Shown piece by piece: positions 1 to 57,741 of a DNA stretch of 57,741 nt. Source of the DNA: Planctomycetota bacterium (GTDB taxonomy: Bacteria > Planctomycetota > Planctomycetia > Pirellulales > UBA1268); NCBI GenBank assembly GCA_018970605.1, contig JAGWWA010000001.1, positions 1-57,741 of the forward strand. The letters are read 5' to 3'. The notes under the pieces were generated by a model. The model searched no databases, was not told the origin of the DNA, and saw only the letters and a list, made by a program, of their open reading frames with translations. Position 1 is the first letter of the stretch. Each line of letters begins with the position of its first letter. The translations under genes were made by a program, and so were the position numbers.

Positions 1-60
1 AGTGCTGGTAGGATCATCCTGTTGTGGGGTGGCGGTGCTGTTGCCAGTCCACGACTCGGT

Positions 61-150
61 CCGGAACCACCCGATGCAAAGGACTCGCGGGCATCGTCGT
101 GCGTGGTGGCGAGCCCGTTGGTCGCGAGCCTTTGATCAGGGGCGTTCCGC
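61..150 (+). other. attC site 1
   Basis: The outer boxes are CCGGAAC (61-67) and GTTCCGC (144-150). Inner arms GATGCAAAGGACTCGCG and CGCGAGCCTTTGATC pair, except for an extra G and an extra A in the left arm, the extrahelical-base pattern of attC sites. The sequence is nearly identical to attC site 3. The cassette it closes begins left of the window. Confidence 0.88.
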
Positions 151-484
151 CCCATCTCTGTCGCTTGCAAGAGCGAAGCAGACTCAGAGAGAGCCGCAGG
201 CGGGCCATCTCTTCTCCGATCTCTGGATAGGCAGAGGTCGTGGAGGTGTGGGCCACTGCGGCATGGGCTCATCGAGGCGAGGCCAAGCGGTAAGGGCTCG
301 ATGCAGAGCCAAGCCGCCTGTAGCGGAGCGGCGCTGGCCTTCGTCCCAATTTGATTCATCGCCAGGGAGTCGTTCGGTGTCTGCGGCCCGTTGCGGCGGG
401 CAGTCTCTCTTGGCGGGTATCCCCCGAGTGCTGGTAGGATCAGTGCGTCGCGGGGTAGAAGGCCAACTCCACGCTACGGTTGTG
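145..484. other. Cassette 1 body, no convincing gene
   Basis: This roughly 340-bp stretch between attC 1 and attC 2 holds no ORF contained within the cassette; every ORF in the track here runs through an attC. A small hairpin near its left end (TCGCT with AGCGA, nested in CTCTG with CAGAG, about 155-190) is visible. From 428 its 3' part repeats positions 1-16 (AGTGCTGGTAGGATCA), so this cassette and the one cut off at the left edge share their 3' ends. It may carry a promoter or small RNA, or be a decayed cassette. Confidence 0.5.
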
Positions 485-569
485 CCGGAACCACGCGATG
501 CAATGGACTCGATATCGTCCTGCGGTGTAGCGGGGCCAGTGGTCGAGCCATTGATCGCGGCCGTTCGGG
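485..569 (+). other. attC site 2
   Basis: Outer boxes are CCGGAAC (485-491) and GTTCGGG (563-569). The arms GCGATGCAATGGACTCGA and TCGAGCCATTGATCGC pair with the same unpaired G and A in the left arm as in the other four sites. The right box pairs with the first box of attC 3, defining cassette 2. Confidence 0.9.
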
Positions 570-584
570 GCATCGAGTCTCCCC

Positions 585-896
585 ATGACCGACAAGATCA
601 AGACTTCATTGCTAGGCCGCGAAACACTCGTCCTTGAGTGCAACGGCCAGCAGTTTGATCGGATCGTTCAGATGCTGGAGGCCGAGATAGAGCGACCCAT
701 CGGCGTTGTCGATGGCCACAAACTCCACGGCCTGATCATCAGCAATACAGATGCGCCAAAGCCGGGTGTATCGAAACGGCGTTTTAAGGATCGCGTTGCA
801 CTGCTCGGCTGCAGCCTAGTGGGCTTTGTCTTGCTGTTTGTGGTCGTCGTCGGAATACTGGCTATTACTGGGGTCACAGCGGGCTGGTGGCGGTAG
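585..896 (+). CDS. Cassette-encoded small protein with C-terminal membrane segment
   Basis: A 103-residue protein of unknown function, encoded by cassette 2. The ATG lies 16 bp after the attC 2 right box and the stop lies just before the attC 3 left box, so the gene fills its cassette as integron genes usually do. Residues 1-70 are hydrophilic, followed by a basic stretch (SKRRFKDR) and a hydrophobic segment of about 22 residues rich in Val, Leu and Ile near the C-terminus, consistent with a tail-anchored inner-membrane protein with the N-terminal part in the cytoplasm. I recognise no domain family. Base composition is lower in GC than the core genes downstream. Confidence 0.72.
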   Translation: MTDKIKTSLLGRETLVLECNGQQFDRIVQMLEAEIERPIGVVDGHKLHGLIISNTDAPKPGVSKRRFKDRVALLGCSLVGFVLLFVVVVGILAITGVTAGWWR

Positions 897-899
897 AGC

Positions 900-989
900 C
901 CCGAACCACCCAATGCAAAGGACTCGCGGGCATCGTCGTGCGTGACGGCGAGCCCGTTGGTCGCGAGCCTTTGATCAGGGCCGTTATCT
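900..989 (+). other. attC site 3
   Basis: The boxes are CCCGAAC (900-906) and GTTATCT (983-989). The arms and central loop region differ from attC 1 at only a handful of positions, so two sites in one array are almost the same sequence, as expected of long-resident chromosomal arrays. The left-arm extra G and A are present again. Confidence 0.9.
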
Positions 990-1011
990 TTGATGTCGCA
1001 GGTGCCGCACG

Positions 1012-1347
1012 GTGGGCCGCCCTAAACTCCGGACCGTTGTTGCGTTTGCGCTTGTCGCAGTTCCCGTGTGCGCGGGACTATTGGTGCAGGAGCGGCTCCA
1101 CGCGGGTCGTGAAGCAGCGGCCGCTATCCGGACTGGAATGAACCGCCCCGAAGTCGTTGGCCTACTCGGGGCCTTATATGACGATTGCCGCCCCGGCCAA
1201 TACGCCGCCGTTGATGCCACGCTTTTACAGATGGAGAATCGAGAGGCGATCTCTCGCGTAGCGCATTGGCGACTTGCTTTTTCTCGTGATCAACTGTGGG
1301 TGGGGTTTGGCGATGACGGCAAAGTGGTGTCGCTTCTCATGGAGTAG
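1012..1347 (+). CDS. Cassette-encoded small protein with N-terminal signal or anchor
   Basis: A 111-residue protein starting at GTG, the sole gene of cassette 3. The N-terminus (MGRPKLRTVVAFALVAVP) is a basic stretch followed by a hydrophobic core, reading as a signal peptide or membrane anchor. A central segment, RTGMNRPEVVGLLG, recalls the short motif of small BamE/SmpA-like envelope proteins, but the similarity is too short to assign the family. The stop is a few bases before the attC 4 left box. Function unknown. Confidence 0.68.
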   Translation: MGRPKLRTVVAFALVAVPVCAGLLVQERLHAGREAAAAIRTGMNRPEVVGLLGALYDDCRPGQYAAVDATLLQMENREAISRVAHWRLAFSRDQLWVGFGDDGKVVSLLME

Positions 1348-1353
1348 CCTGGC

Positions 1354-1442
1354 AGATAACCACACGCTGGATCAGACGGCGGATAGAATCCAGCGGTGAC
1401 GCCGAGCCTATGGTCCGCCGCTGATCAGCTTTGGCGTTAGCC
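1354..1442 (+). other. attC site 4
   Basis: The boxes are AGATAAC (1354-1360) and GTTAGCC (1436-1442). Its arms differ in sequence from attC 1-3, but GCTGGATCAGACGGCGG and the opposite CCGCCGCTGATCAGC still pair with a lone extra G and extra A in the left arm. Structure is thus conserved where sequence is not, which is strong support for a recombination site. Confidence 0.9.
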
Positions 1443-1457
1443 TCCCCGAAACTCACC

Positions 1458-2051
1458 ATGCCGACGTGTCGCTGTCCACACTGTGGGTCTGTATTTGAAG
1501 CGTCGAGCTCAAGCTTTGCGAAAGACTTCGAGTGCCCAACGTGTGCGCGCTCCTTTGTTCTTGACATCGACCATATCGCTCGCTTTGAGTTTCCCGAGCT
1601 ATTGGCCATCCGAGTTGTTGAATCAGATGGACGCGACTGGCAGGGCCCTGCCTTGCCAGTCTTGGTTCGTCGTGGTTGTCGACTTCCTCCGCTTCGCACC
1701 GATGGGAACGGCTGCGTGAGCGTATCGCGGGAGATGTATGAGCGAGCCACGCAGGAGTGGGTGGCCACCGATCTGATGGGCGCCAAAGGTGATTACAGCT
1801 GTGAGCGCTTTATCGAGGTACAAGTTCCCACGATCAGCGAAGGAATCGCCATCGCATCACAACGTGGCAAAAGCGGCTGGCCGATATCGCCGTTGGAGCA
1901 ATCGCTCTACGGTGACCTTGAGTCGCTTCTGCAGGCTTACGCTTTGCCGCTGGAAGCGGATGTTGGTTCGGCACAAACGACCATCGATCTGGCAACGTCG
2001 GCCCCGACTTTCCACGTCACCATTTCGGTCAATCGCGCCAAGCAAGGCTAA
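1458..2051 (+). CDS. Cassette-encoded zinc-ribbon protein
   Basis: The 197-residue product of cassette 4. I chose the ATG at 1458 because the TTG at 1431 used by the ORF track lies inside the attC 4 right end. The N-terminus has a zinc ribbon of two CxxC pairs, CRCPHCG (residues 4-10) and CPTCARS, as in small rubredoxin-like or zinc-finger domains. The remaining 150 residues match nothing I know; a segment LVRRGCRLPPLRTDGNGCV resembles a compact beta-rich fold. The TAA stop overlaps the attC 5 left box. Function unknown; zinc binding is inferred from the cysteines. Confidence 0.7.
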   Translation: MPTCRCPHCGSVFEASSSSFAKDFECPTCARSFVLDIDHIARFEFPELLAIRVVESDGRDWQGPALPVLVRRGCRLPPLRTDGNGCVSVSREMYERATQEWVATDLMGAKGDYSCERFIEVQVPTISEGIAIASQRGKSGWPISPLEQSLYGDLESLLQAYALPLEADVGSAQTTIDLATSAPTFHVTISVNRAKQG

Positions 2052-2134
2052 CCAGGCGTTGGAGCAGACTCGCGATAGTGTCCTGCGGTATGGTGAGTCT
2101 ATTGGCTGCGAGCTGCTCAACTTTGTCGTTCGCC
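2046..2134 (+). other. attC site 5, last recognisable site of the array
   Basis: The boxes are GGCTAAC (2046-2052) and GTTCGCC (2128-2134). The arms GTTGGAGCAGACTCGC and GCGAGCTGCTCAAC pair with the same extra G and A. No further attC with a GGCGAAC box is seen near the next genes, so this is probably the distal end of the array, or the following cassette has lost its attC. Confidence 0.87.
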
Positions 2135-2205
2135 GAACCAAACCGAGTCTGGATTTGGTTGGGATCAGTACCGTGGGCACCCACGCTGGGCTCTTGAACC
2201 AAGAT

Positions 2206-2221
2206 CGGTAGGAACCTACCG
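2206..2221. terminator. Perfect 7-bp palindrome at the vapC-like stop codon
   Basis: CGGTAGG and CCTACCG are separated by two bases and straddle the stop codon of the minus-strand toxin gene. It has no T-run, so it is only a possible transcript-end hairpin. Confidence 0.3.
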
Positions 2222-2635
2222 AGCGATGATTCGGGCAAAATCTCGCGGATCGTGAACGTCGACAGGAGAGCGTGCGAATCCGGGGCCATCGCGTGTGACG
2301 ATCACGTCGACGGCGTGAGCAACGGCGGCGGAAATCAGGATGTCGTCCTCAAAATCCGGGCCGCCCCGTTCGACAGCGTCGCGAAGGATGTCACCGGTCA
2401 CCGCCAATATCTCGAGCGCCTCGAGACAAACCCGAACAGCGTCACGCTCGGCAAGTGCGTCCTCGGCTCGGTTCCTTCTCACGAGGTAGGCGAGAGTGTC
2501 GATGTTGCTGGCAAGAGCGCAGCATTGGATCCGACCAGTGCGATTCGCTTCCCAGATCGCCACCGCGTCGGTAAGCCATTCCTCCCGTTTCAGGAAGAGA
2601 TCGGCAAGGACGTTGACGTCTAGAAGAACCTTCAC
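2216..2635 (-). CDS. PIN-domain ribonuclease toxin (VapC-like)
   Basis: A 139-residue PIN-domain protein of the size usual for VapC toxins, which are Mg-dependent RNases that cut tRNA or rRNA. Acidic residues expected in the active site are visible: MKVLLDVNVLADLF at the N-terminus, DFEDDI (about residues 94-99) and VTRDG near the C-terminus. Its ATG overlaps the stop of the upstream antitoxin-like gene by four bases (ATGA), the usual toxin-antitoxin organisation. It lies just beyond the last attC in opposite orientation to the cassettes. The family is clear; its target is not. Confidence 0.85.
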   Translation of the reverse strand: MKVLLDVNVLADLFLKREEWLTDAVAIWEANRTGRIQCCALASNIDTLAYLVRRNRAEDALAERDAVRVCLEALEILAVTGDILRDAVERGGPDFEDDILISAAVAHAVDVIVTRDGPGFARSPVDVHDPRDFARIIAR

Positions 2636-2886
2636 TGGCCGCCTTGAGCTTCCTTATGCTCGCGGATCCAGAGCCTGACGGTTTCGTCCGAAGGCCCGGG
2701 CCCCTGGTGGCCGAATCGGGCTATCACCTCAGCAGCTGTCGGGCCACCAGCGACCTTGATCGCCCCGCTACTTCGCCCCGCGTCGGCGGCCTTCAACCGC
2801 TCAATGAGCCGAGCACGAGCATCCGCCGGCCATTCCCGCGTGGTATCCACGATCGCGTTGATGTCTTCCGCCGATGGCCGAATCAT
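2632..2886 (-). CDS. Probable antitoxin partner of the PIN toxin
   Basis: An 84-residue acidic and helical protein immediately upstream of the PIN toxin, with a four-base overlap. I chose ATG 2886 (MIRPSAEDINAIVD) over the ORF-track start 24 codons earlier because the extra residues look like untranslated sequence. I cannot name its DNA-binding fold; the role as antitoxin is inferred from position, size and overlap. A C-terminal segment (DETVRLWIREHKEAQGG) could be the toxin-binding tail. Confidence 0.65.
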   Translation of the reverse strand: MIRPSAEDINAIVDTTREWPADARARLIERLKAADAGRSSGAIKVAGGPTAAEVIARFGHQGPGPSDETVRLWIREHKEAQGGQ

Positions 2887-2995
2887 GGCTTGTCTCCCGC
2901 CCCAGATCATAAACCGGCACGCCGGCCAAGGGCAGCGGAATTGATCGCGGGCGGGCATAGCCGCCCCGGCTCATCCCGTGCCCCCGGCCGCGGTC

Positions 2996-5116
2996 CTACG
3001 CCACGTCCTCTCCGCGTCCGCGTCGGTTCCGAGCCGCTGCCCGGCGGTCGTATTCGAGCCGAACCGTGATTTTGGGCCACGCAGGAGTCGCCTCGCCCGG
3101 CAGCGCCGGGATAATCCAACGGTCGGCGTTCAGGAACTCCCAAATGCCGACGTTTGGATCATCGGCCCGAACGCCCTTGCCGCGATCAAGGGCGGCAAAA
3201 GCCCGAAGTCCGTCGATCGTGAAGGTGGCGACCATGTCTGGGCTCCGCCGCCCTTCGACCGGCCGGGCCTCGATGACGACGTCGCCCACGAGGGCCTTGA
3301 GCACCTGGGCCGCGACGCCGATGTTGCCTTCGAGAAGCTCCCGGAGGTTCCCCAGCGCCACAACCACGTCCTGCTCACGAACCCTCGTCACGCCGGGCCG
3401 GCGGCCCGCCCGCTGGAGCTCCTTGAGATGCTCCCGCTTCGCCGCCAACTGTCGGCCCATGTCCTCGGCCTTGGCGATCACCGCGTCGAGGTGCGAGCCG
3501 TCCGCCTTCTCGAGCCGTTCGGTCACCCGCTTGAGCTGCCGATCGAGGTTGGTGATCTCCTGCTCGAGCTTCGTCGTCGAGGGGAGCGGCCGGCGAGCGA
3601 TCTCGGCCAGTCGGGCGTTGACCTCAGCCGTCAGGTCGGTCACGAATCCCTCGGCGAAGATCGCCGCCTTCACCGCCCTGAGCACCGCCTCGTCGATGAT
3701 CCGCGCCGACTTGTAGCCCCGGTTGGTGCAGCCCTTGATGCCGCTGTTGGCATTGTGGCAGCAGAAGCTCTGGTACTTGCCGACCGATCGGCCGAGGATC
3801 ATGGGCGTACCGCAGCCGCCGCAGACAGGCCGGATCAGCACCCGCGGATAGAGGTCCGCGCGATAGGTCTTCATCTTCTTGTCCTTCGCCGTGCGGCCGA
3901 AGGACTGGGCGGCGAGGTTCAACTTCCCGCGCACCGCTCCGGCTAACTCATCCGAGAGGATCCGCAGGTGCGGCGACTCCCGAACAAGCCATTCCGACTG
4001 CGGCAGCTTGACGGTGCGGATCTTGCCCGTCTGACGGTTTTTCTCCTGTCTCGACGTCCGGAACACCTCGCGGCCAATCAGCCGCTCGCGGGCATAGAGC
4101 TTGCGGACGCTGTTGTCGGACCACGTCTGCCGGTCGCCGACCCTGTGCTCGTTGAACAGCCGGGCGACCTCGACTGGGCTCTTGCCCTCGTGCGCGATCG
4201 ACTCCGCGCCGCGTACGATCCACGCGGCCGCCTCGGGGTCCACCTCGGCGCGCTTCTCGACCGTGCCCTTGTGGGTGATCACCGGGCCGCCGTCCGCGTT
4301 CGTGACCGTGACCATCCGATACCCGACACCCGGCGGCTGGATGTTGTCGCCGCGACGGAAGGCGTCGTCCATGCCCCGCCGCACCTTCGCCTTGAGCTGG
4401 GTGACGAAGGCCTCGTTCATCGACCCGATCACCGGAAGCAGCAGGGCCGAGTGGGGATTGTCACTGTCGAAGCCGTCACTGGCCCCGATGACCCGCACGC
4501 CGGTCGCCTCGGCAAGTTCGCCGAGCAGTAGCGACTCGATCGTATTGCGGCTCATGCGGGAGAGTTCGTCGACCACGAACCACGTCACGCCGAAATCGTT
4601 GCGACGCTCGAGCATGGTCTTCACGATCGTGTAGCCCCTGCGGCAGGCCAGCGTGCCGCTGACAGCGGCGTCGGCGAGGACGTACTGCCACGGGATGAAC
4701 ACGCCGTCGCGGCGGGCACGATTCAGGACGTTCAGGAGCTGCTGGTCGAGTGACCGGGGGTTCGAGTTCTCGTCGCTGAATCGGAGATACGCGACCCCGA
4801 GCGCCTCCCACAGCCGCGGTGTTGCCCCGGGGGCGAAGACCTCGGCTGCCTGGTCGCGGAACCGCCGCTCGAAGTCGTCGGCCATCGCCGCCATGACTGG
4901 CTCGGTGGCGGCGGGCACCGCCGGTGTGCCGGCGAGGTCCGGCCAGAGGCGGGCCTGCGTGTCGAGATAGGTGCGTGCCAGATCAACGAGCCCGGGCCGC
5001 TCCGGCATGCCGAAGTCAACGCTGCGAACCCGGCCACGGCCGGTCGCGGGGACGGAAGAGGAGGAATGGTCAAACGAAAATGAGCCGGCTCCGCCGGCGT
5101 TGGAAATGATGTCCAT
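2996..5116 (-). CDS. Large serine recombinase
   Basis: A roughly 706-residue site-specific recombinase of the large serine family that cuts and rejoins DNA through a serine. The N-terminal resolvase domain contains YLRFSDENSNPRSLDQQ, which should hold the catalytic serine, then VVDELSRMSRNTIE and the long helix GSMNEAFVTQLKAKVRRG. The recombinase domain follows (PPGVGYRM, VRKLYARERLIGRE). A zinc ribbon is visible (CGGCGTPM with a downstream CC and C), then a coiled coil (LDRQLKRVTERLEKAD). ATG 5116 (MDIISNAGG) fits the fold start better than 5194. Such proteins move phages, conjugative elements or cassettes; no partner genes or clear att pair are identified here. Confidence 0.88.
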   Translation of the reverse strand: MDIISNAGGAGSFSFDHSSSSVPATGRGRVRSVDFGMPERPGLVDLARTYLDTQARLWPDLAGTPAVPAATEPVMAAMADDFERRFRDQAAEVFAPGATPRLWEALGVAYLRFSDENSNPRSLDQQLLNVLNRARRDGVFIPWQYVLADAAVSGTLACRRGYTIVKTMLERRNDFGVTWFVVDELSRMSRNTIESLLLGELAEATGVRVIGASDGFDSDNPHSALLLPVIGSMNEAFVTQLKAKVRRGMDDAFRRGDNIQPPGVGYRMVTVTNADGGPVITHKGTVEKRAEVDPEAAAWIVRGAESIAHEGKSPVEVARLFNEHRVGDRQTWSDNSVRKLYARERLIGREVFRTSRQEKNRQTGKIRTVKLPQSEWLVRESPHLRILSDELAGAVRGKLNLAAQSFGRTAKDKKMKTYRADLYPRVLIRPVCGGCGTPMILGRSVGKYQSFCCHNANSGIKGCTNRGYKSARIIDEAVLRAVKAAIFAEGFVTDLTAEVNARLAEIARRPLPSTTKLEQEITNLDRQLKRVTERLEKADGSHLDAVIAKAEDMGRQLAAKREHLKELQRAGRRPGVTRVREQDVVVALGNLRELLEGNIGVAAQVLKALVGDVVIEARPVEGRRSPDMVATFTIDGLRAFAALDRGKGVRADDPNVGIWEFLNADRWIIPALPGEATPAWPKITVRLEYDRRAAARNRRGRGEDVA

Positions 5117-5133
5117 GAGAGTGACTTTCACGG

Positions 5134-5152
5134 GGCGAACGCTTGGTTCGCC
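5134..5152. repeat. 7-bp inverted repeat in the recombinase leader
   Basis: GGCGAAC and GTTCGCC are separated by five bases, just upstream of the recombinase start. The right half equals the right box of attC 5 (2128-2134). It could be an operator or crossover site of the recombinase, a degenerate attC end, or chance. Confidence 0.35.
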
Positions 5153-5200
5153 TCCCGCGAAGGCACAACGGACTGACACCGGGTGCGGGCCCATGGCCCG

Positions 5201-5399
5201 TCACTTGATCGTCTTTCCGGCCTCCCCCAGCACCACCAGCTTCAGCACCTCTTCCCCGTCGAATTCGACGTATTCCGGGAAGATGGCCAGCGTGGCGATG
5301 TCGAGGGAGAACCGGTTATCCTTTGGACAGGGGCAGTCGCCCCGACTTTTCTGCGGCAGCCGGCCTTTTTGCCCAAAGCCCGTTTGGGCCGAACTGGCA
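5201..5399 (-). pseudogene. Possible gene remnant between GH25 and recombinase genes
   Basis: A minus-strand frame with no start codon ends at TGA 5201-5203. Its last residues, FPEYVEFDGEEVLKLVVLG, look protein-like rather than random, and the frame contains CPCPKDN. It may be the tail of a gene whose front was lost when the neighbouring GH25 gene or recombinase arrived. It could also be a chance open frame of about 65 codons. Confidence 0.25.
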
Positions 5400-7439
5400 C
5401 TAGGCTTTTCGCTTGCGTCGCAGCGACCCGAGGCCGACGATGCCGATCGCCAGGCCGATCAGCCTGAGGGCGACAGGCTCGGGAACCGCAATGGGTGCCG
5501 GTTCGCCGATCTGGAAACCAGCATCAAACGTGGCGGCGCTCGCTGCCGTGCTGAACATGCCGGGCGAGAGTGTCGATCCGCGGCCGAAGGTCACCGAACC
5601 CAACACCGTCCCGGAGCCGCCGAGCGTCTGGCCCGAACTCACCGTGTAGCCACCAGTTGCCTGCGTGACGTCGAGCGTCGCGCCGGCATCGATCCTGACG
5701 ACGGCCGACGAAAGAATCGATCCGTTCGGGCCAAGCGCGAGCGTGCCCCCTTGGACGATCGTGGGCCCCGTGTAGGTGCTGGCCGCGGTCAGCTGCATGG
5801 TCCCCTGGCCGGCCTTGGTCAGCCCGCCATTGAGGATCGGGACGGCGACCTGCAGGTCCACCGCCGCGAGGCCGTTGGCCACGGTGATCGTGCGATTGCC
5901 GCCGGCGAGATCGATGCGACCGCTCGTGGCCGTGCCGGAACTCGTGCCGATCTTCGCCATGCTGCCGGAGGTGCCGGCAATCGCCAGGTCGCCGCTCAGC
6001 GCGAGCGTCGCGGGGGTGGTGCCGCGGCTGAGCGTCAGCGTGTCGAATGCGAGATTCGCATTCCCGGCGGTGAGCGTCCGCGTGGCATCAACGAGCATCG
6101 TATGGGCGGAGAGGCTCGCTCCGCCCGAAATCGAGGCCGTCGATGAGATCTGCATCGACATCGGCGTCGACTCCGCCACCGGAACGTAGTTCACGGTCAG
6201 GGAACCGCCGTTCATGACGAACGCCTCACGGACGTAGAACTTGCGGATGGTGTGCGTGCCGCTGCTCAGGGTGACGGTGATGTCGGCGGTCGGGCGGTCG
6301 AGGATCACGGTGTCGTACTGCCCGGACGTCGGACCGGTGCCGGCGGCGCCCGGGAGTCGCGGGGTGGGCAGGGTCTGCGTGCCGATCGGGGTGAGCTGGC
6401 CGGTCGCACTGACCGGTGCGGTGGCGCTCTGCCCGCTGTTCCAGTTGGCAAGCGTGCTCCAGTTACCGCTGGTGTCGTTCCACCAGACGGCCGGAATGAG
6501 TTGATCCTCCAGATATTCCGTCCCGCCGTTGAGCACGTTGAAATCAAGATTGCTGTTGCCGCTGTTGAAGCTGGCGAGCCGGCCGGTGCTGGCGTACTGC
6601 CAGAAGACCCACGGCTGCGAGTTGCCGTAATCGTCCCACGGGCCGTACAGCGTGGAGAGCGAGTCGTTGGGATTGCCGGTCTGCACGTTGATGGAGTTCG
6701 GATCCGTCTGGTTCGGGTAACGGGCGATCCAGAGCTGCGGATAGGCCGGAGCGGTGAGGCTCGGCGGGGCAGCCGCGGGCTGGGCGAGCTGGTTGCGGAG
6801 GGTGGCCGACGCGCCCCCCAGCACGTACTGCGCGTAGTTGCCGTTGATGTACATGATCGGGCGAATCCGCATCACGTCGTAGACGCGGTTCGAAAAGTCG
6901 AGGGAGTATTGGGCGAGTTCGTTGTCCGTGCGAATGCCGTCGCCCGCCTCCAGGTCGAAGGTCGGGGGCAGGTAGCCCGGCCGCATGAATGCCCCGGCCA
7001 TCTGGATGAAATGATTGGCTTCATCGACGGCGGTGTTGGCGATGCCGCCGGAGTTGGACGTGGAGGTGATGATGTCCGGCCGGGCAAAGTGATACGAGCC
7101 GGCGAACATGCCTGCCGCCGTCGCCCGGTTCATGTTCTGCACGAAGTATGGGTCGTCGTACCGCTGCGACAAGGTGAAGGTCGTATCGTCGTTCGACGGG
7201 TAGCCGCCGGCCCGCTTGTCGACGCCCGTCGTCCCGCCGCGGGAGGCCCGCACGAAGACGAACTGCCTGTTTTCAACCGTGCGGATGTTGTTCCACGTCG
7301 CCTGGGAGATGCTCCCCTGCCAGGCGGAGACGTCGATCCCCAAGGCCCGATTGCCGGAACTCTGCGCCCGCGCACCGGCCGTGAACACGACGAGCACGAG
7401 CGGAACGGCAAGCCATCGGTGCCAGCGGGTCGGCCTCAT
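5400..7439 (-). CDS. Secreted GH25 lysozyme with autotransporter-type repeat and PEP-CTERM tail
   Basis: A 679-residue protein beginning with a signal peptide (WLAVPLVLVVFTAGARA). Residues of about 30-290 form a GH25 muramidase domain: GIDVSAWQG carries the conserved Asp, FVRASRGG and YHFARPD are typical, and DLEAGDG holds the catalytic Glu. The C-terminal half is low-complexity beta-rich sequence with an autotransporter-type repeat (GGLTKAGQGTMQLTAASTY) and ends in VPEPVALRLIGLAIGIVGLG plus a basic RRKRKA tail, a PEP-CTERM sorting signal. It should cleave peptidoglycan-type glycans and be sorted to the cell surface by an exosortase not in this window. A GH25 fold with this surface architecture is unusual. 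Confidence 0.88.
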   Translation of the reverse strand: MRPTRWHRWLAVPLVLVVFTAGARAQSSGNRALGIDVSAWQGSISQATWNNIRTVENRQFVFVRASRGGTTGVDKRAGGYPSNDDTTFTLSQRYDDPYFVQNMNRATAAGMFAGSYHFARPDIITSTSNSGGIANTAVDEANHFIQMAGAFMRPGYLPPTFDLEAGDGIRTDNELAQYSLDFSNRVYDVMRIRPIMYINGNYAQYVLGGASATLRNQLAQPAAAPPSLTAPAYPQLWIARYPNQTDPNSINVQTGNPNDSLSTLYGPWDDYGNSQPWVFWQYASTGRLASFNSGNSNLDFNVLNGGTEYLEDQLIPAVWWNDTSGNWSTLANWNSGQSATAPVSATGQLTPIGTQTLPTPRLPGAAGTGPTSGQYDTVILDRPTADITVTLSSGTHTIRKFYVREAFVMNGGSLTVNYVPVAESTPMSMQISSTASISGGASLSAHTMLVDATRTLTAGNANLAFDTLTLSRGTTPATLALSGDLAIAGTSGSMAKIGTSSGTATSGRIDLAGGNRTITVANGLAAVDLQVAVPILNGGLTKAGQGTMQLTAASTYTGPTIVQGGTLALGPNGSILSSAVVRIDAGATLDVTQATGGYTVSSGQTLGGSGTVLGSVTFGRGSTLSPGMFSTAASAATFDAGFQIGEPAPIAVPEPVALRLIGLAIGIVGLGSLRRKRKA

Positions 7440-7501
7440 CACCGGATGATACCGCGGTGCGTGCGACGCTCAAAGGAAATGGCACGCAACCGCGGGGCCT
7501 T

Positions 7502-8458
7502 CTACGGGCCGTTATGGCGCACGGTGGCCCTCCGGCGTCTCCACAGGCCGGCCGCGGCGAGTCCCGCAACCGCCAGCAGACACGTGCTCGGCTCCGGCAC
7601 CGCCGCGATGCCGCCAAGATCCCGCATGCCGGGCGAGGTGACGAATCCCACGATCGCCGAATAGATGCCCGACGTGGTGTCGACGGTGTACCACTCGCCC
7701 GACGTCAGCGCCGGGTTGTCGGGATCCGCCGGGCTGAAGGTGTAATGCTGCCCATAGAGCACCGTGTAGTCCTCGCTGAACGCCAGCTGAAGCCCGACCG
7801 GATTCGCGAACGACCGCACGGTCACCGGATTGCTCGAGCCACTCACGAGGCCGGCCATGTCGAGCGTGAAAAACAATCCTCCGGAACTCGGGGTGGTCGA
7901 TCCGTACAGCTGCCCCGTGCTGCCATTCACCACGATGTCACCGAACATCATCCCCGTCGTGCTGCCATTCACCGTGAGCTGGTATTCGACCGGCGTGCCG
8001 CTGAACGACGGCGTGCTTCCCGTGTACGTCAGTGTCGCCTGGTAGAGCACGTTGTTGGCGGTGTTGCCTTTGGCGATGTACCAATAGGAACCGTTGTAGT
8101 AGGTGGCATTCTCGGGAGGGAAATCAGGCGTGATCCCGAAGGTCGATCCCGAGGCCACGGTCCCGTTCGTGTTCAAGGCGATGTCGTAGTAGTAGAGATC
8201 GCCGTTCGAGCCGAAATAAAACACCTGGTTGCGATCACGGTCGGTGGCGAAGCCGTTTGCCTTCACGCCGTCGGAGAGCGAACTCCCCGTCAACGTGATC
8301 GACTCGAGCATCGTGTCGACGAAGTAGATGTTGTTGTCGACGCCGACGCCGAAAATCCGCCCTGGCGGAAAACCGTTGGCCCGTGCCTCGGACGGCCCCA
8401 GCCACACCGCAGCCGCCCACACGAGCAGCCACATACCGCACTCACGAATCCGGAACAT
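7502..8458 (-). CDS. PEP-CTERM surface protein, probable beta-propeller-like
   Basis: A 318-residue exported protein. ATG 8458 is preceded by GGGAGG at good spacing; the ORF-track start is far too early. After a signal peptide (MWLLVWAAAVWLGPSEARA) come repeated short strands such as NIYFVDTMLESITLTG, NQVFYFGSNGDLYYYD and GLFFTLDMAGLVSG, reminiscent of propeller-like secreted proteins. It ends in AAVPEPSTCLLAVAGLAAAGLWRRRR. Function unknown. It is 59 bp upstream of the GH25 gene and probably co-transcribed with it. Confidence 0.8.
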   Translation of the reverse strand: MFRIRECGMWLLVWAAAVWLGPSEARANGFPPGRIFGVGVDNNIYFVDTMLESITLTGSSLSDGVKANGFATDRDRNQVFYFGSNGDLYYYDIALNTNGTVASGSTFGITPDFPPENATYYNGSYWYIAKGNTANNVLYQATLTYTGSTPSFSGTPVEYQLTVNGSTTGMMFGDIVVNGSTGQLYGSTTPSSGGLFFTLDMAGLVSGSSNPVTVRSFANPVGLQLAFSEDYTVLYGQHYTFSPADPDNPALTSGEWYTVDTTSGIYSAIVGFVTSPGMRDLGGIAAVPEPSTCLLAVAGLAAAGLWRRRRATVRHNGP

Positions 8459-8691
8459 GTCGCACCTCCCGAGTTGATCGAAAACGCATCGCAACGCTGT
8501 CAGTCGCAGGGCCCGATGCGTCCGTTCCGGGGGCTCGCGCTGCACTGTCGGCGGCACGGAAATCAAAGGCAACCGGCGGCGGCCACGGGTTGTGTTTTTC
8601 CGCAGGCTGGCTGCTCGGCGCGGTGCAGACACCTGGCCGGGAATGCGACGCGAACGATCCCGCCGCCGCACCACGGCGAACCGCGTGCGGG

Positions 8692-9828
8692 TCAGCCGGA
8701 CGCACGAGCGGCAACGGCCGCCACGATCGCTTCTGGAATCCCGGCAAGCGGCACGATCCGATCGACCACCCCGAGGGCCACGGCCGCCCGCGGCATCCCG
8801 TAGACCACGCACGTGGCCTCATCCTGGACGATGGTCGTGCCGCCGGCCTGGCGAATCGCCTGCAGGCCGATCGCGCCGTCGCTGCCCATGCCGGTCATGA
8901 GCGTCGCCACGACACCCGCCCCCGCGGCCTCGGCCGCCGAGCGAAAGAGCACGTCCACCGCCGGGCGGCAGTGGTGGATCGGCGGCGTCTGGAGGAGACG
9001 GGTGCGAAAGCCCGTTCCATGCCGCACCACCGCCAGATGGTGATCGCCGGGTGCGATCACACAGGTGCCCGGCTCGAGCGGCTCGCCATCGCCCGCCTCA
9101 CGGACGCGAACGCCGCAAATCGCGTTGAGCCGCTCCGCCACGATCCGCGAGAAGTGTGCCGAGATGTGCTGCACGACCAGGATCGGCGGCAGGCCGGTGG
9201 GCAACCGCGGCAGGACCGTCCGTAGCGCCTCGACACCACCGGTCGATGCACCGATCACGATCAGGCCTCGCGATCCGAGCCCCGACGCCATCCGCACCGC
9301 TCCCCCGCCAGGCCTGGCACTCGTATCAGCCCTGGACGTCCCGTCGGCCCTGTCGGGCGCATCGCCCTGACCCGTCATCTCGACGGCTCGCGGCGGCGAG
9401 CGACGCAGCCGCCCACCGGCAGCTGCGGCGGCCTTCACGTGATACGCCAACCGGTCGGCCAGCGCGCCGATCGACATCGTGCCGTCGGGCTTGGCGAGCA
9501 CGTCGACAGCCCCGGCCTCGACCGCGTCCATCGCGGCCTGCGAGCCCTGCTGGGTGAGCGAACTGACCACGACCACCGGGAGCGGATGGTGCTCCATCAG
9601 GATCCGCAGGAAGGTCAGCCCGTCCATCCGTGGCATCTCGAGGTCGAGCGTCACCACGTCGGGATCGAGCCGCTCGATCTTCTCGCGGGCCACGTAGGCG
9701 TCGCAGGCAGAGCCCACCACCTCGATCTCGGGATCGTCGGCGAGCGCATCGGTGATCGCCTTGCGTACCAGGGCCGAGTCGTCGACGACGAGCACCCGGA
9801 TGCGGCGTTCGGGAGCGGCAGCCATCAT
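8692..9828 (-). CDS. cheB: Chemotaxis protein-glutamate methylesterase/deamidase CheB
   Basis: A 378-residue two-domain CheB. The receiver domain has the acidic pair LVVDDSA and the phospho-acceptor Asp in LDLEMPRMDG (about residue 62). The methylesterase domain has the serine motif VIGASTGGVEA, the histidine in VVQHISAHF and the aspartate in LMTGMGSDGA, a complete catalytic set. It removes methyl groups from receptors to adapt the chemotaxis signal. ATG 9828 overlaps the end of cheR by four bases; the ORF-track extension into cheR is a shadow. Confidence 0.95.
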   Translation of the reverse strand: MMAAAPERRIRVLVVDDSALVRKAITDALADDPEIEVVGSACDAYVAREKIERLDPDVVTLDLEMPRMDGLTFLRILMEHHPLPVVVVSSLTQQGSQAAMDAVEAGAVDVLAKPDGTMSIGALADRLAYHVKAAAAAGGRLRRSPPRAVEMTGQGDAPDRADGTSRADTSARPGGGAVRMASGLGSRGLIVIGASTGGVEALRTVLPRLPTGLPPILVVQHISAHFSRIVAERLNAICGVRVREAGDGEPLEPGTCVIAPGDHHLAVVRHGTGFRTRLLQTPPIHHCRPAVDVLFRSAAEAAGAGVVATLMTGMGSDGAIGLQAIRQAGGTTIVQDEATCVVYGMPRAAVALGVVDRIVPLAGIPEAIVAAVAARASG

Positions 9829-10661
9829 GCCCGCGCCTCCCGTGGCCGCTGGTAGACACCCGGCGCCACCGACCGAAACCGGTGCCGCAGGCCGAGCAGC
9901 CCCTCGGCATGGCCGACGAACAGGTGCCCACCCGGCGCCAGTTGCTCGAAGAGCCGTTCCACGAGGGCCTGCCGCGACTCGACGTCGAAATAGATCATCA
10001 CGTTGCGGCAGAAGATCACGTCGAATCCCGCAGGCCATGGATAGGCTGCCTGAAACAGGTTGACGTGCTCGACCTTCACCCGTCGCCGCAGCGCCGGCTT
10101 CACGCGGTAGAAGCCGTCCCACTCGCCAAAGCCGCGACGGAAGTATCGCGGCAGCAGGGCCGGATCCGGGATCTTTACGGCAGACGACTCGTAAATCGCC
10201 CGTCGGCAGCGGTCGAGCATCCGCCGCGAGATGTCGGAGGCGGTGAGCGTCCACGCCTCCGCGCCCGCATCGCCGAAGTGCTCAGCCAGCACGATCGCCA
10301 GCGAGTAGGCCTCCTCCCCCGACGCAGCCGCCGCGCACCACACCCGCACCGGACGACCGGTCGCGCGGGGCAGCACCTGAAGGGCCAGGTGCTCGAAGTG
10401 CTCAGACTCGCGAAAGAACTGCGTGTGGTTGGTCGAGATCAGGTCGATCACCGCCCCGACCTCATCCTCGCCCGCAGGCGAGCCGAGCAACTGGCAGTAG
10501 GCGTCGAAGCTGTCGCAGCCGATGGCCCGCAGCTGCCCGCCGAGCCGTCCGGACACGAAGGCCTGCTTGTCGGGCCCAAGCCGGATGCGGCTGCGGCGAT
10601 AGACGAGGTCCGCGAGAAAGGCATACGCCGCCGCCGACAGCTGGGGTTCAGAGAGGGTCAT
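9825..10661 (-). CDS. cheR: Chemotaxis protein methyltransferase CheR
   Basis: A 278-residue SAM-dependent receptor methyltransferase. The N-terminal helical subdomain is followed by the Rossmann SAM-binding fold with VWCAAAASGEEAYSLA, a conserved motif in CheR, and VIFCRNVMIYFD later. ATG 10661 gives MTLSEPQL; a GTG four codons earlier is possible. It is translationally coupled to cheB and sits 35 bp downstream of mcp, so it should act on the receptors encoded next to it. Confidence 0.95.
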   Translation of the reverse strand: MTLSEPQLSAAAYAFLADLVYRRSRIRLGPDKQAFVSGRLGGQLRAIGCDSFDAYCQLLGSPAGEDEVGAVIDLISTNHTQFFRESEHFEHLALQVLPRATGRPVRVWCAAAASGEEAYSLAIVLAEHFGDAGAEAWTLTASDISRRMLDRCRRAIYESSAVKIPDPALLPRYFRRGFGEWDGFYRVKPALRRRVKVEHVNLFQAAYPWPAGFDVIFCRNVMIYFDVESRQALVERLFEQLAPGGHLFVGHAEGLLGLRHRFRSVAPGVYQRPREARA

Positions 10662-10696
10662 GATCGACAGCACGGCGAGGCGGGAAGTGGACTGGT

Positions 10697-12367
10697 TCAG
10701 AAGTCGCGGAAGTGACGGTCATCGGCGTCTTCGCCCCGCACATCGTCGCCGGGCATCGGGATGCGCGGGGCTGCGGGCCGGGGTCCAGCAGCCGGCCGCG
10801 TCGCCGGAGCGAGGACTGCCGCCGGAGCCCGAGCTGGAACCCGGGCTGGAACCCGAGCTGGAACGTGGGACAACCGCGCCGGGCGGGCCGCCCTCGCCTC
10901 CAGGACCGGGCGGGCGGGCGGGCGGGCCATCCCGCGGCGGCCGGTCACCAGCGATCGCAGCCGGGCCACGCTCTCCTGCATCACCCCCGCCTGGCTGCTC
11001 AGCTGCGTGGCGGCGCTGGCCCCATGACCCGCCCGCGAGGCGTTTTCCTGCGTGACCCGGTCGAGCTGCGTCATCGCGGCGCCGATCTGCTTGATGCCCT
11101 GAGACTGTTCGCGGGCGGCGGTGGCGATCTCCGCCACGAGTCGGTCGGCGGCCGTCACCTTGCCGGCGATCTCGCCGAGCGACACTCCCACGCGGTCGCA
11201 GCTGTCGGCGCCGTGCCGGCTCGACGCGATCGCCGCCTCGATCTTCTCGGCCGTCTCGCGGGCCGCGGCGGCGCTCCGCTGGGCCAGCGACCGCACCTCG
11301 TCGGCCACGACCGCAAAGCCGGCCCCCGCCTCGCCGGCCCGGGCGGCCTCGACGGCGGCATTGAGCGCCAGGATGTTGGTCTGGAAGGCGATCTCGTCGA
11401 TGTCCTTGACGATCTTCGCCACCTCGGCGCTCGAGGCCTCGATGGCGGTCATCGCCGCGTTCATGTCGGTCATCGTGCGTGCGCCCGCCTCGGCGGCGTC
11501 GCGGGCCTCCGCCGCCAGATCCTTGGCCTGGGCCGCGTTGTCGGCGGTGCTGCGGATCATCGCCGACATCTCTTCGAGCGACGCGCTCGTCTCGGCCACC
11601 GCCGCGCCCTGCTCGCTGCTGCCGGTGGCAAGGTCGCCGCTCACCGTCGCCAGCGCGGCGGCGGCGGTCGCCGTCTGGGTGGCGCTGTTGTCGAGCGAAT
11701 CTGAGATCGCTCGCAGCGAGCGGATCGTGGATCGCACGATGCCGGTGGCCAGCAGGCCGGCGATGATCAGCGCCAGCGCCGCCGCCGAGGAGATCGCGAA
11801 AAAACTCATCCGCACCTTGGCCCTGGCCGACTCGGCCTGCTCCGCGGCCACGTCCACGTTGTATTCGATGGTCTTGTTGAATCGCTCCGTGCAATCCCGA
11901 TCGACCACGTCCATCCGGTCGCGGAGGAGGCCGGTCGCCTCGGTGAACTTTCCCGCGCCGATCAGGGCCAAGACCTCGTCGGCCGCCGCGAACAGTTCGC
12001 CGCGTGAGGAAACCGCCGCCTCGAACAGCGACCGTTCCCGCGCATCGACAACGAGCGCCGGATACCGGCCACAGAGGCTGTCTCCGTCCCGTTTGATCGA
12101 CGCATAGGCCGCCGCCGCGGCCGCCATGGCCTTCGGATCGCTGGCGGCGTCGATGACCAGCTGGCGGATGGTGCGGCGGGCCGCGACGTTGCTTTGAACG
12201 ATCCGGTTGAGCGCGACGATCGACGGGACCGTGTTGGTCGCCATCACCCGCACGCTCGCGTTCATCCCCACCAGCTCCCGCAGGCTCAGCCCGGCCACGA
12301 GCAGCGTGATCAGCAACAGGGCGATGAATCCGCCGATGATGCGGCCGGGAATGGTCCAGGTGTTCAT
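10697..12367 (-). CDS. Methyl-accepting chemotaxis protein with C-terminal pentapeptide
   Basis: A 556-residue receptor. A transmembrane helix near the N-terminus ([18 protein letters not shown]) and a second around residue 190 ([19 protein letters not shown]) bracket a helical sensor. The signalling hairpin has the conserved [20 protein letters not shown] and [16 protein letters not shown]. There is little sequence for a HAMP unit. A Pro/Ala-rich linker with repeated VPAR ends in the pentapeptide HFRDF, which fits the x-aromatic-x-x-aromatic tail that tethers CheR and CheB in some receptors. At DNA level the linker contains a 12-bp tandem repeat (10826-10865). Confidence 0.92.
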
Positions 12368-12422
12368 GGGATTGGGCTGGCCGGGGAGAGGGGTGGATCG
12401 CAGGACTGGAACGCAGGCGTGA

Positions 12423-12950
12423 TTACGAAACGGTGGGCGGCTTGTCGGCCGACGGCATCTCGAGCGCCGCAGTTTCCGCGGCGGAGATCAGGTCGAGGTC
12501 CACGAGCACCTTCACCCCGGACGCCGCCTTCGCCATGCCGGTGATGAACCGGGCGTCGACCGCGCCGCCGAAGTCGGGGGGCGGCTCGATGTCGGCGGCG
12601 GTGAAGTGGGCCACCTCCTCCACGCCATCGACGATCACCCCGTAGGGCCTCGTGCCCCCGGCCGCCGAAGCGACCTGCGTGACCACGATGCAGGTGCGGT
12701 CGTGCTCCTCGGCCGCCGGCAGCCCGAATCGCAGCCGCAGGTCGATCAGGGGGATCACCTTGCCCCGCAGATTGATCACGCCGCGGACGTGCGGAGGCAT
12801 CGTGGCCACGGGGGTGATCGGGCACAGCCGGATGATCTCGCGGACCGCCATCACGGGCACGCCGTACGACTCCTGGCCGAGCGTGAAGGTGAGGTACTTC
12901 CCGGGGGCGGCGATCGCCGGGCCGGTGGAGGTCGTGGGGAGGGTGGTCAT
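12423..12950 (-). CDS. cheW: Chemotaxis coupling protein CheW
   Basis: A 175-residue CheW-like scaffold protein: [20 protein letters not shown] opens the SH3-like fold and [20 protein letters not shown] is the family signature. It links receptors to the kinase CheA. It lies 16 bp after cheA and 55 bp before mcp in the same operon. It is slightly longer than typical CheW, with a C-terminal extension rich in Ala and Asp/Glu. Confidence 0.94.
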
Positions 12951-12966
12951 ATCGGTGGTCGGCGGT

Positions 12967-15159
12967 TCAGGCTGCCGTCTCCGCGGTGTGGTTCCGAATG
13001 CGAACGAGGGCGGTGGTGTCGAGAATCAGCCCCACCCGGCCGTCGGCGAGAATGGCAGCGCCGGCAAAGCCGCGGCCCGGCGGAAACGTCTCGCCGAGGC
13101 TCTTGATCACCACCTCCTGCTTGCCGATCAGTGAATCAACGAGCAGGCAGCGGGTTTCCTGGCCGGCCTCGGCAACGATGACGATGCCCTCGCTGGGATC
13201 GGTGAACGCCGACTGGATCCCGAAGTGGCGATCGAGGCGCAGCAGCGGGACGAGGCGGCCGCGGACGGTGACGAGTTCGCCCCGACCCTGCACGGTGCTG
13301 ACGGCTCCCGGCTGCGGCCGAAACGACTCGCGAACCGACAGCGTAGGGATCACGAACCGCTGGTCACCCACCGCCACGAGCAGCCCCTCGATGATCGCGA
13401 GCGTGAGCGGCATGAACACGGTGAACGTGGTGCCGCGGCCGGGCGTCGAGGAGATCTCGACCTTGCCGCGGATCCGCTCGATGTTGCGGCGGACCACGTC
13501 CATGCCCACCCCGCGGCCCGACACGTCGCTGATCCGCTCGGCGGTCGAGAAGCCCGGGGCGAAGATCAGATCGAGCACTTCGCGGTCGCTGAGATGCTCG
13601 TCGGCACGGATCAGTCCGCGTTCCACCCCCTTGCGCCGGATCCGGGCCGGGTCGAGGCCGCGGCCGTCGTCCGTGACTTCGACCACCACGAAGCCTCCCT
13701 GGTGATAGGCCCGCAGCGTGATGGTGCCGCCCGCCGGCTTGCCGGCGGCGAGCCGCTCGGCGGGAGACTCGATCCCGTGGTCGGCCGAGTTGCGGATCAT
13801 GTGGACCAGCGGATCGCCGATCTCCTCGATCACCGAGCGGTCGAGTTCCGTCTCCTCGCCGTCGAGGACGAGCCTGATCTCCTTGCCGAGTTGGACGGCG
13901 ATGTCGCGAACCAGCCGGCCCATCTTCTGGAAGGTGCCGCGAATCGGCACCATCCGCAGCGCCGTCGCCGTCCTCTGGAGCTCCGAGCAGATGCTCCGCA
14001 GCTGGGCCAGCGAACGGGCGAGCTGCTCGTCGGCGGCGCCGGACACCGCCGGATTCTGGGTGACCATCGACTGGGCGATGACCAGTTCGCCGACCAGGTC
14101 GATGAGCCCGTCGAGTTTGCCGGTATCGACTCGCACGGAGCCGCTCGCGACGGCTTGCCGCACTGCGGTCGCAGGTCCTGCAGACGGTGGCGTCGGAGCG
14201 ACGGCGACCGCAGCGTCTGGGATCGGTTCTGTCGCCGACACGATCGACGAAAGTTCCACCGGCATCGGTTCGGCCGGCGTCATCGGTTCGGCTGGCGGCA
14301 TCGGCTTGGCCGCACCGCGGGAGGCGGCGGGCGGCGGAGCGACGTCGCGGCGCGCCAGCACCGCCTGCACCGCGTCGATCACCGCAGGCACGGGCAGCGC
14401 CACGCTGTCGGCGGTCTGCCGGCCCCCGAGCCGATCGGAGACGGCGGCGACGTAGCGGCTGAACAGGTCGGCACCGGCGAGGACGACGTCGATCTCGGGC
14501 CGGCCGATCCGCAGCTGGCCACGACGGGCCGAGTCGAGGAGGGATTCCAGCTCGTGGGCCACCCGCTGGAGCACCACCAGCTTCAGCATGCCCGCGTTGC
14601 CCTTGAACGTGTGAAAGGCGCGGAAGACGGTGTTGAGTGTTTCGGGATCGTCGGGCCGCTCTTCCAGCACGAGCACGCCCTGCTCGATGTCGCGAAGAAA
14701 GTCTTCGCAGTCGGTGCAGAACAGCTGCATCATGTCGGCATCGATGCCGCCCGGCAGCAGCGGCACCGCCTGCTCCTCACCCGCTCCGCGAGGCGGCGCC
14801 GGCCGTGGCGAAGGCTCGGTCCGCGGCAGATCCGCCGGCCAGACCGGCAGCGGCCGCCCGCGTTCCCAGGCCGTGACCGCCTGCTCCATCCAGCCATGCC
14901 AGATGGCAAACCGCCCGCGGGCCTCCGCCGACAGCGGCCCCTGGCCGCCACTCGTCCACTCACGGGCGAGGCTGAGCGCTGCGGCAAGCCCGGCCGGGCA
15001 GCCCGCGGAAGCCGTCGCGGCCGCCGCAACGAGGTCTGACAATGGCGCCGCCGGACGATCGGGCATCATCTCGACCGTCGCGAGTTCGAGCCCGATCTGC
15101 TGGAGCTGCTGACGGAGTGCGTCGGGAGAGGCTGCCACGGACGTATCCTGATCCTGCAT
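12967..15159 (-). CDS. cheA: Chemotaxis histidine kinase CheA
   Basis: A 730-residue sensor kinase. I chose ATG 15159 (MQDQDTS) because the ORF-track N-terminus reads as an untranslated leader. About 140 poorly conserved residues precede the Hpt domain, whose phospho-acceptor His lies in AFHTFKGNAG (about residue 183; HSLKG is the common form). Then come the dimerisation segment (GKLDGLIDLVGELVIAQS), the ATPase N-box LVHMIRNSADHGIES, the G-boxes TDDGRGLD and GRGVGMDVVRRN, and a C-terminal CheW-like domain. It phosphorylates CheB and a response regulator; no separate cheY is in this cluster. First gene of the operon. Confidence 0.95.
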   Translation of the reverse strand: MQDQDTSVAASPDALRQQLQQIGLELATVEMMPDRPAAPLSDLVAAAATASAGCPAGLAAALSLAREWTSGGQGPLSAEARGRFAIWHGWMEQAVTAWERGRPLPVWPADLPRTEPSPRPAPPRGAGEEQAVPLLPGGIDADMMQLFCTDCEDFLRDIEQGVLVLEERPDDPETLNTVFRAFHTFKGNAGMLKLVVLQRVAHELESLLDSARRGQLRIGRPEIDVVLAGADLFSRYVAAVSDRLGGRQTADSVALPVPAVIDAVQAVLARRDVAPPPAASRGAAKPMPPAEPMTPAEPMPVELSSIVSATEPIPDAAVAVAPTPPSAGPATAVRQAVASGSVRVDTGKLDGLIDLVGELVIAQSMVTQNPAVSGAADEQLARSLAQLRSICSELQRTATALRMVPIRGTFQKMGRLVRDIAVQLGKEIRLVLDGEETELDRSVIEEIGDPLVHMIRNSADHGIESPAERLAAGKPAGGTITLRAYHQGGFVVVEVTDDGRGLDPARIRRKGVERGLIRADEHLSDREVLDLIFAPGFSTAERISDVSGRGVGMDVVRRNIERIRGKVEISSTPGRGTTFTVFMPLTLAIIEGLLVAVGDQRFVIPTLSVRESFRPQPGAVSTVQGRGELVTVRGRLVPLLRLDRHFGIQSAFTDPSEGIVIVAEAGQETRCLLVDSLIGKQEVVIKSLGETFPPGRGFAGAAILADGRVGLILDTTALVRIRNHTAETAA

Positions 15160-15335
15160 CGCGGGGGAACGGCTCCCGCAACCGCCAATCCTAGCTTCGC
15201 CACCGCGGCCCGTGCCGGGGATGGATTTCGTGGCCTCACGACCGTCATCATCGGCATGACCGGGGGGAGGATATCGCGAACTACACTCGCAGAGGCTTCG
15301 ATCCCACATCCCGCCGGCGTGCCGGCGGCACTGCC

Positions 15336-16805
15336 ATGAACGCAATGCAACGACTGCGGCTCACCCTGCTCGGCCCCCTGGTCATCCTCGCGGTCCTGGC
15401 TGCGCTGGCCTACGTCAATCAGGCGGCGCTCAACACCGCGCAGAACAACCGGTTCCATTCGCTCCGGCTGGCGCACGACCTTCGGCAGAGTTCCGACGAA
15501 CTCACGCGCCTGGCCCGCACGTACTGCGTCACGGGCAATCCCGACTTCGAACAGCAGTATTGGCACGTTCTCGACGTCCGCAACGGCGTCGCAGCCCGGC
15601 ACGACGGCCGCACGGTCGCGCTCCGAACGCTGATGGAACGGCAGGGCTTCACCACCGCCGAACTCGGCAAGCTCACCGAGGCCGAAGACAACTCCAACGC
15701 GCTGGTGACCACCGAGACGATCGCGATGAACGCGATGAAGGGCCGTTTCGCCGACGGCCGCGGTGGCTACACCAAGGAAGGCCAGCCCGATCCCGACATG
15801 GCCCGCCGGATCATGCACGACGAGCAATACCACCGCGACAAGGATCTGATCATGCGGCCGATCGACGAGTTCGAGGAGATGCTCGACGACCGCACCGAGT
15901 CCGCCGCCGCTGCCGCCGGCCGTCGCAGCAACCTGCTCGCCCTGCTCGTGACCTCGGTGGCCGGCCTCGCGGCGGTGATCGGCTGGCTGAGCATCGCACA
16001 TCACACGCGCACGCTGCAGACGGCCGTGAGCCATCTCACGGCGACGGCCGAGGGAGTGGACATCGGCTCGGCCCAGGTGGCGGCGACGAGTCGGACGCTC
16101 GCGCAGGGCGCCTCCGAGCAGGTCGCCGCCGTCGGCGAGATCGCCTCGGCCACCCGCGAGGCCGGCGCCCTGGCCACCGACAACGTCCGTCGCACGGGGG
16201 CGGCGGGCGATCTGGTGAGCCGCGAGCGGCAGGAGTTTGCGGGCTCCACCGCCCTGCTCGACGAGATGGTGGCGGCGATGGCGGCCATCGACGACGCGGG
16301 AGGGCGGATCTCGAAGATCAACAAGACGATCGACGAGATCGCGTTTCAGACCAACATCCTCGCGCTCAACGCCGCCGTGGAGGCAGCGCGGGCCGGCGAG
16401 GCGGGCCAGGGCTTCGCGGTGGTCGCCGACGAGGTCCGCAGCCTCGCCCAGCGGAGCGCCGTGGCGGCCCGCGAGACGGCGACGCTGATCCAGACCTCCA
16501 TCGCCCGGTCGCAGGCCGGCCGCGAGAAGGTGGCCGCGGTGGCGAAGGCGATCGGGAGCCTCGCGGAGCGGTCGGCCGACATGGGCACTCTGGTGGACGA
16601 GGTTCGGGCGGGCAGCGACGACCAACACCGGGCGCTCGACCGCATCGGCGCGTCGCTCGGCCAGATCGAAAACACCTCCCAGCAGGCGGCCGCGGCGGCC
16701 GAGGAAGGCTCGGCGGCCGCGGAGGAACTCTCGGCGCAGGCCCGCGGCCTCGTGGACGTCGTGGCGACGCTCGGGCGGATGGTGGGCAGCCGCACGAACG
16801 TGTGA
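15336..16805 (+). CDS. Methyl-accepting chemotaxis protein, divergent from cheA
   Basis: A 489-residue receptor. It has an N-terminal transmembrane helix ([18 protein letters not shown]), a helical sensor domain ([18 protein letters not shown] and the region to about residue 185), a second helix ([20 protein letters not shown]) and the signalling domain with [20 protein letters not shown]. The 176-bp region between it and cheA is presumably a shared divergent promoter region. Unlike the first receptor it ends in MVGSRTNV without a CheR-binding pentapeptide, so adaptation may depend on its neighbour. Confidence 0.92.
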
Positions 16806-16808
16806 GGG

Positions 16809-17840
16809 CTACCGCCGCGACCGGCCCCTGGCGAGGATCAACGCGGCCATGCCGAGGCCGCTGATCACCGCGATCGACGCGGGTTCCGGCACGATGGTGA
16901 GCGTGACGGAAGTCACGTCCATCGTGGGGTTGAGCGACGAAGGACTTGCGCTCGCCGTACGGTACCCAAAGGCAAACGCGTTGTAGGTCGTCGTCAGCGG
17001 TGTCGCAGCGGTGCCCGACTGTGTCCACAGGGGCGAGCCCACGGCCGAACTCCCGGAGTAAAGACTCGAAGCAAACGTCTGACTGCCGCCGGCGTTCAGT
17101 GTCACCAGCATCTGGTAGGTATACGTGTTGCCATTCGTGAGCGGCGAAAGCGTCGAAGCCGTTGAGGCCAAGTTCGAGCCTGTCGGATTGTTGAAGGTTC
17201 CGCCGCTGGCGCCGTTGGCCAACACCTCCTGATTGGCGGACGTTGTGCCGGCCCCTGATTGAAGCGGCCGGGTGTACATCTGGCTGTTCGACGTACCTGT
17301 GCCGGCGATCGCGGAGCCGATCCTGCTGACGTATCCCTTCCAGTTGGCCGCGTTGCCCGTGGCATATGGAGAACTGGCGGTCGTGTTGAGGCCGCTATTA
17401 TTGAGCGTGATGGGCGTTGAACCGCCCTTGTTATAGAGCCCGAAGAAGAGATACGAGCCCACGCTGGGCGTGGCTGTTCCGGTCGAGTACGCCAGCAGAT
17501 CATTCGTATTGACGAAGGTCACCGTGTAGCCGAGCACGTCGCCCGGATTGGTCAGCGTGGCGTCGGGGGTGGTGGCCTCGGTCTCGAGGACGCCTGAGTT
17601 GGTGGCGGCGTTGAGCCGAAGCCGCAGGGTCCCAGAGCTGAGGGTGGGACCGGTGGTCGCGGCCTTGGTACTGAGGATCGTGTAGCCGGTCGATGCTGAG
17701 GTAGGCGTCGGGTACGAACCCGGATTCAGTGTGCTGCCGTTGGTGAACGTGTCGGTGAAGATGGTGGCGGCGGATGCCGCGGTGGAAACCACCATCACCA
17801 GTGCTGTCGCCAGCGACCCTCGCGTCAGTGTTTGGATCAT
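16809..17840 (-). CDS. PEP-CTERM surface protein
   Basis: A 343-residue secreted protein of unknown function, with start ATG 17840 preceded by AGGGAGA. A signal peptide ends near TAASAA and is followed by a Ser/Thr/Gly-rich body that opens with TIFTDTFTNGSTLN. It looks like a beta-sandwich or lectin-like protein, judging by strands such as YTVTFVNTND. It ends in IVPEPASIAVISGLGMAALI and an Arg-rich tail, a PEP-CTERM sorting signal. It is convergent with the mcp gene, which stops three bases away. Confidence 0.82.
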   Translation of the reverse strand: MIQTLTRGSLATALVMVVSTAASAATIFTDTFTNGSTLNPGSYPTPTSASTGYTILSTKAATTGPTLSSGTLRLRLNAATNSGVLETEATTPDATLTNPGDVLGYTVTFVNTNDLLAYSTGTATPSVGSYLFFGLYNKGGSTPITLNNSGLNTTASSPYATGNAANWKGYVSRIGSAIAGTGTSNSQMYTRPLQSGAGTTSANQEVLANGASGGTFNNPTGSNLASTASTLSPLTNGNTYTYQMLVTLNAGGSQTFASSLYSGSSAVGSPLWTQSGTAATPLTTTYNAFAFGYRTASASPSSLNPTMDVTSVTLTIVPEPASIAVISGLGMAALILARGRSRR

Positions 17841-18013
17841 GAGTCTCCCTGCCTTTCTGCAACGACGATTTCGGTCACCGACAAGCGGCCGAAAAGACTT
17901 CCGCCCAATCCCCTGCACTCATTTCGAAGTTTACACCCGCACTCGCCACGACCAATGCATGGTTGTGCAGGAACAGTTCAATAACCTGCATCGTCGATGA
18001 CGGACGCCACCGC

Positions 18014-19342
18014 TCACTTCGCCTTGTACTCGCCGCTCAACGCCGGCGCATCCAGGCCGGTCACCGTGGCGTGGAACGACTGGAGCGGCAGGCCGGCCTG
18101 CGGCCGAATCTCGCAGCCGTCGAGGGCGGCGGTGGCATAAAACACGACGCCTCCCTGGAGCACCGTGGCCTTCAGGCCCCGGATCGTGAGCCGCTCGATC
18201 GGATGATTCGGCATGCCGTAGATCAGCGGACCGTTCCTGCAATCGATCAGCGTGACGTTCTCGATCAGGATGTCGGAATACCGCGGGACGTTTGCGCCCG
18301 TCCCCGGCTGGGCGTCGGCGGGGTTTTTCGGCCACTTCGGATAGTAGCTCGTGATCACGATGGGATACCGCACCCCCGTCATCGTGAGATTGCGGTAGGT
18401 CACGTTCTTCACCTCGCCGCCCCGACTCTCCTCCGACTTGATCCGGATGCCGTTGACGGTCTTGTCGAAGGTGATGTTCTCGACGGTGATGCCTCGGAGG
18501 CCGGCGGACGTGTAGCTGCCGATGGAGACACCGTGGCCGAACCCAAACGTGCAGTCGCGGACGACGACGTTCTCCGTCACGTTCTCCTCCACGGGATCGC
18601 CGCTCGACACCAGGGCCACGTTGTCGTCACCGGTGCTGATCGTGCAGCTCGTGATCAGCACGTTCTTGGTCCGCCCGAGGTTGATGGCGTCGGTGTTCGG
18701 TGACTCGTCGGGTGCCGTCATCGTCAGCCCGCGGAAGGTGAGATCGCGGCAGTCGCGAAAGCTGCAGTGCGAGTTGGGCGGATTCACGCTCGTGAAGCCC
18801 TCGAGCGCCACCCGTCGGCATTTCGAAACGTAGATCGCCTGCGGCCGGGCAAACTCCTTCTCCCGTTTCTCGGCCTTGAGCCTCAGAAACTCGTCCCACC
18901 AGGGCTGCCCCTGGCCGTCGATCGTGCCCGGGCCGCTGACCCGCACGTCCTCGATGCCCTCGGCGGCGAGGAACTTGAGAAACACGTTCGAGCCCTTCGG
19001 GTAGTCTTCGAACCGCTGGCTCATGAGGAGCACGGCGTCCTTCTCGAGATGCAGGTCGATCCGGCTGCGGAGGGCGATCGGCCCGCTCAGGAACCGCCCG
19101 GCCGGAACGACCACGCGGCCCCCACCCGCGGCGGCCGCGGCGTCGATCGCCTTCTGGATGGCGGCGGTGCAGTCGGCGGCGCCGTCGGCCTGTGCGCCAT
19201 GATCGAGGATCGACACGACACGATCCGGGATCGATGGCACGGCGACCGGTCCCGGGTCGCCACGGCCGGTTCGCGCCGACACCAGGCCGGCGGCGAGGAG
19301 CACGGCAGCACCGAACCACGCTCTCGATCGTCGGCCCGCCAT
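18014..19342 (-). CDS. Secreted GH28 polygalacturonase-type enzyme
   Basis: A 442-residue GH28 glycosidase expected to hydrolyse galacturonan bonds. A signal peptide (WFGAAVLLAAGLVSA) is followed by a right-handed beta-helix carrying all the family signature blocks: NTDAINLG, GDDNVALVSS (catalytic Asp pair), GHGVSIGS and IRIKS. ATG 19342 has GGGAGG upstream. It lies 17 bp downstream of another GH28 gene, so the two share an operon. Confidence 0.9.
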   Translation of the reverse strand: MAGRRSRAWFGAAVLLAAGLVSARTGRGDPGPVAVPSIPDRVVSILDHGAQADGAADCTAAIQKAIDAAAAAGGGRVVVPAGRFLSGPIALRSRIDLHLEKDAVLLMSQRFEDYPKGSNVFLKFLAAEGIEDVRVSGPGTIDGQGQPWWDEFLRLKAEKREKEFARPQAIYVSKCRRVALEGFTSVNPPNSHCSFRDCRDLTFRGLTMTAPDESPNTDAINLGRTKNVLITSCTISTGDDNVALVSSGDPVEENVTENVVVRDCTFGFGHGVSIGSYTSAGLRGITVENITFDKTVNGIRIKSEESRGGEVKNVTYRNLTMTGVRYPIVITSYYPKWPKNPADAQPGTGANVPRYSDILIENVTLIDCRNGPLIYGMPNHPIERLTIRGLKATVLQGGVVFYATAALDGCEIRPQAGLPLQSFHATVTGLDAPALSGEYKAK

Positions 19343-19359
19343 GCGACCCTCCCCGTTTC

Positions 19360-20718
19360 CTACTTGGCCCGCTCGATGGTCACGCCGATCAGCCGCACGT
19401 CGCCGCCACGGAGATCCGGGGCGGCCGTCGCGCCGCGGAACGTGCAGTCGCGGATCACGATGTCGTCGACCGTGGAATTCGGAATCGGCCGGATCGCGAT
19501 CACCTGGCCGCTCTGCTCGGCGGTGACCCGCTCGATGGTGACGCCACGAAGCACCGGATGATGCTCGCCCTTCGCCCCCTCCTCGTAGTCGAACTCCACG
19601 CACAGCACCTCCTTGCCCACCTGACCGATCTGCACGTCACGGATGCGGACGTTTTCGAGCAGACCGCCGCGAACGGCGTTCGACTTGAAGCGGAAGGCGC
19701 GATCGAGATCGGGGCTGTCCATCCGGCAGTCGGAGACGAAGACGTTGCGGACTCCCCCCGAAATCTCGCTGCCGAGCGTCACGCCGCCGTGTCCGTCCTT
19801 GAAGCTGCAGCGGCGGATCACGATATTTTCCGAGGGCACGCCGATTCGCCGGCCGTCGTCGTTACGGCCGCTCTTGATGGCGATGCAGTCGTCGCCGGTC
19901 TCGAAGAGACAGTCCTCGATGAGCACGTCGCGGCAGCTCTCGGGATTGCAGCCGTCGTTGTTGGGCCCGAGCGTCTTCGCCGTCACCGCCCGCACGGTGA
20001 CGTTGGTGCACAGCACCGGATGCACCTCCCACATCGGCGAGTTGACGAGGGTGACGCCCTCGATGAGGACGTTGGCACAGCGGTAGGGCTGGATGAAGTT
20101 CGGCCGCAGGAAATGGCCGTCGCCGAACACCCGCTGTTCCGGGGGCGTGCCGGCCGCGACCATTTCCACGAGCGCGTCGCGATCGGCCTTCTGCTGAACA
20201 ACGCCCTTTCGGGCCTTGTCGGCCTTGTTGCACCACGCCCACCAGGTATCCCAGGTGGCGGAACCGTCGAGGATGCCGCCGCCGGTGACGGCGACGTTCG
20301 TTTCGCCGGCGGCATAGATGAGCGCGGAATAGTTGCGGCACTCCATGCCTTCCCAGTGCGTGGTCACCACGGGCAGATACCGTTTCGGGTCGGGGTCGAA
20401 GACGAGCGTGGCCCCGTCGGCCACGTGAAGATTGACATTGCTCGCCAGCCGGACGCCGCCGGTCCGCCAGCGTCCGGCCGGCACGACGACGCGGCCGCCA
20501 CCGGCCTCCGTGCAGGCGGCGATGGCCTTCGCGATCGCCGTCGAGGCATCGCCATCAGCCACGGCTCCGAAGTCGGTGATCGGAAAGTCCCGGTCGGGAA
20601 ACCGTGGCGCCGCGATCCTCGCGAGGATCGCGACCTCCTCGGCCGATGGCTCAACCTCGCCAGCCATGACGGCCAGACCGCCGGCGAGCATCGCTGCCAG
20701 AAACGCACATGAAATCAT
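19360..20718 (-). CDS. Secreted GH28 family enzyme
   Basis: A 452-residue GH28-type beta-helix protein. ATG 20718 starts a signal peptide (MISCAFLAAMLAGGLAVMA) with a G-rich stretch (GGGGGG) upstream. The blocks GPNNDGCNPES, TGDDCIAIKSG, DGHGGVTLGSE and RFKSNAVRGG correspond to the catalytic and substrate-binding motifs of the family. It differs from the downstream GH28 in motif variants (NNDGCN rather than NTDAIN), suggesting a different substrate such as rhamnogalacturonan or unsaturated oligomers. It is divergent from the PL10-like lyase gene; the 216 bp between them probably carries two promoters. Confidence 0.88.
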   Translation of the reverse strand: MISCAFLAAMLAGGLAVMAGEVEPSAEEVAILARIAAPRFPDRDFPITDFGAVADGDASTAIAKAIAACTEAGGGRVVVPAGRWRTGGVRLASNVNLHVADGATLVFDPDPKRYLPVVTTHWEGMECRNYSALIYAAGETNVAVTGGGILDGSATWDTWWAWCNKADKARKGVVQQKADRDALVEMVAAGTPPEQRVFGDGHFLRPNFIQPYRCANVLIEGVTLVNSPMWEVHPVLCTNVTVRAVTAKTLGPNNDGCNPESCRDVLIEDCLFETGDDCIAIKSGRNDDGRRIGVPSENIVIRRCSFKDGHGGVTLGSEISGGVRNVFVSDCRMDSPDLDRAFRFKSNAVRGGLLENVRIRDVQIGQVGKEVLCVEFDYEEGAKGEHHPVLRGVTIERVTAEQSGQVIAIRPIPNSTVDDIVIRDCTFRGATAAPDLRGGDVRLIGVTIERAK

Positions 20719-20934
20719 CAAACCCCCCAGACGAAAAACGCGGCGACGAACCGCCCTCACCGGAGACCGATACCGATTGCACGGGATCCCGATGAATCTA
20801 CATCGTGGCGGGTTCGCGACCGGCGAAGAACCCCGGGTTTTCAAAGCGATTTGCAGAAAAGTGAAGTTCGGCAACCGTTCTCGGCACGGTATCCTGCAAG
20901 CGTGGTGGCTTGCTCCTGCCGGGGGATTCCTGTC

Positions 20935-22161
20935 GTGTGCCGGTTTGCGCCGCTCGTGTTGCTGCTCCTGGTCGGCCGCGTCGCCGCCGCCGAGGTCGAT
21001 GCTGCGCGGATTGCCGGCCTGGAGGCGGAAGCCGCGAAGCCCTGGCGGGACTACCTCCAAAGGTCTGAACGGCTGGCGGCGAAGGACGCGGACACCTTGC
21101 GGGCCGAACTGATCGCGGCGGGCCTGGCGACATCCACGAAGGCCCCCGGTGGCGGTGATTTCCGCCTGCCCGACGAGGATGACCGCGCCTGGTATGCGGG
21201 AGACGAGGCCGCCCGGCTCGCCGATGCGATCATCACCTTCCAGACACCCTCCGGCGGCTGGTCGAAGCACATCGGCTACAGCAAGGGGCCGCGGCGGCCC
21301 GGCATGCAGTGGACCTCGCAGAGCGACCCCGGAAAATCGCCTCACTATCAGGCGACGTTCGACAACGCTGCGACCATCCGCGAGATCCAGTTCCTGGCAG
21401 CCGTTTGGGAGGCCACGCGGCGAGACGACTGCCGCAGCGCCGCCCTCCGCGGACTCGACTTCATCCTCGACGCCCAGTTTCCCAACGGGGGCTGGCCTCA
21501 GGTCTTTCCGCTCGAGGGTGGCTATCACGACAACATCACGTTCAATGACAACGCGATGACGAACGTCCTCTCCGTCGTTCAGGCGGCGGCGGGCGAAACA
21601 CCGCGGTATGCCTTTGTGGACGACGAGCGGAAGCGGCGGTTGGCCGGCGCGTTCGATCGCGGCGTGGCGTGCGTGATGGCGGCGCAGATCACGCTCGACG
21701 GCCGCAAGACCGTCTGGTGCGGCCAGCACGACCCCCTCACGCTGGAACCGGCGCAGGCCCGCGCCTACGAACCGGCGTCGCTCAGCGGCGTGGAGAGCGC
21801 CCACCTCGTCAAGTTCCTGATGGGCATCCCGCACCCGTCGCCCGATGTGATCGCGAGCATCGAGGCGGCGCTTGCCTGGCTCGAGGCGGCGCAGGTGAAG
21901 GGGCTCGCCAGGGTGAAGCGGGACGGCCGCACCATCTACGTCGCCGATGCCTCGTCGAGCGACATCTACTGGGCGCGGTTCTACGACCTCGACACCGGCA
22001 AGCCGATGTTTCCCGGCAAAGACGGGATCGTGTACGGGTCGTTCGAAGAGATGGCCGCCGCCAACGACAAGCTGGGCTACGACTACTACTCGACCCAACC
22101 CGGCAGCATCGTCCGCACCAGCCAGAAGAAATGGCGGAAGCGGCTCGAGGAATCACGCTAG
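20935..22161 (+). CDS. Pectate lyase, PL10-like
   Basis: A roughly 408-residue secreted lyase of the Pel family 10 type, which cleaves polygalacturonate by beta-elimination. I chose GTG 20935 because it yields a short signal peptide (CRFAPLVLLLLVGRVAAA) and has GGGGG upstream; the track start is 28 codons earlier. Family-typical segments include TFQTPSGGWSKH, TFDNAATIREIQFL, ILDAQFPNGGWPQVFPLEG and DGIVYGSFEEM. It heads an operon with the DUF1559 and lipoprotein genes. A divergent GH28 pair suggests common regulation. Confidence 0.87.
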   Translation: MCRFAPLVLLLLVGRVAAAEVDAARIAGLEAEAAKPWRDYLQRSERLAAKDADTLRAELIAAGLATSTKAPGGGDFRLPDEDDRAWYAGDEAARLADAIITFQTPSGGWSKHIGYSKGPRRPGMQWTSQSDPGKSPHYQATFDNAATIREIQFLAAVWEATRRDDCRSAALRGLDFILDAQFPNGGWPQVFPLEGGYHDNITFNDNAMTNVLSVVQAAAGETPRYAFVDDERKRRLAGAFDRGVACVMAAQITLDGRKTVWCGQHDPLTLEPAQARAYEPASLSGVESAHLVKFLMGIPHPSPDVIASIEAALAWLEAAQVKGLARVKRDGRTIYVADASSSDIYWARFYDLDTGKPMFPGKDGIVYGSFEEMAAANDKLGYDYYSTQPGSIVRTSQKKWRKRLEESR

Positions 22162-22187
22162 CCACACGCCCCTCGGGAAAACTCGTC

Positions 22188-23222
22188 ATGAACGCTTCGC
22201 CGGCCCCGCGTCTCCGTGGCTTCACCCTCGTGGAGCTGCTGGTGGTCATCGCGATCATCGCCACGCTGATCGGCCTGTTGCTCCCGGCGGTGCAGACGGC
22301 CCGCGAGGCGGCTCGGCGGATGCAGTGCGCGAACAACCTCAAGCAGCTCGGCCTCGGCGTTGCCAACTACGCGTCTGCAAAAAAACGATTCCCACCCGGC
22401 ACCGGTTACGAGGCCGGTGTCACGCCGCAGGGAAGCGGTTGGGGTGCCGCGACGTTCGGCTGGGGCACGATGATCCTGCCATTCGCCGAATCGAACGACG
22501 TCTACTCACAGTTCAACTCCATCGCGAGCGGCACCGTCAAGTTTCCTCACTATGACTGGGAGAAGACCGCCGCCGCCGCGGCTGTCGCCAAGAACGCGAT
22601 CTCCGCCTTCATGTGCCCTTCGGACGTCATGGGGCCGCTCAACGTGACCTCCAATCGCGCCACCGGCACCGACCCGCAGAGCGGCAAGGATCCATATGGC
22701 AAGTCGAACTACGTCGGGGTCGCCGGCTACAGCGGTGCCGAAGACGCCTTGGCCGCCCAAAACGGCACGCTCGCCTTCCGGCCCGTTCCCCCGAGCGATC
22801 CCGACGCGGAGATCGCGCGACGCCGCGGCGTCTTCGGCGGCGGCTCCAAGACGAAGATCTCCGATGTCGTCGACGGCACCTCGAAAACGCTCATGCTGGT
22901 CGAGCGCGACGGCAGCAACGTGCAGCGGGAGAACTACCTGGATGGCCTCGGCAAGGATGGCTCCTGGTGGGCCGGGTCGATCCGTCTCGGCTGGCCGAAG
23001 ACCCACCTCACCAACGTGAACGCCAACGCCACCTGGCTGATCAACGGCACCTACCGTTACGGCACCGGCAGCCTGCACACGGGCGACGGCACCAACGCCG
23101 TGTTCGCCGACGGCCACGTGCAGTGGATCAGCGACAACATCGACGGGGCCACCTGGGAAACGCTCGGCGGCATCGCCGACGGCGGCGTCGATCGCAACGG
23201 CAACCAGGCGGGGACCTACTGA
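22188..23222 (+). CDS. DUF1559 (H-X9-DG) pseudopilin-like protein
   Basis: A 344-residue planctomycete-type protein. The N-terminus RGFTLVELLVVIAIIATLIG is a type IV pilin-like prepilin methylation motif and hydrophobic helix, followed by QTAREAARRMQCANNLKQ, a highly conserved stretch of the DUF1559 family. FADGHVQWI near the C-terminus is the H-X9-DG region. Many such paralogues occur next to glycan-degradation genes in planctomycetes; the exact role is unknown, possibly a pilus-like fibre or surface assembly. It is 26 bp after the PL10-like gene. Confidence 0.92.
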   Translation: MNASPAPRLRGFTLVELLVVIAIIATLIGLLLPAVQTAREAARRMQCANNLKQLGLGVANYASAKKRFPPGTGYEAGVTPQGSGWGAATFGWGTMILPFAESNDVYSQFNSIASGTVKFPHYDWEKTAAAAAVAKNAISAFMCPSDVMGPLNVTSNRATGTDPQSGKDPYGKSNYVGVAGYSGAEDALAAQNGTLAFRPVPPSDPDAEIARRRGVFGGGSKTKISDVVDGTSKTLMLVERDGSNVQRENYLDGLGKDGSWWAGSIRLGWPKTHLTNVNANATWLINGTYRYGTGSLHTGDGTNAVFADGHVQWISDNIDGATWETLGGIADGGVDRNGNQAGTY

Positions 23223-23608
23223 TGTCCGCATGGCGATCCCCCAGCCACCGATTCGCGGTGGCGATGCTTCTCGCGGCCGTCGCCACCGGATGCTCCTCGA
23301 AGATCCGGCTTGCCGAAGTCGGCGGCACCGTCACCAAGGCGGGCAAGCCGCAGAAGAACGTCTGGGTGCAGTTCGCACCGGCGAAGGGGGGCAGGCCCGC
23401 CGAAGGCCGCACCAACGGCGAGGGCCGCTACAAACTCGACTACGCCCGCGGCCGGCAGGGCGCCCCACTCGGCACGCACCGGGTGACCGTGATGACCGGC
23501 GGCGACGTCGACAGCGAGGGAAACGAGGTCACGCCGCGAAAGGTGGCCTTCAAGGGTGAGTTCGAGGTGAAGGGGGGCGAGAACTCGATCGCCATCGAGA
23601 TTCCGTAG
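23222..23608 (+). CDS. Small lipoprotein with carboxypeptidase-regulatory-like fold
   Basis: A 128-residue lipoprotein whose start overlaps the stop of the DUF1559 gene (TGATG). The signal peptide ends in a lipobox-like LLAAVATGC. Downstream, GGTVTKAGKPQKNVWVQF and RTNGEGRYKLDYARG resemble the beta-sandwich pattern common beside planctomycete DUF1559 genes, in which a small lipoprotein is regularly found. Its function is unknown; translation coupling indicates it acts with the DUF1559 protein. Confidence 0.85.
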   Translation: MSAWRSPSHRFAVAMLLAAVATGCSSKIRLAEVGGTVTKAGKPQKNVWVQFAPAKGGRPAEGRTNGEGRYKLDYARGRQGAPLGTHRVTVMTGGDVDSEGNEVTPRKVAFKGEFEVKGGENSIAIEIP

Positions 23609-23631
23609 CCGTAGTTCGACGACGACTGCTG

Positions 23632-24798
23632 TCAGTCGTCGAGGGCCACCCACCGACCTCGCCGGGCTTCGCGTCGGTATTCGGCGGGTGTCTTGCCGCA
23701 GGCCTTCTTGAAGGCGACGAAGAACGTGTTGAGGCTCGGATAGCCGCTGCGCTTGGCGACCAGTTCGACCTTGAGATCGGTCTCGGCCAGAAACTTCCGC
23801 GCCATCTCGATCCGGGCGGCCCGGATGTGGCCGCCGGGAGTCCGGCCCATCTGATCGATGAACGCCTGATGGAGCCCACGGCGAGACATGCCGGCTGCCT
23901 CGGCCACGTCATCGACGCTGAACGACTGGGCGAGACGCTCGCCGATGAAGCGGAGCGCCCGCTGGATGCCGCCGTGCTGCACGGAGGTCACCTCGGTGCT
24001 GTGACGGGTGATGATCCGGGCGGAGTCGACGAGCAGCGGCTTGGCCGGCGGCCGCGCCCCCGACATCAGGCTGTCGAGCAGGGCGGCCCCCCGATAGCCG
24101 AGTTCCTCGTAGTTGGGGTCGATCGTGGTGATCGAGCGAAGGTTGGCCTGGCCGACGAGGAGGTCGTCCTCCCAGCCGATGATCGCCACGTCGTCCGGGA
24201 TGCGAAGACCGGCCGACTCGCAGGCCTCGAGGACCTCGAGCGCGTGCGCCCCGTTGGCGGTGAAGATGGCCACCGGCTTGGCCGACGCGAGGATCTCCCG
24301 CTCGAGCCACTTCTGCCGGGCCGACCAGACAGACCGGTCGCGGCGCGTGGCCTTCACCAGGTGCCCCTTCAGCCAGGTGCAGGCAAATCCCGCCTGCTCG
24401 AGTTCCGCGACGAACGACGCGCCGCGGGCCTCGTAGGTCCAGTTGTCGGAGAAACTGTAGTAAAGGAAGGTGCGGAAGCCGCGGTCGAGAAAGTGCTGCG
24501 CCGCCAGCCTGCCGGTCATGGCGTGGTCGAACACGACCCGCGGCCGGGGATGCTTCCGCCGCAGGCTGAAGTCCACCACCGGGATGCGGTGCGCGAGGAC
24601 GAAGGTCGCGAGTTCATCCTTGCCGGCGAGCCAGGCGAGGATGCCGTCGCCCTGCCAGTCATGGGGGATCACGAACTCCTGAGTGATGCTCGCCGACGAG
24701 AGGTGCCAGTGATGCTCGGCGGCATACGCGCCGATGCCCTGAATGAGCCGGTGGTCGCACCAGCCCAGCGCGAGGAGCACGTTCTTTCGCTTCTTCAC
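23632..24798 (-). CDS. XylR-type transcriptional regulator (LacI-like sensor plus AraC HTH)
   Basis: A 388-residue regulator. Residues of about 5-270 form a periplasmic-binding-protein-like sugar sensor (RKNVLLALGWCDHRLIQG, YRGAALLDSLM), followed by two AraC-type helix-turn-helices (VDDVAEAAGMSRRGLHQAF and VAKRSGYPSLNTFFVAFKK). Such proteins respond to sugar-acid or xylose-like ligands and activate catabolic operons. I prefer GTG 24798 (VKKRKNVLL) with GGGGAC upstream; the track starts 25 codons earlier. It is convergent with the lipoprotein operon and divergent from a pectate lyase gene, so it is the natural candidate regulator of the whole pectin locus. Confidence 0.9.
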   Translation of the reverse strand: MKKRKNVLLALGWCDHRLIQGIGAYAAEHHWHLSSASITQEFVIPHDWQGDGILAWLAGKDELATFVLAHRIPVVDFSLRRKHPRPRVVFDHAMTGRLAAQHFLDRGFRTFLYYSFSDNWTYEARGASFVAELEQAGFACTWLKGHLVKATRRDRSVWSARQKWLEREILASAKPVAIFTANGAHALEVLEACESAGLRIPDDVAIIGWEDDLLVGQANLRSITTIDPNYEELGYRGAALLDSLMSGARPPAKPLLVDSARIITRHSTEVTSVQHGGIQRALRFIGERLAQSFSVDDVAEAAGMSRRGLHQAFIDQMGRTPGGHIRAARIEMARKFLAETDLKVELVAKRSGYPSLNTFFVAFKKACGKTPAEYRREARRGRWVALDD

Positions 24799-25004
24799 GG
24801 GATCGTCCCCGCGGGCGACCTGCCTGAGCCACCCGCCTGAATCGGTAGAATACACTCCGTTTTCTGCACTCACCGGCCTCTGCCGAAATCAGGAGTGAAC
24901 AGGCAGAAGAATGTAGTCGTGGTGACCGTCTCTCACCCGTAGTCTGAATGGACAGGGGCTGGTTTATTGGGCCGTTCCGGCCGATGCAGCCCTGAGGAGG
25001 GTTC

Positions 25005-27611
25005 ATGGGGCACGTCGGCCGAGCACTCGTGGCCGCCGCCATCGCGCTGGCGGCCGGGCCCGTCGCCGCCCAGTCGATCCCCGCCTTCCCCGGCGCCGAG
25101 GGAGCCGGCGCCGCCGCCGTCGGGGGCCGCGGGGGCGACGTCTACTTCGTGACCAGCCTCCTCGACACCAACACCGCGGGCACGCTCCGCTACGGCATCT
25201 CCACGGCGCCGTCCACCGGCCGCACGATCCTGTTTCGCACGGGCGGCACGATCTATCTCCAGAGCACGCTCGACATCAACAAGCCGAAGATCACCCTCGC
25301 CGGCCAGTCGGCCCCCGGCGGCGGCATCACTCTCGCCTACCGGCAGACCCAGGTCTCGGGCGTCAGCGACGTCGTGATCCGCAATCTCCGCTTCCGGCCG
25401 GGCAACTCCGTCACCCTCGCAATGGCCGGCTCGGCCTCCCCCTACGAGCCCGACGCCCTGCACGTCGAGGGCGTAAACCGCGTGATGGTCGATCACGTAA
25501 GCGCCAGCTGGAGCGTGGACGAGGTGCTGAGCGTCACCAACTCCACCAACACGACCGTGCAATGGTCGGCGGTCACCGAGGCCCTGCGGAACGCGGGGCA
25601 CTCGAAGGGCGCCCATGGCTACGGCGCCCTGATCAGCGGCGACGTCATCAGTTACCACCACAACTACTTCGCCCACAACGACAGCCGCAATCCGCGGCCG
25701 GGGCTCTCCGTGTCGGGCAACTACGTGACCGGCACCATCAACTTCGATTTCCGCAACAACGTCAACTACGACTGGGGAGGCGAGAACGGCTACAACGGCG
25801 ACGAAGCCGGCGTCATGAACATGAACTATGTCGGCAACTACTCCGTCGCCGGTCCGAGCACGTCGTCCTCGAAGACGGGCAGGGCCTTCCTCGTGGGCCT
25901 GACCGACACGCGACTCTTTCTCAGCGGCAACAAGATCGATTCCAACCGCGACCTGGTGCTCAACGGCACCGACACCGGCTGGTCGATGATCGCCACGAGC
26001 ACGGCGACGAACCCCTCGAAGCCGACCGCCGCCGTCGGCAACACGACCGCCGTGAGCACGCAGACGGCCGACGAGGCCTATAAATCGGTGCTCGCCCACG
26101 CCGGGGCGACCTTCTGGGCCCGCGACACCATCGACGCCCGGGTGTTCGCGGAACCCGCCACGCAGGGGGGCAGGATCATCGATTCCGGAACCCAAGTGGG
26201 CGGCTACCCGATGCTGGCCACGGGCACGGCCCCCACCGACACCGACGCGGACGGCATGCCCGACGCGTGGGAGGCGTCGCTCGGCCTCAATCCGCTCGTC
26301 AAGAACAACAACGCCGACTTCGACACCGACGGCTACACCGACTTGGAGGAGTATCTCAACGACCTCGCCGCCTGGCCGGCGCCCCTGCCGGCCGTGCTGG
26401 CCACCGGATCGTCGGCCCGCTACGCGGTCTGGTCGAACTGGAGCACGAAGTGGCAGCCGTCACGGCTCGATACCGCGCAGATCAACTCGGGAACCGCCGT
26501 CGTCGATGCAATCGGTCAGGACGCGGGCACGATTCAGGTCGGGGCGGCCGTCGTCGCTGGCCAGACGCCCACGCTCTCGCTGGCGTCGGGCGGACTCCGG
26601 GTGACGAGCGGCCTGGTCATCGGATCGTCCACCGGTTCATCGGCCCTCGTGCTGGTCAGCGGCGGAAAACTGACGGTCGGCGGCACGATTGCCACGGGAT
26701 CGGCGACGAGCGGCGTGTTCACCTTCACCGGCGGCACGGTGGCCGCGGCGGCGATCGACGCCACGAAAATCCGGGCGACGACGACCGGTTCGGCCGGCAC
26801 GTTCCGCGTGGCCGGCGGTAGCGCCACGCTCGCCCCCGGCGACATCGGCAAGGCTGGCCGGATGGTGATCACCGGCGGTCTGGCGTTCGATGCGGGATCG
26901 CTCCTGCTCGATCTCGGCGGCACGGCCGCGGCAGCGGCCTTCAGCCAGGCTTCTGCGGCCTACGACACCGTCGCGACGAGCGGCACGGCCACCCTCGGCG
27001 GAGCGATCTCGCTCGCGCTGACCGGCAGCTACGCGCCGGCCTGGCTGGTGCCGCACACCATCCTTACGGCCAAGACCGTCCAGGGCCGGTTCGCCACGGT
27101 CTCCGGACTCGAGGTCGGGGCCACGAAGCGGCTCGCCGTCACGTACACGGCGACCTCCACGATCGTCACAGCCGCGGCGCCTGGCGACACCAACGTGGAT
27201 GGCACGATCGACATCCTCGACGCGGCCGGTATCCTCGCCGGCGGCCAGTTCGATACGGGCGACTCGACCACCTGGGAGCAGGGCGACTTCAACGGCGATG
27301 GCGTTCTCGACGTCCTCGACGCGGCCGACTTCCAGATGCTCGGCCTGTTCGACGCCGGACCGTACACCGGGTCGGGTGTCGGCCGGATGGCGTCCTTCGG
27401 CGGCACCGACGCTGGAGCCGTGGCGGCCGTTCCCGAACCACGCCTCGGAATCGCCGCCGCGATTGCGGCGGCGGCGATCGTCGCGATTCAACCACGACGG
27501 CGATGGCGAAACCGGGCCACGAGCAGCGGCACCACGGCACAGACACCCGCCAGCATCCCGGCGGGTTCGGGAACCGCGGTCACGGCTGCCGACGATGCCT
27601 GCGGACCGTAG
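25005..27611 (+). CDS. Secreted PL1-like pectate lyase with dockerin-like pair and PEP-CTERM
   Basis: An 868-residue protein; ATG 25005 has GAGGAGG upstream. After a signal peptide the beta-helix begins at AFPGAEGAGAAAVGGRGG and continues with ITLAGQSAPGGG and SRNPRPG, hallmarks of a PL1-type lyase. TDTDADGMPDAWEASLGLNP is a thrombospondin-3-like Ca loop. A low-complexity Ser/Gly/Ala segment leads to a pair of Ca loops (GDTNVDGTIDILD and GDFNGDGVLDVLD) like a dockerin. AVPEPRLGIAAAIAAAAI is PEP-CTERM, but the protein runs about 34 residues beyond the basic cluster, overlapping antisense the convergent neighbour (27488-27611). A changed stop position or erosion is likely. Confidence 0.85.
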   Translation: MGHVGRALVAAAIALAAGPVAAQSIPAFPGAEGAGAAAVGGRGGDVYFVTSLLDTNTAGTLRYGISTAPSTGRTILFRTGGTIYLQSTLDINKPKITLAGQSAPGGGITLAYRQTQVSGVSDVVIRNLRFRPGNSVTLAMAGSASPYEPDALHVEGVNRVMVDHVSASWSVDEVLSVTNSTNTTVQWSAVTEALRNAGHSKGAHGYGALISGDVISYHHNYFAHNDSRNPRPGLSVSGNYVTGTINFDFRNNVNYDWGGENGYNGDEAGVMNMNYVGNYSVAGPSTSSSKTGRAFLVGLTDTRLFLSGNKIDSNRDLVLNGTDTGWSMIATSTATNPSKPTAAVGNTTAVSTQTADEAYKSVLAHAGATFWARDTIDARVFAEPATQGGRIIDSGTQVGGYPMLATGTAPTDTDADGMPDAWEASLGLNPLVKNNNADFDTDGYTDLEEYLNDLAAWPAPLPAVLATGSSARYAVWSNWSTKWQPSRLDTAQINSGTAVVDAIGQDAGTIQVGAAVVAGQTPTLSLASGGLRVTSGLVIGSSTGSSALVLVSGGKLTVGGTIATGSATSGVFTFTGGTVAAAAIDATKIRATTTGSAGTFRVAGGSATLAPGDIGKAGRMVITGGLAFDAGSLLLDLGGTAAAAAFSQASAAYDTVATSGTATLGGAISLALTGSYAPAWLVPHTILTAKTVQGRFATVSGLEVGATKRLAVTYTATSTIVTAAAPGDTNVDGTIDILDAAGILAGGQFDTGDSTTWEQGDFNGDGVLDVLDAADFQMLGLFDAGPYTGSGVGRMASFGGTDAGAVAAVPEPRLGIAAAIAAAAIVAIQPRRRWRNRATSSGTTAQTPASIPAGSGTAVTAADDACGP
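27177..27226. repeat. 50-bp dockerin-coding inverted repeat, left copy
   Basis: This block encodes APGDTNVDGTIDILDAA in the plus-strand lyase and reads nearly the same on the minus strand at 27747-27796 (one mismatch in 50). Protein-level conservation alone would allow many silent differences, so recent exchange or duplication is implied. Confidence 0.8.
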
Positions 27612-29956
27612 GGCCCCGCGTCGAACAGGCCGGTGCTCATAAAGTCGGCGGCGTCGAGGATGTCCACGACGCCGTCGTAGGTGAAGTCGCCCTGAATCCA
27701 GGTGGCAGCCGTGCCGGCGTCGAACTTTCCGCCCGCCACGAAGTTCGCGGCGTCGAGGATGTCGATCGTGCCATCCACGTTGGTGTCGCCAGGCGCCGCG
27801 TAGGCGGCCGTCAGCGAGCCGTCGCCGTTGGCCACCCAGCCGATGGCCCGCGGCAGGCCCGCCACCACCTCTGCGGCCACGACCGAGGAGCAGATGCCGG
27901 GACCATTCCACGAGCCTCCGTTGCGGCCCGCGACGAGATCGACGAGCAAGGCCGCAGTCGTCATGCCGCCGGCGGCGACCGTCACGCTGCCGCTTCCAAG
28001 GTCGAGGGCTGCCGTCGCTGCCTCATCAATGACGAGGCTCGCGAGGCTGCTCACCGTGGGCGAGGACGAGGCGACCTGGACGCTGCCCCCCGACACCGCG
28101 AGCCGGGCGTTCGCGAGGCCCGGCACGCTGACGCGGCCGGGCCCGGCCTTGGTGATCGTCCTGCCGCCCGCCGTGATGCCGCCCGCGAAGGAAATCGATG
28201 CCGACCCGCTCGACACGGTGAACGTCGCCGCGTCGGCGAGCACCACCGGCGCGTTGACCACATGGCTGCCACTCGCCACGGTGAGCGTGGCCGAGCCCGA
28301 CAGGGCGTCGAGCGTCAGTGACCGTGTTCCCGTGAGCACGTAGCCCCTGGAACTGTCGAAGGTGAGGTCCTGCACCGAGATCGCCACGTCGATCGTGACC
28401 GTTCGGCGGGCCGTGATCACGTCGCCGAACGTGGCGATCGACCACGCCGACGTCGGCCGCTCGCCCCGCCAGTTCATGAAGTTCGCTGCGCCGCCGTCGG
28501 CGTCGGGATACCAAACCGCCTGGGCCGAGAGGGAGTTGAGGTAGTTCTCGAGATTCGTGTAGCCGTTGCCGGCGACGGATCCATTGTTGTCGGCGACGTT
28601 CGGATTCGTGCCCCGCTTCGTCTCCCACGCATTCGGCATGCCGTCGGCATCGGTGTCCCAGCCGGCCGGCCGCGTGGTCGTGCCGCCGGCCGTCAGCGAG
28701 GCCCACTCGGCGGCGTTCGGCGCCGTGATCGGCGCCGTGCCGGTGAACGTGAGCACGCTGTCGATGATCCGCTTGTCGATGGGACTCCGGGCCCAGGGCA
28801 TCGCCCCGCTCGTGGCGATCGCCTTGGCATACGCGTCGTCGGCCGTGTCGGGGGCGGAGTCGGGATAGGCGAACCTCGTGGCCTGCCGGTCGGCGAGCGC
28901 CAGCGGTGCGTACGAGCCCGAGAGCGACTGCTGGAACATGCCCCAGCCGGTGTCGGTTCCGTCGCGGATGATCGTGTAGTTGGAATCGATCTTGTTGCCC
29001 GACTGGTAGATATGGACGTCGAGCGGACTGGAGTTCATCTCCTTGAGAAACGCGGTGTCGCGCCGGGCGGGATTCGAGGAGTTGTTGACGGGCACCGGTC
29101 CGGCGACAAGGTAGTTGCCGACGTAGTTCATGTTGAGGTGCTGGATATTGACGTCGGCCCCGGCGATGTAACCGGCTCGGTCGGCCCAGTTGTAGATCAC
29201 GTTGTTCTGGAACTCGAAGTCGAGCGTCATGCCGTTGTAGGTGCCCGGCCGCGGATTGCGGCTCTGCTGATCCGCGAAGAGGTTCTGGTCGTAGGAAATC
29301 TGGGAGTTGACGGTCGGCCGAATCAGCGCGCCGTAGGCGTGAGTCGCCGTGAGCGCCTCGGCCATGATCGAATCCTGCACGGTCACGTTCGTCGCCGTCT
29401 GCGTGGCGCTGATCACCTCGTCTTCGCTCCAGCAGCCCGACACGTTGCTGACGAAGATGTCGTGCGTGTTCCCAGTGCCCTGGATGCTCAGGCAGTCGGC
29501 GCCGGCGCCGGTGCCCTTTCGGATGGCGACGTGCTGGAAGATGATGTCGTGGGTGGGGGTGGCGACGGTGTTGCCCGTGATCTGCACCGTGTTGCCGATG
29601 AACGTGACCAGGCTCGGCGCGGTCTGGCCGGCGACCGTGACGTTGTGGATGTCCTTGAGGTCGAGCGTCGCACTGGTTCCCTGCGAGAGATCGATCGTGC
29701 CGCCCACGTCGAACACGATCGTGCGGCCGCCCGCCGGCACGTTCTTGGAGTACAGGCCGTAGAAGAGCGATCCGGGAATCGCGTGGGCCGGATCGTTGGC
29801 AAGCGTGGTGACGTGGTACACATCACCGCCGCGACCGCCGGTGGAGTTGGCCCCGAAGCCTGCCGCGCCGGGCACGGCGGGGACTGCGTGAGCCTGCATG
29901 GGGATCGCCACGAGGGCCGCGGCCAGGCAGAAGACGCGAAGGGAATGGTGGATCAT
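27488..29956 (-). CDS. Secreted PL1-like pectate lyase with dockerin-like pair and PEP-CTERM
   Basis: An 822-residue paralogue of the convergent lyase. ATG 29956 opens the signal peptide MIHHSLRVFCLAAALVAIPM; the ORF-track start is inside the preceding gene. The beta-helix includes GFGANSTGGRGGDVYHVTTL, VTVAGQTAPSLVTF and SRNPRPGTYN. WDTDADGMPNAWETKRGTNP is the Ca loop region. The C-terminus holds GDTNVDGTIDILDAANFVAG and GDFTYDGVVDILDAADF, then AVPEPAGMLAGVCAVVPLL with an Arg-rich end. It follows the giant lyase gene by 47 bp on the same strand. Confidence 0.85.
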   Translation of the reverse strand: MIHHSLRVFCLAAALVAIPMQAHAVPAVPGAAGFGANSTGGRGGDVYHVTTLANDPAHAIPGSLFYGLYSKNVPAGGRTIVFDVGGTIDLSQGTSATLDLKDIHNVTVAGQTAPSLVTFIGNTVQITGNTVATPTHDIIFQHVAIRKGTGAGADCLSIQGTGNTHDIFVSNVSGCWSEDEVISATQTATNVTVQDSIMAEALTATHAYGALIRPTVNSQISYDQNLFADQQSRNPRPGTYNGMTLDFEFQNNVIYNWADRAGYIAGADVNIQHLNMNYVGNYLVAGPVPVNNSSNPARRDTAFLKEMNSSPLDVHIYQSGNKIDSNYTIIRDGTDTGWGMFQQSLSGSYAPLALADRQATRFAYPDSAPDTADDAYAKAIATSGAMPWARSPIDKRIIDSVLTFTGTAPITAPNAAEWASLTAGGTTTRPAGWDTDADGMPNAWETKRGTNPNVADNNGSVAGNGYTNLENYLNSLSAQAVWYPDADGGAANFMNWRGERPTSAWSIATFGDVITARRTVTIDVAISVQDLTFDSSRGYVLTGTRSLTLDALSGSATLTVASGSHVVNAPVVLADAATFTVSSGSASISFAGGITAGGRTITKAGPGRVSVPGLANARLAVSGGSVQVASSSPTVSSLASLVIDEAATAALDLGSGSVTVAAGGMTTAALLVDLVAGRNGGSWNGPGICSSVVAAEVVAGLPRAIGWVANGDGSLTAAYAAPGDTNVDGTIDILDAANFVAGGKFDAGTAATWIQGDFTYDGVVDILDAADFMSTGLFDAGPYGPQASSAAVTAVPEPAGMLAGVCAVVPLLVARFRHRRRG
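27747..27796. repeat. 50-bp dockerin-coding inverted repeat, right copy
   Basis: This is the reverse complement of 27177-27226 apart from one base; it encodes the dockerin pair start of the convergent lyase. A third, more diverged copy lies at about 31575-31625 in the same orientation as this one. Confidence 0.8.
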
Positions 29957-30003
29957 GGGCTGCTGCGCCGGGCGGAGAATGTCCCCTGACGCCGACGATA
30001 CCG

Positions 30004-33000
30004 TCACATGCCGGCTTCGCCACGTGCCGTTTTCTGCAGAACGCCTTCGCAATCGAGTTCGACCGCGCCGAGATCGGGGGCTGCGCCCGTGAAGGCCCCG
30101 CCGAGGTCGATTCCCTTGTCGACGACCGCACCGCCGCTCCGCGGACTCGCGAAGCCGTTCTCCGGCAGGCCGCCGTCCGCGACGCGAGTCGCGGACGCAA
30201 GCGCGGCGTCGAGTCCCGTGAACTCGTCGGCCGTCAACGTCGAGACATACTTCCCCTTCTTCTTCGGATTGGGGTCGGGCATCCAGGAGTTGTGCGGGCA
30301 GACGACGTCGGCGTCGAACTCCACGCCCGATTTCGATCGTGTTGGGGCGAATGAGACGCAGTTCACGAGCACATGCGCCGCCTTCTTGAACTGGAAGTTC
30401 GTCCTGTTGCCCCAGGCGGCGCAGTGCTGGAGCGTGATGGGCGCCGTGTTGTTGTTGTCCTCGAAGCCGTTGCCCGAGCCGAAAGGATGATCGAAGGCCA
30501 CGCATCGCCGCACGAGGTGGGAGGCCGGCTTGTCCTGGCCGCCGAGTTTGAAGCCATTGCCATCGCCGTTGTAGCTCCCCTGCACCCGCGGAAAGAGGTC
30601 CGGGTCGCCGTTGTGCCAGGCCCAGCAGCGATCGAGCGTCACCGGGAACGTGGTCATGAACAGGTCCCAGCCGTCGTCGGCATTCTCCCAGGCGCGGCAG
30701 CCGACGAACGAGTTGCCCTCCCCGGGAAAGAGCTTGCAGGCGAACCCGTCGGCGTTCTCCCCCTTGGTGCGAGCGTCGAAGTTGCGGTAGGAATCGCAGT
30801 TCACGATCGTGTTGTGGGCCGCAAGGTCGCCGTCGTTTCGTGACTTCTTGGCGAGACCGATCTGCAGGCCGCTGTCGCCATTGTGGTGGAACACGCACCG
30901 CTCGACACGATTGTGGCTGCCCTCGATCTTGAGTCCGTTGTCGGCCGCGTGGCAGATTTCGAGCCCCTCGAGAATCCAGTGGTCACCGGTGAGAAAGACG
31001 CCCCGCGACGCCGCCCGCTGCTTCTCGTCGGCCGCCGTGACGCCCGCGAACTCGAGCACGGGCTTGGCGCCGGGGGCCGCCTGAAGTCGCAGCGGCTGGT
31101 CGGCGGTGCCGCTGCCCGAGAGCAGGATCATCCGCCCACAGGCGAACACGCCGTCGTGCAGCAGGATCGTGTCGCCCGGCCGGGCCCGATCCACCGCCGC
31201 CGGCACGCTCGCCAGCGGCGCCTGCTCGCTACCCACCGCGGCGTCGTCGCCACGGGGCGCCACGTGAATCGTGGCGGCCGAGGCGATCGCCCCGATCACG
31301 CAAGCCGCACCGACTCCCACCACCCGTAAAAATCGCCGCCGCATCGTGAGCCCCACGACCGGCACCAGCGCGAGCCACGGCAGGCACGCCGGTTCGGGAA
31401 CCGCAGTGATGGCCCCGGGGTCGCTGGCGGCGAGTGCGGGGACGAACGGCCCCTGATCGAAGAGGCTCGTCCCGAGCAGATCGGCGGCATCGAGAATGTC
31501 CACCACGCCGTCATAGTTGAAGTCGCCCTGACTCCAGACGGCGGGCTGCCAGTTGTCGAAGAGTCCTCCCGAGATGAAGTTGGCGGCGTCGAGGATGTCG
31601 ATCTGGCCGTCCACGTTCGTGTCGCCCGGCGCCGTATAGGCGACCGAGCACGACGCATCGCCGTTCGCGATCCAGCCCACCGATCGCAGGATGCCGCCGG
31701 CCAGATCGGCCGCCGCGGCAGCCGACGTGATGCCCGTGGTCCCGGTCCAGGTGCCGTCGCCCCGGCCGGCGACGAGCGCCGCCACCAGCGAATCCTGGGC
31801 CATGCCCCCTGCCGCGATTTCGAGCCGGCCGACGCCAAGCTCCAGCCGACCATCGACGACGAGCCGCGACGTCGCGATCGTGCTGGCGGCTGACGACGAC
31901 AGCCTCGCGAGTCCGCCGGCGGCGATCGTGAGCGACGGCGTCTGCATCGACAGCCCCGCATCGACGGTGAGCGTGCCATTCGACAGCACGGCGGCAGGGC
32001 TCGCGGCCAGGGCTGCGGCATGACCGATCTGCAGCGTGCCCGCCGTGACCGACGACGTTCCCGAGAAGGAAGTGGCTCCAGTCAGCCGCAGATTTCCGCC
32101 GTTCACCGCGAGCGACACGCGGCGGGTCCCGCCACCGATCGCGTCGCGAATCGTGCCGGCGTACGTCGAGCTACCGGTCAGCGTGAGCCTGGCATCCTGC
32201 GCCGTCGAACTGTTGCCGATCACCGCGGCAGCCGCGCCCTGCGTGATGCCCCCGAGCGACTGGTCGTAGCCGGCAAGGTCGAGGGTCCCCGAACCGCTCG
32301 TCCCGATCGCCACCGCAGCCCCGGTTGCCAGGCCGTTGGTGCGGCCAAGCCGCGCGGTCCCCTGCATCACGTCAAAGCCCGCATACGCCCCGCCGCCGGC
32401 GAAGGTGACCGTGCCGGTGCGGACGCTCACCCGGGCCGTTCCCTGCACCACGACGGCCGCGTTCACTGCGAGTTCGCCGCCGCCCGAAGAGCCGAACAGG
32501 CCGCCGTTGGCCGGTGCTGAAAAAACGGTGATGGTGCTGCTGGCCAGGATGCCGCGGCCCGGCGCATCGTACTGGATCACGCCGCCGTCCGTCGCGCCGG
32601 TCGGCGCGTTGATGAGCATGGCGTTGGCGATCGTGGCGCTGCCGCTGAGCACGAGTCGCCGGGCCGACCCGGTGATGGTGACCAGTCCGCTGCCGAGGGC
32701 ATCGGTCGCGGCGGCCACAAGGGTGCCGCCGCGGAGCGAGGTGCCGCCCGCGTAGTTGCTGGCGCCCCCGAAACGCTGCGCGCCCGTCCCGGTCTTCGTG
32801 ATCGCGAGCGTCTGCGCGGTGCCCTGCGTGAGCAGGCCGGAAAAGTCGCCGCTGGCGTCGCCGTTTCCGACCGTGAGCGTTCGGGTGGTGTTGAGCGTGG
32901 TCGTCACGGTGCCGGCGCCATCGAGGCCGTTGATCGTGTGGCTGTTGCCGTAGAGGTCGAGCGTAGCCCCGGCGGCCACCGTCACGTCGCCCTTCCCGGC

Positions 33001-35934
33001 CCCGGTCGGCAGCACGCCGGCGGACACCAGGAACAGCGTGCCGCCATTGACGAGCGTGTCGCCCGAGTAGGTCTTGGCGCTCCCGAAGAGCCTCCAGGTG
33101 CCAGGCCCCGCCTTCACGAGCCTGGTCTGCCCGGACGCCGGATCGGGAATCCCGGCGGAGATGTTGTTGTACGACGTCGCCGTGCCCGAAAGCGTGAACG
33201 TGCGGCCGCCGGTTCCCGACATCACGATGTCGGCGGTGCCGCCGAGCACGAGATTGCCCGATCCGTTCCGCTCGATCGTCCCGCCGCCGGCAGTGACGGT
33301 GAAGCCGCGGTCGATCGTCACTGCTCCGCCGGTGTACTGGAGCGTGCCCCCGTCGAGCACAAGGTTCGCCGGGTCGGCCGTCGCCTGGCCGATGCCGCTC
33401 GCCGTGCCTCCGTTCGCGAGCGTGCCGACCGCGAGGACACCCCCGGAGATCCGCGTGACGCCGGTGTAGCTGCTGGCGGCGCCGCCGAGCGCGAGCGTGC
33501 CGGCGCCGACCTTCGTGATCCCGGTCGTGCCGGGCGCGCTGAACACGCCGTCGGTGATCGTGCCACTGAACGTGGTGCTCGCGGCGTTGCCGCCGATCAC
33601 GTACGTCACGAGCCCGGAGTCGTTGGTCGATCCCTGGAGCTTCGTCGCGGTGCCGCCGGCGAGCGAGCCGAGGGCCACCGTGGCGGCGTAGGCGGTGCGG
33701 AGCGTGGCCGTACTCGCCCCAAGGTCGAACTTCGCCGTGCCGCTGCCGAGAGCGGCAGTCGCGTTGAGCCGCACGTTGCCGGTCGTGGCATTGAAATCGA
33801 CGGTGCCCGTGAAGCCCGTGAAGCCGCCGGCGAGCGTGAGGTTGCTGCTGCCCCCCGCCGAGGTGGTGATGGCGAGCTTCACGCCGCTGCCGCCGCTGAT
33901 CGGTCCGTTGAGCGTGATGCCGCCCGCGGTGAGCGTGCCGCTCGACGCGAGCGCGATCGGCGTGGCGATGCCCGACACGGAGCCGAACGTGGCGTTGCCG
34001 CCGGCGAGGGTGATGCTGCCGCTACCGATGGCGGCGATGTGGTTCACTGCCAGCGTGCCCGCCATCACCTTCACGCCGCCGGCCATGGTGTTGGAGCCCG
34101 AGACCGCGAGCGTGCCGGCACCGTTCTTGGTGAGGCCGCCGCTGCCCGAGATCACGCCGCTCCAGGTGCCGCTGAAGCCGTTGGTGAGCAGCGTCCCGCC
34201 CCCCGCCGCGATGATCGTCGGCACCGAAATGTCGGGGGCGGCGGAGAACTGCACGGTGCCGCCGCTCCACTCGAACCGTCCGCCCGTGGAGCCGGCGCGG
34301 ATGAAGGCGGCCTGGAGCGTGCCGCCCGCCATGATCAGCGCCCCGCTCGCAGGCGTCGCCCCCGACGTTCCGCCCAGGACGATTTCGCCGGCGGCCACGC
34401 CCCCAGAGGTGAGTGCGAGCGTGGCGTCCGCGCCACTCCCCACATGCAGTCGCTCGAAAACATCGAGCGTTCCACCGCTGACGGTGACCGTCGACGCAGC
34501 GACGTCGCCGACGGTCAGCCGCCGCGCGAACGCTTCACCGGACGAAATCGTGGTCGTCCCGGTGACGGCCGCGGCGGTCGCGAACGTGGGCACCCCGACG
34601 GACCAGGTCGCTGCGGCGCTCCACGTGCCGCTCCCCGCCGCCCAGCGACTCGTCGTCTCGGCGGCCCCCAGTTCATTGAGATAGAGTTCCAGATTCGTAT
34701 ACCCTCCCGACAGCGTCTTCCAGTCGGTGGCGCTCGTGGGGTTCAGGCCTCGTGAGCGCTCCCAGCAGTCCGGCATGCCGTCGTTGTCGGTGTCGGCGAG
34801 CCTGCCGAAGGCGATCCGCGGGCTCGAGAAGGTCGGAAACAGGTCGGTGTCGTACTGGATCACGCCGCCGAGCGTGCCGTAACTGAGCACCTCCTGCATG
34901 ATGCGGGTATCGACCTCGTCACGGGTGATCGTGAGACCCGCGTTCCGAGTCACGTACCCCACCGCCTGCTGCGCCGTCATGGAGGCCGTCGTCGGAAAGG
35001 CGAATGGGACGGCGGCAACGGTCGCCCCCGGATAGGTGGTGATCGCGCTGCCGTCGAGCACCCCGTTGCGGTTGGCGTCGACCCAGTTGTCGCTGCCATA
35101 GATTTCGAACTGCGGGGTTCCCGATGCAAAGGGAGAGCTGCCATCGACCGGCCCCTCGATGAAGTAGTTGCCGATGGCGTTGGCGTGCGACGTCATGTTG
35201 ACGGTGTCGCCCATGATGTAGCCCGCGGTCTCATAGCCGTAGACGACGTTGTTGATGTATTCGTTCTCGCCACGAACTTTCGGATTCCGGGTGACGTTGT
35301 CGGCGAACAGGCTCTTGATCACGCTGAACCGGCTCCCCTCCCCCAGCGTCATGAGGCCACCGGCGCTGTGGCCGAGGCGGTCGAGCCCCTGGGCGATGAC
35401 CGTGTTCTGAATCGTGATGTTGTCGATTACATAGCCGCTGTCGGGGTTCATGGAGAACGTCTCATCGACTCCCCACGTCACCGACATGTGATCGAAGATC
35501 ATGTTGGTGCCGCGGGAGAGGCTGACGGAATCCTCCCGGGTGCCGGCCTCGCCCTTGCGGACGGCGATGTAGCGGCTGATGGTGTTGTTGGCGCTGGTGA
35601 AGGCGAGACGATCGCCATAGAACGCGATTCCACCGGGAGCCGTCTGCCCGGCAATCGTGACATTGCTGCTCACCACCGCCACGCTGCCAAGCGTCACCAC
35701 CCCTCCGACGTCGAACACCACGAAACGATTCGACTGGCTCACGGCGTCGCGAAACGAGCCCGCGCCCGAATCGTTGAGGTTCGTGACGTGATAGACCGAG
35801 GCGCTCGCAAGGTTCGTGCGGCCGCCGGTGGCGAAGCGGCCGAAGCCTTCGGCTTCGGGAAACGCGAGAACCTGTGCATGCGCGGCACCACCCCAGGCGG
35901 CCACGGCGGCCACGATGATTCCGAACACGCGCAT
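30004..35934 (-). CDS. Giant PL1-like lyase, autotransporter repeats, dockerin and PEP-CTERM, fused in frame to a PL9-like lyase
   Basis: A 1976-residue protein. ATG 35934 (MRVFGIIVAAVAAWGGAAHA) gives a signal peptide. Domain order: PL1-type beta-helix (LAFPEAEGFGRFATGGRT, VTIAGQTAPGGIAFYG), Ca loop (DTDNDGMPDCWERSRGLNP), many autotransporter-type repeats (GGLTKNGAGTLAVSGS and variants), a dockerin-like pair (GDTNVDGQIDILD, GDFNYDGVVDILD), and PEP-CTERM (AVPEPACLPWLALVPVVGL). Instead of stopping, the frame continues through MRRRFLRVVGVGAACVIGA, a second signal-like helix, into a C-terminal PL9-type lyase (GENADGFACK, AWENADDGWDLF). The ATG at 31344 could start the PL9 part separately. First gene of the lyase pair. 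Confidence 0.82.
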   Translation of the reverse strand: MRVFGIIVAAVAAWGGAAHAQVLAFPEAEGFGRFATGGRTNLASASVYHVTNLNDSGAGSFRDAVSQSNRFVVFDVGGVVTLGSVAVVSSNVTIAGQTAPGGIAFYGDRLAFTSANNTISRYIAVRKGEAGTREDSVSLSRGTNMIFDHMSVTWGVDETFSMNPDSGYVIDNITIQNTVIAQGLDRLGHSAGGLMTLGEGSRFSVIKSLFADNVTRNPKVRGENEYINNVVYGYETAGYIMGDTVNMTSHANAIGNYFIEGPVDGSSPFASGTPQFEIYGSDNWVDANRNGVLDGSAITTYPGATVAAVPFAFPTTASMTAQQAVGYVTRNAGLTITRDEVDTRIMQEVLSYGTLGGVIQYDTDLFPTFSSPRIAFGRLADTDNDGMPDCWERSRGLNPTSATDWKTLSGGYTNLELYLNELGAAETTSRWAAGSGTWSAAATWSVGVPTFATAAAVTGTTTISSGEAFARRLTVGDVAASTVTVSGGTLDVFERLHVGSGADATLALTSGGVAAGEIVLGGTSGATPASGALIMAGGTLQAAFIRAGSTGGRFEWSGGTVQFSAAPDISVPTIIAAGGGTLLTNGFSGTWSGVISGSGGLTKNGAGTLAVSGSNTMAGGVKVMAGTLAVNHIAAIGSGSITLAGGNATFGSVSGIATPIALASSGTLTAGGITLNGPISGGSGVKLAITTSAGGSSNLTLAGGFTGFTGTVDFNATTGNVRLNATAALGSGTAKFDLGASTATLRTAYAATVALGSLAGGTATKLQGSTNDSGLVTYVIGGNAASTTFSGTITDGVFSAPGTTGITKVGAGTLALGGAASSYTGVTRISGGVLAVGTLANGGTASGIGQATADPANLVLDGGTLQYTGGAVTIDRGFTVTAGGGTIERNGSGNLVLGGTADIVMSGTGGRTFTLSGTATSYNNISAGIPDPASGQTRLVKAGPGTWRLFGSAKTYSGDTLVNGGTLFLVSAGVLPTGAGKGDVTVAAGATLDLYGNSHTINGLDGAGTVTTTLNTTRTLTVGNGDASGDFSGLLTQGTAQTLAITKTGTGAQRFGGASNYAGGTSLRGGTLVAAATDALGSGLVTITGSARRLVLSGSATIANAMLINAPTGATDGGVIQYDAPGRGILASSTITVFSAPANGGLFGSSGGGELAVNAAVVVQGTARVSVRTGTVTFAGGGAYAGFDVMQGTARLGRTNGLATGAAVAIGTSGSGTLDLAGYDQSLGGITQGAAAAVIGNSSTAQDARLTLTGSSTYAGTIRDAIGGGTRRVSLAVNGGNLRLTGATSFSGTSSVTAGTLQIGHAAALAASPAAVLSNGTLTVDAGLSMQTPSLTIAAGGLARLSSSAASTIATSRLVVDGRLELGVGRLEIAAGGMAQDSLVAALVAGRGDGTWTGTTGITSAAAAADLAGGILRSVGWIANGDASCSVAYTAPGDTNVDGQIDILDAANFISGGLFDNWQPAVWSQGDFNYDGVVDILDAADLLGTSLFDQGPFVPALAASDPGAITAVPEPACLPWLALVPVVGLTMRRRFLRVVGVGAACVIGAIASAATIHVAPRGDDAAVGSEQAPLASVPAAVDRARPGDTILLHDGVFACGRMILLSGSGTADQPLRLQAAPGAKPVLEFAGVTAADEKQRAASRGVFLTGDHWILEGLEICHAADNGLKIEGSHNRVERCVFHHNGDSGLQIGLAKKSRNDGDLAAHNTIVNCDSYRNFDARTKGENADGFACKLFPGEGNSFVGCRAWENADDGWDLFMTTFPVTLDRCWAWHNGDPDLFPRVQGSYNGDGNGFKLGGQDKPASHLVRRCVAFDHPFGSGNGFEDNNNTAPITLQHCAAWGNRTNFQFKKAAHVLVNCVSFAPTRSKSGVEFDADVVCPHNSWMPDPNPKKKGKYVSTLTADEFTGLDAALASATRVADGGLPENGFASPRSGGAVVDKGIDLGGAFTGAAPDLGAVELDCEGVLQKTARGEAGM

Positions 35935-36134
35935 GCCTGGTCGCGTCACGTACCGATCCAGCGAGACTCAGCGGCGCGGGTGCAGACCATCTCCGGTCGG
36001 CCACCCGGCAGCCTTCACGCCCTTCCTACGTGCATCAAGGGTACGACGGTTCGACCGCCGTCCACAACGATACGGCGACCCCGCCGTGCAGCGTGCTGCG
36101 CAACAGTCGCGACCTGCGTTGCGCCCTTCCCGAA

Positions 36135-36884
36135 CTACTCGCCGCCGATGTCACGAACGACGATGTCCTTGAACTCCACCCACATCGGCTTCCCCTGATG
36201 GAGCTGCAGGGCGATGATCCCCTCGCGGAGCGCGAGGTCGGGGGCGTCGGTGAAGTCGAGGGTGAGGGTGCCGTTGAGGTAGTGGCGAAGCCGGTCGCCC
36301 TGGGCCACGATCCGCACTTCGTTCCAGTCGTCGAGCTTGAAGAGCTTCGCGAAATCGTCGGCGCTGATCAGTTCGCCCGTCACCTTCTTTTCGCCGTCCA
36401 CCATTTCGGCCTTCTCGCCCGCGAGGCAGATCCGGCGTCGGTTGCCCCCTTCGTCGTAGATGAAGCCCGACACGTCCGGCATCTGCGCTTCGTTGCGGAG
36501 CTCGTGCTGGTAGCCGCGGACGACCCAGGCATTCTTCGGCTCGCCCTCCGTGATGTGCCGGGAACGGTACTGAATGCCGGAGTTGTTCGCCGCGTTGCAG
36601 CGGTAGAGGAGCTTCAGCTCGAAATCCTTGAGAGCCGGGCCCTTGCAGATCAGGAAGGTGTTGCCCTCGGCCTTCACCTCCGGCGTGGTCTCGCCGTGGA
36701 TCACCCCGTCGCGAACACTCCACATCCGCGGATCGCCATCCCAGCCCGTCAGGTCGCGGCCGTTGAAGAGCGTCCGCCACGCGCCCGACGCAGCGGGCTG
36801 GGCGGTGGGGGCCACGGCCGGCGGAGCGGCACAGGCCAGCGACGGAATGGCCACGACAGCCACCGCGAACAACGAACGGATCAT
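36135..36884 (-). CDS. Secreted DUF1080 (3-keto-disaccharide hydrolase-type) protein
   Basis: A 249-residue protein. ATG 36884 has GCAGGAG upstream; the ORF-track start is too early. The signal peptide is MIRSLFAVAVVAIPSLACA. The body has the jelly-roll segments typical of DUF1080: WRTLFNGRDLTGWDG, WSVRDGVIHG, FELKLLYRCNAANNSGIQYRS and WNEVRIVAQGDRLRHYLNG. The family includes 3-keto-glycoside hydrolases; the substrate here is not determined. Its place beside pectinases suggests glycan processing. Confidence 0.88.
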   Translation of the reverse strand: MIRSLFAVAVVAIPSLACAAPPAVAPTAQPAASGAWRTLFNGRDLTGWDGDPRMWSVRDGVIHGETTPEVKAEGNTFLICKGPALKDFELKLLYRCNAANNSGIQYRSRHITEGEPKNAWVVRGYQHELRNEAQMPDVSGFIYDEGGNRRRICLAGEKAEMVDGEKKVTGELISADDFAKLFKLDDWNEVRIVAQGDRLRHYLNGTLTLDFTDAPDLALREGIIALQLHQGKPMWVEFKDIVVRDIGGE

Positions 36885-37053
36885 CGAGGCACTCCTGCGG
36901 AAAAAGACGGACACCCGTGCGGCAGTATCGCACCCGGAAGAGGGCTCGCTCAAGCGACCGGCGGCCCAAGGCCTGCGGCACGACCGCCGGGGTATTCCGG
37001 GTTGCCCACCGCCGTGCTTCCGCGTGAAGATATGCCGACTCCATCGCCACGCC

Positions 37054-38211
37054 ATGCCAGATCTCCCCCGCATCGTCATCGACCTCGAGAAGCTGCGGCA
37101 CATCAACTGCGGCCTGGGGAGGTTCTCCCTGCATCTGGCCCAGGAGATGCTCCGCCTGTCGCCCGGCCGCTTCGAGCCGGTGTTTCTCCTCGCCAAGGGA
37201 TCGGACCGGCATCTGCCGCCCCGGGGGTTTGATCGCATCGGCGTGAGGCCCTGGAAGAAGGAGGCCCTGATGCGGCGGCTCCGGCCGTTCATTCGCCCCT
37301 TCCTTCCCCGCCCGCAGATCGACCTCTGGCACGCCACCAACCAGATGTCGAAGTATCTGCCACTCGACGACCGCGTGCCCGTCGTGCTCACGATTCACGA
37401 CCTCACGTTCCTCCACGAGACGCCCAACGACGAGCACCCCCGCCGGATCGAGCGAAAGCTCGCCGACATCCAGGCGAAGGTCGATCGTGCGGCCGCCATC
37501 GTCACCGACTCGCAATACGTCGCCGATGACGTGAAGACCCATCTCACGCTCGGCGATCGCCCGGTGCACGTCGTCCGCCTCGGACTTCCCGCCCCGCCCG
37601 CCGCCGCCACCACGCGGCCGGCGTTTCTGCCGGACGGCCCCTTCGTGCTCACGGTGGGCAACTGCCTGCCGCACAAGAACTTCCACGTGCTGCTCGACCT
37701 CATCGACCGGCTCCCGAACCTGAGGCTTGTGATCGCCGGCAAGAAGATGACGCCGTACGGCGAGTTCCTCGGTCGTGAGATCGTCCGCCGCGGCCTCGAA
37801 GCTCGCGCGATCATGGCCGGCGAGGTCTGCGACGCCGACCGACAGTGGCTCTACGAGCACTGCGACGCATTCCTTTTTCCGTCGCTCACCGAGGGCTTCG
37901 GCTTTCCGGTGCTCGAAGCGATGCAGTGCGGGAAGCCCACCTTTCTTTCCCGGATGACGTGTCTTCCCGAGATTGCCGGGGCTCACGCTTTTTATTTCGA
38001 TGGCTTCGAGGCGGCGTCGATGGCCGCCACCTACGAGGCGGGCATGGCGGCGTTTCGCAACGACCCCGGCTTTTCCGACCGCGTCCGCTCCCATGCCGCA
38101 GGCTACAGCTGGGCCGAGACGGCCCGCGGCTACCTGCGGGTCTACGAGTCGATCCGGGGACCGTTTCCTGGCCTCGTGCTGAACGGCTCACGCGGCGGCC
38201 ACACGCCCTGA
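37054..38211 (+). CDS. Glycosyltransferase family 4
   Basis: A 385-residue GT-B fold glycosyltransferase. ATG 37054 begins MPDLPRIVIDLEKLRH. LTVGNCLPHKNFHVLLDLID is the nucleotide-sugar domain start and EGFGFPVLEAMQCGKP is the EX7E donor-binding motif of GT4. It has no signal or membrane segment, so it acts at the cytoplasmic face. It is the first of a four-gene run with a methyltransferase, a small coiled-coil protein and a second glycosyltransferase, pointing to surface polysaccharide or O-antigen synthesis. Confidence 0.9.
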   Translation: MPDLPRIVIDLEKLRHINCGLGRFSLHLAQEMLRLSPGRFEPVFLLAKGSDRHLPPRGFDRIGVRPWKKEALMRRLRPFIRPFLPRPQIDLWHATNQMSKYLPLDDRVPVVLTIHDLTFLHETPNDEHPRRIERKLADIQAKVDRAAAIVTDSQYVADDVKTHLTLGDRPVHVVRLGLPAPPAAATTRPAFLPDGPFVLTVGNCLPHKNFHVLLDLIDRLPNLRLVIAGKKMTPYGEFLGREIVRRGLEARAIMAGEVCDADRQWLYEHCDAFLFPSLTEGFGFPVLEAMQCGKPTFLSRMTCLPEIAGAHAFYFDGFEAASMAATYEAGMAAFRNDPGFSDRVRSHAAGYSWAETARGYLRVYESIRGPFPGLVLNGSRGGHTP

Positions 38212-38363
38212 ACTGGCATTCCGGCGCGGCCCGGAAGCGTGCTAGTTTCGCGGATCGGCGTGAGAGTCCGCAGGCCGCCCAATGTGTCGGGTGGCCCACC
38301 ACCCTCCCGCGACCCTGGCTCAGCATCGCTGTCCACGCCCGACCATCCCCGTCGAGGGACGCC

Positions 38364-39332
38364 ATGACGTTCGCCACCACGCGCCGCAGGGTCTCGCGCC
38401 GCGCCGTCAAACTGATGCCCTTCCTGCGCGGCCTGCTGCCCTCCCCGCCGATCCGAATCGCCGCCTTCCCGCGACGCCATCCCGAGTTCTTCGTGGCCGC
38501 CGGCCCGCGGCCGGAGGGGACGCAGCTCGTTTCCCAGCTCTGCCGCTTCGCGACGCTCGAATCGCCGGCGTTCCGTGGCTGGCTCGAGCGGCTCCACGAC
38601 GGCTGGCACATGCACCGCAAGAACTGGGAGCACGCCTACATCTGCCAGGCACTTCACGAACGCGGGATGCTGGGGCCGGGGCGACGCGGCCTCGGTTTTG
38701 CCGTGGGCACCGAGAAACTGCCGTCGTTCTTCGCAGCCCTCGGCTGCCGAATCACCGCCACCGACCTCGCCACCGACGACGAGCGAAACGTGGCCTGGGC
38801 GAAGACCGGCCAGTGGACGGGAAGCCGAGATGCGCTCAACGCGCACGGCCTCTGCCCGGCGGATGAGTTTCGCGAACGCGTGGAGTTTCGAGCCGTCGAC
38901 ATGAACCACGTGCCACACGACCTCGGCGGCTACGACTTCACCTGGTCAACGTGCTCGTTCGAGCACTGCGGCACCCTCGACCTGGGGCTCGAGTTCCTCG
39001 AGCGGCAGATGGACTGCCTGCGGCCGGGCGGCGTGGCCGTCCATACGACGGAGTTCAACCTCTCGAGCAACGACCAGACCATCGTCGCGGGCCCCGCTGT
39101 GATCTACCGCCTCCGCGACATCGAGGACGTGGTTCGTCGACTCACTTCCCGGGGCCACCACGTCGAACTTCTCGACGTCGATCCCGGCGACCGAGACATC
39201 GATCGCTTCGTCGATCCGCCCCCCTACAGCGGCTCGAGCGACGGGCCGCACGGCATGATCAAGCACCTGCGGCTCGATCTCGAGGGATACGCCTCCACGT
39301 CGATCGGCCTGATCATCCGCAAGGCCGCCTGA
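38364..39332 (+). CDS. SAM-dependent methyltransferase
   Basis: A 322-residue protein with GAGGGACGCC before ATG 38364. The SAM fold is recognised from LGFAVGTEKLPSFFAALGCR and ITATDLATDDE (motif I region) and YDFTWSTCSFEHCG with LRPGGVAVHTTEFN (motifs III-IV). It belongs to a class I methyltransferase type often found with glycan biosynthesis genes, consistent with methylation of a sugar or lipid-linked intermediate. Confidence 0.88.
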   Translation: MTFATTRRRVSRRAVKLMPFLRGLLPSPPIRIAAFPRRHPEFFVAAGPRPEGTQLVSQLCRFATLESPAFRGWLERLHDGWHMHRKNWEHAYICQALHERGMLGPGRRGLGFAVGTEKLPSFFAALGCRITATDLATDDERNVAWAKTGQWTGSRDALNAHGLCPADEFRERVEFRAVDMNHVPHDLGGYDFTWSTCSFEHCGTLDLGLEFLERQMDCLRPGGVAVHTTEFNLSSNDQTIVAGPAVIYRLRDIEDVVRRLTSRGHHVELLDVDPGDRDIDRFVDPPPYSGSSDGPHGMIKHLRLDLEGYASTSIGLIIRKAA

Positions 39333-39375
39333 CACGAGGCCCCCTGACAAAAGGCCCCCTGACACAAGACAGCAT
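39329..39375 (+). repeat. Short tandem repeat of about 16 bp
   Basis: Imperfect units of the form CCTGACACAAGGCCC are repeated three times between the methyltransferase and the small gene. Similar local CATGACATG-type repetition lies before galM. Confidence 0.6.
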
Positions 39376-39378
39376 GAC

Positions 39379-39624
39379 ATGTCGCTGAAATCACTCGGGC
39401 ATGCGATCGAGAAGCAGTTTCTGCGGCCGCTCTTTCGGCGCGTCAGGAGGTGGACCCGCATCTCCGGCGCCCACGATCGGATTGCGGCGCTCGAAAGCCG
39501 CATCGAGAAGCTGGAGGATCTGTTCCGCGAACAGGCCGGCCTGCACTACCTGCGGCTCATGGACGACCAGCGGCACGCCGCCGACCCGGCCGGCCACGCC
39601 GCCCCGAGACGCGACTCCGCATGA
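39379..39624 (+). CDS. Small coiled-coil protein in glycan operon
   Basis: An 81-residue basic protein of unknown function. DRIAALESRIEKLEDLFREQ forms a likely coiled coil. Its stop overlaps the start of the next glycosyltransferase by four bases (ATGA), so translation is coupled. The context suggests a scaffolding or regulatory role for the neighbouring glycosyltransferases, but this is inference. Confidence 0.68.
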   Translation: MSLKSLGHAIEKQFLRPLFRRVRRWTRISGAHDRIAALESRIEKLEDLFREQAGLHYLRLMDDQRHAADPAGHAAPRRDSA

Positions 39625-41960
39625 CGCGCCCCGTGATGCACCGTGACGGCCTCACCTTCCTCGTCGATCTCCGCGTCGCCCAATACAACGGTGACCGGGG
39701 AATCCCCGCCTACTCGCAGAGCATCGTCCGGCAGATCTGCCTCGACTATCCCGGCAATCGCTACGTGTTTCTCTGGAACGACCGGCTGCCGAAGCCCTCG
39801 TTCGCCGCCGAGTTCGAGCGGTATGGAACCTGGGCCACCGAGTCGGCCCTGGCGCGGGGGCACCACGGCCGGATCGACGTGCTCTTCACCGCCTGCTTCT
39901 TCCTGCCGCTGGGCCGCGAGGGCGAGGACTATCTCTACCCGCAATGGCTCCGCGCCCACCAACCGCACCGGCTCGGCATCGTCTACGACCTGATCCCCTA
40001 CCTCTTTCCGGAACGGTATCTCACCCGGCCAGAAGGCCGGAGAAACTACCTGGCGGGCTTTCGGGTGATGCGGGAGTCGGACCGGCTGTTCGCGATCAGT
40101 CAGGCGACGCGACACGACACGATCCGCCTGGCGGGCTTTGACCCCGAGCGGATCCGCTGCGTCTATGGCGACATCGACCATCGCAAGCGGGCGTTGATGG
40201 AGGCGCCGACCGACACCGACCCTGCCGTCCTCGCCCGCTTCGGACTGCAACGGCCCTACGCGGTCTACATCGGCGGCGCCGACTGGCGAAAGAACATGGA
40301 CGGCATGGTCTATGCCTTCGCCCACTTCCACGCCCGGTATCCCGATCGCCAGCTGGCGGTGGTCTGCAAACTCTCGCGACAGCGGATCACCCACTACCAG
40401 CAGATGGCGGCATCGCTGGGCATCCGCCCGGGGGCCCTCGTGTTCACCGGCTACGTGCCCGACGAGGATCTCGTGGCGATCACGCGACAGGCCGAGCAGA
40501 TGGCCTATCCATCGCTCTACGAGGGGCTGGGGCTGCCGGTGCTCGAAGCCTACGGCTGCGGCGTTCCCGTGGTGGGATCCAACTCCTCCTCGATCCGGGA
40601 ACTCGTGATCCCCGAACTCACCTGCGACCCGCACGAGCCGCTGTCGATCGCCACGGCGATGGGACGACTGATCGAGGAGCCGGGCCTCCGCGAGTCATCG
40701 CTCACCCGCGGACGCGAGCTCCTCGCCACCCTCGGCTGGGAGCCGGCGGCGCGGACGGTGATGGAGGAGCTCGCCGTCCGACCGACGTTCCGCCCGGGCG
40801 GGGCGGTGGCCGTGGTCGGCGTGCTCCCACCCGCCCCCACCGCGATCGCCGCCTGCACGCTCGACCACCTGCAGTCGAGCGACTGGCGGACCGATTTCTT
40901 CGACGCCAACCCCGGGCCGACGCTCGCGGCCGGCCGGCGACTGCTCGGCGGCAACCGGATCCTGCCCGTCGAGGTGCTCCTGCCTGCGCTCGCCTCGGGC
41001 GACCACGGCACCGCGGTGTTCGTGCTCGGCAACTCGGAGCACCACGTGAAGGTGCTGCAGGCGGCCATGCGCACGCGGCTCGGCTGCCGCCAGCGGCGGC
41101 TGGCCTACCTGCACGAGGTCAACCTCATGATCCTGCTCCGCGCGCATCTCGGCGCCGATGCCGATGACCTGCCGGGTGGCGACGGACACTCGGAGGAGCC
41201 CTGGATCCGGAGGACACTTCAAAACGTTCCCGAGATCGGACAGAGCCTCCGCTTCCTCGTGGAGAACGCCCGCCTCGACGGGCTGATTGTCAACTCCGAT
41301 GCCTGCCGGCGGCTCGTGCTGGCGGCGCTCGGCGACGCCGCCCCGCCGATCGACGTGGCCTTCCTGCCGATCGTGGCGGAGCGTGCGGAGGTCGGTCCGC
41401 CGCCCGCGGCCGACGCACCGCTGCACGTGGGCACGTTCGGCACCGGCGGCGACACGAAGCAGTTCGACCTCGTGGCCCGCGCGGTGGGCCTGCTGGCCCG
41501 GCGCCGTCGCGTGCGGCTCACGATCGCCGGCTGGGCGACGGCCCGTCACAGCCGTCGCCATGGCGTCTCCTCGCTCTCGTTCGTCGAGGTCCACGACAGC
41601 CCCACCGACGAGCAGTTCGCCGCGCTGATGCGGGAGGTTGACGTGGCGGTGCAACTGCGGGTGCCAACCCACGGGGAATCATCGGCGGCCGTCACCCGTC
41701 TGATCGGCCTCGGCACACCGGTGGTGGTGACCGGGGAGGGAAGTTTCGCCGAACTCCCACCTGCGCTCGCCACCCCCATGCCTTCCGACTGCTCACCCGC
41801 CGATCTCGCAGCGGCGATCGAACGGGCGGCAGGCCTACGGCCTACCGCGGGCGAACTGGCCAAGGCCGTCGCCCCGTTCTCACCGGAGGCTCTCGCCGCC
41901 AGACTCGCGGCCGTGTTCCGCGGCCCCACGACCGGCCCGGCGCTCCGGATGCCCGCGTGA
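39621..41960 (+). CDS. Two-module glycosyltransferase
   Basis: A 779-residue protein. The first half (to about residue 390) is a GT4 domain: GIVYDLIPYLFPERY, IGGADWRKNMDGMVYAF and EGLGLPVLEAYGCGVP (EX7E). The second half repeats a GT-like layout (LDGLIVNSDACRRLVLAAL, FGTGGDTKQFDLVARAVGLL), ending without an obvious second EX7E, so it may be a degenerate partner domain. Such double-domain enzymes often make repeating glycan linkages. It completes the operon of four genes. Confidence 0.85.
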   Translation: MTRPVMHRDGLTFLVDLRVAQYNGDRGIPAYSQSIVRQICLDYPGNRYVFLWNDRLPKPSFAAEFERYGTWATESALARGHHGRIDVLFTACFFLPLGREGEDYLYPQWLRAHQPHRLGIVYDLIPYLFPERYLTRPEGRRNYLAGFRVMRESDRLFAISQATRHDTIRLAGFDPERIRCVYGDIDHRKRALMEAPTDTDPAVLARFGLQRPYAVYIGGADWRKNMDGMVYAFAHFHARYPDRQLAVVCKLSRQRITHYQQMAASLGIRPGALVFTGYVPDEDLVAITRQAEQMAYPSLYEGLGLPVLEAYGCGVPVVGSNSSSIRELVIPELTCDPHEPLSIATAMGRLIEEPGLRESSLTRGRELLATLGWEPAARTVMEELAVRPTFRPGGAVAVVGVLPPAPTAIAACTLDHLQSSDWRTDFFDANPGPTLAAGRRLLGGNRILPVEVLLPALASGDHGTAVFVLGNSEHHVKVLQAAMRTRLGCRQRRLAYLHEVNLMILLRAHLGADADDLPGGDGHSEEPWIRRTLQNVPEIGQSLRFLVENARLDGLIVNSDACRRLVLAALGDAAPPIDVAFLPIVAERAEVGPPPAADAPLHVGTFGTGGDTKQFDLVARAVGLLARRRRVRLTIAGWATARHSRRHGVSSLSFVEVHDSPTDEQFAALMREVDVAVQLRVPTHGESSAAVTRLIGLGTPVVVTGEGSFAELPPALATPMPSDCSPADLAAAIERAAGLRPTAGELAKAVAPFSPEALAARLAAVFRGPTTGPALRMPA

Positions 41961-42052
41961 TCCTCGGCATCCGCGTCATCCTCGGCACCCGCGCGATGCC
42001 AACGGCGGCTAGGATGTCGGCCATATCCCGACCCAACCGAAAGGCGTTTGCC

Positions 42053-43339
42053 ATGCCTCGCCCTGCGTCCGCGACTCGAGGTTCCGCCATCGTCGTGAGA
42101 CTCATGCTCCTCCTGCCGGCAGCTGCCGCGCTGTCTGTCGCCAAGCCGCTCTGGGCAGCCACTGCGGCCGACGCCCCGTGGCACCAGTGGCGGGGCCCGA
42201 ACCGCGATGGCTTCGTCGCCGGCGCCGCCTGGCCCGACGGCCTCGACCAGTCGCGGCTCGAGCGGCTGTGGCGGGTCGACCTCGGCCCAAGCTACTCCGG
42301 GCCCGTGGTCGCGGGCGACCTCGTCATCGTGACCGAAACCCGCGACGCGAAGACCGAGCACGTGCGGGCCCTCGACCGTGCGACGGGGCAGGAGCGATGG
42401 CACGTCGAGTGGGAGGGGGCCATGAGCGTGCCCTTCTTCGCGGCCTCCAACGGCTCCTGGATCCGCTCCACACCCTGCGTCGATGGCGACCGCGTGTACG
42501 TCGCCGGCATGCGGGACATGCTCGTCTGCCTGGAGGCGGCCACCGGCAAGGAACTCTGGCGGGTGGACTTCATGAAGGCGCTCGAGAGCCCGCTGCCGGC
42601 GTTTGGTTTCGTGTCGAGCCCGCTGGTGATCGACGACCACGTCTATGTGCAGGCGGGTTCGGGCTTCGTGAAGCTCGAGAAGGCCACCGGCAACGTGGTC
42701 TGGCGGACGCTCGACGACGGCGGTGGCATGATGGGCAGCGCATTCTCGTCGCCGTATCCGGCCACGATCGGCGGCGTGTTCCAGATCCTCGTGCAGACGC
42801 GGGAGCAACTCGCGGGCATCGATCCCGAAAACGGCACCGTGCTCTGGAAGACGCCCGTGGAGGCATTTCGCGGCATGAACATCGTCACGCCCACCGTGCA
42901 TGACGGCCACGTGTTCACCACGAGCTATGGCGGCGGCTCGTTCCTGTTCGCCGTCGATGCGGCCAACACGCAGAAGCCCGTGGAGCAGGTCTGGCGGAAC
43001 AAGATCCAGGGCTACATGTCGACGCCGATCGTGATCGGCGGCCATGCCTACGTGCACCTCCGCAACCAGCGGTTCGCCTGCCTCGACCTCGCGACCGGCA
43101 AGGAGGCCTGGATCACGAAGCCCTTCGGCCGTTACTGGAGCATGGTCGCCCAGGGAGACCGAATCCTGGCGCTCGACGAGACGGGCGAGGTGCGGCTCAT
43201 CAGGGCCACACCCCAACAGTTCGAGCTCCTCGGTGAGGCGAAGGTGGCCGCCGAGGAGAGCTGGGCCCATCTCGCCATCGAGGGCCAGGAGCTCTACGTC
43301 CGCGATCTCGAAGGCCTCTCCGCCTACCGGTGGAAGTGA
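42053..43339 (+). CDS. Secreted PQQ-like beta-propeller protein
   Basis: A 428-residue protein. ATG 42053 precedes a signal peptide (IVVRLMLLLPAAAALSVA). The opening WHQWRGPNRDGFVAG is characteristic of planctomycete PQQ-like repeat proteins, followed by blades with AxxGxxxW patterns such as ATGQERWHVEWEG, ATGKELWRVDF, ATGNVVWRTLDD and ATGKEAWITKPF. Its role is not known; PQQ binding cannot be seen from sequence alone. Confidence 0.88.
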   Translation: MPRPASATRGSAIVVRLMLLLPAAAALSVAKPLWAATAADAPWHQWRGPNRDGFVAGAAWPDGLDQSRLERLWRVDLGPSYSGPVVAGDLVIVTETRDAKTEHVRALDRATGQERWHVEWEGAMSVPFFAASNGSWIRSTPCVDGDRVYVAGMRDMLVCLEAATGKELWRVDFMKALESPLPAFGFVSSPLVIDDHVYVQAGSGFVKLEKATGNVVWRTLDDGGGMMGSAFSSPYPATIGGVFQILVQTREQLAGIDPENGTVLWKTPVEAFRGMNIVTPTVHDGHVFTTSYGGGSFLFAVDAANTQKPVEQVWRNKIQGYMSTPIVIGGHAYVHLRNQRFACLDLATGKEAWITKPFGRYWSMVAQGDRILALDETGEVRLIRATPQQFELLGEAKVAAEESWAHLAIEGQELYVRDLEGLSAYRWK

Positions 43340-43375
43340 GCCGGCTCACGCCTGATGCTCACGCGTCGGGGCGAA
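43338..43375 (+). repeat. 38-bp dispersed repeat, copy A
   Basis: It starts with the palindrome GAGCCGGCTC and matches 50988-51025 at 32 of 38 positions. Both copies lie at gene ends and precede a hairpin element. Confidence 0.65.
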
Positions 43376-43656
43376 AACGAGAAGACACACAGGTGGAAAC
43401 CTGTGCTACGTGGAACACACAGGTGGAAACCCTGTGCCACGAGAGGCATGCGAGGGGCTGCCCATGCCCTTGAGCGAGCTATGGGAGCAAGCGCAGCCGG
43501 GATGGCGAAGCGCAGCGGACGTGCAGTGAGTCGAGGCCGGGAGGGCCGAGACGAACGTCCAGCGAGAGGGCGTGGGCAGCCCCGAGCCCACTGCGAAACG
43601 GTTGTGCACAGGTTGACAACCGGTGCCACGTGGAACACACGTGCTACGAGAGGCGG
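43340..43656. repeat. Intergenic repeat region with hairpins and a MITE-like element
   Basis: The 317 bp between convergent genes hold no credible ORF. They contain hairpins CACAGGTGGAAACCTGTG (43388-43405), a copy at 43418-43436, and CACAGGTTGACAACCGGTG (43607-43625), each followed by a (C)TACG or CACG stretch. Between them lies a 130-bp element with 17-bp inverted ends (43454-43583). I see no promoter or RNA gene that I can name. Confidence 0.7.
43454..43583. mobile_element. MITE-like element with 17-bp inverted ends
   Basis: GGGGCTGCCCATGCCCT (43454-43470) and AGGGCGTGGGCAGCCCC (43567-43583) are complementary at 16 of 17 positions, flanking about 96 bp. Too small to code; its interior is GC-rich and able to fold (GGACGT with ACGTCC). 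It is probably moved by a transposase elsewhere. Confidence 0.5.
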
Positions 43657-44460
43657 TCACCACTTGCGGTGTTCGAGCCGATCCACGAGCGTGGGCTTGC
43701 GGAGCACGATCAGCGGGTCGGTCTCCTCGCGGGCCCAGGCGAAGCTCATCGGCTTGGCAAGGATCATCCCTGCCACGAAGCCGGCGATGTGCGCCGAGTA
43801 GGCCACGCCACCGCCCCCGCCCTGATCCACGAATCCGCTGACGAGCTGGAACAGGAACCAGATGCCGACGGCGACATAGCCCGGCACGTCCACCATCATC
43901 CGCATCAGGATCACGCTCACCCGGCGGTGTGGATGGAGCACGAGGTAGGCGCCAAGCACGCCGGAGATGGCTCCCGAGGCGCCGAGGCAGGGCGTGAGCG
44001 ACGCTTCGCCGGAGGCGTTGAGGGCCACGAATGCGAGCGAGGCGACGATGCCGGTGGCCAGATAGAAGAGCAGATACTTCAGGTGGCCCATGTCGTCTTC
44101 GATGTTGTCGCCGAAGATCCACAGAAACCACATGTTGCCGAGGAGGTGCATGATGCTGCCGTGCATGAAGATGGCGGTGAACAGCGTCATCCACGGCGGG
44201 ACCGGTGTCTCCATGAGCCCCGGGTCGGTGATCTGGAGGTCGCCCTGGGGGGTGTGGATCGTCTTGAGCGACGGCTCGGTGACGATGTCCTGACCGGTGA
44301 GGATCTCCTTCGGCACCTGCACGTAGGCCATCGTGAAGGCCTCGTTGGCCCCCATGCCCTGGAGGACGACGAACACGAACACGTTCACCGCAATCAGCGC
44401 GATCGTCACGAACGGAAATGTCCGACGGTCGGAGTTGTCGTCACCGACGGGAAAAACCAT
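43657..44460 (-). CDS. Rhomboid family intramembrane serine protease
   Basis: A 267-residue rhomboid protease, which cleaves substrates inside the membrane. ATG 44460 (MVFPVGDDN) was chosen over the 78-codon longer track start. GASGAISGVLGAYL holds the catalytic serine, AHIAGFVAGM holds the catalytic His, and HGSIMHLLGNMWFLW is the conserved N-terminal block. Several hydrophobic helices are visible. Divergent from the subtilase gene by 99 bp. Natural substrates are unknown. Confidence 0.93.
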   Translation of the reverse strand: MVFPVGDDNSDRRTFPFVTIALIAVNVFVFVVLQGMGANEAFTMAYVQVPKEILTGQDIVTEPSLKTIHTPQGDLQITDPGLMETPVPPWMTLFTAIFMHGSIMHLLGNMWFLWIFGDNIEDDMGHLKYLLFYLATGIVASLAFVALNASGEASLTPCLGASGAISGVLGAYLVLHPHRRVSVILMRMMVDVPGYVAVGIWFLFQLVSGFVDQGGGGGVAYSAHIAGFVAGMILAKPMSFAWAREETDPLIVLRKPTLVDRLEHRKW

Positions 44461-44559
44461 GGCTGTCGCCGCCCGGAGGAGGAGGAGTCGATCACCTGTT
44501 GCCGATGGAAGGATAGCCATGGGCCGGGGTTCCCGCGAACCCACACCTTCCAGACTGCC

Positions 44560-46356
44560 ATGCCACACCGCGCATCCCGGGCCCAACGCCGCCGCACGCC
44601 CCCGCTGCGAACCGACTGCGAGCGGCTCGAACCGCGGAGGTGCCTGGCCGCCGCTGCCGGCGGCACTGGGCGGATCGCCTGGAACGGCGAGCACGTCAAC
44701 GCCCGCTGCGGAGCCTGGGTCGTGCGAACCGAGCGGCCCCTCGCGGCGGCCGACCTAGCCGGCGGCCTCGGCTGGCGGACGACGTCGCTCGGCGAGGGCT
44801 GCGCGTTGCTCGTCGCCCCCGGCGTCTCCGCCGACGTCATGGCTGCGTGGGCCGGCCGCACGCCGGCGGTCGTGTCGATCGAGCCCGACGTCGCCCTCGC
44901 ACCCCTGGCGATCCCCAACGACGCCTCGTTCGACACGCTCTGGGGCCTCACCACCTCCGGACCATCCCGGGTCGGCGACTCCGACATCAATGCCCCCGAG
45001 GCCTGGGACATCACCACGGGTTCCCGGAATGTCGTCGTGGCCGTGATCGACAGCGGCATCGACTACACGCATCCCGACCTCGCCGCCAACGTCTGGACGA
45101 ATCCCCGCGAGGTCGCCGGCGACGGAATCGACAACGACGCCAACGGGTTCATCGACGATGTCCGCGGCTGGGACTTCGCCAATGCCGACGCCGACCCGAT
45201 GGACGACGATGGCCACGGCACGCATGTGTCGGGCACGATCGGTGCGGTGGGCAACAATGCCATCGGCGTGACCGGCGTGAACTGGCAGATCTCGATCATG
45301 GGGCTCAAGTTTCTCGATGCCAAGGGCAACGGCTACACCAGCAACGCCGTCGCCGCCGTGACCTATGCCACGCGGATGCGCCGCGACTTCGGCGTGAACG
45401 TGGTGGCCATCAACGCCAGCTGGGGAAGCGAGAAGCGGTCGGTCGCGCTCCGTGACGCGATCGCCTCCGCCGGGCGGGCGGGCATCCTGTTCGTGACCGC
45501 CGCCGGCAACGAGTCATCCAACAACGACCGTGTGGCCTCCTATCCGGCCAACGACGCCAGCGACGCCGTGATCGCGGTGACGGCCACGAACCGCTCCAAC
45601 CGGCTCGCCGCCTTTTCCAACTACGGCTCCACCACCGTGGACCTCGCCGCCCCGGGCGTGGCGATCCTCTCGACGGTACCAGGCGGAGGCTATGCCGCCT
45701 CCAGCGGCACTTCGATGGCCACGCCGTATGTGACCGGCACGGTGGCTCTCATGGCGGCGGCCAATCCCCGGGCGACGGCGGCGGAGATTCGGGCGGCGAT
45801 CCTCTCCACGGCGAGGCCGGTCGCCGCCCTCGCCGGCAAGGTGGCCACGGGCGGACTGCTCGACGCCGCCGCTGCCGTGCGGGCGATCACGCAGCCGGCA
45901 CCAACGCCAACCACTGAGCGGGCCGTCACCACGCTCCGGCGAGACGCCGGTGACACGCTGCGCCGCGCCCAGCCGGTGACGGCGACGACGGGGAGCGTCA
46001 CGCTCGCGAGCAGGATCGGCGACGGCCCGCGCGGCCGCCGCGACGTCGATCTCTTTCGCGTGAACCTCGCCGCCGGGCAGCGACTCACGATCGACGTGGC
46101 CACGCAGAGCCTGGCCAGCACCTCGACGCTCGAGTGTTCCCTGCGGCTCTTCGACTCGAAGGGCGGCGACCTCACGGCCACCAACGACGCCTTCGGCGCA
46201 CCCGCCGGGATGCTCTCGTTCACGGCCCCGAAAGGCGGCGTCTACTACGTGGGCGTGTCGGGCTCCGGGAACACGGGCTACAAGCCTTCGCGGGCGGGTT
46301 CCGGCAGGAACGGCTCGACGGGCACGTACCAGATCGAGTTCACCTTCGACCCGTAG
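44560..46356 (+). CDS. Subtilisin-like serine protease (S8) with LEPR-type N-terminus
   Basis: A 598-residue secreted peptidase. The N-terminus CERLEPRRCLAAAAGG carries the LEPR motif found in planctomycete exported proteins. Catalytic triad motifs: VVVAVIDSGIDYTHPDL (Asp), DDDGHGTHVSGTI (His) and SGTSMATPYVTG (Ser). The C-terminal domain after about residue 445 (RDVDLFRVNLAAGQRLTIDV) resembles a pre-peptidase C-terminal beta-sandwich. The track start near 43630 is in an intergenic repeat and was rejected. ATG 44560 was selected because it leads directly into the LEPR motif. Confidence 0.92.
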   Translation: MPHRASRAQRRRTPPLRTDCERLEPRRCLAAAAGGTGRIAWNGEHVNARCGAWVVRTERPLAAADLAGGLGWRTTSLGEGCALLVAPGVSADVMAAWAGRTPAVVSIEPDVALAPLAIPNDASFDTLWGLTTSGPSRVGDSDINAPEAWDITTGSRNVVVAVIDSGIDYTHPDLAANVWTNPREVAGDGIDNDANGFIDDVRGWDFANADADPMDDDGHGTHVSGTIGAVGNNAIGVTGVNWQISIMGLKFLDAKGNGYTSNAVAAVTYATRMRRDFGVNVVAINASWGSEKRSVALRDAIASAGRAGILFVTAAGNESSNNDRVASYPANDASDAVIAVTATNRSNRLAAFSNYGSTTVDLAAPGVAILSTVPGGGYAASSGTSMATPYVTGTVALMAAANPRATAAEIRAAILSTARPVAALAGKVATGGLLDAAAAVRAITQPAPTPTTERAVTTLRRDAGDTLRRAQPVTATTGSVTLASRIGDGPRGRRDVDLFRVNLAAGQRLTIDVATQSLASTSTLECSLRLFDSKGGDLTATNDAFGAPAGMLSFTAPKGGVYYVGVSGSGNTGYKPSRAGSGRNGSTGTYQIEFTFDP

Positions 46357-46375
46357 CGCAGGGTGGCAACCTGCG
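46357..46375. repeat. Hairpin of the CACAGGT...ACCTGTG type, intergenic
   Basis: CGCAGG and CCTGCG are separated by seven bases, directly after the subtilase stop. This belongs to the same dispersed hairpin family as 43388 and 54391 and may act as a transcript-end structure. Confidence 0.55.
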
Positions 46376-46395
46376 GTGCACATGCCGCGAGGTGA

Positions 46396-47595
46396 TCATC
46401 GCGTGAAGCGGTGCACCATCGTGTGCCGGTACGTCTGCCCGGGATCGAGCCGCGGGCTCGGCCAGTCCGCGTGATGGACGCTATCGGGATACTTCTGCGT
46501 CTCCAGGCAGAGGCCACCGTTGCGGGCATAGACAGCGCCGCCCTTACCCTTGAGCGTGCCGTCGAGGAAGCCGCCCATGTAGACCTGCACGCCGGGCTGA
46601 TCGGAGAGCACCTCGAGCGTCCGGCCGCTGGCGGGATCGCGAAACGTCGCCGCCGTGCGGAGCGTGCCGTCGGGCTGCCAGCCGCGGACGACGTAGCAGT
46701 GATCGACGCCCGTGGGCGTGTCGGGGCCGGCATCGGGCGGGATCGCCTTGATGGCGGGGCCGCAGCGGCCCCACGGCGCCCGTTCGGGCCGGAAATCAAA
46801 GGGCGTGCCCTCGACCGCCGCAAACTCGCCCGTCGGAATCGCCCCGGCATCGACCGGCAGGTAGCGGTCGGCGGCGACGGCCAGTTCGTGGCCGGCGATC
46901 GACCCAGACCCGTGTCCCGCAAGGTTCCAGTAGGAGTGGTTCACGAGGTTCACGACGGTGGGAGCGTCGGTGGTGGCCGTCATCTCGACGATCAGTTCCC
47001 CGGCGGGCGTGAGCGTGTAGACCGCCTTGGCGACGACCCGGCCCGGGTAGCCCTCGTCACCATCGGGTGAGACCAGTTCGAACTCGACTGCCGGGCCACG
47101 GTCGGTGACCTTCGGCGTGCCCTTCCAGAGTTGCTTGTCAAAACCCTTCACGCCGCCATGGAGGTGGTTATCGCCGTTGTTGGTGGCAAGCGTGTGCGAC
47201 GTGCCTTCGAGTTCGAAGCGGCCGGCGGCGATGCGGTTGGAATAGCGGCCACAGATCGCGCCGAAGTATGGGTGGCCGGCAAGGTAGCCCTCGAGCGAGT
47301 CGAAGCCGAGCACGACGTCAACGGGTTCGCCGGTGGTGCCGTCCTTCGGCGGCACGAGGAACGACGTCACGATCGCCCCGTAGTCGGTGATCGTCGCCTT
47401 CCAACCACCCGGCACCTCCACCGTGTAAAGGTGGGCAGCCCGACCATCGGGCAACGTCCCGAAGGCTTTCACGGCAGGCACGTGCATGGTCGTCGCTCCC
47501 GATGGTGTTTCGTGCTGCTCGGCGGCGTGGCAGAGGGCCATGCCGCATGCCACGGCCCAGGCCGTCGCCAACCGGATGATCGCCACGGTGGTCAT
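46396..47595 (-). CDS. galM: Aldose 1-epimerase (galactose mutarotase), exported
   Basis: A 399-residue aldose 1-epimerase interconverting sugar anomers. ATG 47595 has GGGGAGAG upstream and opens a signal-like helix (IIRLATAWAVACGMALC). Family markers are ITDYGAIVTSFLVPPKD, GRYSNRIAAGRFEL, NNGDNHLHGGVKGFDK, VNHSYWNLAG and GVQVYMGGFLDG; the two His and C-terminal Glu region (CLETQKYPDS) are present. The export signal is less usual for this family and suggests a periplasmic role in glycan breakdown. Confidence 0.92.
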   Translation of the reverse strand: MTTVAIIRLATAWAVACGMALCHAAEQHETPSGATTMHVPAVKAFGTLPDGRAAHLYTVEVPGGWKATITDYGAIVTSFLVPPKDGTTGEPVDVVLGFDSLEGYLAGHPYFGAICGRYSNRIAAGRFELEGTSHTLATNNGDNHLHGGVKGFDKQLWKGTPKVTDRGPAVEFELVSPDGDEGYPGRVVAKAVYTLTPAGELIVEMTATTDAPTVVNLVNHSYWNLAGHGSGSIAGHELAVAADRYLPVDAGAIPTGEFAAVEGTPFDFRPERAPWGRCGPAIKAIPPDAGPDTPTGVDHCYVVRGWQPDGTLRTAATFRDPASGRTLEVLSDQPGVQVYMGGFLDGTLKGKGGAVYARNGGLCLETQKYPDSVHHADWPSPRLDPGQTYRHTMVHRFTR

Positions 47596-47607
47596 GGTCT
47601 CTCCCCA

Positions 47608-47650
47608 AGTCATGTCGCCAGTCATGTCGCGAGTGATGTCGCCAGTGATG
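47608..47650. repeat. 12-bp tandem repeat upstream of galM
   Basis: On the minus strand four units like ATGACTGGCGAC run in frame into the galM leader (track protein ITGDITRDMTGDMT). They could extend translation or be regulatory; no function is known. Confidence 0.6.
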
Positions 47651-47711
47651 CAGACGAGTGCTACCGCCCCATGGCGGAGCCGCGATGGCGGCAGTCTACC
47701 GCGTTCCACCG

Positions 47712-48221
47712 CTACGTCTTGGCGACCGTCCGCTGCTTCGGCGTGCTCTCGGCCTCTTCCTGCTTCACCGCGATCCAGCCGTCCACGCTCCAGGGCCCGC
47801 CGCCATAGGCGGCCAGCGTGAGCAGGCCGCCGCCAATGGCGAGGTTCTTCATGAACTGGATCGTCTGCAGCTGCCGCTGGCCGGCATCCACGAACCTCCA
47901 GAAGTCGTGAAAATAAAACGTGGCGGCGGCGAGGAAGACGAGCAGGCAGAGAGACCCGATCCGCGTCCACGCCCCAAGCAGCAGCGAGAGGCAGCCCACG
48001 AGCAGGAGGCCGATGGCGCCGAAGAGGGCGAACTTCGGAACGGGAACCCCTTCCGACGCCATGTAGGCCGCCGTCGTGGAGAAGTGCAGCACCTTGTTGG
48101 CCACGGCGCTGGCAAACACGGCGGCGAGCATCAGCCGCGCGAGCAGCGTCACCGCCCCCTGCATCACGTCGGCCATCTGCTGCATCACACGACTCCACGC
48201 CCGGAGAAAAAGCCTCGCCAT
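47712..48221 (-). CDS. DoxX family membrane protein
   Basis: A 169-residue membrane protein with about four hydrophobic helices (LLARLMLAAVFASAV, FALFGAIGLLLVGCLSLLLG, SLCLLVFLAAATFYF, FMKNLAIGGGLLTLAAY). Segments KVLHFSTTAAYMASEGVPV and MKNLAIGGGLL are typical of DoxX. ATG 48221 (MARLFLR) was chosen over a 9-codon longer option. Probably quinone or thiosulfate-related membrane chemistry, not provable here. It sits between aguA and galM on the same strand. Confidence 0.82.
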   Translation of the reverse strand: MARLFLRAWSRVMQQMADVMQGAVTLLARLMLAAVFASAVANKVLHFSTTAAYMASEGVPVPKFALFGAIGLLLVGCLSLLLGAWTRIGSLCLLVFLAAATFYFHDFWRFVDAGQRQLQTIQFMKNLAIGGGLLTLAAYGGGPWSVDGWIAVKQEEAESTPKQRTVAKT

Positions 48222-48267
48222 GGTCGCCCACGGACGGCGGCGGGGCAAGGCCGAAAACCCGCGGGAT

Positions 48268-49299
48268 TCAGGCGATCTGATCGCGGGTGACGCAGTGGAT
48301 GGCGCCGCGACCGCGGATCAGGGAGGTGCAGTCGAAAGGCTCGATCGTGCGGCCGGGAAAGCTCGCCTCGAGCGTCCGCAGGGCCGGCTCGTCGGTCGGC
48401 CCGCCGAACACCGGCACCGCCACGAAGCCATTGCCGACGAGGAAGTTGAGGTGACTTGCCGGGAGCTGTGTGCCCTCGAACGCAAACCGGGCGGGGATGT
48501 CGATCGGGATCACGTCGAGACGCCGGCCACGGGCATCGGACGCCGCACGGAGGATGGCAAGGTTGCGATCGAGCGACTCATGGTTGGGATCGAGCCGATC
48601 GGGCTGGCGGGCGGCGACCACGCGGCCCGGGGCCACGAACCTCGCAAGCTGGTCGATGTGGCCGTCGGTGTCGTCGCCGGCGAGATCGCCGCCGACCCAG
48701 ATCACGCGATCGATCGCAAGATGCCGTTTCAGGGTGTTCTCCATCGCGTCGCGGTCGAGGCTCGGATTCCGCTTCGGATCGACCACGCACCGCTCGTTGG
48801 CCATGAGCGTGCCGTCGCCGTCGGTTTCGATCGCGCCCCCTTCGAGCACGATGTGGGGCTCGATCGACGTGAGACTCTCGTGCTTCGCGATCGCCCGCGA
48901 CACGCCCGCATCGGCATCCCAGGGCGGATACTTGCCACCCCAGGCGTTCCATTCCCAGCAGACGGCGCGCGGCCGCTGGCCACTGGAGGCGTCGCGCGGC
49001 ACGAGAAACACCGGGCCGGTGTCGCGGATCCATGAGTCGCTCGTGGGGATCTCGACGAACGCCACATTCGCCGCGTCGGCGAGGAACGACCGCGGCGCCG
49101 CAAGCACGTCGCGCGAGCCGATGATCTGGACCGGCTCGTAGCGTGCGATCAGCCGTGCCAGCCGTTCATAGACCGGCGGGATCGCCTCGTAGGGCCCGAG
49201 GAACGTGGCCCGGCGGTGCGGCCACGCGATCCACGTGGCGGCGTGCGGCTCCCACTCGGCCGGCAGCCTGAAAATCGGGGACGGGAGCTGATTTCCCAT
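48268..49299 (-). CDS. aguA: Agmatine deiminase AguA
   Basis: A roughly 343-residue enzyme converting agmatine to N-carbamoylputrescine. LPAEWEPHAATWIAWPHRR opens the family, DSWIRDTGPVFLV and WNAWGGKYPPWDAD are conserved substrate segments, VLEGGAIETDGDGTLMANE and GDDTDGHIDQLARF follow, and the C-terminal GRGAIHCVTRDQI carries the catalytic Cys. Its candidate ATG 49299 sits in the loop of a 27-bp perfect hairpin; an upstream alternative at 49344 would begin within that hairpin's outer flank. Second gene of the aguB-aguA operon. Confidence 0.92.
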   Translation of the reverse strand: MGNQLPSPIFRLPAEWEPHAATWIAWPHRRATFLGPYEAIPPVYERLARLIARYEPVQIIGSRDVLAAPRSFLADAANVAFVEIPTSDSWIRDTGPVFLVPRDASSGQRPRAVCWEWNAWGGKYPPWDADAGVSRAIAKHESLTSIEPHIVLEGGAIETDGDGTLMANERCVVDPKRNPSLDRDAMENTLKRHLAIDRVIWVGGDLAGDDTDGHIDQLARFVAPGRVVAARQPDRLDPNHESLDRNLAILRAASDARGRRLDVIPIDIPARFAFEGTQLPASHLNFLVGNGFVAVPVFGGPTDEPALRTLEASFPGRTIEPFDCTSLIRGRGAIHCVTRDQIA

Positions 49300-49328
49300 T
49301 AGGAAATCAGCTCCCGTCCCCGATTTTC
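49270..49328. repeat. 27-bp perfect inverted repeat with 5-nt loop over aguA start
   Basis: Arms 49270-49296 and 49302-49328 are exact complements around the loop CATTA (TAATG in the aguA mRNA). No mismatches were found on direct comparison. It could be an inserted REP or MITE-type hairpin that now frames the start codon. In mRNA the ATG would be exposed at the loop but the ribosome site would be in the stem. Confidence 0.9.
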
Positions 49329-49344
49329 CTTTCTGGGTTTTCAT

Positions 49345-50253
49345 CTACCCGCCCCACCGGCCGAGGAGCCCGCCGAAGGCGTCGATTCGCCGGTCGCGAA
49401 AGAAGGGCCATCGCGTCCGCGACCACTCGATGCGGGAGAGGTCACAGTCCACCACCGCCGTGAGCGGCTCGTCGTGCGAGGCCTTCATGAGGCAGTCGCC
49501 GTTGGGGGCGTAGACCACGCTCGCGCCCCAGAAGCGGAGCGGGCCTTCGCAGCCGGTACGGTTCACGGCCACCACGAACACGCCGTTGGCGATCGCATGG
49601 CTCCTGAGCATCGTGTCCCACGACTCATACTGTTCGCGGTGGAGCGGGTCCTCGCCGTCGAGCCAGCCGATCGCCGTGGGATAGAAGATCGCCTGGGCGC
49701 CGGCCATCGCAGTGAGCCGGGCGGCCTCGGGATACCACTGGTCCCAGCAGACCAGCGGCCCCACGGCAAGCCGGCTCGTGGCCACGCTCATGAAGCCGGT
49801 GTCGCCCGGCGCGAAGTAAAACTTCTCGTAGTAGTGCGGGTCGTCGGGGATGTGCATCTTGCGATACACGCCCGCCGTCGAACCGTCGGCATCGAAGATC
49901 ACGGCGGTGTTGTGGAACAGGCCGGCGGAGCGGCGCTCGAACACGCTGCCCACGAGCACCACGCCGTGCTCCTTCGCGGCGGCCGCGAGCCGTTCGGTGA
50001 GCGGCCCGGGCACCGTCTCGGCCTCGGCGAACTTCCCGTGGTCCTCCGCCTGACAGGGGTACTCGCCGGCGAACAGTTCCTGGAGACAGACGACGTGGGC
50101 CCCCTGCTTCGCCGCAGCGGCGATGCCGGTGATCGCCTGGGCGATGTTGGCCTCGCGGTCGGGTGTGCAGGCCGACTGCACGAGGCCGATGCGGACGGTG
50201 GTGGGTGGCTGGAGGCGATCGCCCCGCGGCATGATCTGCGATGACGTGTTCAT
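49345..50253 (-). CDS. aguB: N-carbamoylputrescine amidase AguB
   Basis: A 302-residue nitrilase-superfamily enzyme converting N-carbamoylputrescine to putrescine, CO2 and ammonia. The catalytic triad is visible: CLQELFAGEY (Glu), YRKMHIPDDPHYYEKFYF (Lys) and VCWDQWYPEAAR (Cys). ATG 50253 (MNTSSQIM) has AGGATGGGG upstream; the track's 103-codon extension is an intergenic shadow. It is directly upstream of aguA, forming a complete agmatine-to-putrescine pathway. Confidence 0.93.
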   Translation of the reverse strand: MNTSSQIMPRGDRLQPPTTVRIGLVQSACTPDREANIAQAITGIAAAAKQGAHVVCLQELFAGEYPCQAEDHGKFAEAETVPGPLTERLAAAAKEHGVVLVGSVFERRSAGLFHNTAVIFDADGSTAGVYRKMHIPDDPHYYEKFYFAPGDTGFMSVATSRLAVGPLVCWDQWYPEAARLTAMAGAQAIFYPTAIGWLDGEDPLHREQYESWDTMLRSHAIANGVFVVAVNRTGCEGPLRFWGASVVYAPNGDCLMKASHDEPLTAVVDCDLSRIEWSRTRWPFFRDRRIDAFGGLLGRWGG

Positions 50254-50365
50254 GGGCCCCATCCTACTACAGCCCGTTTCAGGGCCTCGACTCGCCTGCG
50301 AGGTGGGCCTCAGGGCCGGGGCGGACGACGCGGGCCACCATCGCCCGACAACGGGGAGCCGATCG

Positions 50366-50824
50366 TCACGTGAGCAGGTCTTCGTAGCCGGCGTGCCTGC
50401 GGGCGACGCTCGACATGATGGCGAAAAGAATCGCCGTGTTGAGCCCGGCCACGAGGATGCCGTTGGTGGCCTCCATCGGTTCGAGCACGCAGTATGGCGC
50501 CACCAAAACGTGTTTGCCGGTTCCGAGGGTCGTGAACGTGGTTCCGGAAAAATACACGACATCTTGCATCCGTTCGAACTGGCCGAAATGCCAGAGCACG
50601 ACGGACCACAGCCCGATCTGCAGGAAGCAGGAGACCACCAACGGCACCGCTGCCAGGAGTATCGAGGGCATCACGAGCCCGACTCCGGTGGCCCGCGGAA
50701 ATCGTCTCCGCAGCGCCACCTGCGACTTGAGCACCATGAATATGAAGAACGAATGCAGCGCGAGGCACACGCTGATCGCAAGGATGCCCGCCGCGAATAC
50801 GTAGTGCATGTGGTAGTCGATCAC
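50366..50824 (-). CDS. Two-helix ion channel with unusual filter
   Basis: A 152-residue membrane protein of the two-transmembrane pore type. GTG 50824 follows AGGAG at good spacing. Helices include FAAGILAISVCLALHSFFIF, VMPSILLAAVPLVVSCFL and GILVAGLNTAILFAIMSS around a pore loop YFSGTTFTTLGTGKHV. The filter reads TLGTG where K channels normally have TVGYG. It may be a K-type or less selective channel; family assignment is moderate. Confidence 0.7.
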   Translation of the reverse strand: MIDYHMHYVFAAGILAISVCLALHSFFIFMVLKSQVALRRRFPRATGVGLVMPSILLAAVPLVVSCFLQIGLWSVVLWHFGQFERMQDVVYFSGTTFTTLGTGKHVLVAPYCVLEPMEATNGILVAGLNTAILFAIMSSVARRHAGYEDLLT

Positions 50825-50987
50825 CGAACAGGCTCCTGACGGATTCGGGCATCTGCCTGCCCCATAGGATGCCGGCTGGCGACGGGGTAGGTCCAGCCAC
50901 TCGAGCCGACCGCCATAGTCCTGGCATTCACACTCGACACGAAGGCGGGTACAAGCCACACCACGGCACGGGTATGGATCTCCGCGC

Positions 50988-51025
50988 GAGACGGCTCACG
51001 TCTGATTCTTCCGCGTCGGTGCGAA
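50988..51025 (+). repeat. 38-bp dispersed repeat, copy B
   Basis: It matches 43338-43375 at 32 of 38 positions, including the GCGTCGG core and the first ten bases apart from one. It is followed 40 bp later by a short hairpin. Confidence 0.65.
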
Positions 51026-51064
51026 TCCGCAACCGGCCGGTGACATGCTCGGCGCCGACGGGGC

Positions 51065-51085
51065 GTGTGGGTTTGCCACCCACAC
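51065..51085. repeat. Hairpin GTGTGGGT/ACCCACAC
   Basis: An 8-bp perfect stem with a five-base loop, related in layout to the CACAGGT...ACCTGTG hairpins near other gene ends. It lies downstream of the glyA stop, so it may help end the transcript. Confidence 0.6.
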
Positions 51086-51152
51086 ACTTCGCAGTGACCG
51101 ATCGGCGGCAAGCGAAGTGATGGCCCGGGGGTCGTGCCCTGCACGACTCCCG

Positions 51153-52421
51153 TCACGCGACTGGACTTGCCGTCGCCGCCGGCACCGGGAACTGCTCGGC
51201 GAGTTCGGCCACCTCGCGGCGGGTCGTCTCCACCACGCCGGCGTCGTCGGTGTGCTTCAGCGCCCGCAGGATCCACTGGGCGATCCGTTTCATCTCGTCG
51301 GTGCCCATGCCGCGGGTCGTGAGCGCCGGCGTGCCGAGGCGGATGCCCGAGGGATCCATCGGCTTCCGCTCGTCGTACGGGATCATGTTCTTGTTGCAGG
51401 TGATCCCGCAGCGGTCGAGCGTCTGCTCGGCCAGTTTGCCGCCGATCCCCAACGGCGTGACGTCCACGAGCATCAGGTGGTTGTCGGTGCCCCCGCTGAC
51501 GAGCCGCACGCCGCCGGACGCGAGGGCCTCCGCGAGCACCTTCGCATTCGCCACCACCTGCTTGGCATACACCTTGAAGTCGGGCCGCAGCGCCTCGCCG
51601 AAGGCCACCGCCTTGCCAGCGATCACGTGCATCAAGGGGCCGCCCTGCTGGCCGGGGAACACCGATCGGTCGAGGTCCTTGGCATGGGCCTCGCGGCACA
51701 TGGCGATCCCACCACGGGGGCCGCGAAGCGTCTTGTGGGTGGTGCTCGTCACGAAGTCGGCCACGGGCACCGGGTTGTCGTGGATGCCGGCGGCGACGAG
51801 GCCGGCGTAGTGGGCCATGTCAACCAGCAGCTTCGCCCCCACCTCGCCGGCGATCTCGGCGAACCGCCCGTGGGGAATCTCGCGGGGATACGCGCTCGCC
51901 CCGGCCACGATCAGCTTCGGCTTGTGCTCGCGGGCAAGGCGGGCCACCTGGTCGAAGTCGAGGAGGCAGTCTTCGCGGCGGACACCGTAATGGACGAACT
52001 TGTAAAAGACGCCCGATGCATTGAGCTTCATGCCGTGGGTGAGATGGCCACCGTGGGCGAGGTCGAAGGCCAGCACGGTGTCGCCCGGCTGGATCGCGGC
52101 GAGGTAGACCGCCGCATTGGCCTGACTGCCGGAGTGCGGCTGCACGTTGACGTGCTCCGCCCCGAACAGGCTCTTGAGACGGTCGCGGGCGATGTCTTCG
52201 ACCTTGTCAACGAACTCGCAGCCACCGTAGTAGCGTTTGCCGGGATAGCCCTCGGCATACTTGTTCGTGAGCACGCTGCCCACCGCCTGCATCACCGCCG
52301 GACTCGTGAAGTTCTCACTCGCTATCATTTCGAGGCCCTCCTGCTGCCGCACCTGCTCGGCGGCGATGGCGGACCAGACCTCGGCGTCCTCGAGTTCCAC
52401 GAAGTTGGCGGGGGTGTGCAT
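51153..52421 (-). CDS. glyA: Serine hydroxymethyltransferase GlyA
   Basis: A 422-residue PLP enzyme converting serine and tetrahydrofolate to glycine and 5,10-methylene-THF. ATG 52421 has a near-perfect AAGGAGG seven bases upstream; the ORF-track start 23 codons earlier is not needed. Family features: [62 protein letters not shown] and [12 protein letters not shown] with the PLP lysine (K in STTHKTL). Divergent from the metallopeptidase gene. Confidence 0.96.
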
Positions 52422-52479
52422 CGGGAATCCTCCTTGGGGCAGGCGGGCGGGCGGATCCATGATTGTGGAAGGGTCGCGA

Positions 52480-54360
52480 ATGACCGTCAACGAGCCTGCC
52501 TACCGCCGCCGCACGGTCGTAAAGGCACGGATGGCCGCGGTCTTTGGGATGGGCATGGTCCTCGCCAGCCAAGCACTCGCCCAGGTCTCGATCGTCGAGC
52601 GGCTCTCGCTCACGGGCACGGTCGAGGCGGTGGCCGGCCCGCGGCTCACGATTCGAGACGGCGGGGGCACGCGATGTGAGGTTCGCATCCACAAACCTGG
52701 CGAACCAGGCGTTCCCCTCGCAGACGGCCGCCTGCTCGCCTTCCCGGCGGACATCTCGATCACGGGGGTGGTCGATGCGGCGAAGCTGAAGCCAGGACAG
52801 GTCGTGCGATTTCGCACTCAGCTTTCCGGCAAGGGAGTCGCCGACGCGGAACTCTCCGCGTTCGCCGTGATCGACGCAGCCGACGCCACCATCGGCGTCG
52901 ACTGGCCCCACGGACCACCTGTGGCCAAGGAGACCGCCGACGGCGTGGTCACCGCCGCCGTGCTCCGCGCCAGCCGCACCCGCCTCGCGGTCGAACTGCC
53001 CGCCGGCCAGCCGTTCCCAAAGAGGACGGTGGTGGTCTGCCGCCTCACCGACGACGTTCGTGCGACGCTCGAGAGCCGCGACATCAAACGGCTCGAACCG
53101 GGGGCCTCGGTCTCCCGACTCGAGGCGGTGCGTCTCGATTCGGGCGACGTGGTCGCCAAGGCGCTCGTCGCCCAGAACCCCGTCGCGACGTCCGTGGCCA
53201 CCAAGGGAGACGAAGCCCTCGAAAACAAATACCGCTCGCTCTCGGACATGCCGCCCGCCGAACCGCGGCTCGTCCGCTCGCCGCACTTCGCCTTCCAGAC
53301 CGACGTCTCAGACCGCGAGTGGGCCGTGATCCGCGACAAGCTCGAACGCATGGTGACCGTGATGGAGCAGTTGTTCGGCCGCAAGGCGGGCGGGTTGGTC
53401 GAGGGCTTCATCGTCCGCGACCTCGCCGCCTGGCCGGCGGGCGCGCTCGAGCAGCCGATGGGCCTCGAGAAGATCCGCCGTCGTGAGGGAGTCTGCTTCA
53501 ACACCTCGGTCGGCGGCCTGCGGCGGGCCCAGCTCTATTCCTGTGACGATCATGGCGTCATCCAGCACGAGTGCGTGCATGGATTCTGCCACCTGACGTT
53601 CGGCTCGACCGGACCAACGTGGCTCTCCGAGGGCGTCGCCGAACTGGGCAATCACTGGCGCGACGGCGACATCTCCGTACGCCTCGATCCGCGGGTGATG
53701 GCCTACCTGCAGCATGCCGCTCCGAAGCGGACTCTCGCCGAGATCGCCGGGCCGGGCCGCGAACCCGCTGGCACGTGGCAGGACTACGCCTGGCGCTGGG
53801 CCCTCTGCTACCTGCTGGCCAACAATCCCAACTACGCCGACCGCTTTCGACCCCTCGCGGTGGCGCTGATGGAGGGAAGGCCGGGTGTGTCGTTCGAATC
53901 CGTCTACGGCCCCGTGGCCCGCGAGGTTTCGTTTGAATACGACCAGTTCCTCGCCGTGGTCGGCGATGGATACCGCGCCGATCTCGCCGCCTGGCCGTGG
54001 AAGTCGAAGGCCAGACCGCTCGCCGCGGGCGGCGAGTCGCGTGCAACGGTCAAGGCGGCTGCCGGCTGGCAGGCGGCAGGGGTGTCGGTCCAGGCCGGCA
54101 CACCATACGCGATCGATGCCGCCGGGACATGGCGAACGGCGGAGGCGGGTTCGCCCTGCGATGCCAACGGCGACGCGGGCCGCGGCCGGCTCGTGGCCGT
54201 GGTGTTCCGCGACTATGCGATCTCGCCGCCGATCCCGCTTGGCGTGGCGGCGGAGTTCACCGCACCGTGCGACGGCCAACTCTTTCTGCGATGCGACGAC
54301 GACTGGACGCAACTGGCCGACAACGACGGCCAGATCGAAGTGACGATCACCCGCCGGTAG
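52480..54360 (+). CDS. Secreted gluzincin-type metallopeptidase-like protein
   Basis: A 626-residue exported protein of unknown substrate. ATG 52480 follows GGAAGGG; a signal peptide ends near QALAQ. The central domain has [10 protein letters not shown] (an HExxH motif) and [13 protein letters not shown] downstream, the layout of gluzincin peptidases with a third Glu ligand. The N-terminal third ([18 protein letters not shown]) is beta-rich, and the C-terminal domain ([18 protein letters not shown]) may bind carbohydrate or other ligands. Catalysis is inferred from the motif only. Confidence 0.78.
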
Positions 54361-54390
54361 CCGAAGGTTTTCACCCTGCGTGAAAGACAA

Positions 54391-54409
54391 CACAGGCTTG
54401 AAACCTGTG
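54391..54409. repeat. Hairpin CACAGG...CCTGTG between convergent genes
   Basis: CACAGG and CCTGTG flank CTTGAAA. It belongs to the same hairpin family as 43388 and 46357 and lies between the ends of two convergent genes, consistent with a bidirectional transcript-end structure. Confidence 0.6.
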
Positions 54410-54426
54410 CGACTCGGCACCGCGCG

Positions 54427-55896
54427 TCAGCCCACCGACAGGAGCTTCATGTCGAAGACGAGCGTCGAGTTCGCCGGGATCCCGGGCCGCGCCGTCGAGC
54501 CATAGGCGAGGTCTGCCGGGATGATCGCCGTCAGCCGTTCACCCACCTTCATCTGGCCGACGATCTCGTCCCAGCCCTTGATCACCTCGCCCTTGCCGAG
54601 CGTGAACGAGAACGGGGTGTTCTTGTCGCGGGAACTGTCGAACTTCGTGCCGTCGAGCAGCCAGCCGGTGTAGTGGGTGGTCACCTTGTCTCCAACCTTC
54701 GGCGTGACGCCCGTGCCGGGCTTGATCACCCGATACCTGATGCCGGAGAGCGTCGTCTGGAAGTCGTTGTACGACGTCCGTGCCGCGGCGACCTGCATCG
54801 GGCCGCTCAGCTTGGAAAACAGCTTTTCGCGACTTCCCGACTGTCCGAGGAAGGCGAGCCCCCCCGCGCCGCCGCCGCCGGAGAGACCCTGCACTGCTGC
54901 GAAGCCGTCGATCCGTCCATCGCCATTGCGGTCTGCGGTGGCTGCAAACGCCGCCGCCTTCGGACGCGCGGAGCCGGTGAAGGCGGCAAAACTGGCGAGC
55001 CGGGCGTTCGCCGCCGGCGACACGCTCCCGTCGTAGATCTCCGTACCCGGGCCGCCGTTGCCGCTGGTCACGATCACGTCGTCGATCGAGTTGGCGTCGT
55101 AGCGACCCGCGGCCACAGCCACGCCGCTGCGCAGCGACGGTGTGAACGGCGTGAACCTGTCAACCCTGCGGGCCGTCGCCCCGGAGAGGTCGTAGACCTT
55201 GACCAGCGGCGCCATGCCCGTGCCGCTGGCGACCGCCAGTTCGGTCCGGCCATCGCTTCTTGTGCCGTCAACCAGCGAACCGCCCACGAACGTGCCGACG
55301 TCGGCGAACGCGATCGTCGCCCCGCCCAGGAAATCTCCGCCGAAAGGGACGAACGTGCGATACGGCGTCGGAGAGATGGGGCCGCCGAACGACGGCGAGA
55401 GAAACACGCTCACCTCCGAGCCTCGCGATTTCGCCACGGCGATGTCCTGCCAGCCATCGCCGTTGACCTCGCCCGCCGACACGGCCACGCCATTGACGTA
55501 GGAGTCGCCAAACGGCCGCAGCCGAAACTCCGGCAGTTCGCGGAGCGAGGTGCCCGTTCCCGTGACGATGCTCGTGAACACGCGAATCTCAGCGACCCGC
55601 CCCGGCCCAGACCCGACGATGATCTCGTTGCCCGGCAGGCCATTGACGTTGGCCATCGCCAGCCGCGTGCCCCCGCGAAACGCCTCCTCGAAGGCGAGCG
55701 TCTCGGCGACGACCGCGCCGGTCTCAGCCTCCACCAACTGGATCAGCGGCCGGCTTCCCGGGCCGATGTCGCTGCCGATCGCCACCATCGAGTGCGCGAA
55801 CACCTGCCGGGGCTCGAGGGCCTCGAGCCTCAGGCGGGCCGCTTCCGCAATGCGGCGGCGGGCAGACGACGAACGAGACGGACGACGGGCGGCCAT
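54427..55896 (-). CDS. FG-GAP repeat and FKBP peptidyl-prolyl isomerase fusion with LEPR N-terminus
   Basis: A roughly 489-residue protein. The N-terminus RLRLEALEPRQVFAHS contains the LEPR motif. The body has FG-GAP-type beta-propeller repeats (VSAGEVNGDGWQDIAVAKS, ADRNGDGRIDGFAAVQ, DANSIDDVIVTSGNGG). The C-terminal 110 residues are an FKBP domain: KVGDKVTTHYTGWLLDGTKFDSS, FTLGKGEVIKGWDE and PADLAYGSTARPGIPANSTL. Such domain pairing is unusual. Three start codons are possible (55956, 55914, 55896); I chose 55896 for its upstream GGGG. Confidence 0.85.
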   Translation of the reverse strand: MAARRPSRSSSARRRIAEAARLRLEALEPRQVFAHSMVAIGSDIGPGSRPLIQLVEAETGAVVAETLAFEEAFRGGTRLAMANVNGLPGNEIIVGSGPGRVAEIRVFTSIVTGTGTSLRELPEFRLRPFGDSYVNGVAVSAGEVNGDGWQDIAVAKSRGSEVSVFLSPSFGGPISPTPYRTFVPFGGDFLGGATIAFADVGTFVGGSLVDGTRSDGRTELAVASGTGMAPLVKVYDLSGATARRVDRFTPFTPSLRSGVAVAAGRYDANSIDDVIVTSGNGGPGTEIYDGSVSPAANARLASFAAFTGSARPKAAAFAATADRNGDGRIDGFAAVQGLSGGGGAGGLAFLGQSGSREKLFSKLSGPMQVAAARTSYNDFQTTLSGIRYRVIKPGTGVTPKVGDKVTTHYTGWLLDGTKFDSSRDKNTPFSFTLGKGEVIKGWDEIVGQMKVGERLTAIIPADLAYGSTARPGIPANSTLVFDMKLLSVG

Positions 55897-56029
55897 GGAA
55901 ACCCCGGCAGTCATGAAGTCTTCAGAAGGGAGGCGTGCCGACGGATCGCCGGCCATGCCGACGACACCCGCCAGTACGCTCAGGAATAGCCTGCGGTTCG
56001 GCTCGGGGCAATTTCCGGGTCGATCCCGG

Positions 56030-56932
56030 TCATTCCAGCCGCATCGGCTCGGGCATGAACGTCAGCAGCGGGATCGCGAGCACCGCCAGGCCGAGGATCG
56101 TCCGTCGTGTCCCCAGGGGCCTGCCATCGTCGGCGATCGGCGGATGATCGACTCCCATGAGCGTCACCAGCACCAGCATCACAACCCAGTTGAACTGCCC
56201 CGTCACGATCACGGCCGCCATCGACGCCAGCAGCACGCCCCGGGCCACCCAGTTGCCGGCCCGGCCAAAGACAGCCCGGCAGATGTGACCGCCGTCGAGT
56301 TGGCTCATCGGCATCATGTTGAGTCCGGTCACGAGCAGCCCGACCCAACCGGCCATGAACAGGGCGTTGGGCGCGACGGCGGCATCGGCGGGCAGGTCGG
56401 GCCGCACGACTGACTGCACCCATCGGGCCAGCGGCGGCATGGCGAACGGGGTGTCCCCATCCGGACCGCCGCCGGTCAGGAGGCCAAACGCCAGGAGCGG
56501 CACCGCCACCACGAGCCCGGCGAGCGGGCCGGCCGCTGCGATATCGAAGAGCTGGCGACGATTGGCCCGTGCTCCCTCCATGCCGATCACGGCGCCGAGC
56601 GTGCCCGTGAGCAGCACCGGCACCGGGATGAAGAAGGGGAGCGTGGCGGGGATGCGGTGGATCCAGGCGGCGATGAAGTGGCCCGCCTCATGCGCCGTGA
56701 GCACCGCCATCACCGCGGCGGCATAGGCCAGACCGCGGGGCCAGTGCGATGCCAGGTCGGGCCCGATGTCGTCGAGCCCCAGCAGCAACGGCTGCCAGCC
56801 GGCCACGCCGGCCGCGAACGTGGTCATGCACGTCAGGAGATAGAGCAGCGCCTGCAGTCGGAGCCGCGGCGACGGCCGAGACCGCAGGAGTGTCTCGAGG
56901 TCGTGTGCGGGAGGCGAGTACGGTGGCTGCAT
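56030..56932 (-). CDS. Site-2 (M50) membrane metalloprotease
   Basis: A 300-residue polytopic membrane protein. HEAGHFIAAWIH is the zinc-binding HExxH motif, and MMPMSQLDGGHI is the second ligand motif of the M50 family. Several hydrophobic helices (AYAAAVMAVLTA, LAGLVVAVPLLAFGLL, MAAVIVTGQFNWVVMLVLV) surround them. It cleaves transmembrane substrates in signalling or sorting; the target is unknown. ATG 56932 is preferred to the TTG 56950. Confidence 0.9.
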   Translation of the reverse strand: MQPPYSPPAHDLETLLRSRPSPRLRLQALLYLLTCMTTFAAGVAGWQPLLLGLDDIGPDLASHWPRGLAYAAAVMAVLTAHEAGHFIAAWIHRIPATLPFFIPVPVLLTGTLGAVIGMEGARANRRQLFDIAAAGPLAGLVVAVPLLAFGLLTGGGPDGDTPFAMPPLARWVQSVVRPDLPADAAVAPNALFMAGWVGLLVTGLNMMPMSQLDGGHICRAVFGRAGNWVARGVLLASMAAVIVTGQFNWVVMLVLVTLMGVDHPPIADDGRPLGTRRTILGLAVLAIPLLTFMPEPMRLE

Positions 56933-57035
56933 CGTTGGTGATGATCCCAAGAATACAGGTTTTCGGAGCCTTCTGATAAACTGCCGGGCTCCTTTTTACG
57001 TCCGGTTTCATTCCCGGCACCGCCCGAGGTTTTTC

Positions 57036-57741
57036 ATGCCCCTCCGCCTGCCTTCGTCCCGTCGCCGCCATGCCGCACTCGCCGGCCTGCTCGCCCTCGC
57101 CTGCTCGGCCGCCGTCCGTGCCGCCGACACACCGGAGGTGATCGCCGTCGTCGCCATCGATCCGTATGCCGACCTTCGCAGTCAGCTGACGTGGGTTGGA
57201 GAACAGGTGGGCAATCCCACCCTCGCCGGCTTCGCGGAGTCGTTCATCCTGCTGGCCACGCAGGGCAAGGGCCTCGCCGGCCTCGACGTGAAGCGGCCGG
57301 TTGGGATCGTGATCACGACCGAGGGTGGCCCGCTGCCCACGGCCCACGCGTTCGTGCCGGTGAAGGACCTCGACAAACTGCTCGGCGCGATCCAGGGCAT
57401 GACCGGTCCCGTGGATGACGCGGACGGCAAGCGGCGGATCAGTCCGCCCGGCGCGCCGCCGCTCGAGATCGAAGAAAAGGACGGGTGGGCGATCCTCTCG
57501 CAGCCGGGCTCACCGGCCGATGTCGCCGACCCACTCACGCTCATTGGACCGCTCTCCAAGGACTATTCGATCGCCATCGAGCTCTTTCCGAGCCGGATGC
57601 CGGGCGACATGCGGGAGCGACTCAAGGAGCTGCTCGACGAGGCGGCCCGCAACGCGGCGGCCCAGGGGCAGGCGATGGACGACAGGCCCCTCCGCGCTGG
57701 CATCGAGAGGCTCGAGGACGTGGAGAAACTGCTCTTTGGCC
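57036..57741 (+). CDS. Secreted protein, truncated at the window edge
   Basis: An open frame of 235 codons, absent from the ORF track because it runs off the right end. ATG 57036 follows CGAGG. The N-terminus is a signal peptide (AALAGLLALACSAAVRAAD) followed by VIAVVAIDPYADLRSQLTWV and IVITTEGGPLPTAHAF. I do not recognise the family; similar proteins of this layout occur in planctomycetes. Divergent from the M50 gene by 103 bp. Confidence 0.75.
   Translation, partial: MPLRLPSSRRRHAALAGLLALACSAAVRAADTPEVIAVVAIDPYADLRSQLTWVGEQVGNPTLAGFAESFILLATQGKGLAGLDVKRPVGIVITTEGGPLPTAHAFVPVKDLDKLLGAIQGMTGPVDDADGKRRISPPGAPPLEIEEKDGWAILSQPGSPADVADPLTLIGPLSKDYSIAIELFPSRMPGDMRERLKELLDEAARNAAAQGQAMDDRPLRAGIERLEDVEKLLFG

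Follow-up and report, generated by a model that had tools for sequence, protein, structure and literature searches.

The locus described here raises the question of whether a long hairpin at the aguB-aguA junction controls the translation of AguA or is an inserted repetitive element; the original prediction had left both readings standing. A repeat search of the window, the whole stretch of 57,741 nucleotides that was analysed, revealed a perfect inverted repeat with arms at 49270-49296 and 49302-49328, each 27 nt long and 100% complementary to the other, with 5 nt between them that read TAATG on the aguA (minus) strand. No other inverted repeat in the 57.7-kb window came close, the others found being at most 84% complementary. 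The 59-nt hairpin RNA folded at -53.8 kcal/mol, compared with -16.7 (sd 3.1) in dinucleotide shuffles (z = -12), and its 120-nt context folded at -82.6 (z = -9). The predicted hairpin, perfect over 27 bp and with a TAATG loop, was thus confirmed as real and far beyond chance. Each arm consisted of an outer GAAAATC, a core GGGGACGGGAGC and an inner TGATTTCC. The features of the locus are as follows.

48268 to 49344, minus strand: aguA open reading frame, agmatine deiminase family, 358 codons from the ATG at 49344, with the element in frame.
49345 to 50253, minus strand: aguB open reading frame, N-carbamoylputrescine amidase family, stop codon TAG at 49347-49345.
49342 to 49344, minus strand: proposed native aguA start ATG, abutting the aguB stop, at a position conserved in relatives.
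49297 to 49299, minus strand: alternative aguA start, the ATG in the hairpin loop, picked by a simple codon-usage gene caller.
49270 to 49328, minus strand: palindromic element (27-bp inverted repeat, TAATG loop), from the repeat search and RNA fold.
49310 to 49321, minus strand: core GGGGACGGGAGC in the first arm, in the aguA orientation.
49277 to 49288, plus strand: core GGGGACGGGAGC, second arm, inverted.

The products of aguA and aguB both scored below the strict equivalog cut-offs of NCBIfam.

The original prediction had proposed looking for the same sequence elsewhere in the genome. We searched the genome of the organism (a 2.86-Mb assembly of 164 contigs, 75.8% complete) using the 62-nt element and its exact core as queries, a search that may miss diverged copies, and found that the core recurs as doublets both there and in relatives. 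In particular, the exact 12-mer GGGGACGGGAGC was present eight times, and all eight copies were paired into four inverted doublets on four different contigs, while a reversed control gave two matches. Within the family, 9 of 72 genomes also contained matching doublets, the control giving no match, and further doublets were found in 90 stretches of species-representative genomes, mainly the Acidobacteria MAGs nzgw77 and Ww172 and several Planctomycetes. Short-spacer matches in Streptomyces, Microbacterium and others resembled unrelated hairpins. When the bases outside the core were compared from arm to arm in 77 doublets, the match was 5.18 within the same element versus 1.18 between elements for the outer bases and 6.19 versus 1.62 for the inner bases (0/2000 shuffles). 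Since the flanks matched far better within than between elements, the long hairpin is the unit of the family. A self-palindrome inside each arm, which is a trait of true REPs, gave only a weak signal within each phylum.

Some of the doublets showed further peculiarities. In three acidobacterial doublets (L027:7326-7403, L036:6634-6704 and L086:1303-1379), the palindrome continued into the flanks, e.g., gcccgtgataag..cttatcacgggc, as if insertion had favoured or copied a palindromic target. Additionally, a record titled Candidatus Kuenenia stuttgartiensis (AE-24oct19-66; L026, L031, L064) carried the same doublets as G051, a genome assigned to the same genus as the window; the title of the record therefore looks wrong.

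The recurrence of the doublets also bears on whether the perfect palindrome could be a fold-back of one arm created during assembly. In favour of such an artefact, one arm mirrors the other exactly and the sequence comes from a metagenome assembly of 164 contigs; however, near-perfect doublets with the same core were present on four contigs here and in assemblies made independently in other studies, the loop differed every time, and the reading frame remained open. We therefore consider an artefact extremely improbable.

The doublets were found mostly between genes. According to a simple, self-written and unvalidated codon-usage gene caller, 44 of the 58 acidobacterial doublets were intergenic in sequence that was 86% coding, often only a few bases (within 20 nt) from gene 3' ends, and 11 lay inside predicted genes, including frames that matched trigger factor, TsaD, LigD and a MiaB-like protein. 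REP sequences have known effects on mRNA ends. Such effects have been discussed previously (PMC3733652). The hairpin might accordingly be mainly an RNA signal, either an intrinsic terminator or an mRNA-stability element that sets the aguB:aguA ratio, and a terminator-like site was indeed flagged at the hairpin on the plus strand. This site is antisense to aguBA, and the sense strand has no T tract after the stem; moreover, Rfam gave no match, and the aguB-aguA junctions of relatives work without a hairpin. We regard this explanation as very unlikely, and an intrinsic terminator of aguB was rejected because the terminator-like site occurs on the opposite strand only. An aguA-specific riboregulator, the first option of the original prediction, was rejected on the dispersal of the repeat, the hairpin-free junctions of relatives and the lack of an Rfam match; the element probably has no regulatory role. 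The same prediction had named two observations that would speak against it, namely an AguA start elsewhere and a widespread repeat unrelated to starts. The second of these was observed, the repeat being mostly intergenic and unrelated to starts.

The same core was also found beside genes of a transposase family. Y1_Tnp (PF01797) genes with the inverted core on both sides were present in L137 (Acidobacteria nzgw77), L138 (Planctomycetia, Lac Pavin) and L140 (Planctomycetaceae, Loclat), with one mismatch in the core on one side in L140. In L143 (nzgw81), a related Y1_Tnp gene was flanked by a correspondingly changed core, GGGGTCGGGAGT. The L138 protein contained the HUH motif (HWH), and its best NCBIfam match was the REP-associated tyrosine transposase (RAYT), below the cut-off. 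The L140 protein was 89% identical to the L138 protein, with a stop near its C-terminus, and the acidobacterial L137 protein was approximately 54% identical to that of L140. RAYT remnants adjoined cores in L190, L191 and L197, and other RAYTs of the family were flanked by different inverted repeats, e.g., AAAAAGGTGCCAGCCACC. A sequence search for a relative of the RAYT with a solved structure found none. In two Acidobacteria MAGs (L137 and L143), the core-flanked RAYT gene directly adjoined the start of a purN-like gene.

The insertion of a REP-type element, the second option of the original prediction, was supported by the dispersed doublets and by the core flanking RAYT genes. The cognate transposase gene was not found in the organism's own assembly, which is 76% complete. 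The single Y1_Tnp match of this genome (L009:600-1420, contig C85) was rejected as the cognate transposase, as it had a different flanking repeat and no core nearby; its flanks read CCCTCGCT(C/T)CCGCTCGGGGCTTGCTG, and it is apparently part of another transposase-repeat pair. A phage origin of the element was also considered and gave no match.

Among the four doublets of the organism, one lay between converging genes (C61), and three were in frame within genes, namely aguA, nuoE (C76) and uvrA (C15). The nuoE copy was a long form (L008:4970-5070) inserted in frame after codon 2. In nearly all congeners, nuoE begins with ATG ATC (one has ATG ATT, and G041 differs), in many cases overlapping the nuoD stop. 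The nuoE gene of this organism reads ATG ATC followed by the element, and the relatives represent the empty site; the native start is kept there, and the element is read as coding sequence. In uvrA, the element was in frame in the gene interior in this genome and its nearest relative, G035, and was absent from G045, G046 and G053. The uvrA and nuoE copies shared a homologous 68-nt spacer (49/68 identical; alignment score 79 versus a shuffle maximum of 41), as copies of a single mobile sequence would. The presence of the element at nuoE and uvrA in some genomes and its absence there in others suggest that the element has been mobile and that it transposed in the past in this lineage. A constant reading frame across the three genes was considered and rejected; the right arm was read in one common frame in all three and the left arm in 2 of 3, which is too few to be meaningful.

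The in-frame position at aguA was then compared with that of the relatives. The aguA reading frame opens directly after the aguB stop, and from the ATG at 49344 it reads MKTQKGKSGTGADFLMGNQLPSPIF-RLPAEWEPH, with the whole hairpin inside the open reading frame and no stop codon within the element. The alignment to the solved relative 1xkn begins at residue 22 of this frame, counted from 49344. The loop ATG (49299-49297) noted in the original prediction was real and in the aguA frame, but the in-frame ATG at 49344-49342, which lies upstream of it, had been missed. The aguA gene of 15 of 18 congeners begins 0-5 nt past the aguB stop, and that of two others 28 nt past it; the corresponding gap was 0 for the ATG at 49344 and 45 for the loop ATG. 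Because a gap of 0 matches the starts of relatives, the native start at 49344 was most likely retained. The base of the hairpin then lies at +17, counted from this ATG, so that the hairpin begins 16 nt beyond it. Position +17 is approximately the edge of the footprint of an initiating ribosome. If translation starts at 49344, the ribosome-binding region falls at the 3' end of aguB, outside the stem in which the original prediction had placed it. The proposed displacement of the original start was likewise unsupported, since 49344 corresponds to the start position of relatives and the nuoE copy keeps its native ATG.

The same mobile element could alternatively have taken over initiation, with AguA starting at the loop ATG at 49299 and the stem throttling translation unless ribosomes coming from aguB open it. 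The stem holds a GGGAG approximately 11 nt upstream of this in-frame ATG, the gene caller chose it, and it gives 10 residues before RLPAEW, within the 4-18 observed in relatives, whereas the 25 residues from 49344 exceed that range and count against the upstream start. It has also been cautioned that REPs assigned to N-termini may in many cases lie outside genes (PMC3733652). A parallel case was found in the sister species G044 (L126), where a different palindrome dimer, of the AAAAAGGGGGATGTTCCCTTTTT type, occupies the same aguB-aguA junction. This palindrome family had 18 sites (≤3 mismatches) in G044 and none in the organism's own genome or in controls. An in-frame TAA excludes upstream starts in the G044 aguA, and the sole ATG lies in the hairpin loop, which would yield MFPFSY-RLPAEW; thus, in G044, the aguA start is likely supplied from the loop of the palindrome. 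In the organism studied here, however, a stem of -53.8 kcal/mol encloses the loop ATG, an in-frame ATG 45 nt upstream abuts the aguB stop as in relatives, and nuoE keeps its native upstream start. Initiation from the loop therefore appears possible but unlikely. With either start, the coding sequence must include at least the second arm, as no start codon other than the loop ATG itself occurs between that ATG and RLPAEW.

Taken together, we consider it probable that the hairpin is a non-autonomous, RAYT-spread palindrome inserted in frame past the aguA ATG at 49344 and translated as an N-terminal extension. The element, an inverted doublet of GGGGACGGGAGC of the REPIN/TIR type, would have been mobilized by its cognate Y1 transposase of the RAYT family, entering aguA after about five codons and leaving the stop-start junction of aguB and aguA intact. 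The translated element would give AguA the N-terminus MKTQK-GKSGTGADFLMGNQLPSPIF-RLPAEW. Elongating ribosomes could unwind the hairpin, and any effect on the level of AguA would be incidental. No close relative lacking the element at aguA was found, the nearest AguA being 84% identical, and the missing canonical GT[AG]G foot and the lack of a cognate transposase in this assembly count against insertion by this route.

Families of REPs and TIRs associated with Y1 transposases, together with their dimers, have been described (PMC3733652; PMC6006769). The element was filed as a new member of the broad class of RAYT-associated inverted-repeat elements, and neither narrower class, canonical REPs or TIRYT repeats, was assigned. 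The broad class is characterized by dispersed multicopy inverted doublets (8/8 cores in this genome; 9/72 family genomes), by the same repeat flanking a Y1 (RAYT-type) gene, which was found in related genomes and not in the organism's own assembly, and by an intergenic preference (44/58 acidobacterial doublets with the simple gene caller). The foot GT[AG]G of canonical REPs (GTAG class) was absent, the outer ends in the listed doublets being GAAAATC or similar; the element is therefore not a canonical REP. In CGTC-class REPs, each repeat has an unpaired CGTC at one end, and a dedicated transposase is lacking; here, CGTC occurred only within the paired core (GCTCCCGTCCCC), and repeat-flanked transposase genes exist.

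The nearest known system was that of the terminal-inverted-repeat-associated tyrosine transposases (TIRYT/TIRtrons; PMC3733652), probably TnpAREP subclass 2.1 (PMC6006769). As in this system, which is known in Acidobacteria, G-rich inverted repeats flank the Y1 gene and are dispersed as dimers. The published TIRYT motif GGGGWSAS agrees with GGGGACGG at 7 of 8 positions and differs at one. In contrast to this system, the organism's own assembly lacks the cognate gene. The L138 and L137 proteins extend approximately 100 residues beyond the catalytic domain; in Pfam searches up to E = 5, they gave only Y1_Tnp and none of the HTH-type C-terminal domains of subclass 2.1 (Bac_DnaA_C, HTH_23, HTH_28). 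The element also resembles REPINs (PMC3116915), in which two inverted short repeats form one long hairpin that is dispersed and mostly intergenic, with a repeat-flanked RAYT here found in related genomes, but it differs in lacking the GTAG/GTGG foot, in numbering only four doublets per genome here and in the weak palindromes within its arms. Rickettsia palindromic elements and intragenic REPs (PMC3733652) are likewise in-frame palindromes of approximately 20-35 residues, some N-terminal and some in uvrA; their sequences are unrelated, the present repeat also flanks Y1 genes, and the phyla (Planctomycetota, Acidobacteria) differ. A literature search for the exact core returned only an unrelated sheep microRNA paper.

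In-gene repeats of this general kind are already known, including in-frame intragenic REPs, some in the uvrA of other phyla, and N-terminal copies of uncertain coding status (PMC3733652). The aguA hairpin is thus a real, well-explained feature that is mostly ordinary in kind, and the more interesting by-product is the UvrA loop. At this loop, located between residues that align to M. tuberculosis UvrA 256 and 263, palindromes exceeding every shuffle were found in 6 of 19 congeneric genomes and in 0 of 10 genomes of another genus. The inserts were in frame and belonged to at least four different repeat families (uvrA loci concerned: L199 in the organism itself, L200, L201, L202, L204, L210 and L219). 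A doubtful but broader idea is that, in this planctomycete genus, palindromes of several unrelated RAYT-type families repeatedly enter the same protein sites in frame, such as the UvrA loop and the aguB-aguA junction. They would then be a recurring source of novel coding peptides, and of start codons as well, with target preference or selection possibly at work at these sites.

What appeared to be a translation-control hairpin is better read as a traceable mobile-element insertion, which is a warning that start codons or regulation may be miscalled where such hairpins occur. Congeners in which the nuoE and uvrA sites are either filled or empty provide a natural series for studying how transposase-associated palindromes turn protein-coding, and the UvrA loop, with its several repeat families, makes a direct test of target preference possible.
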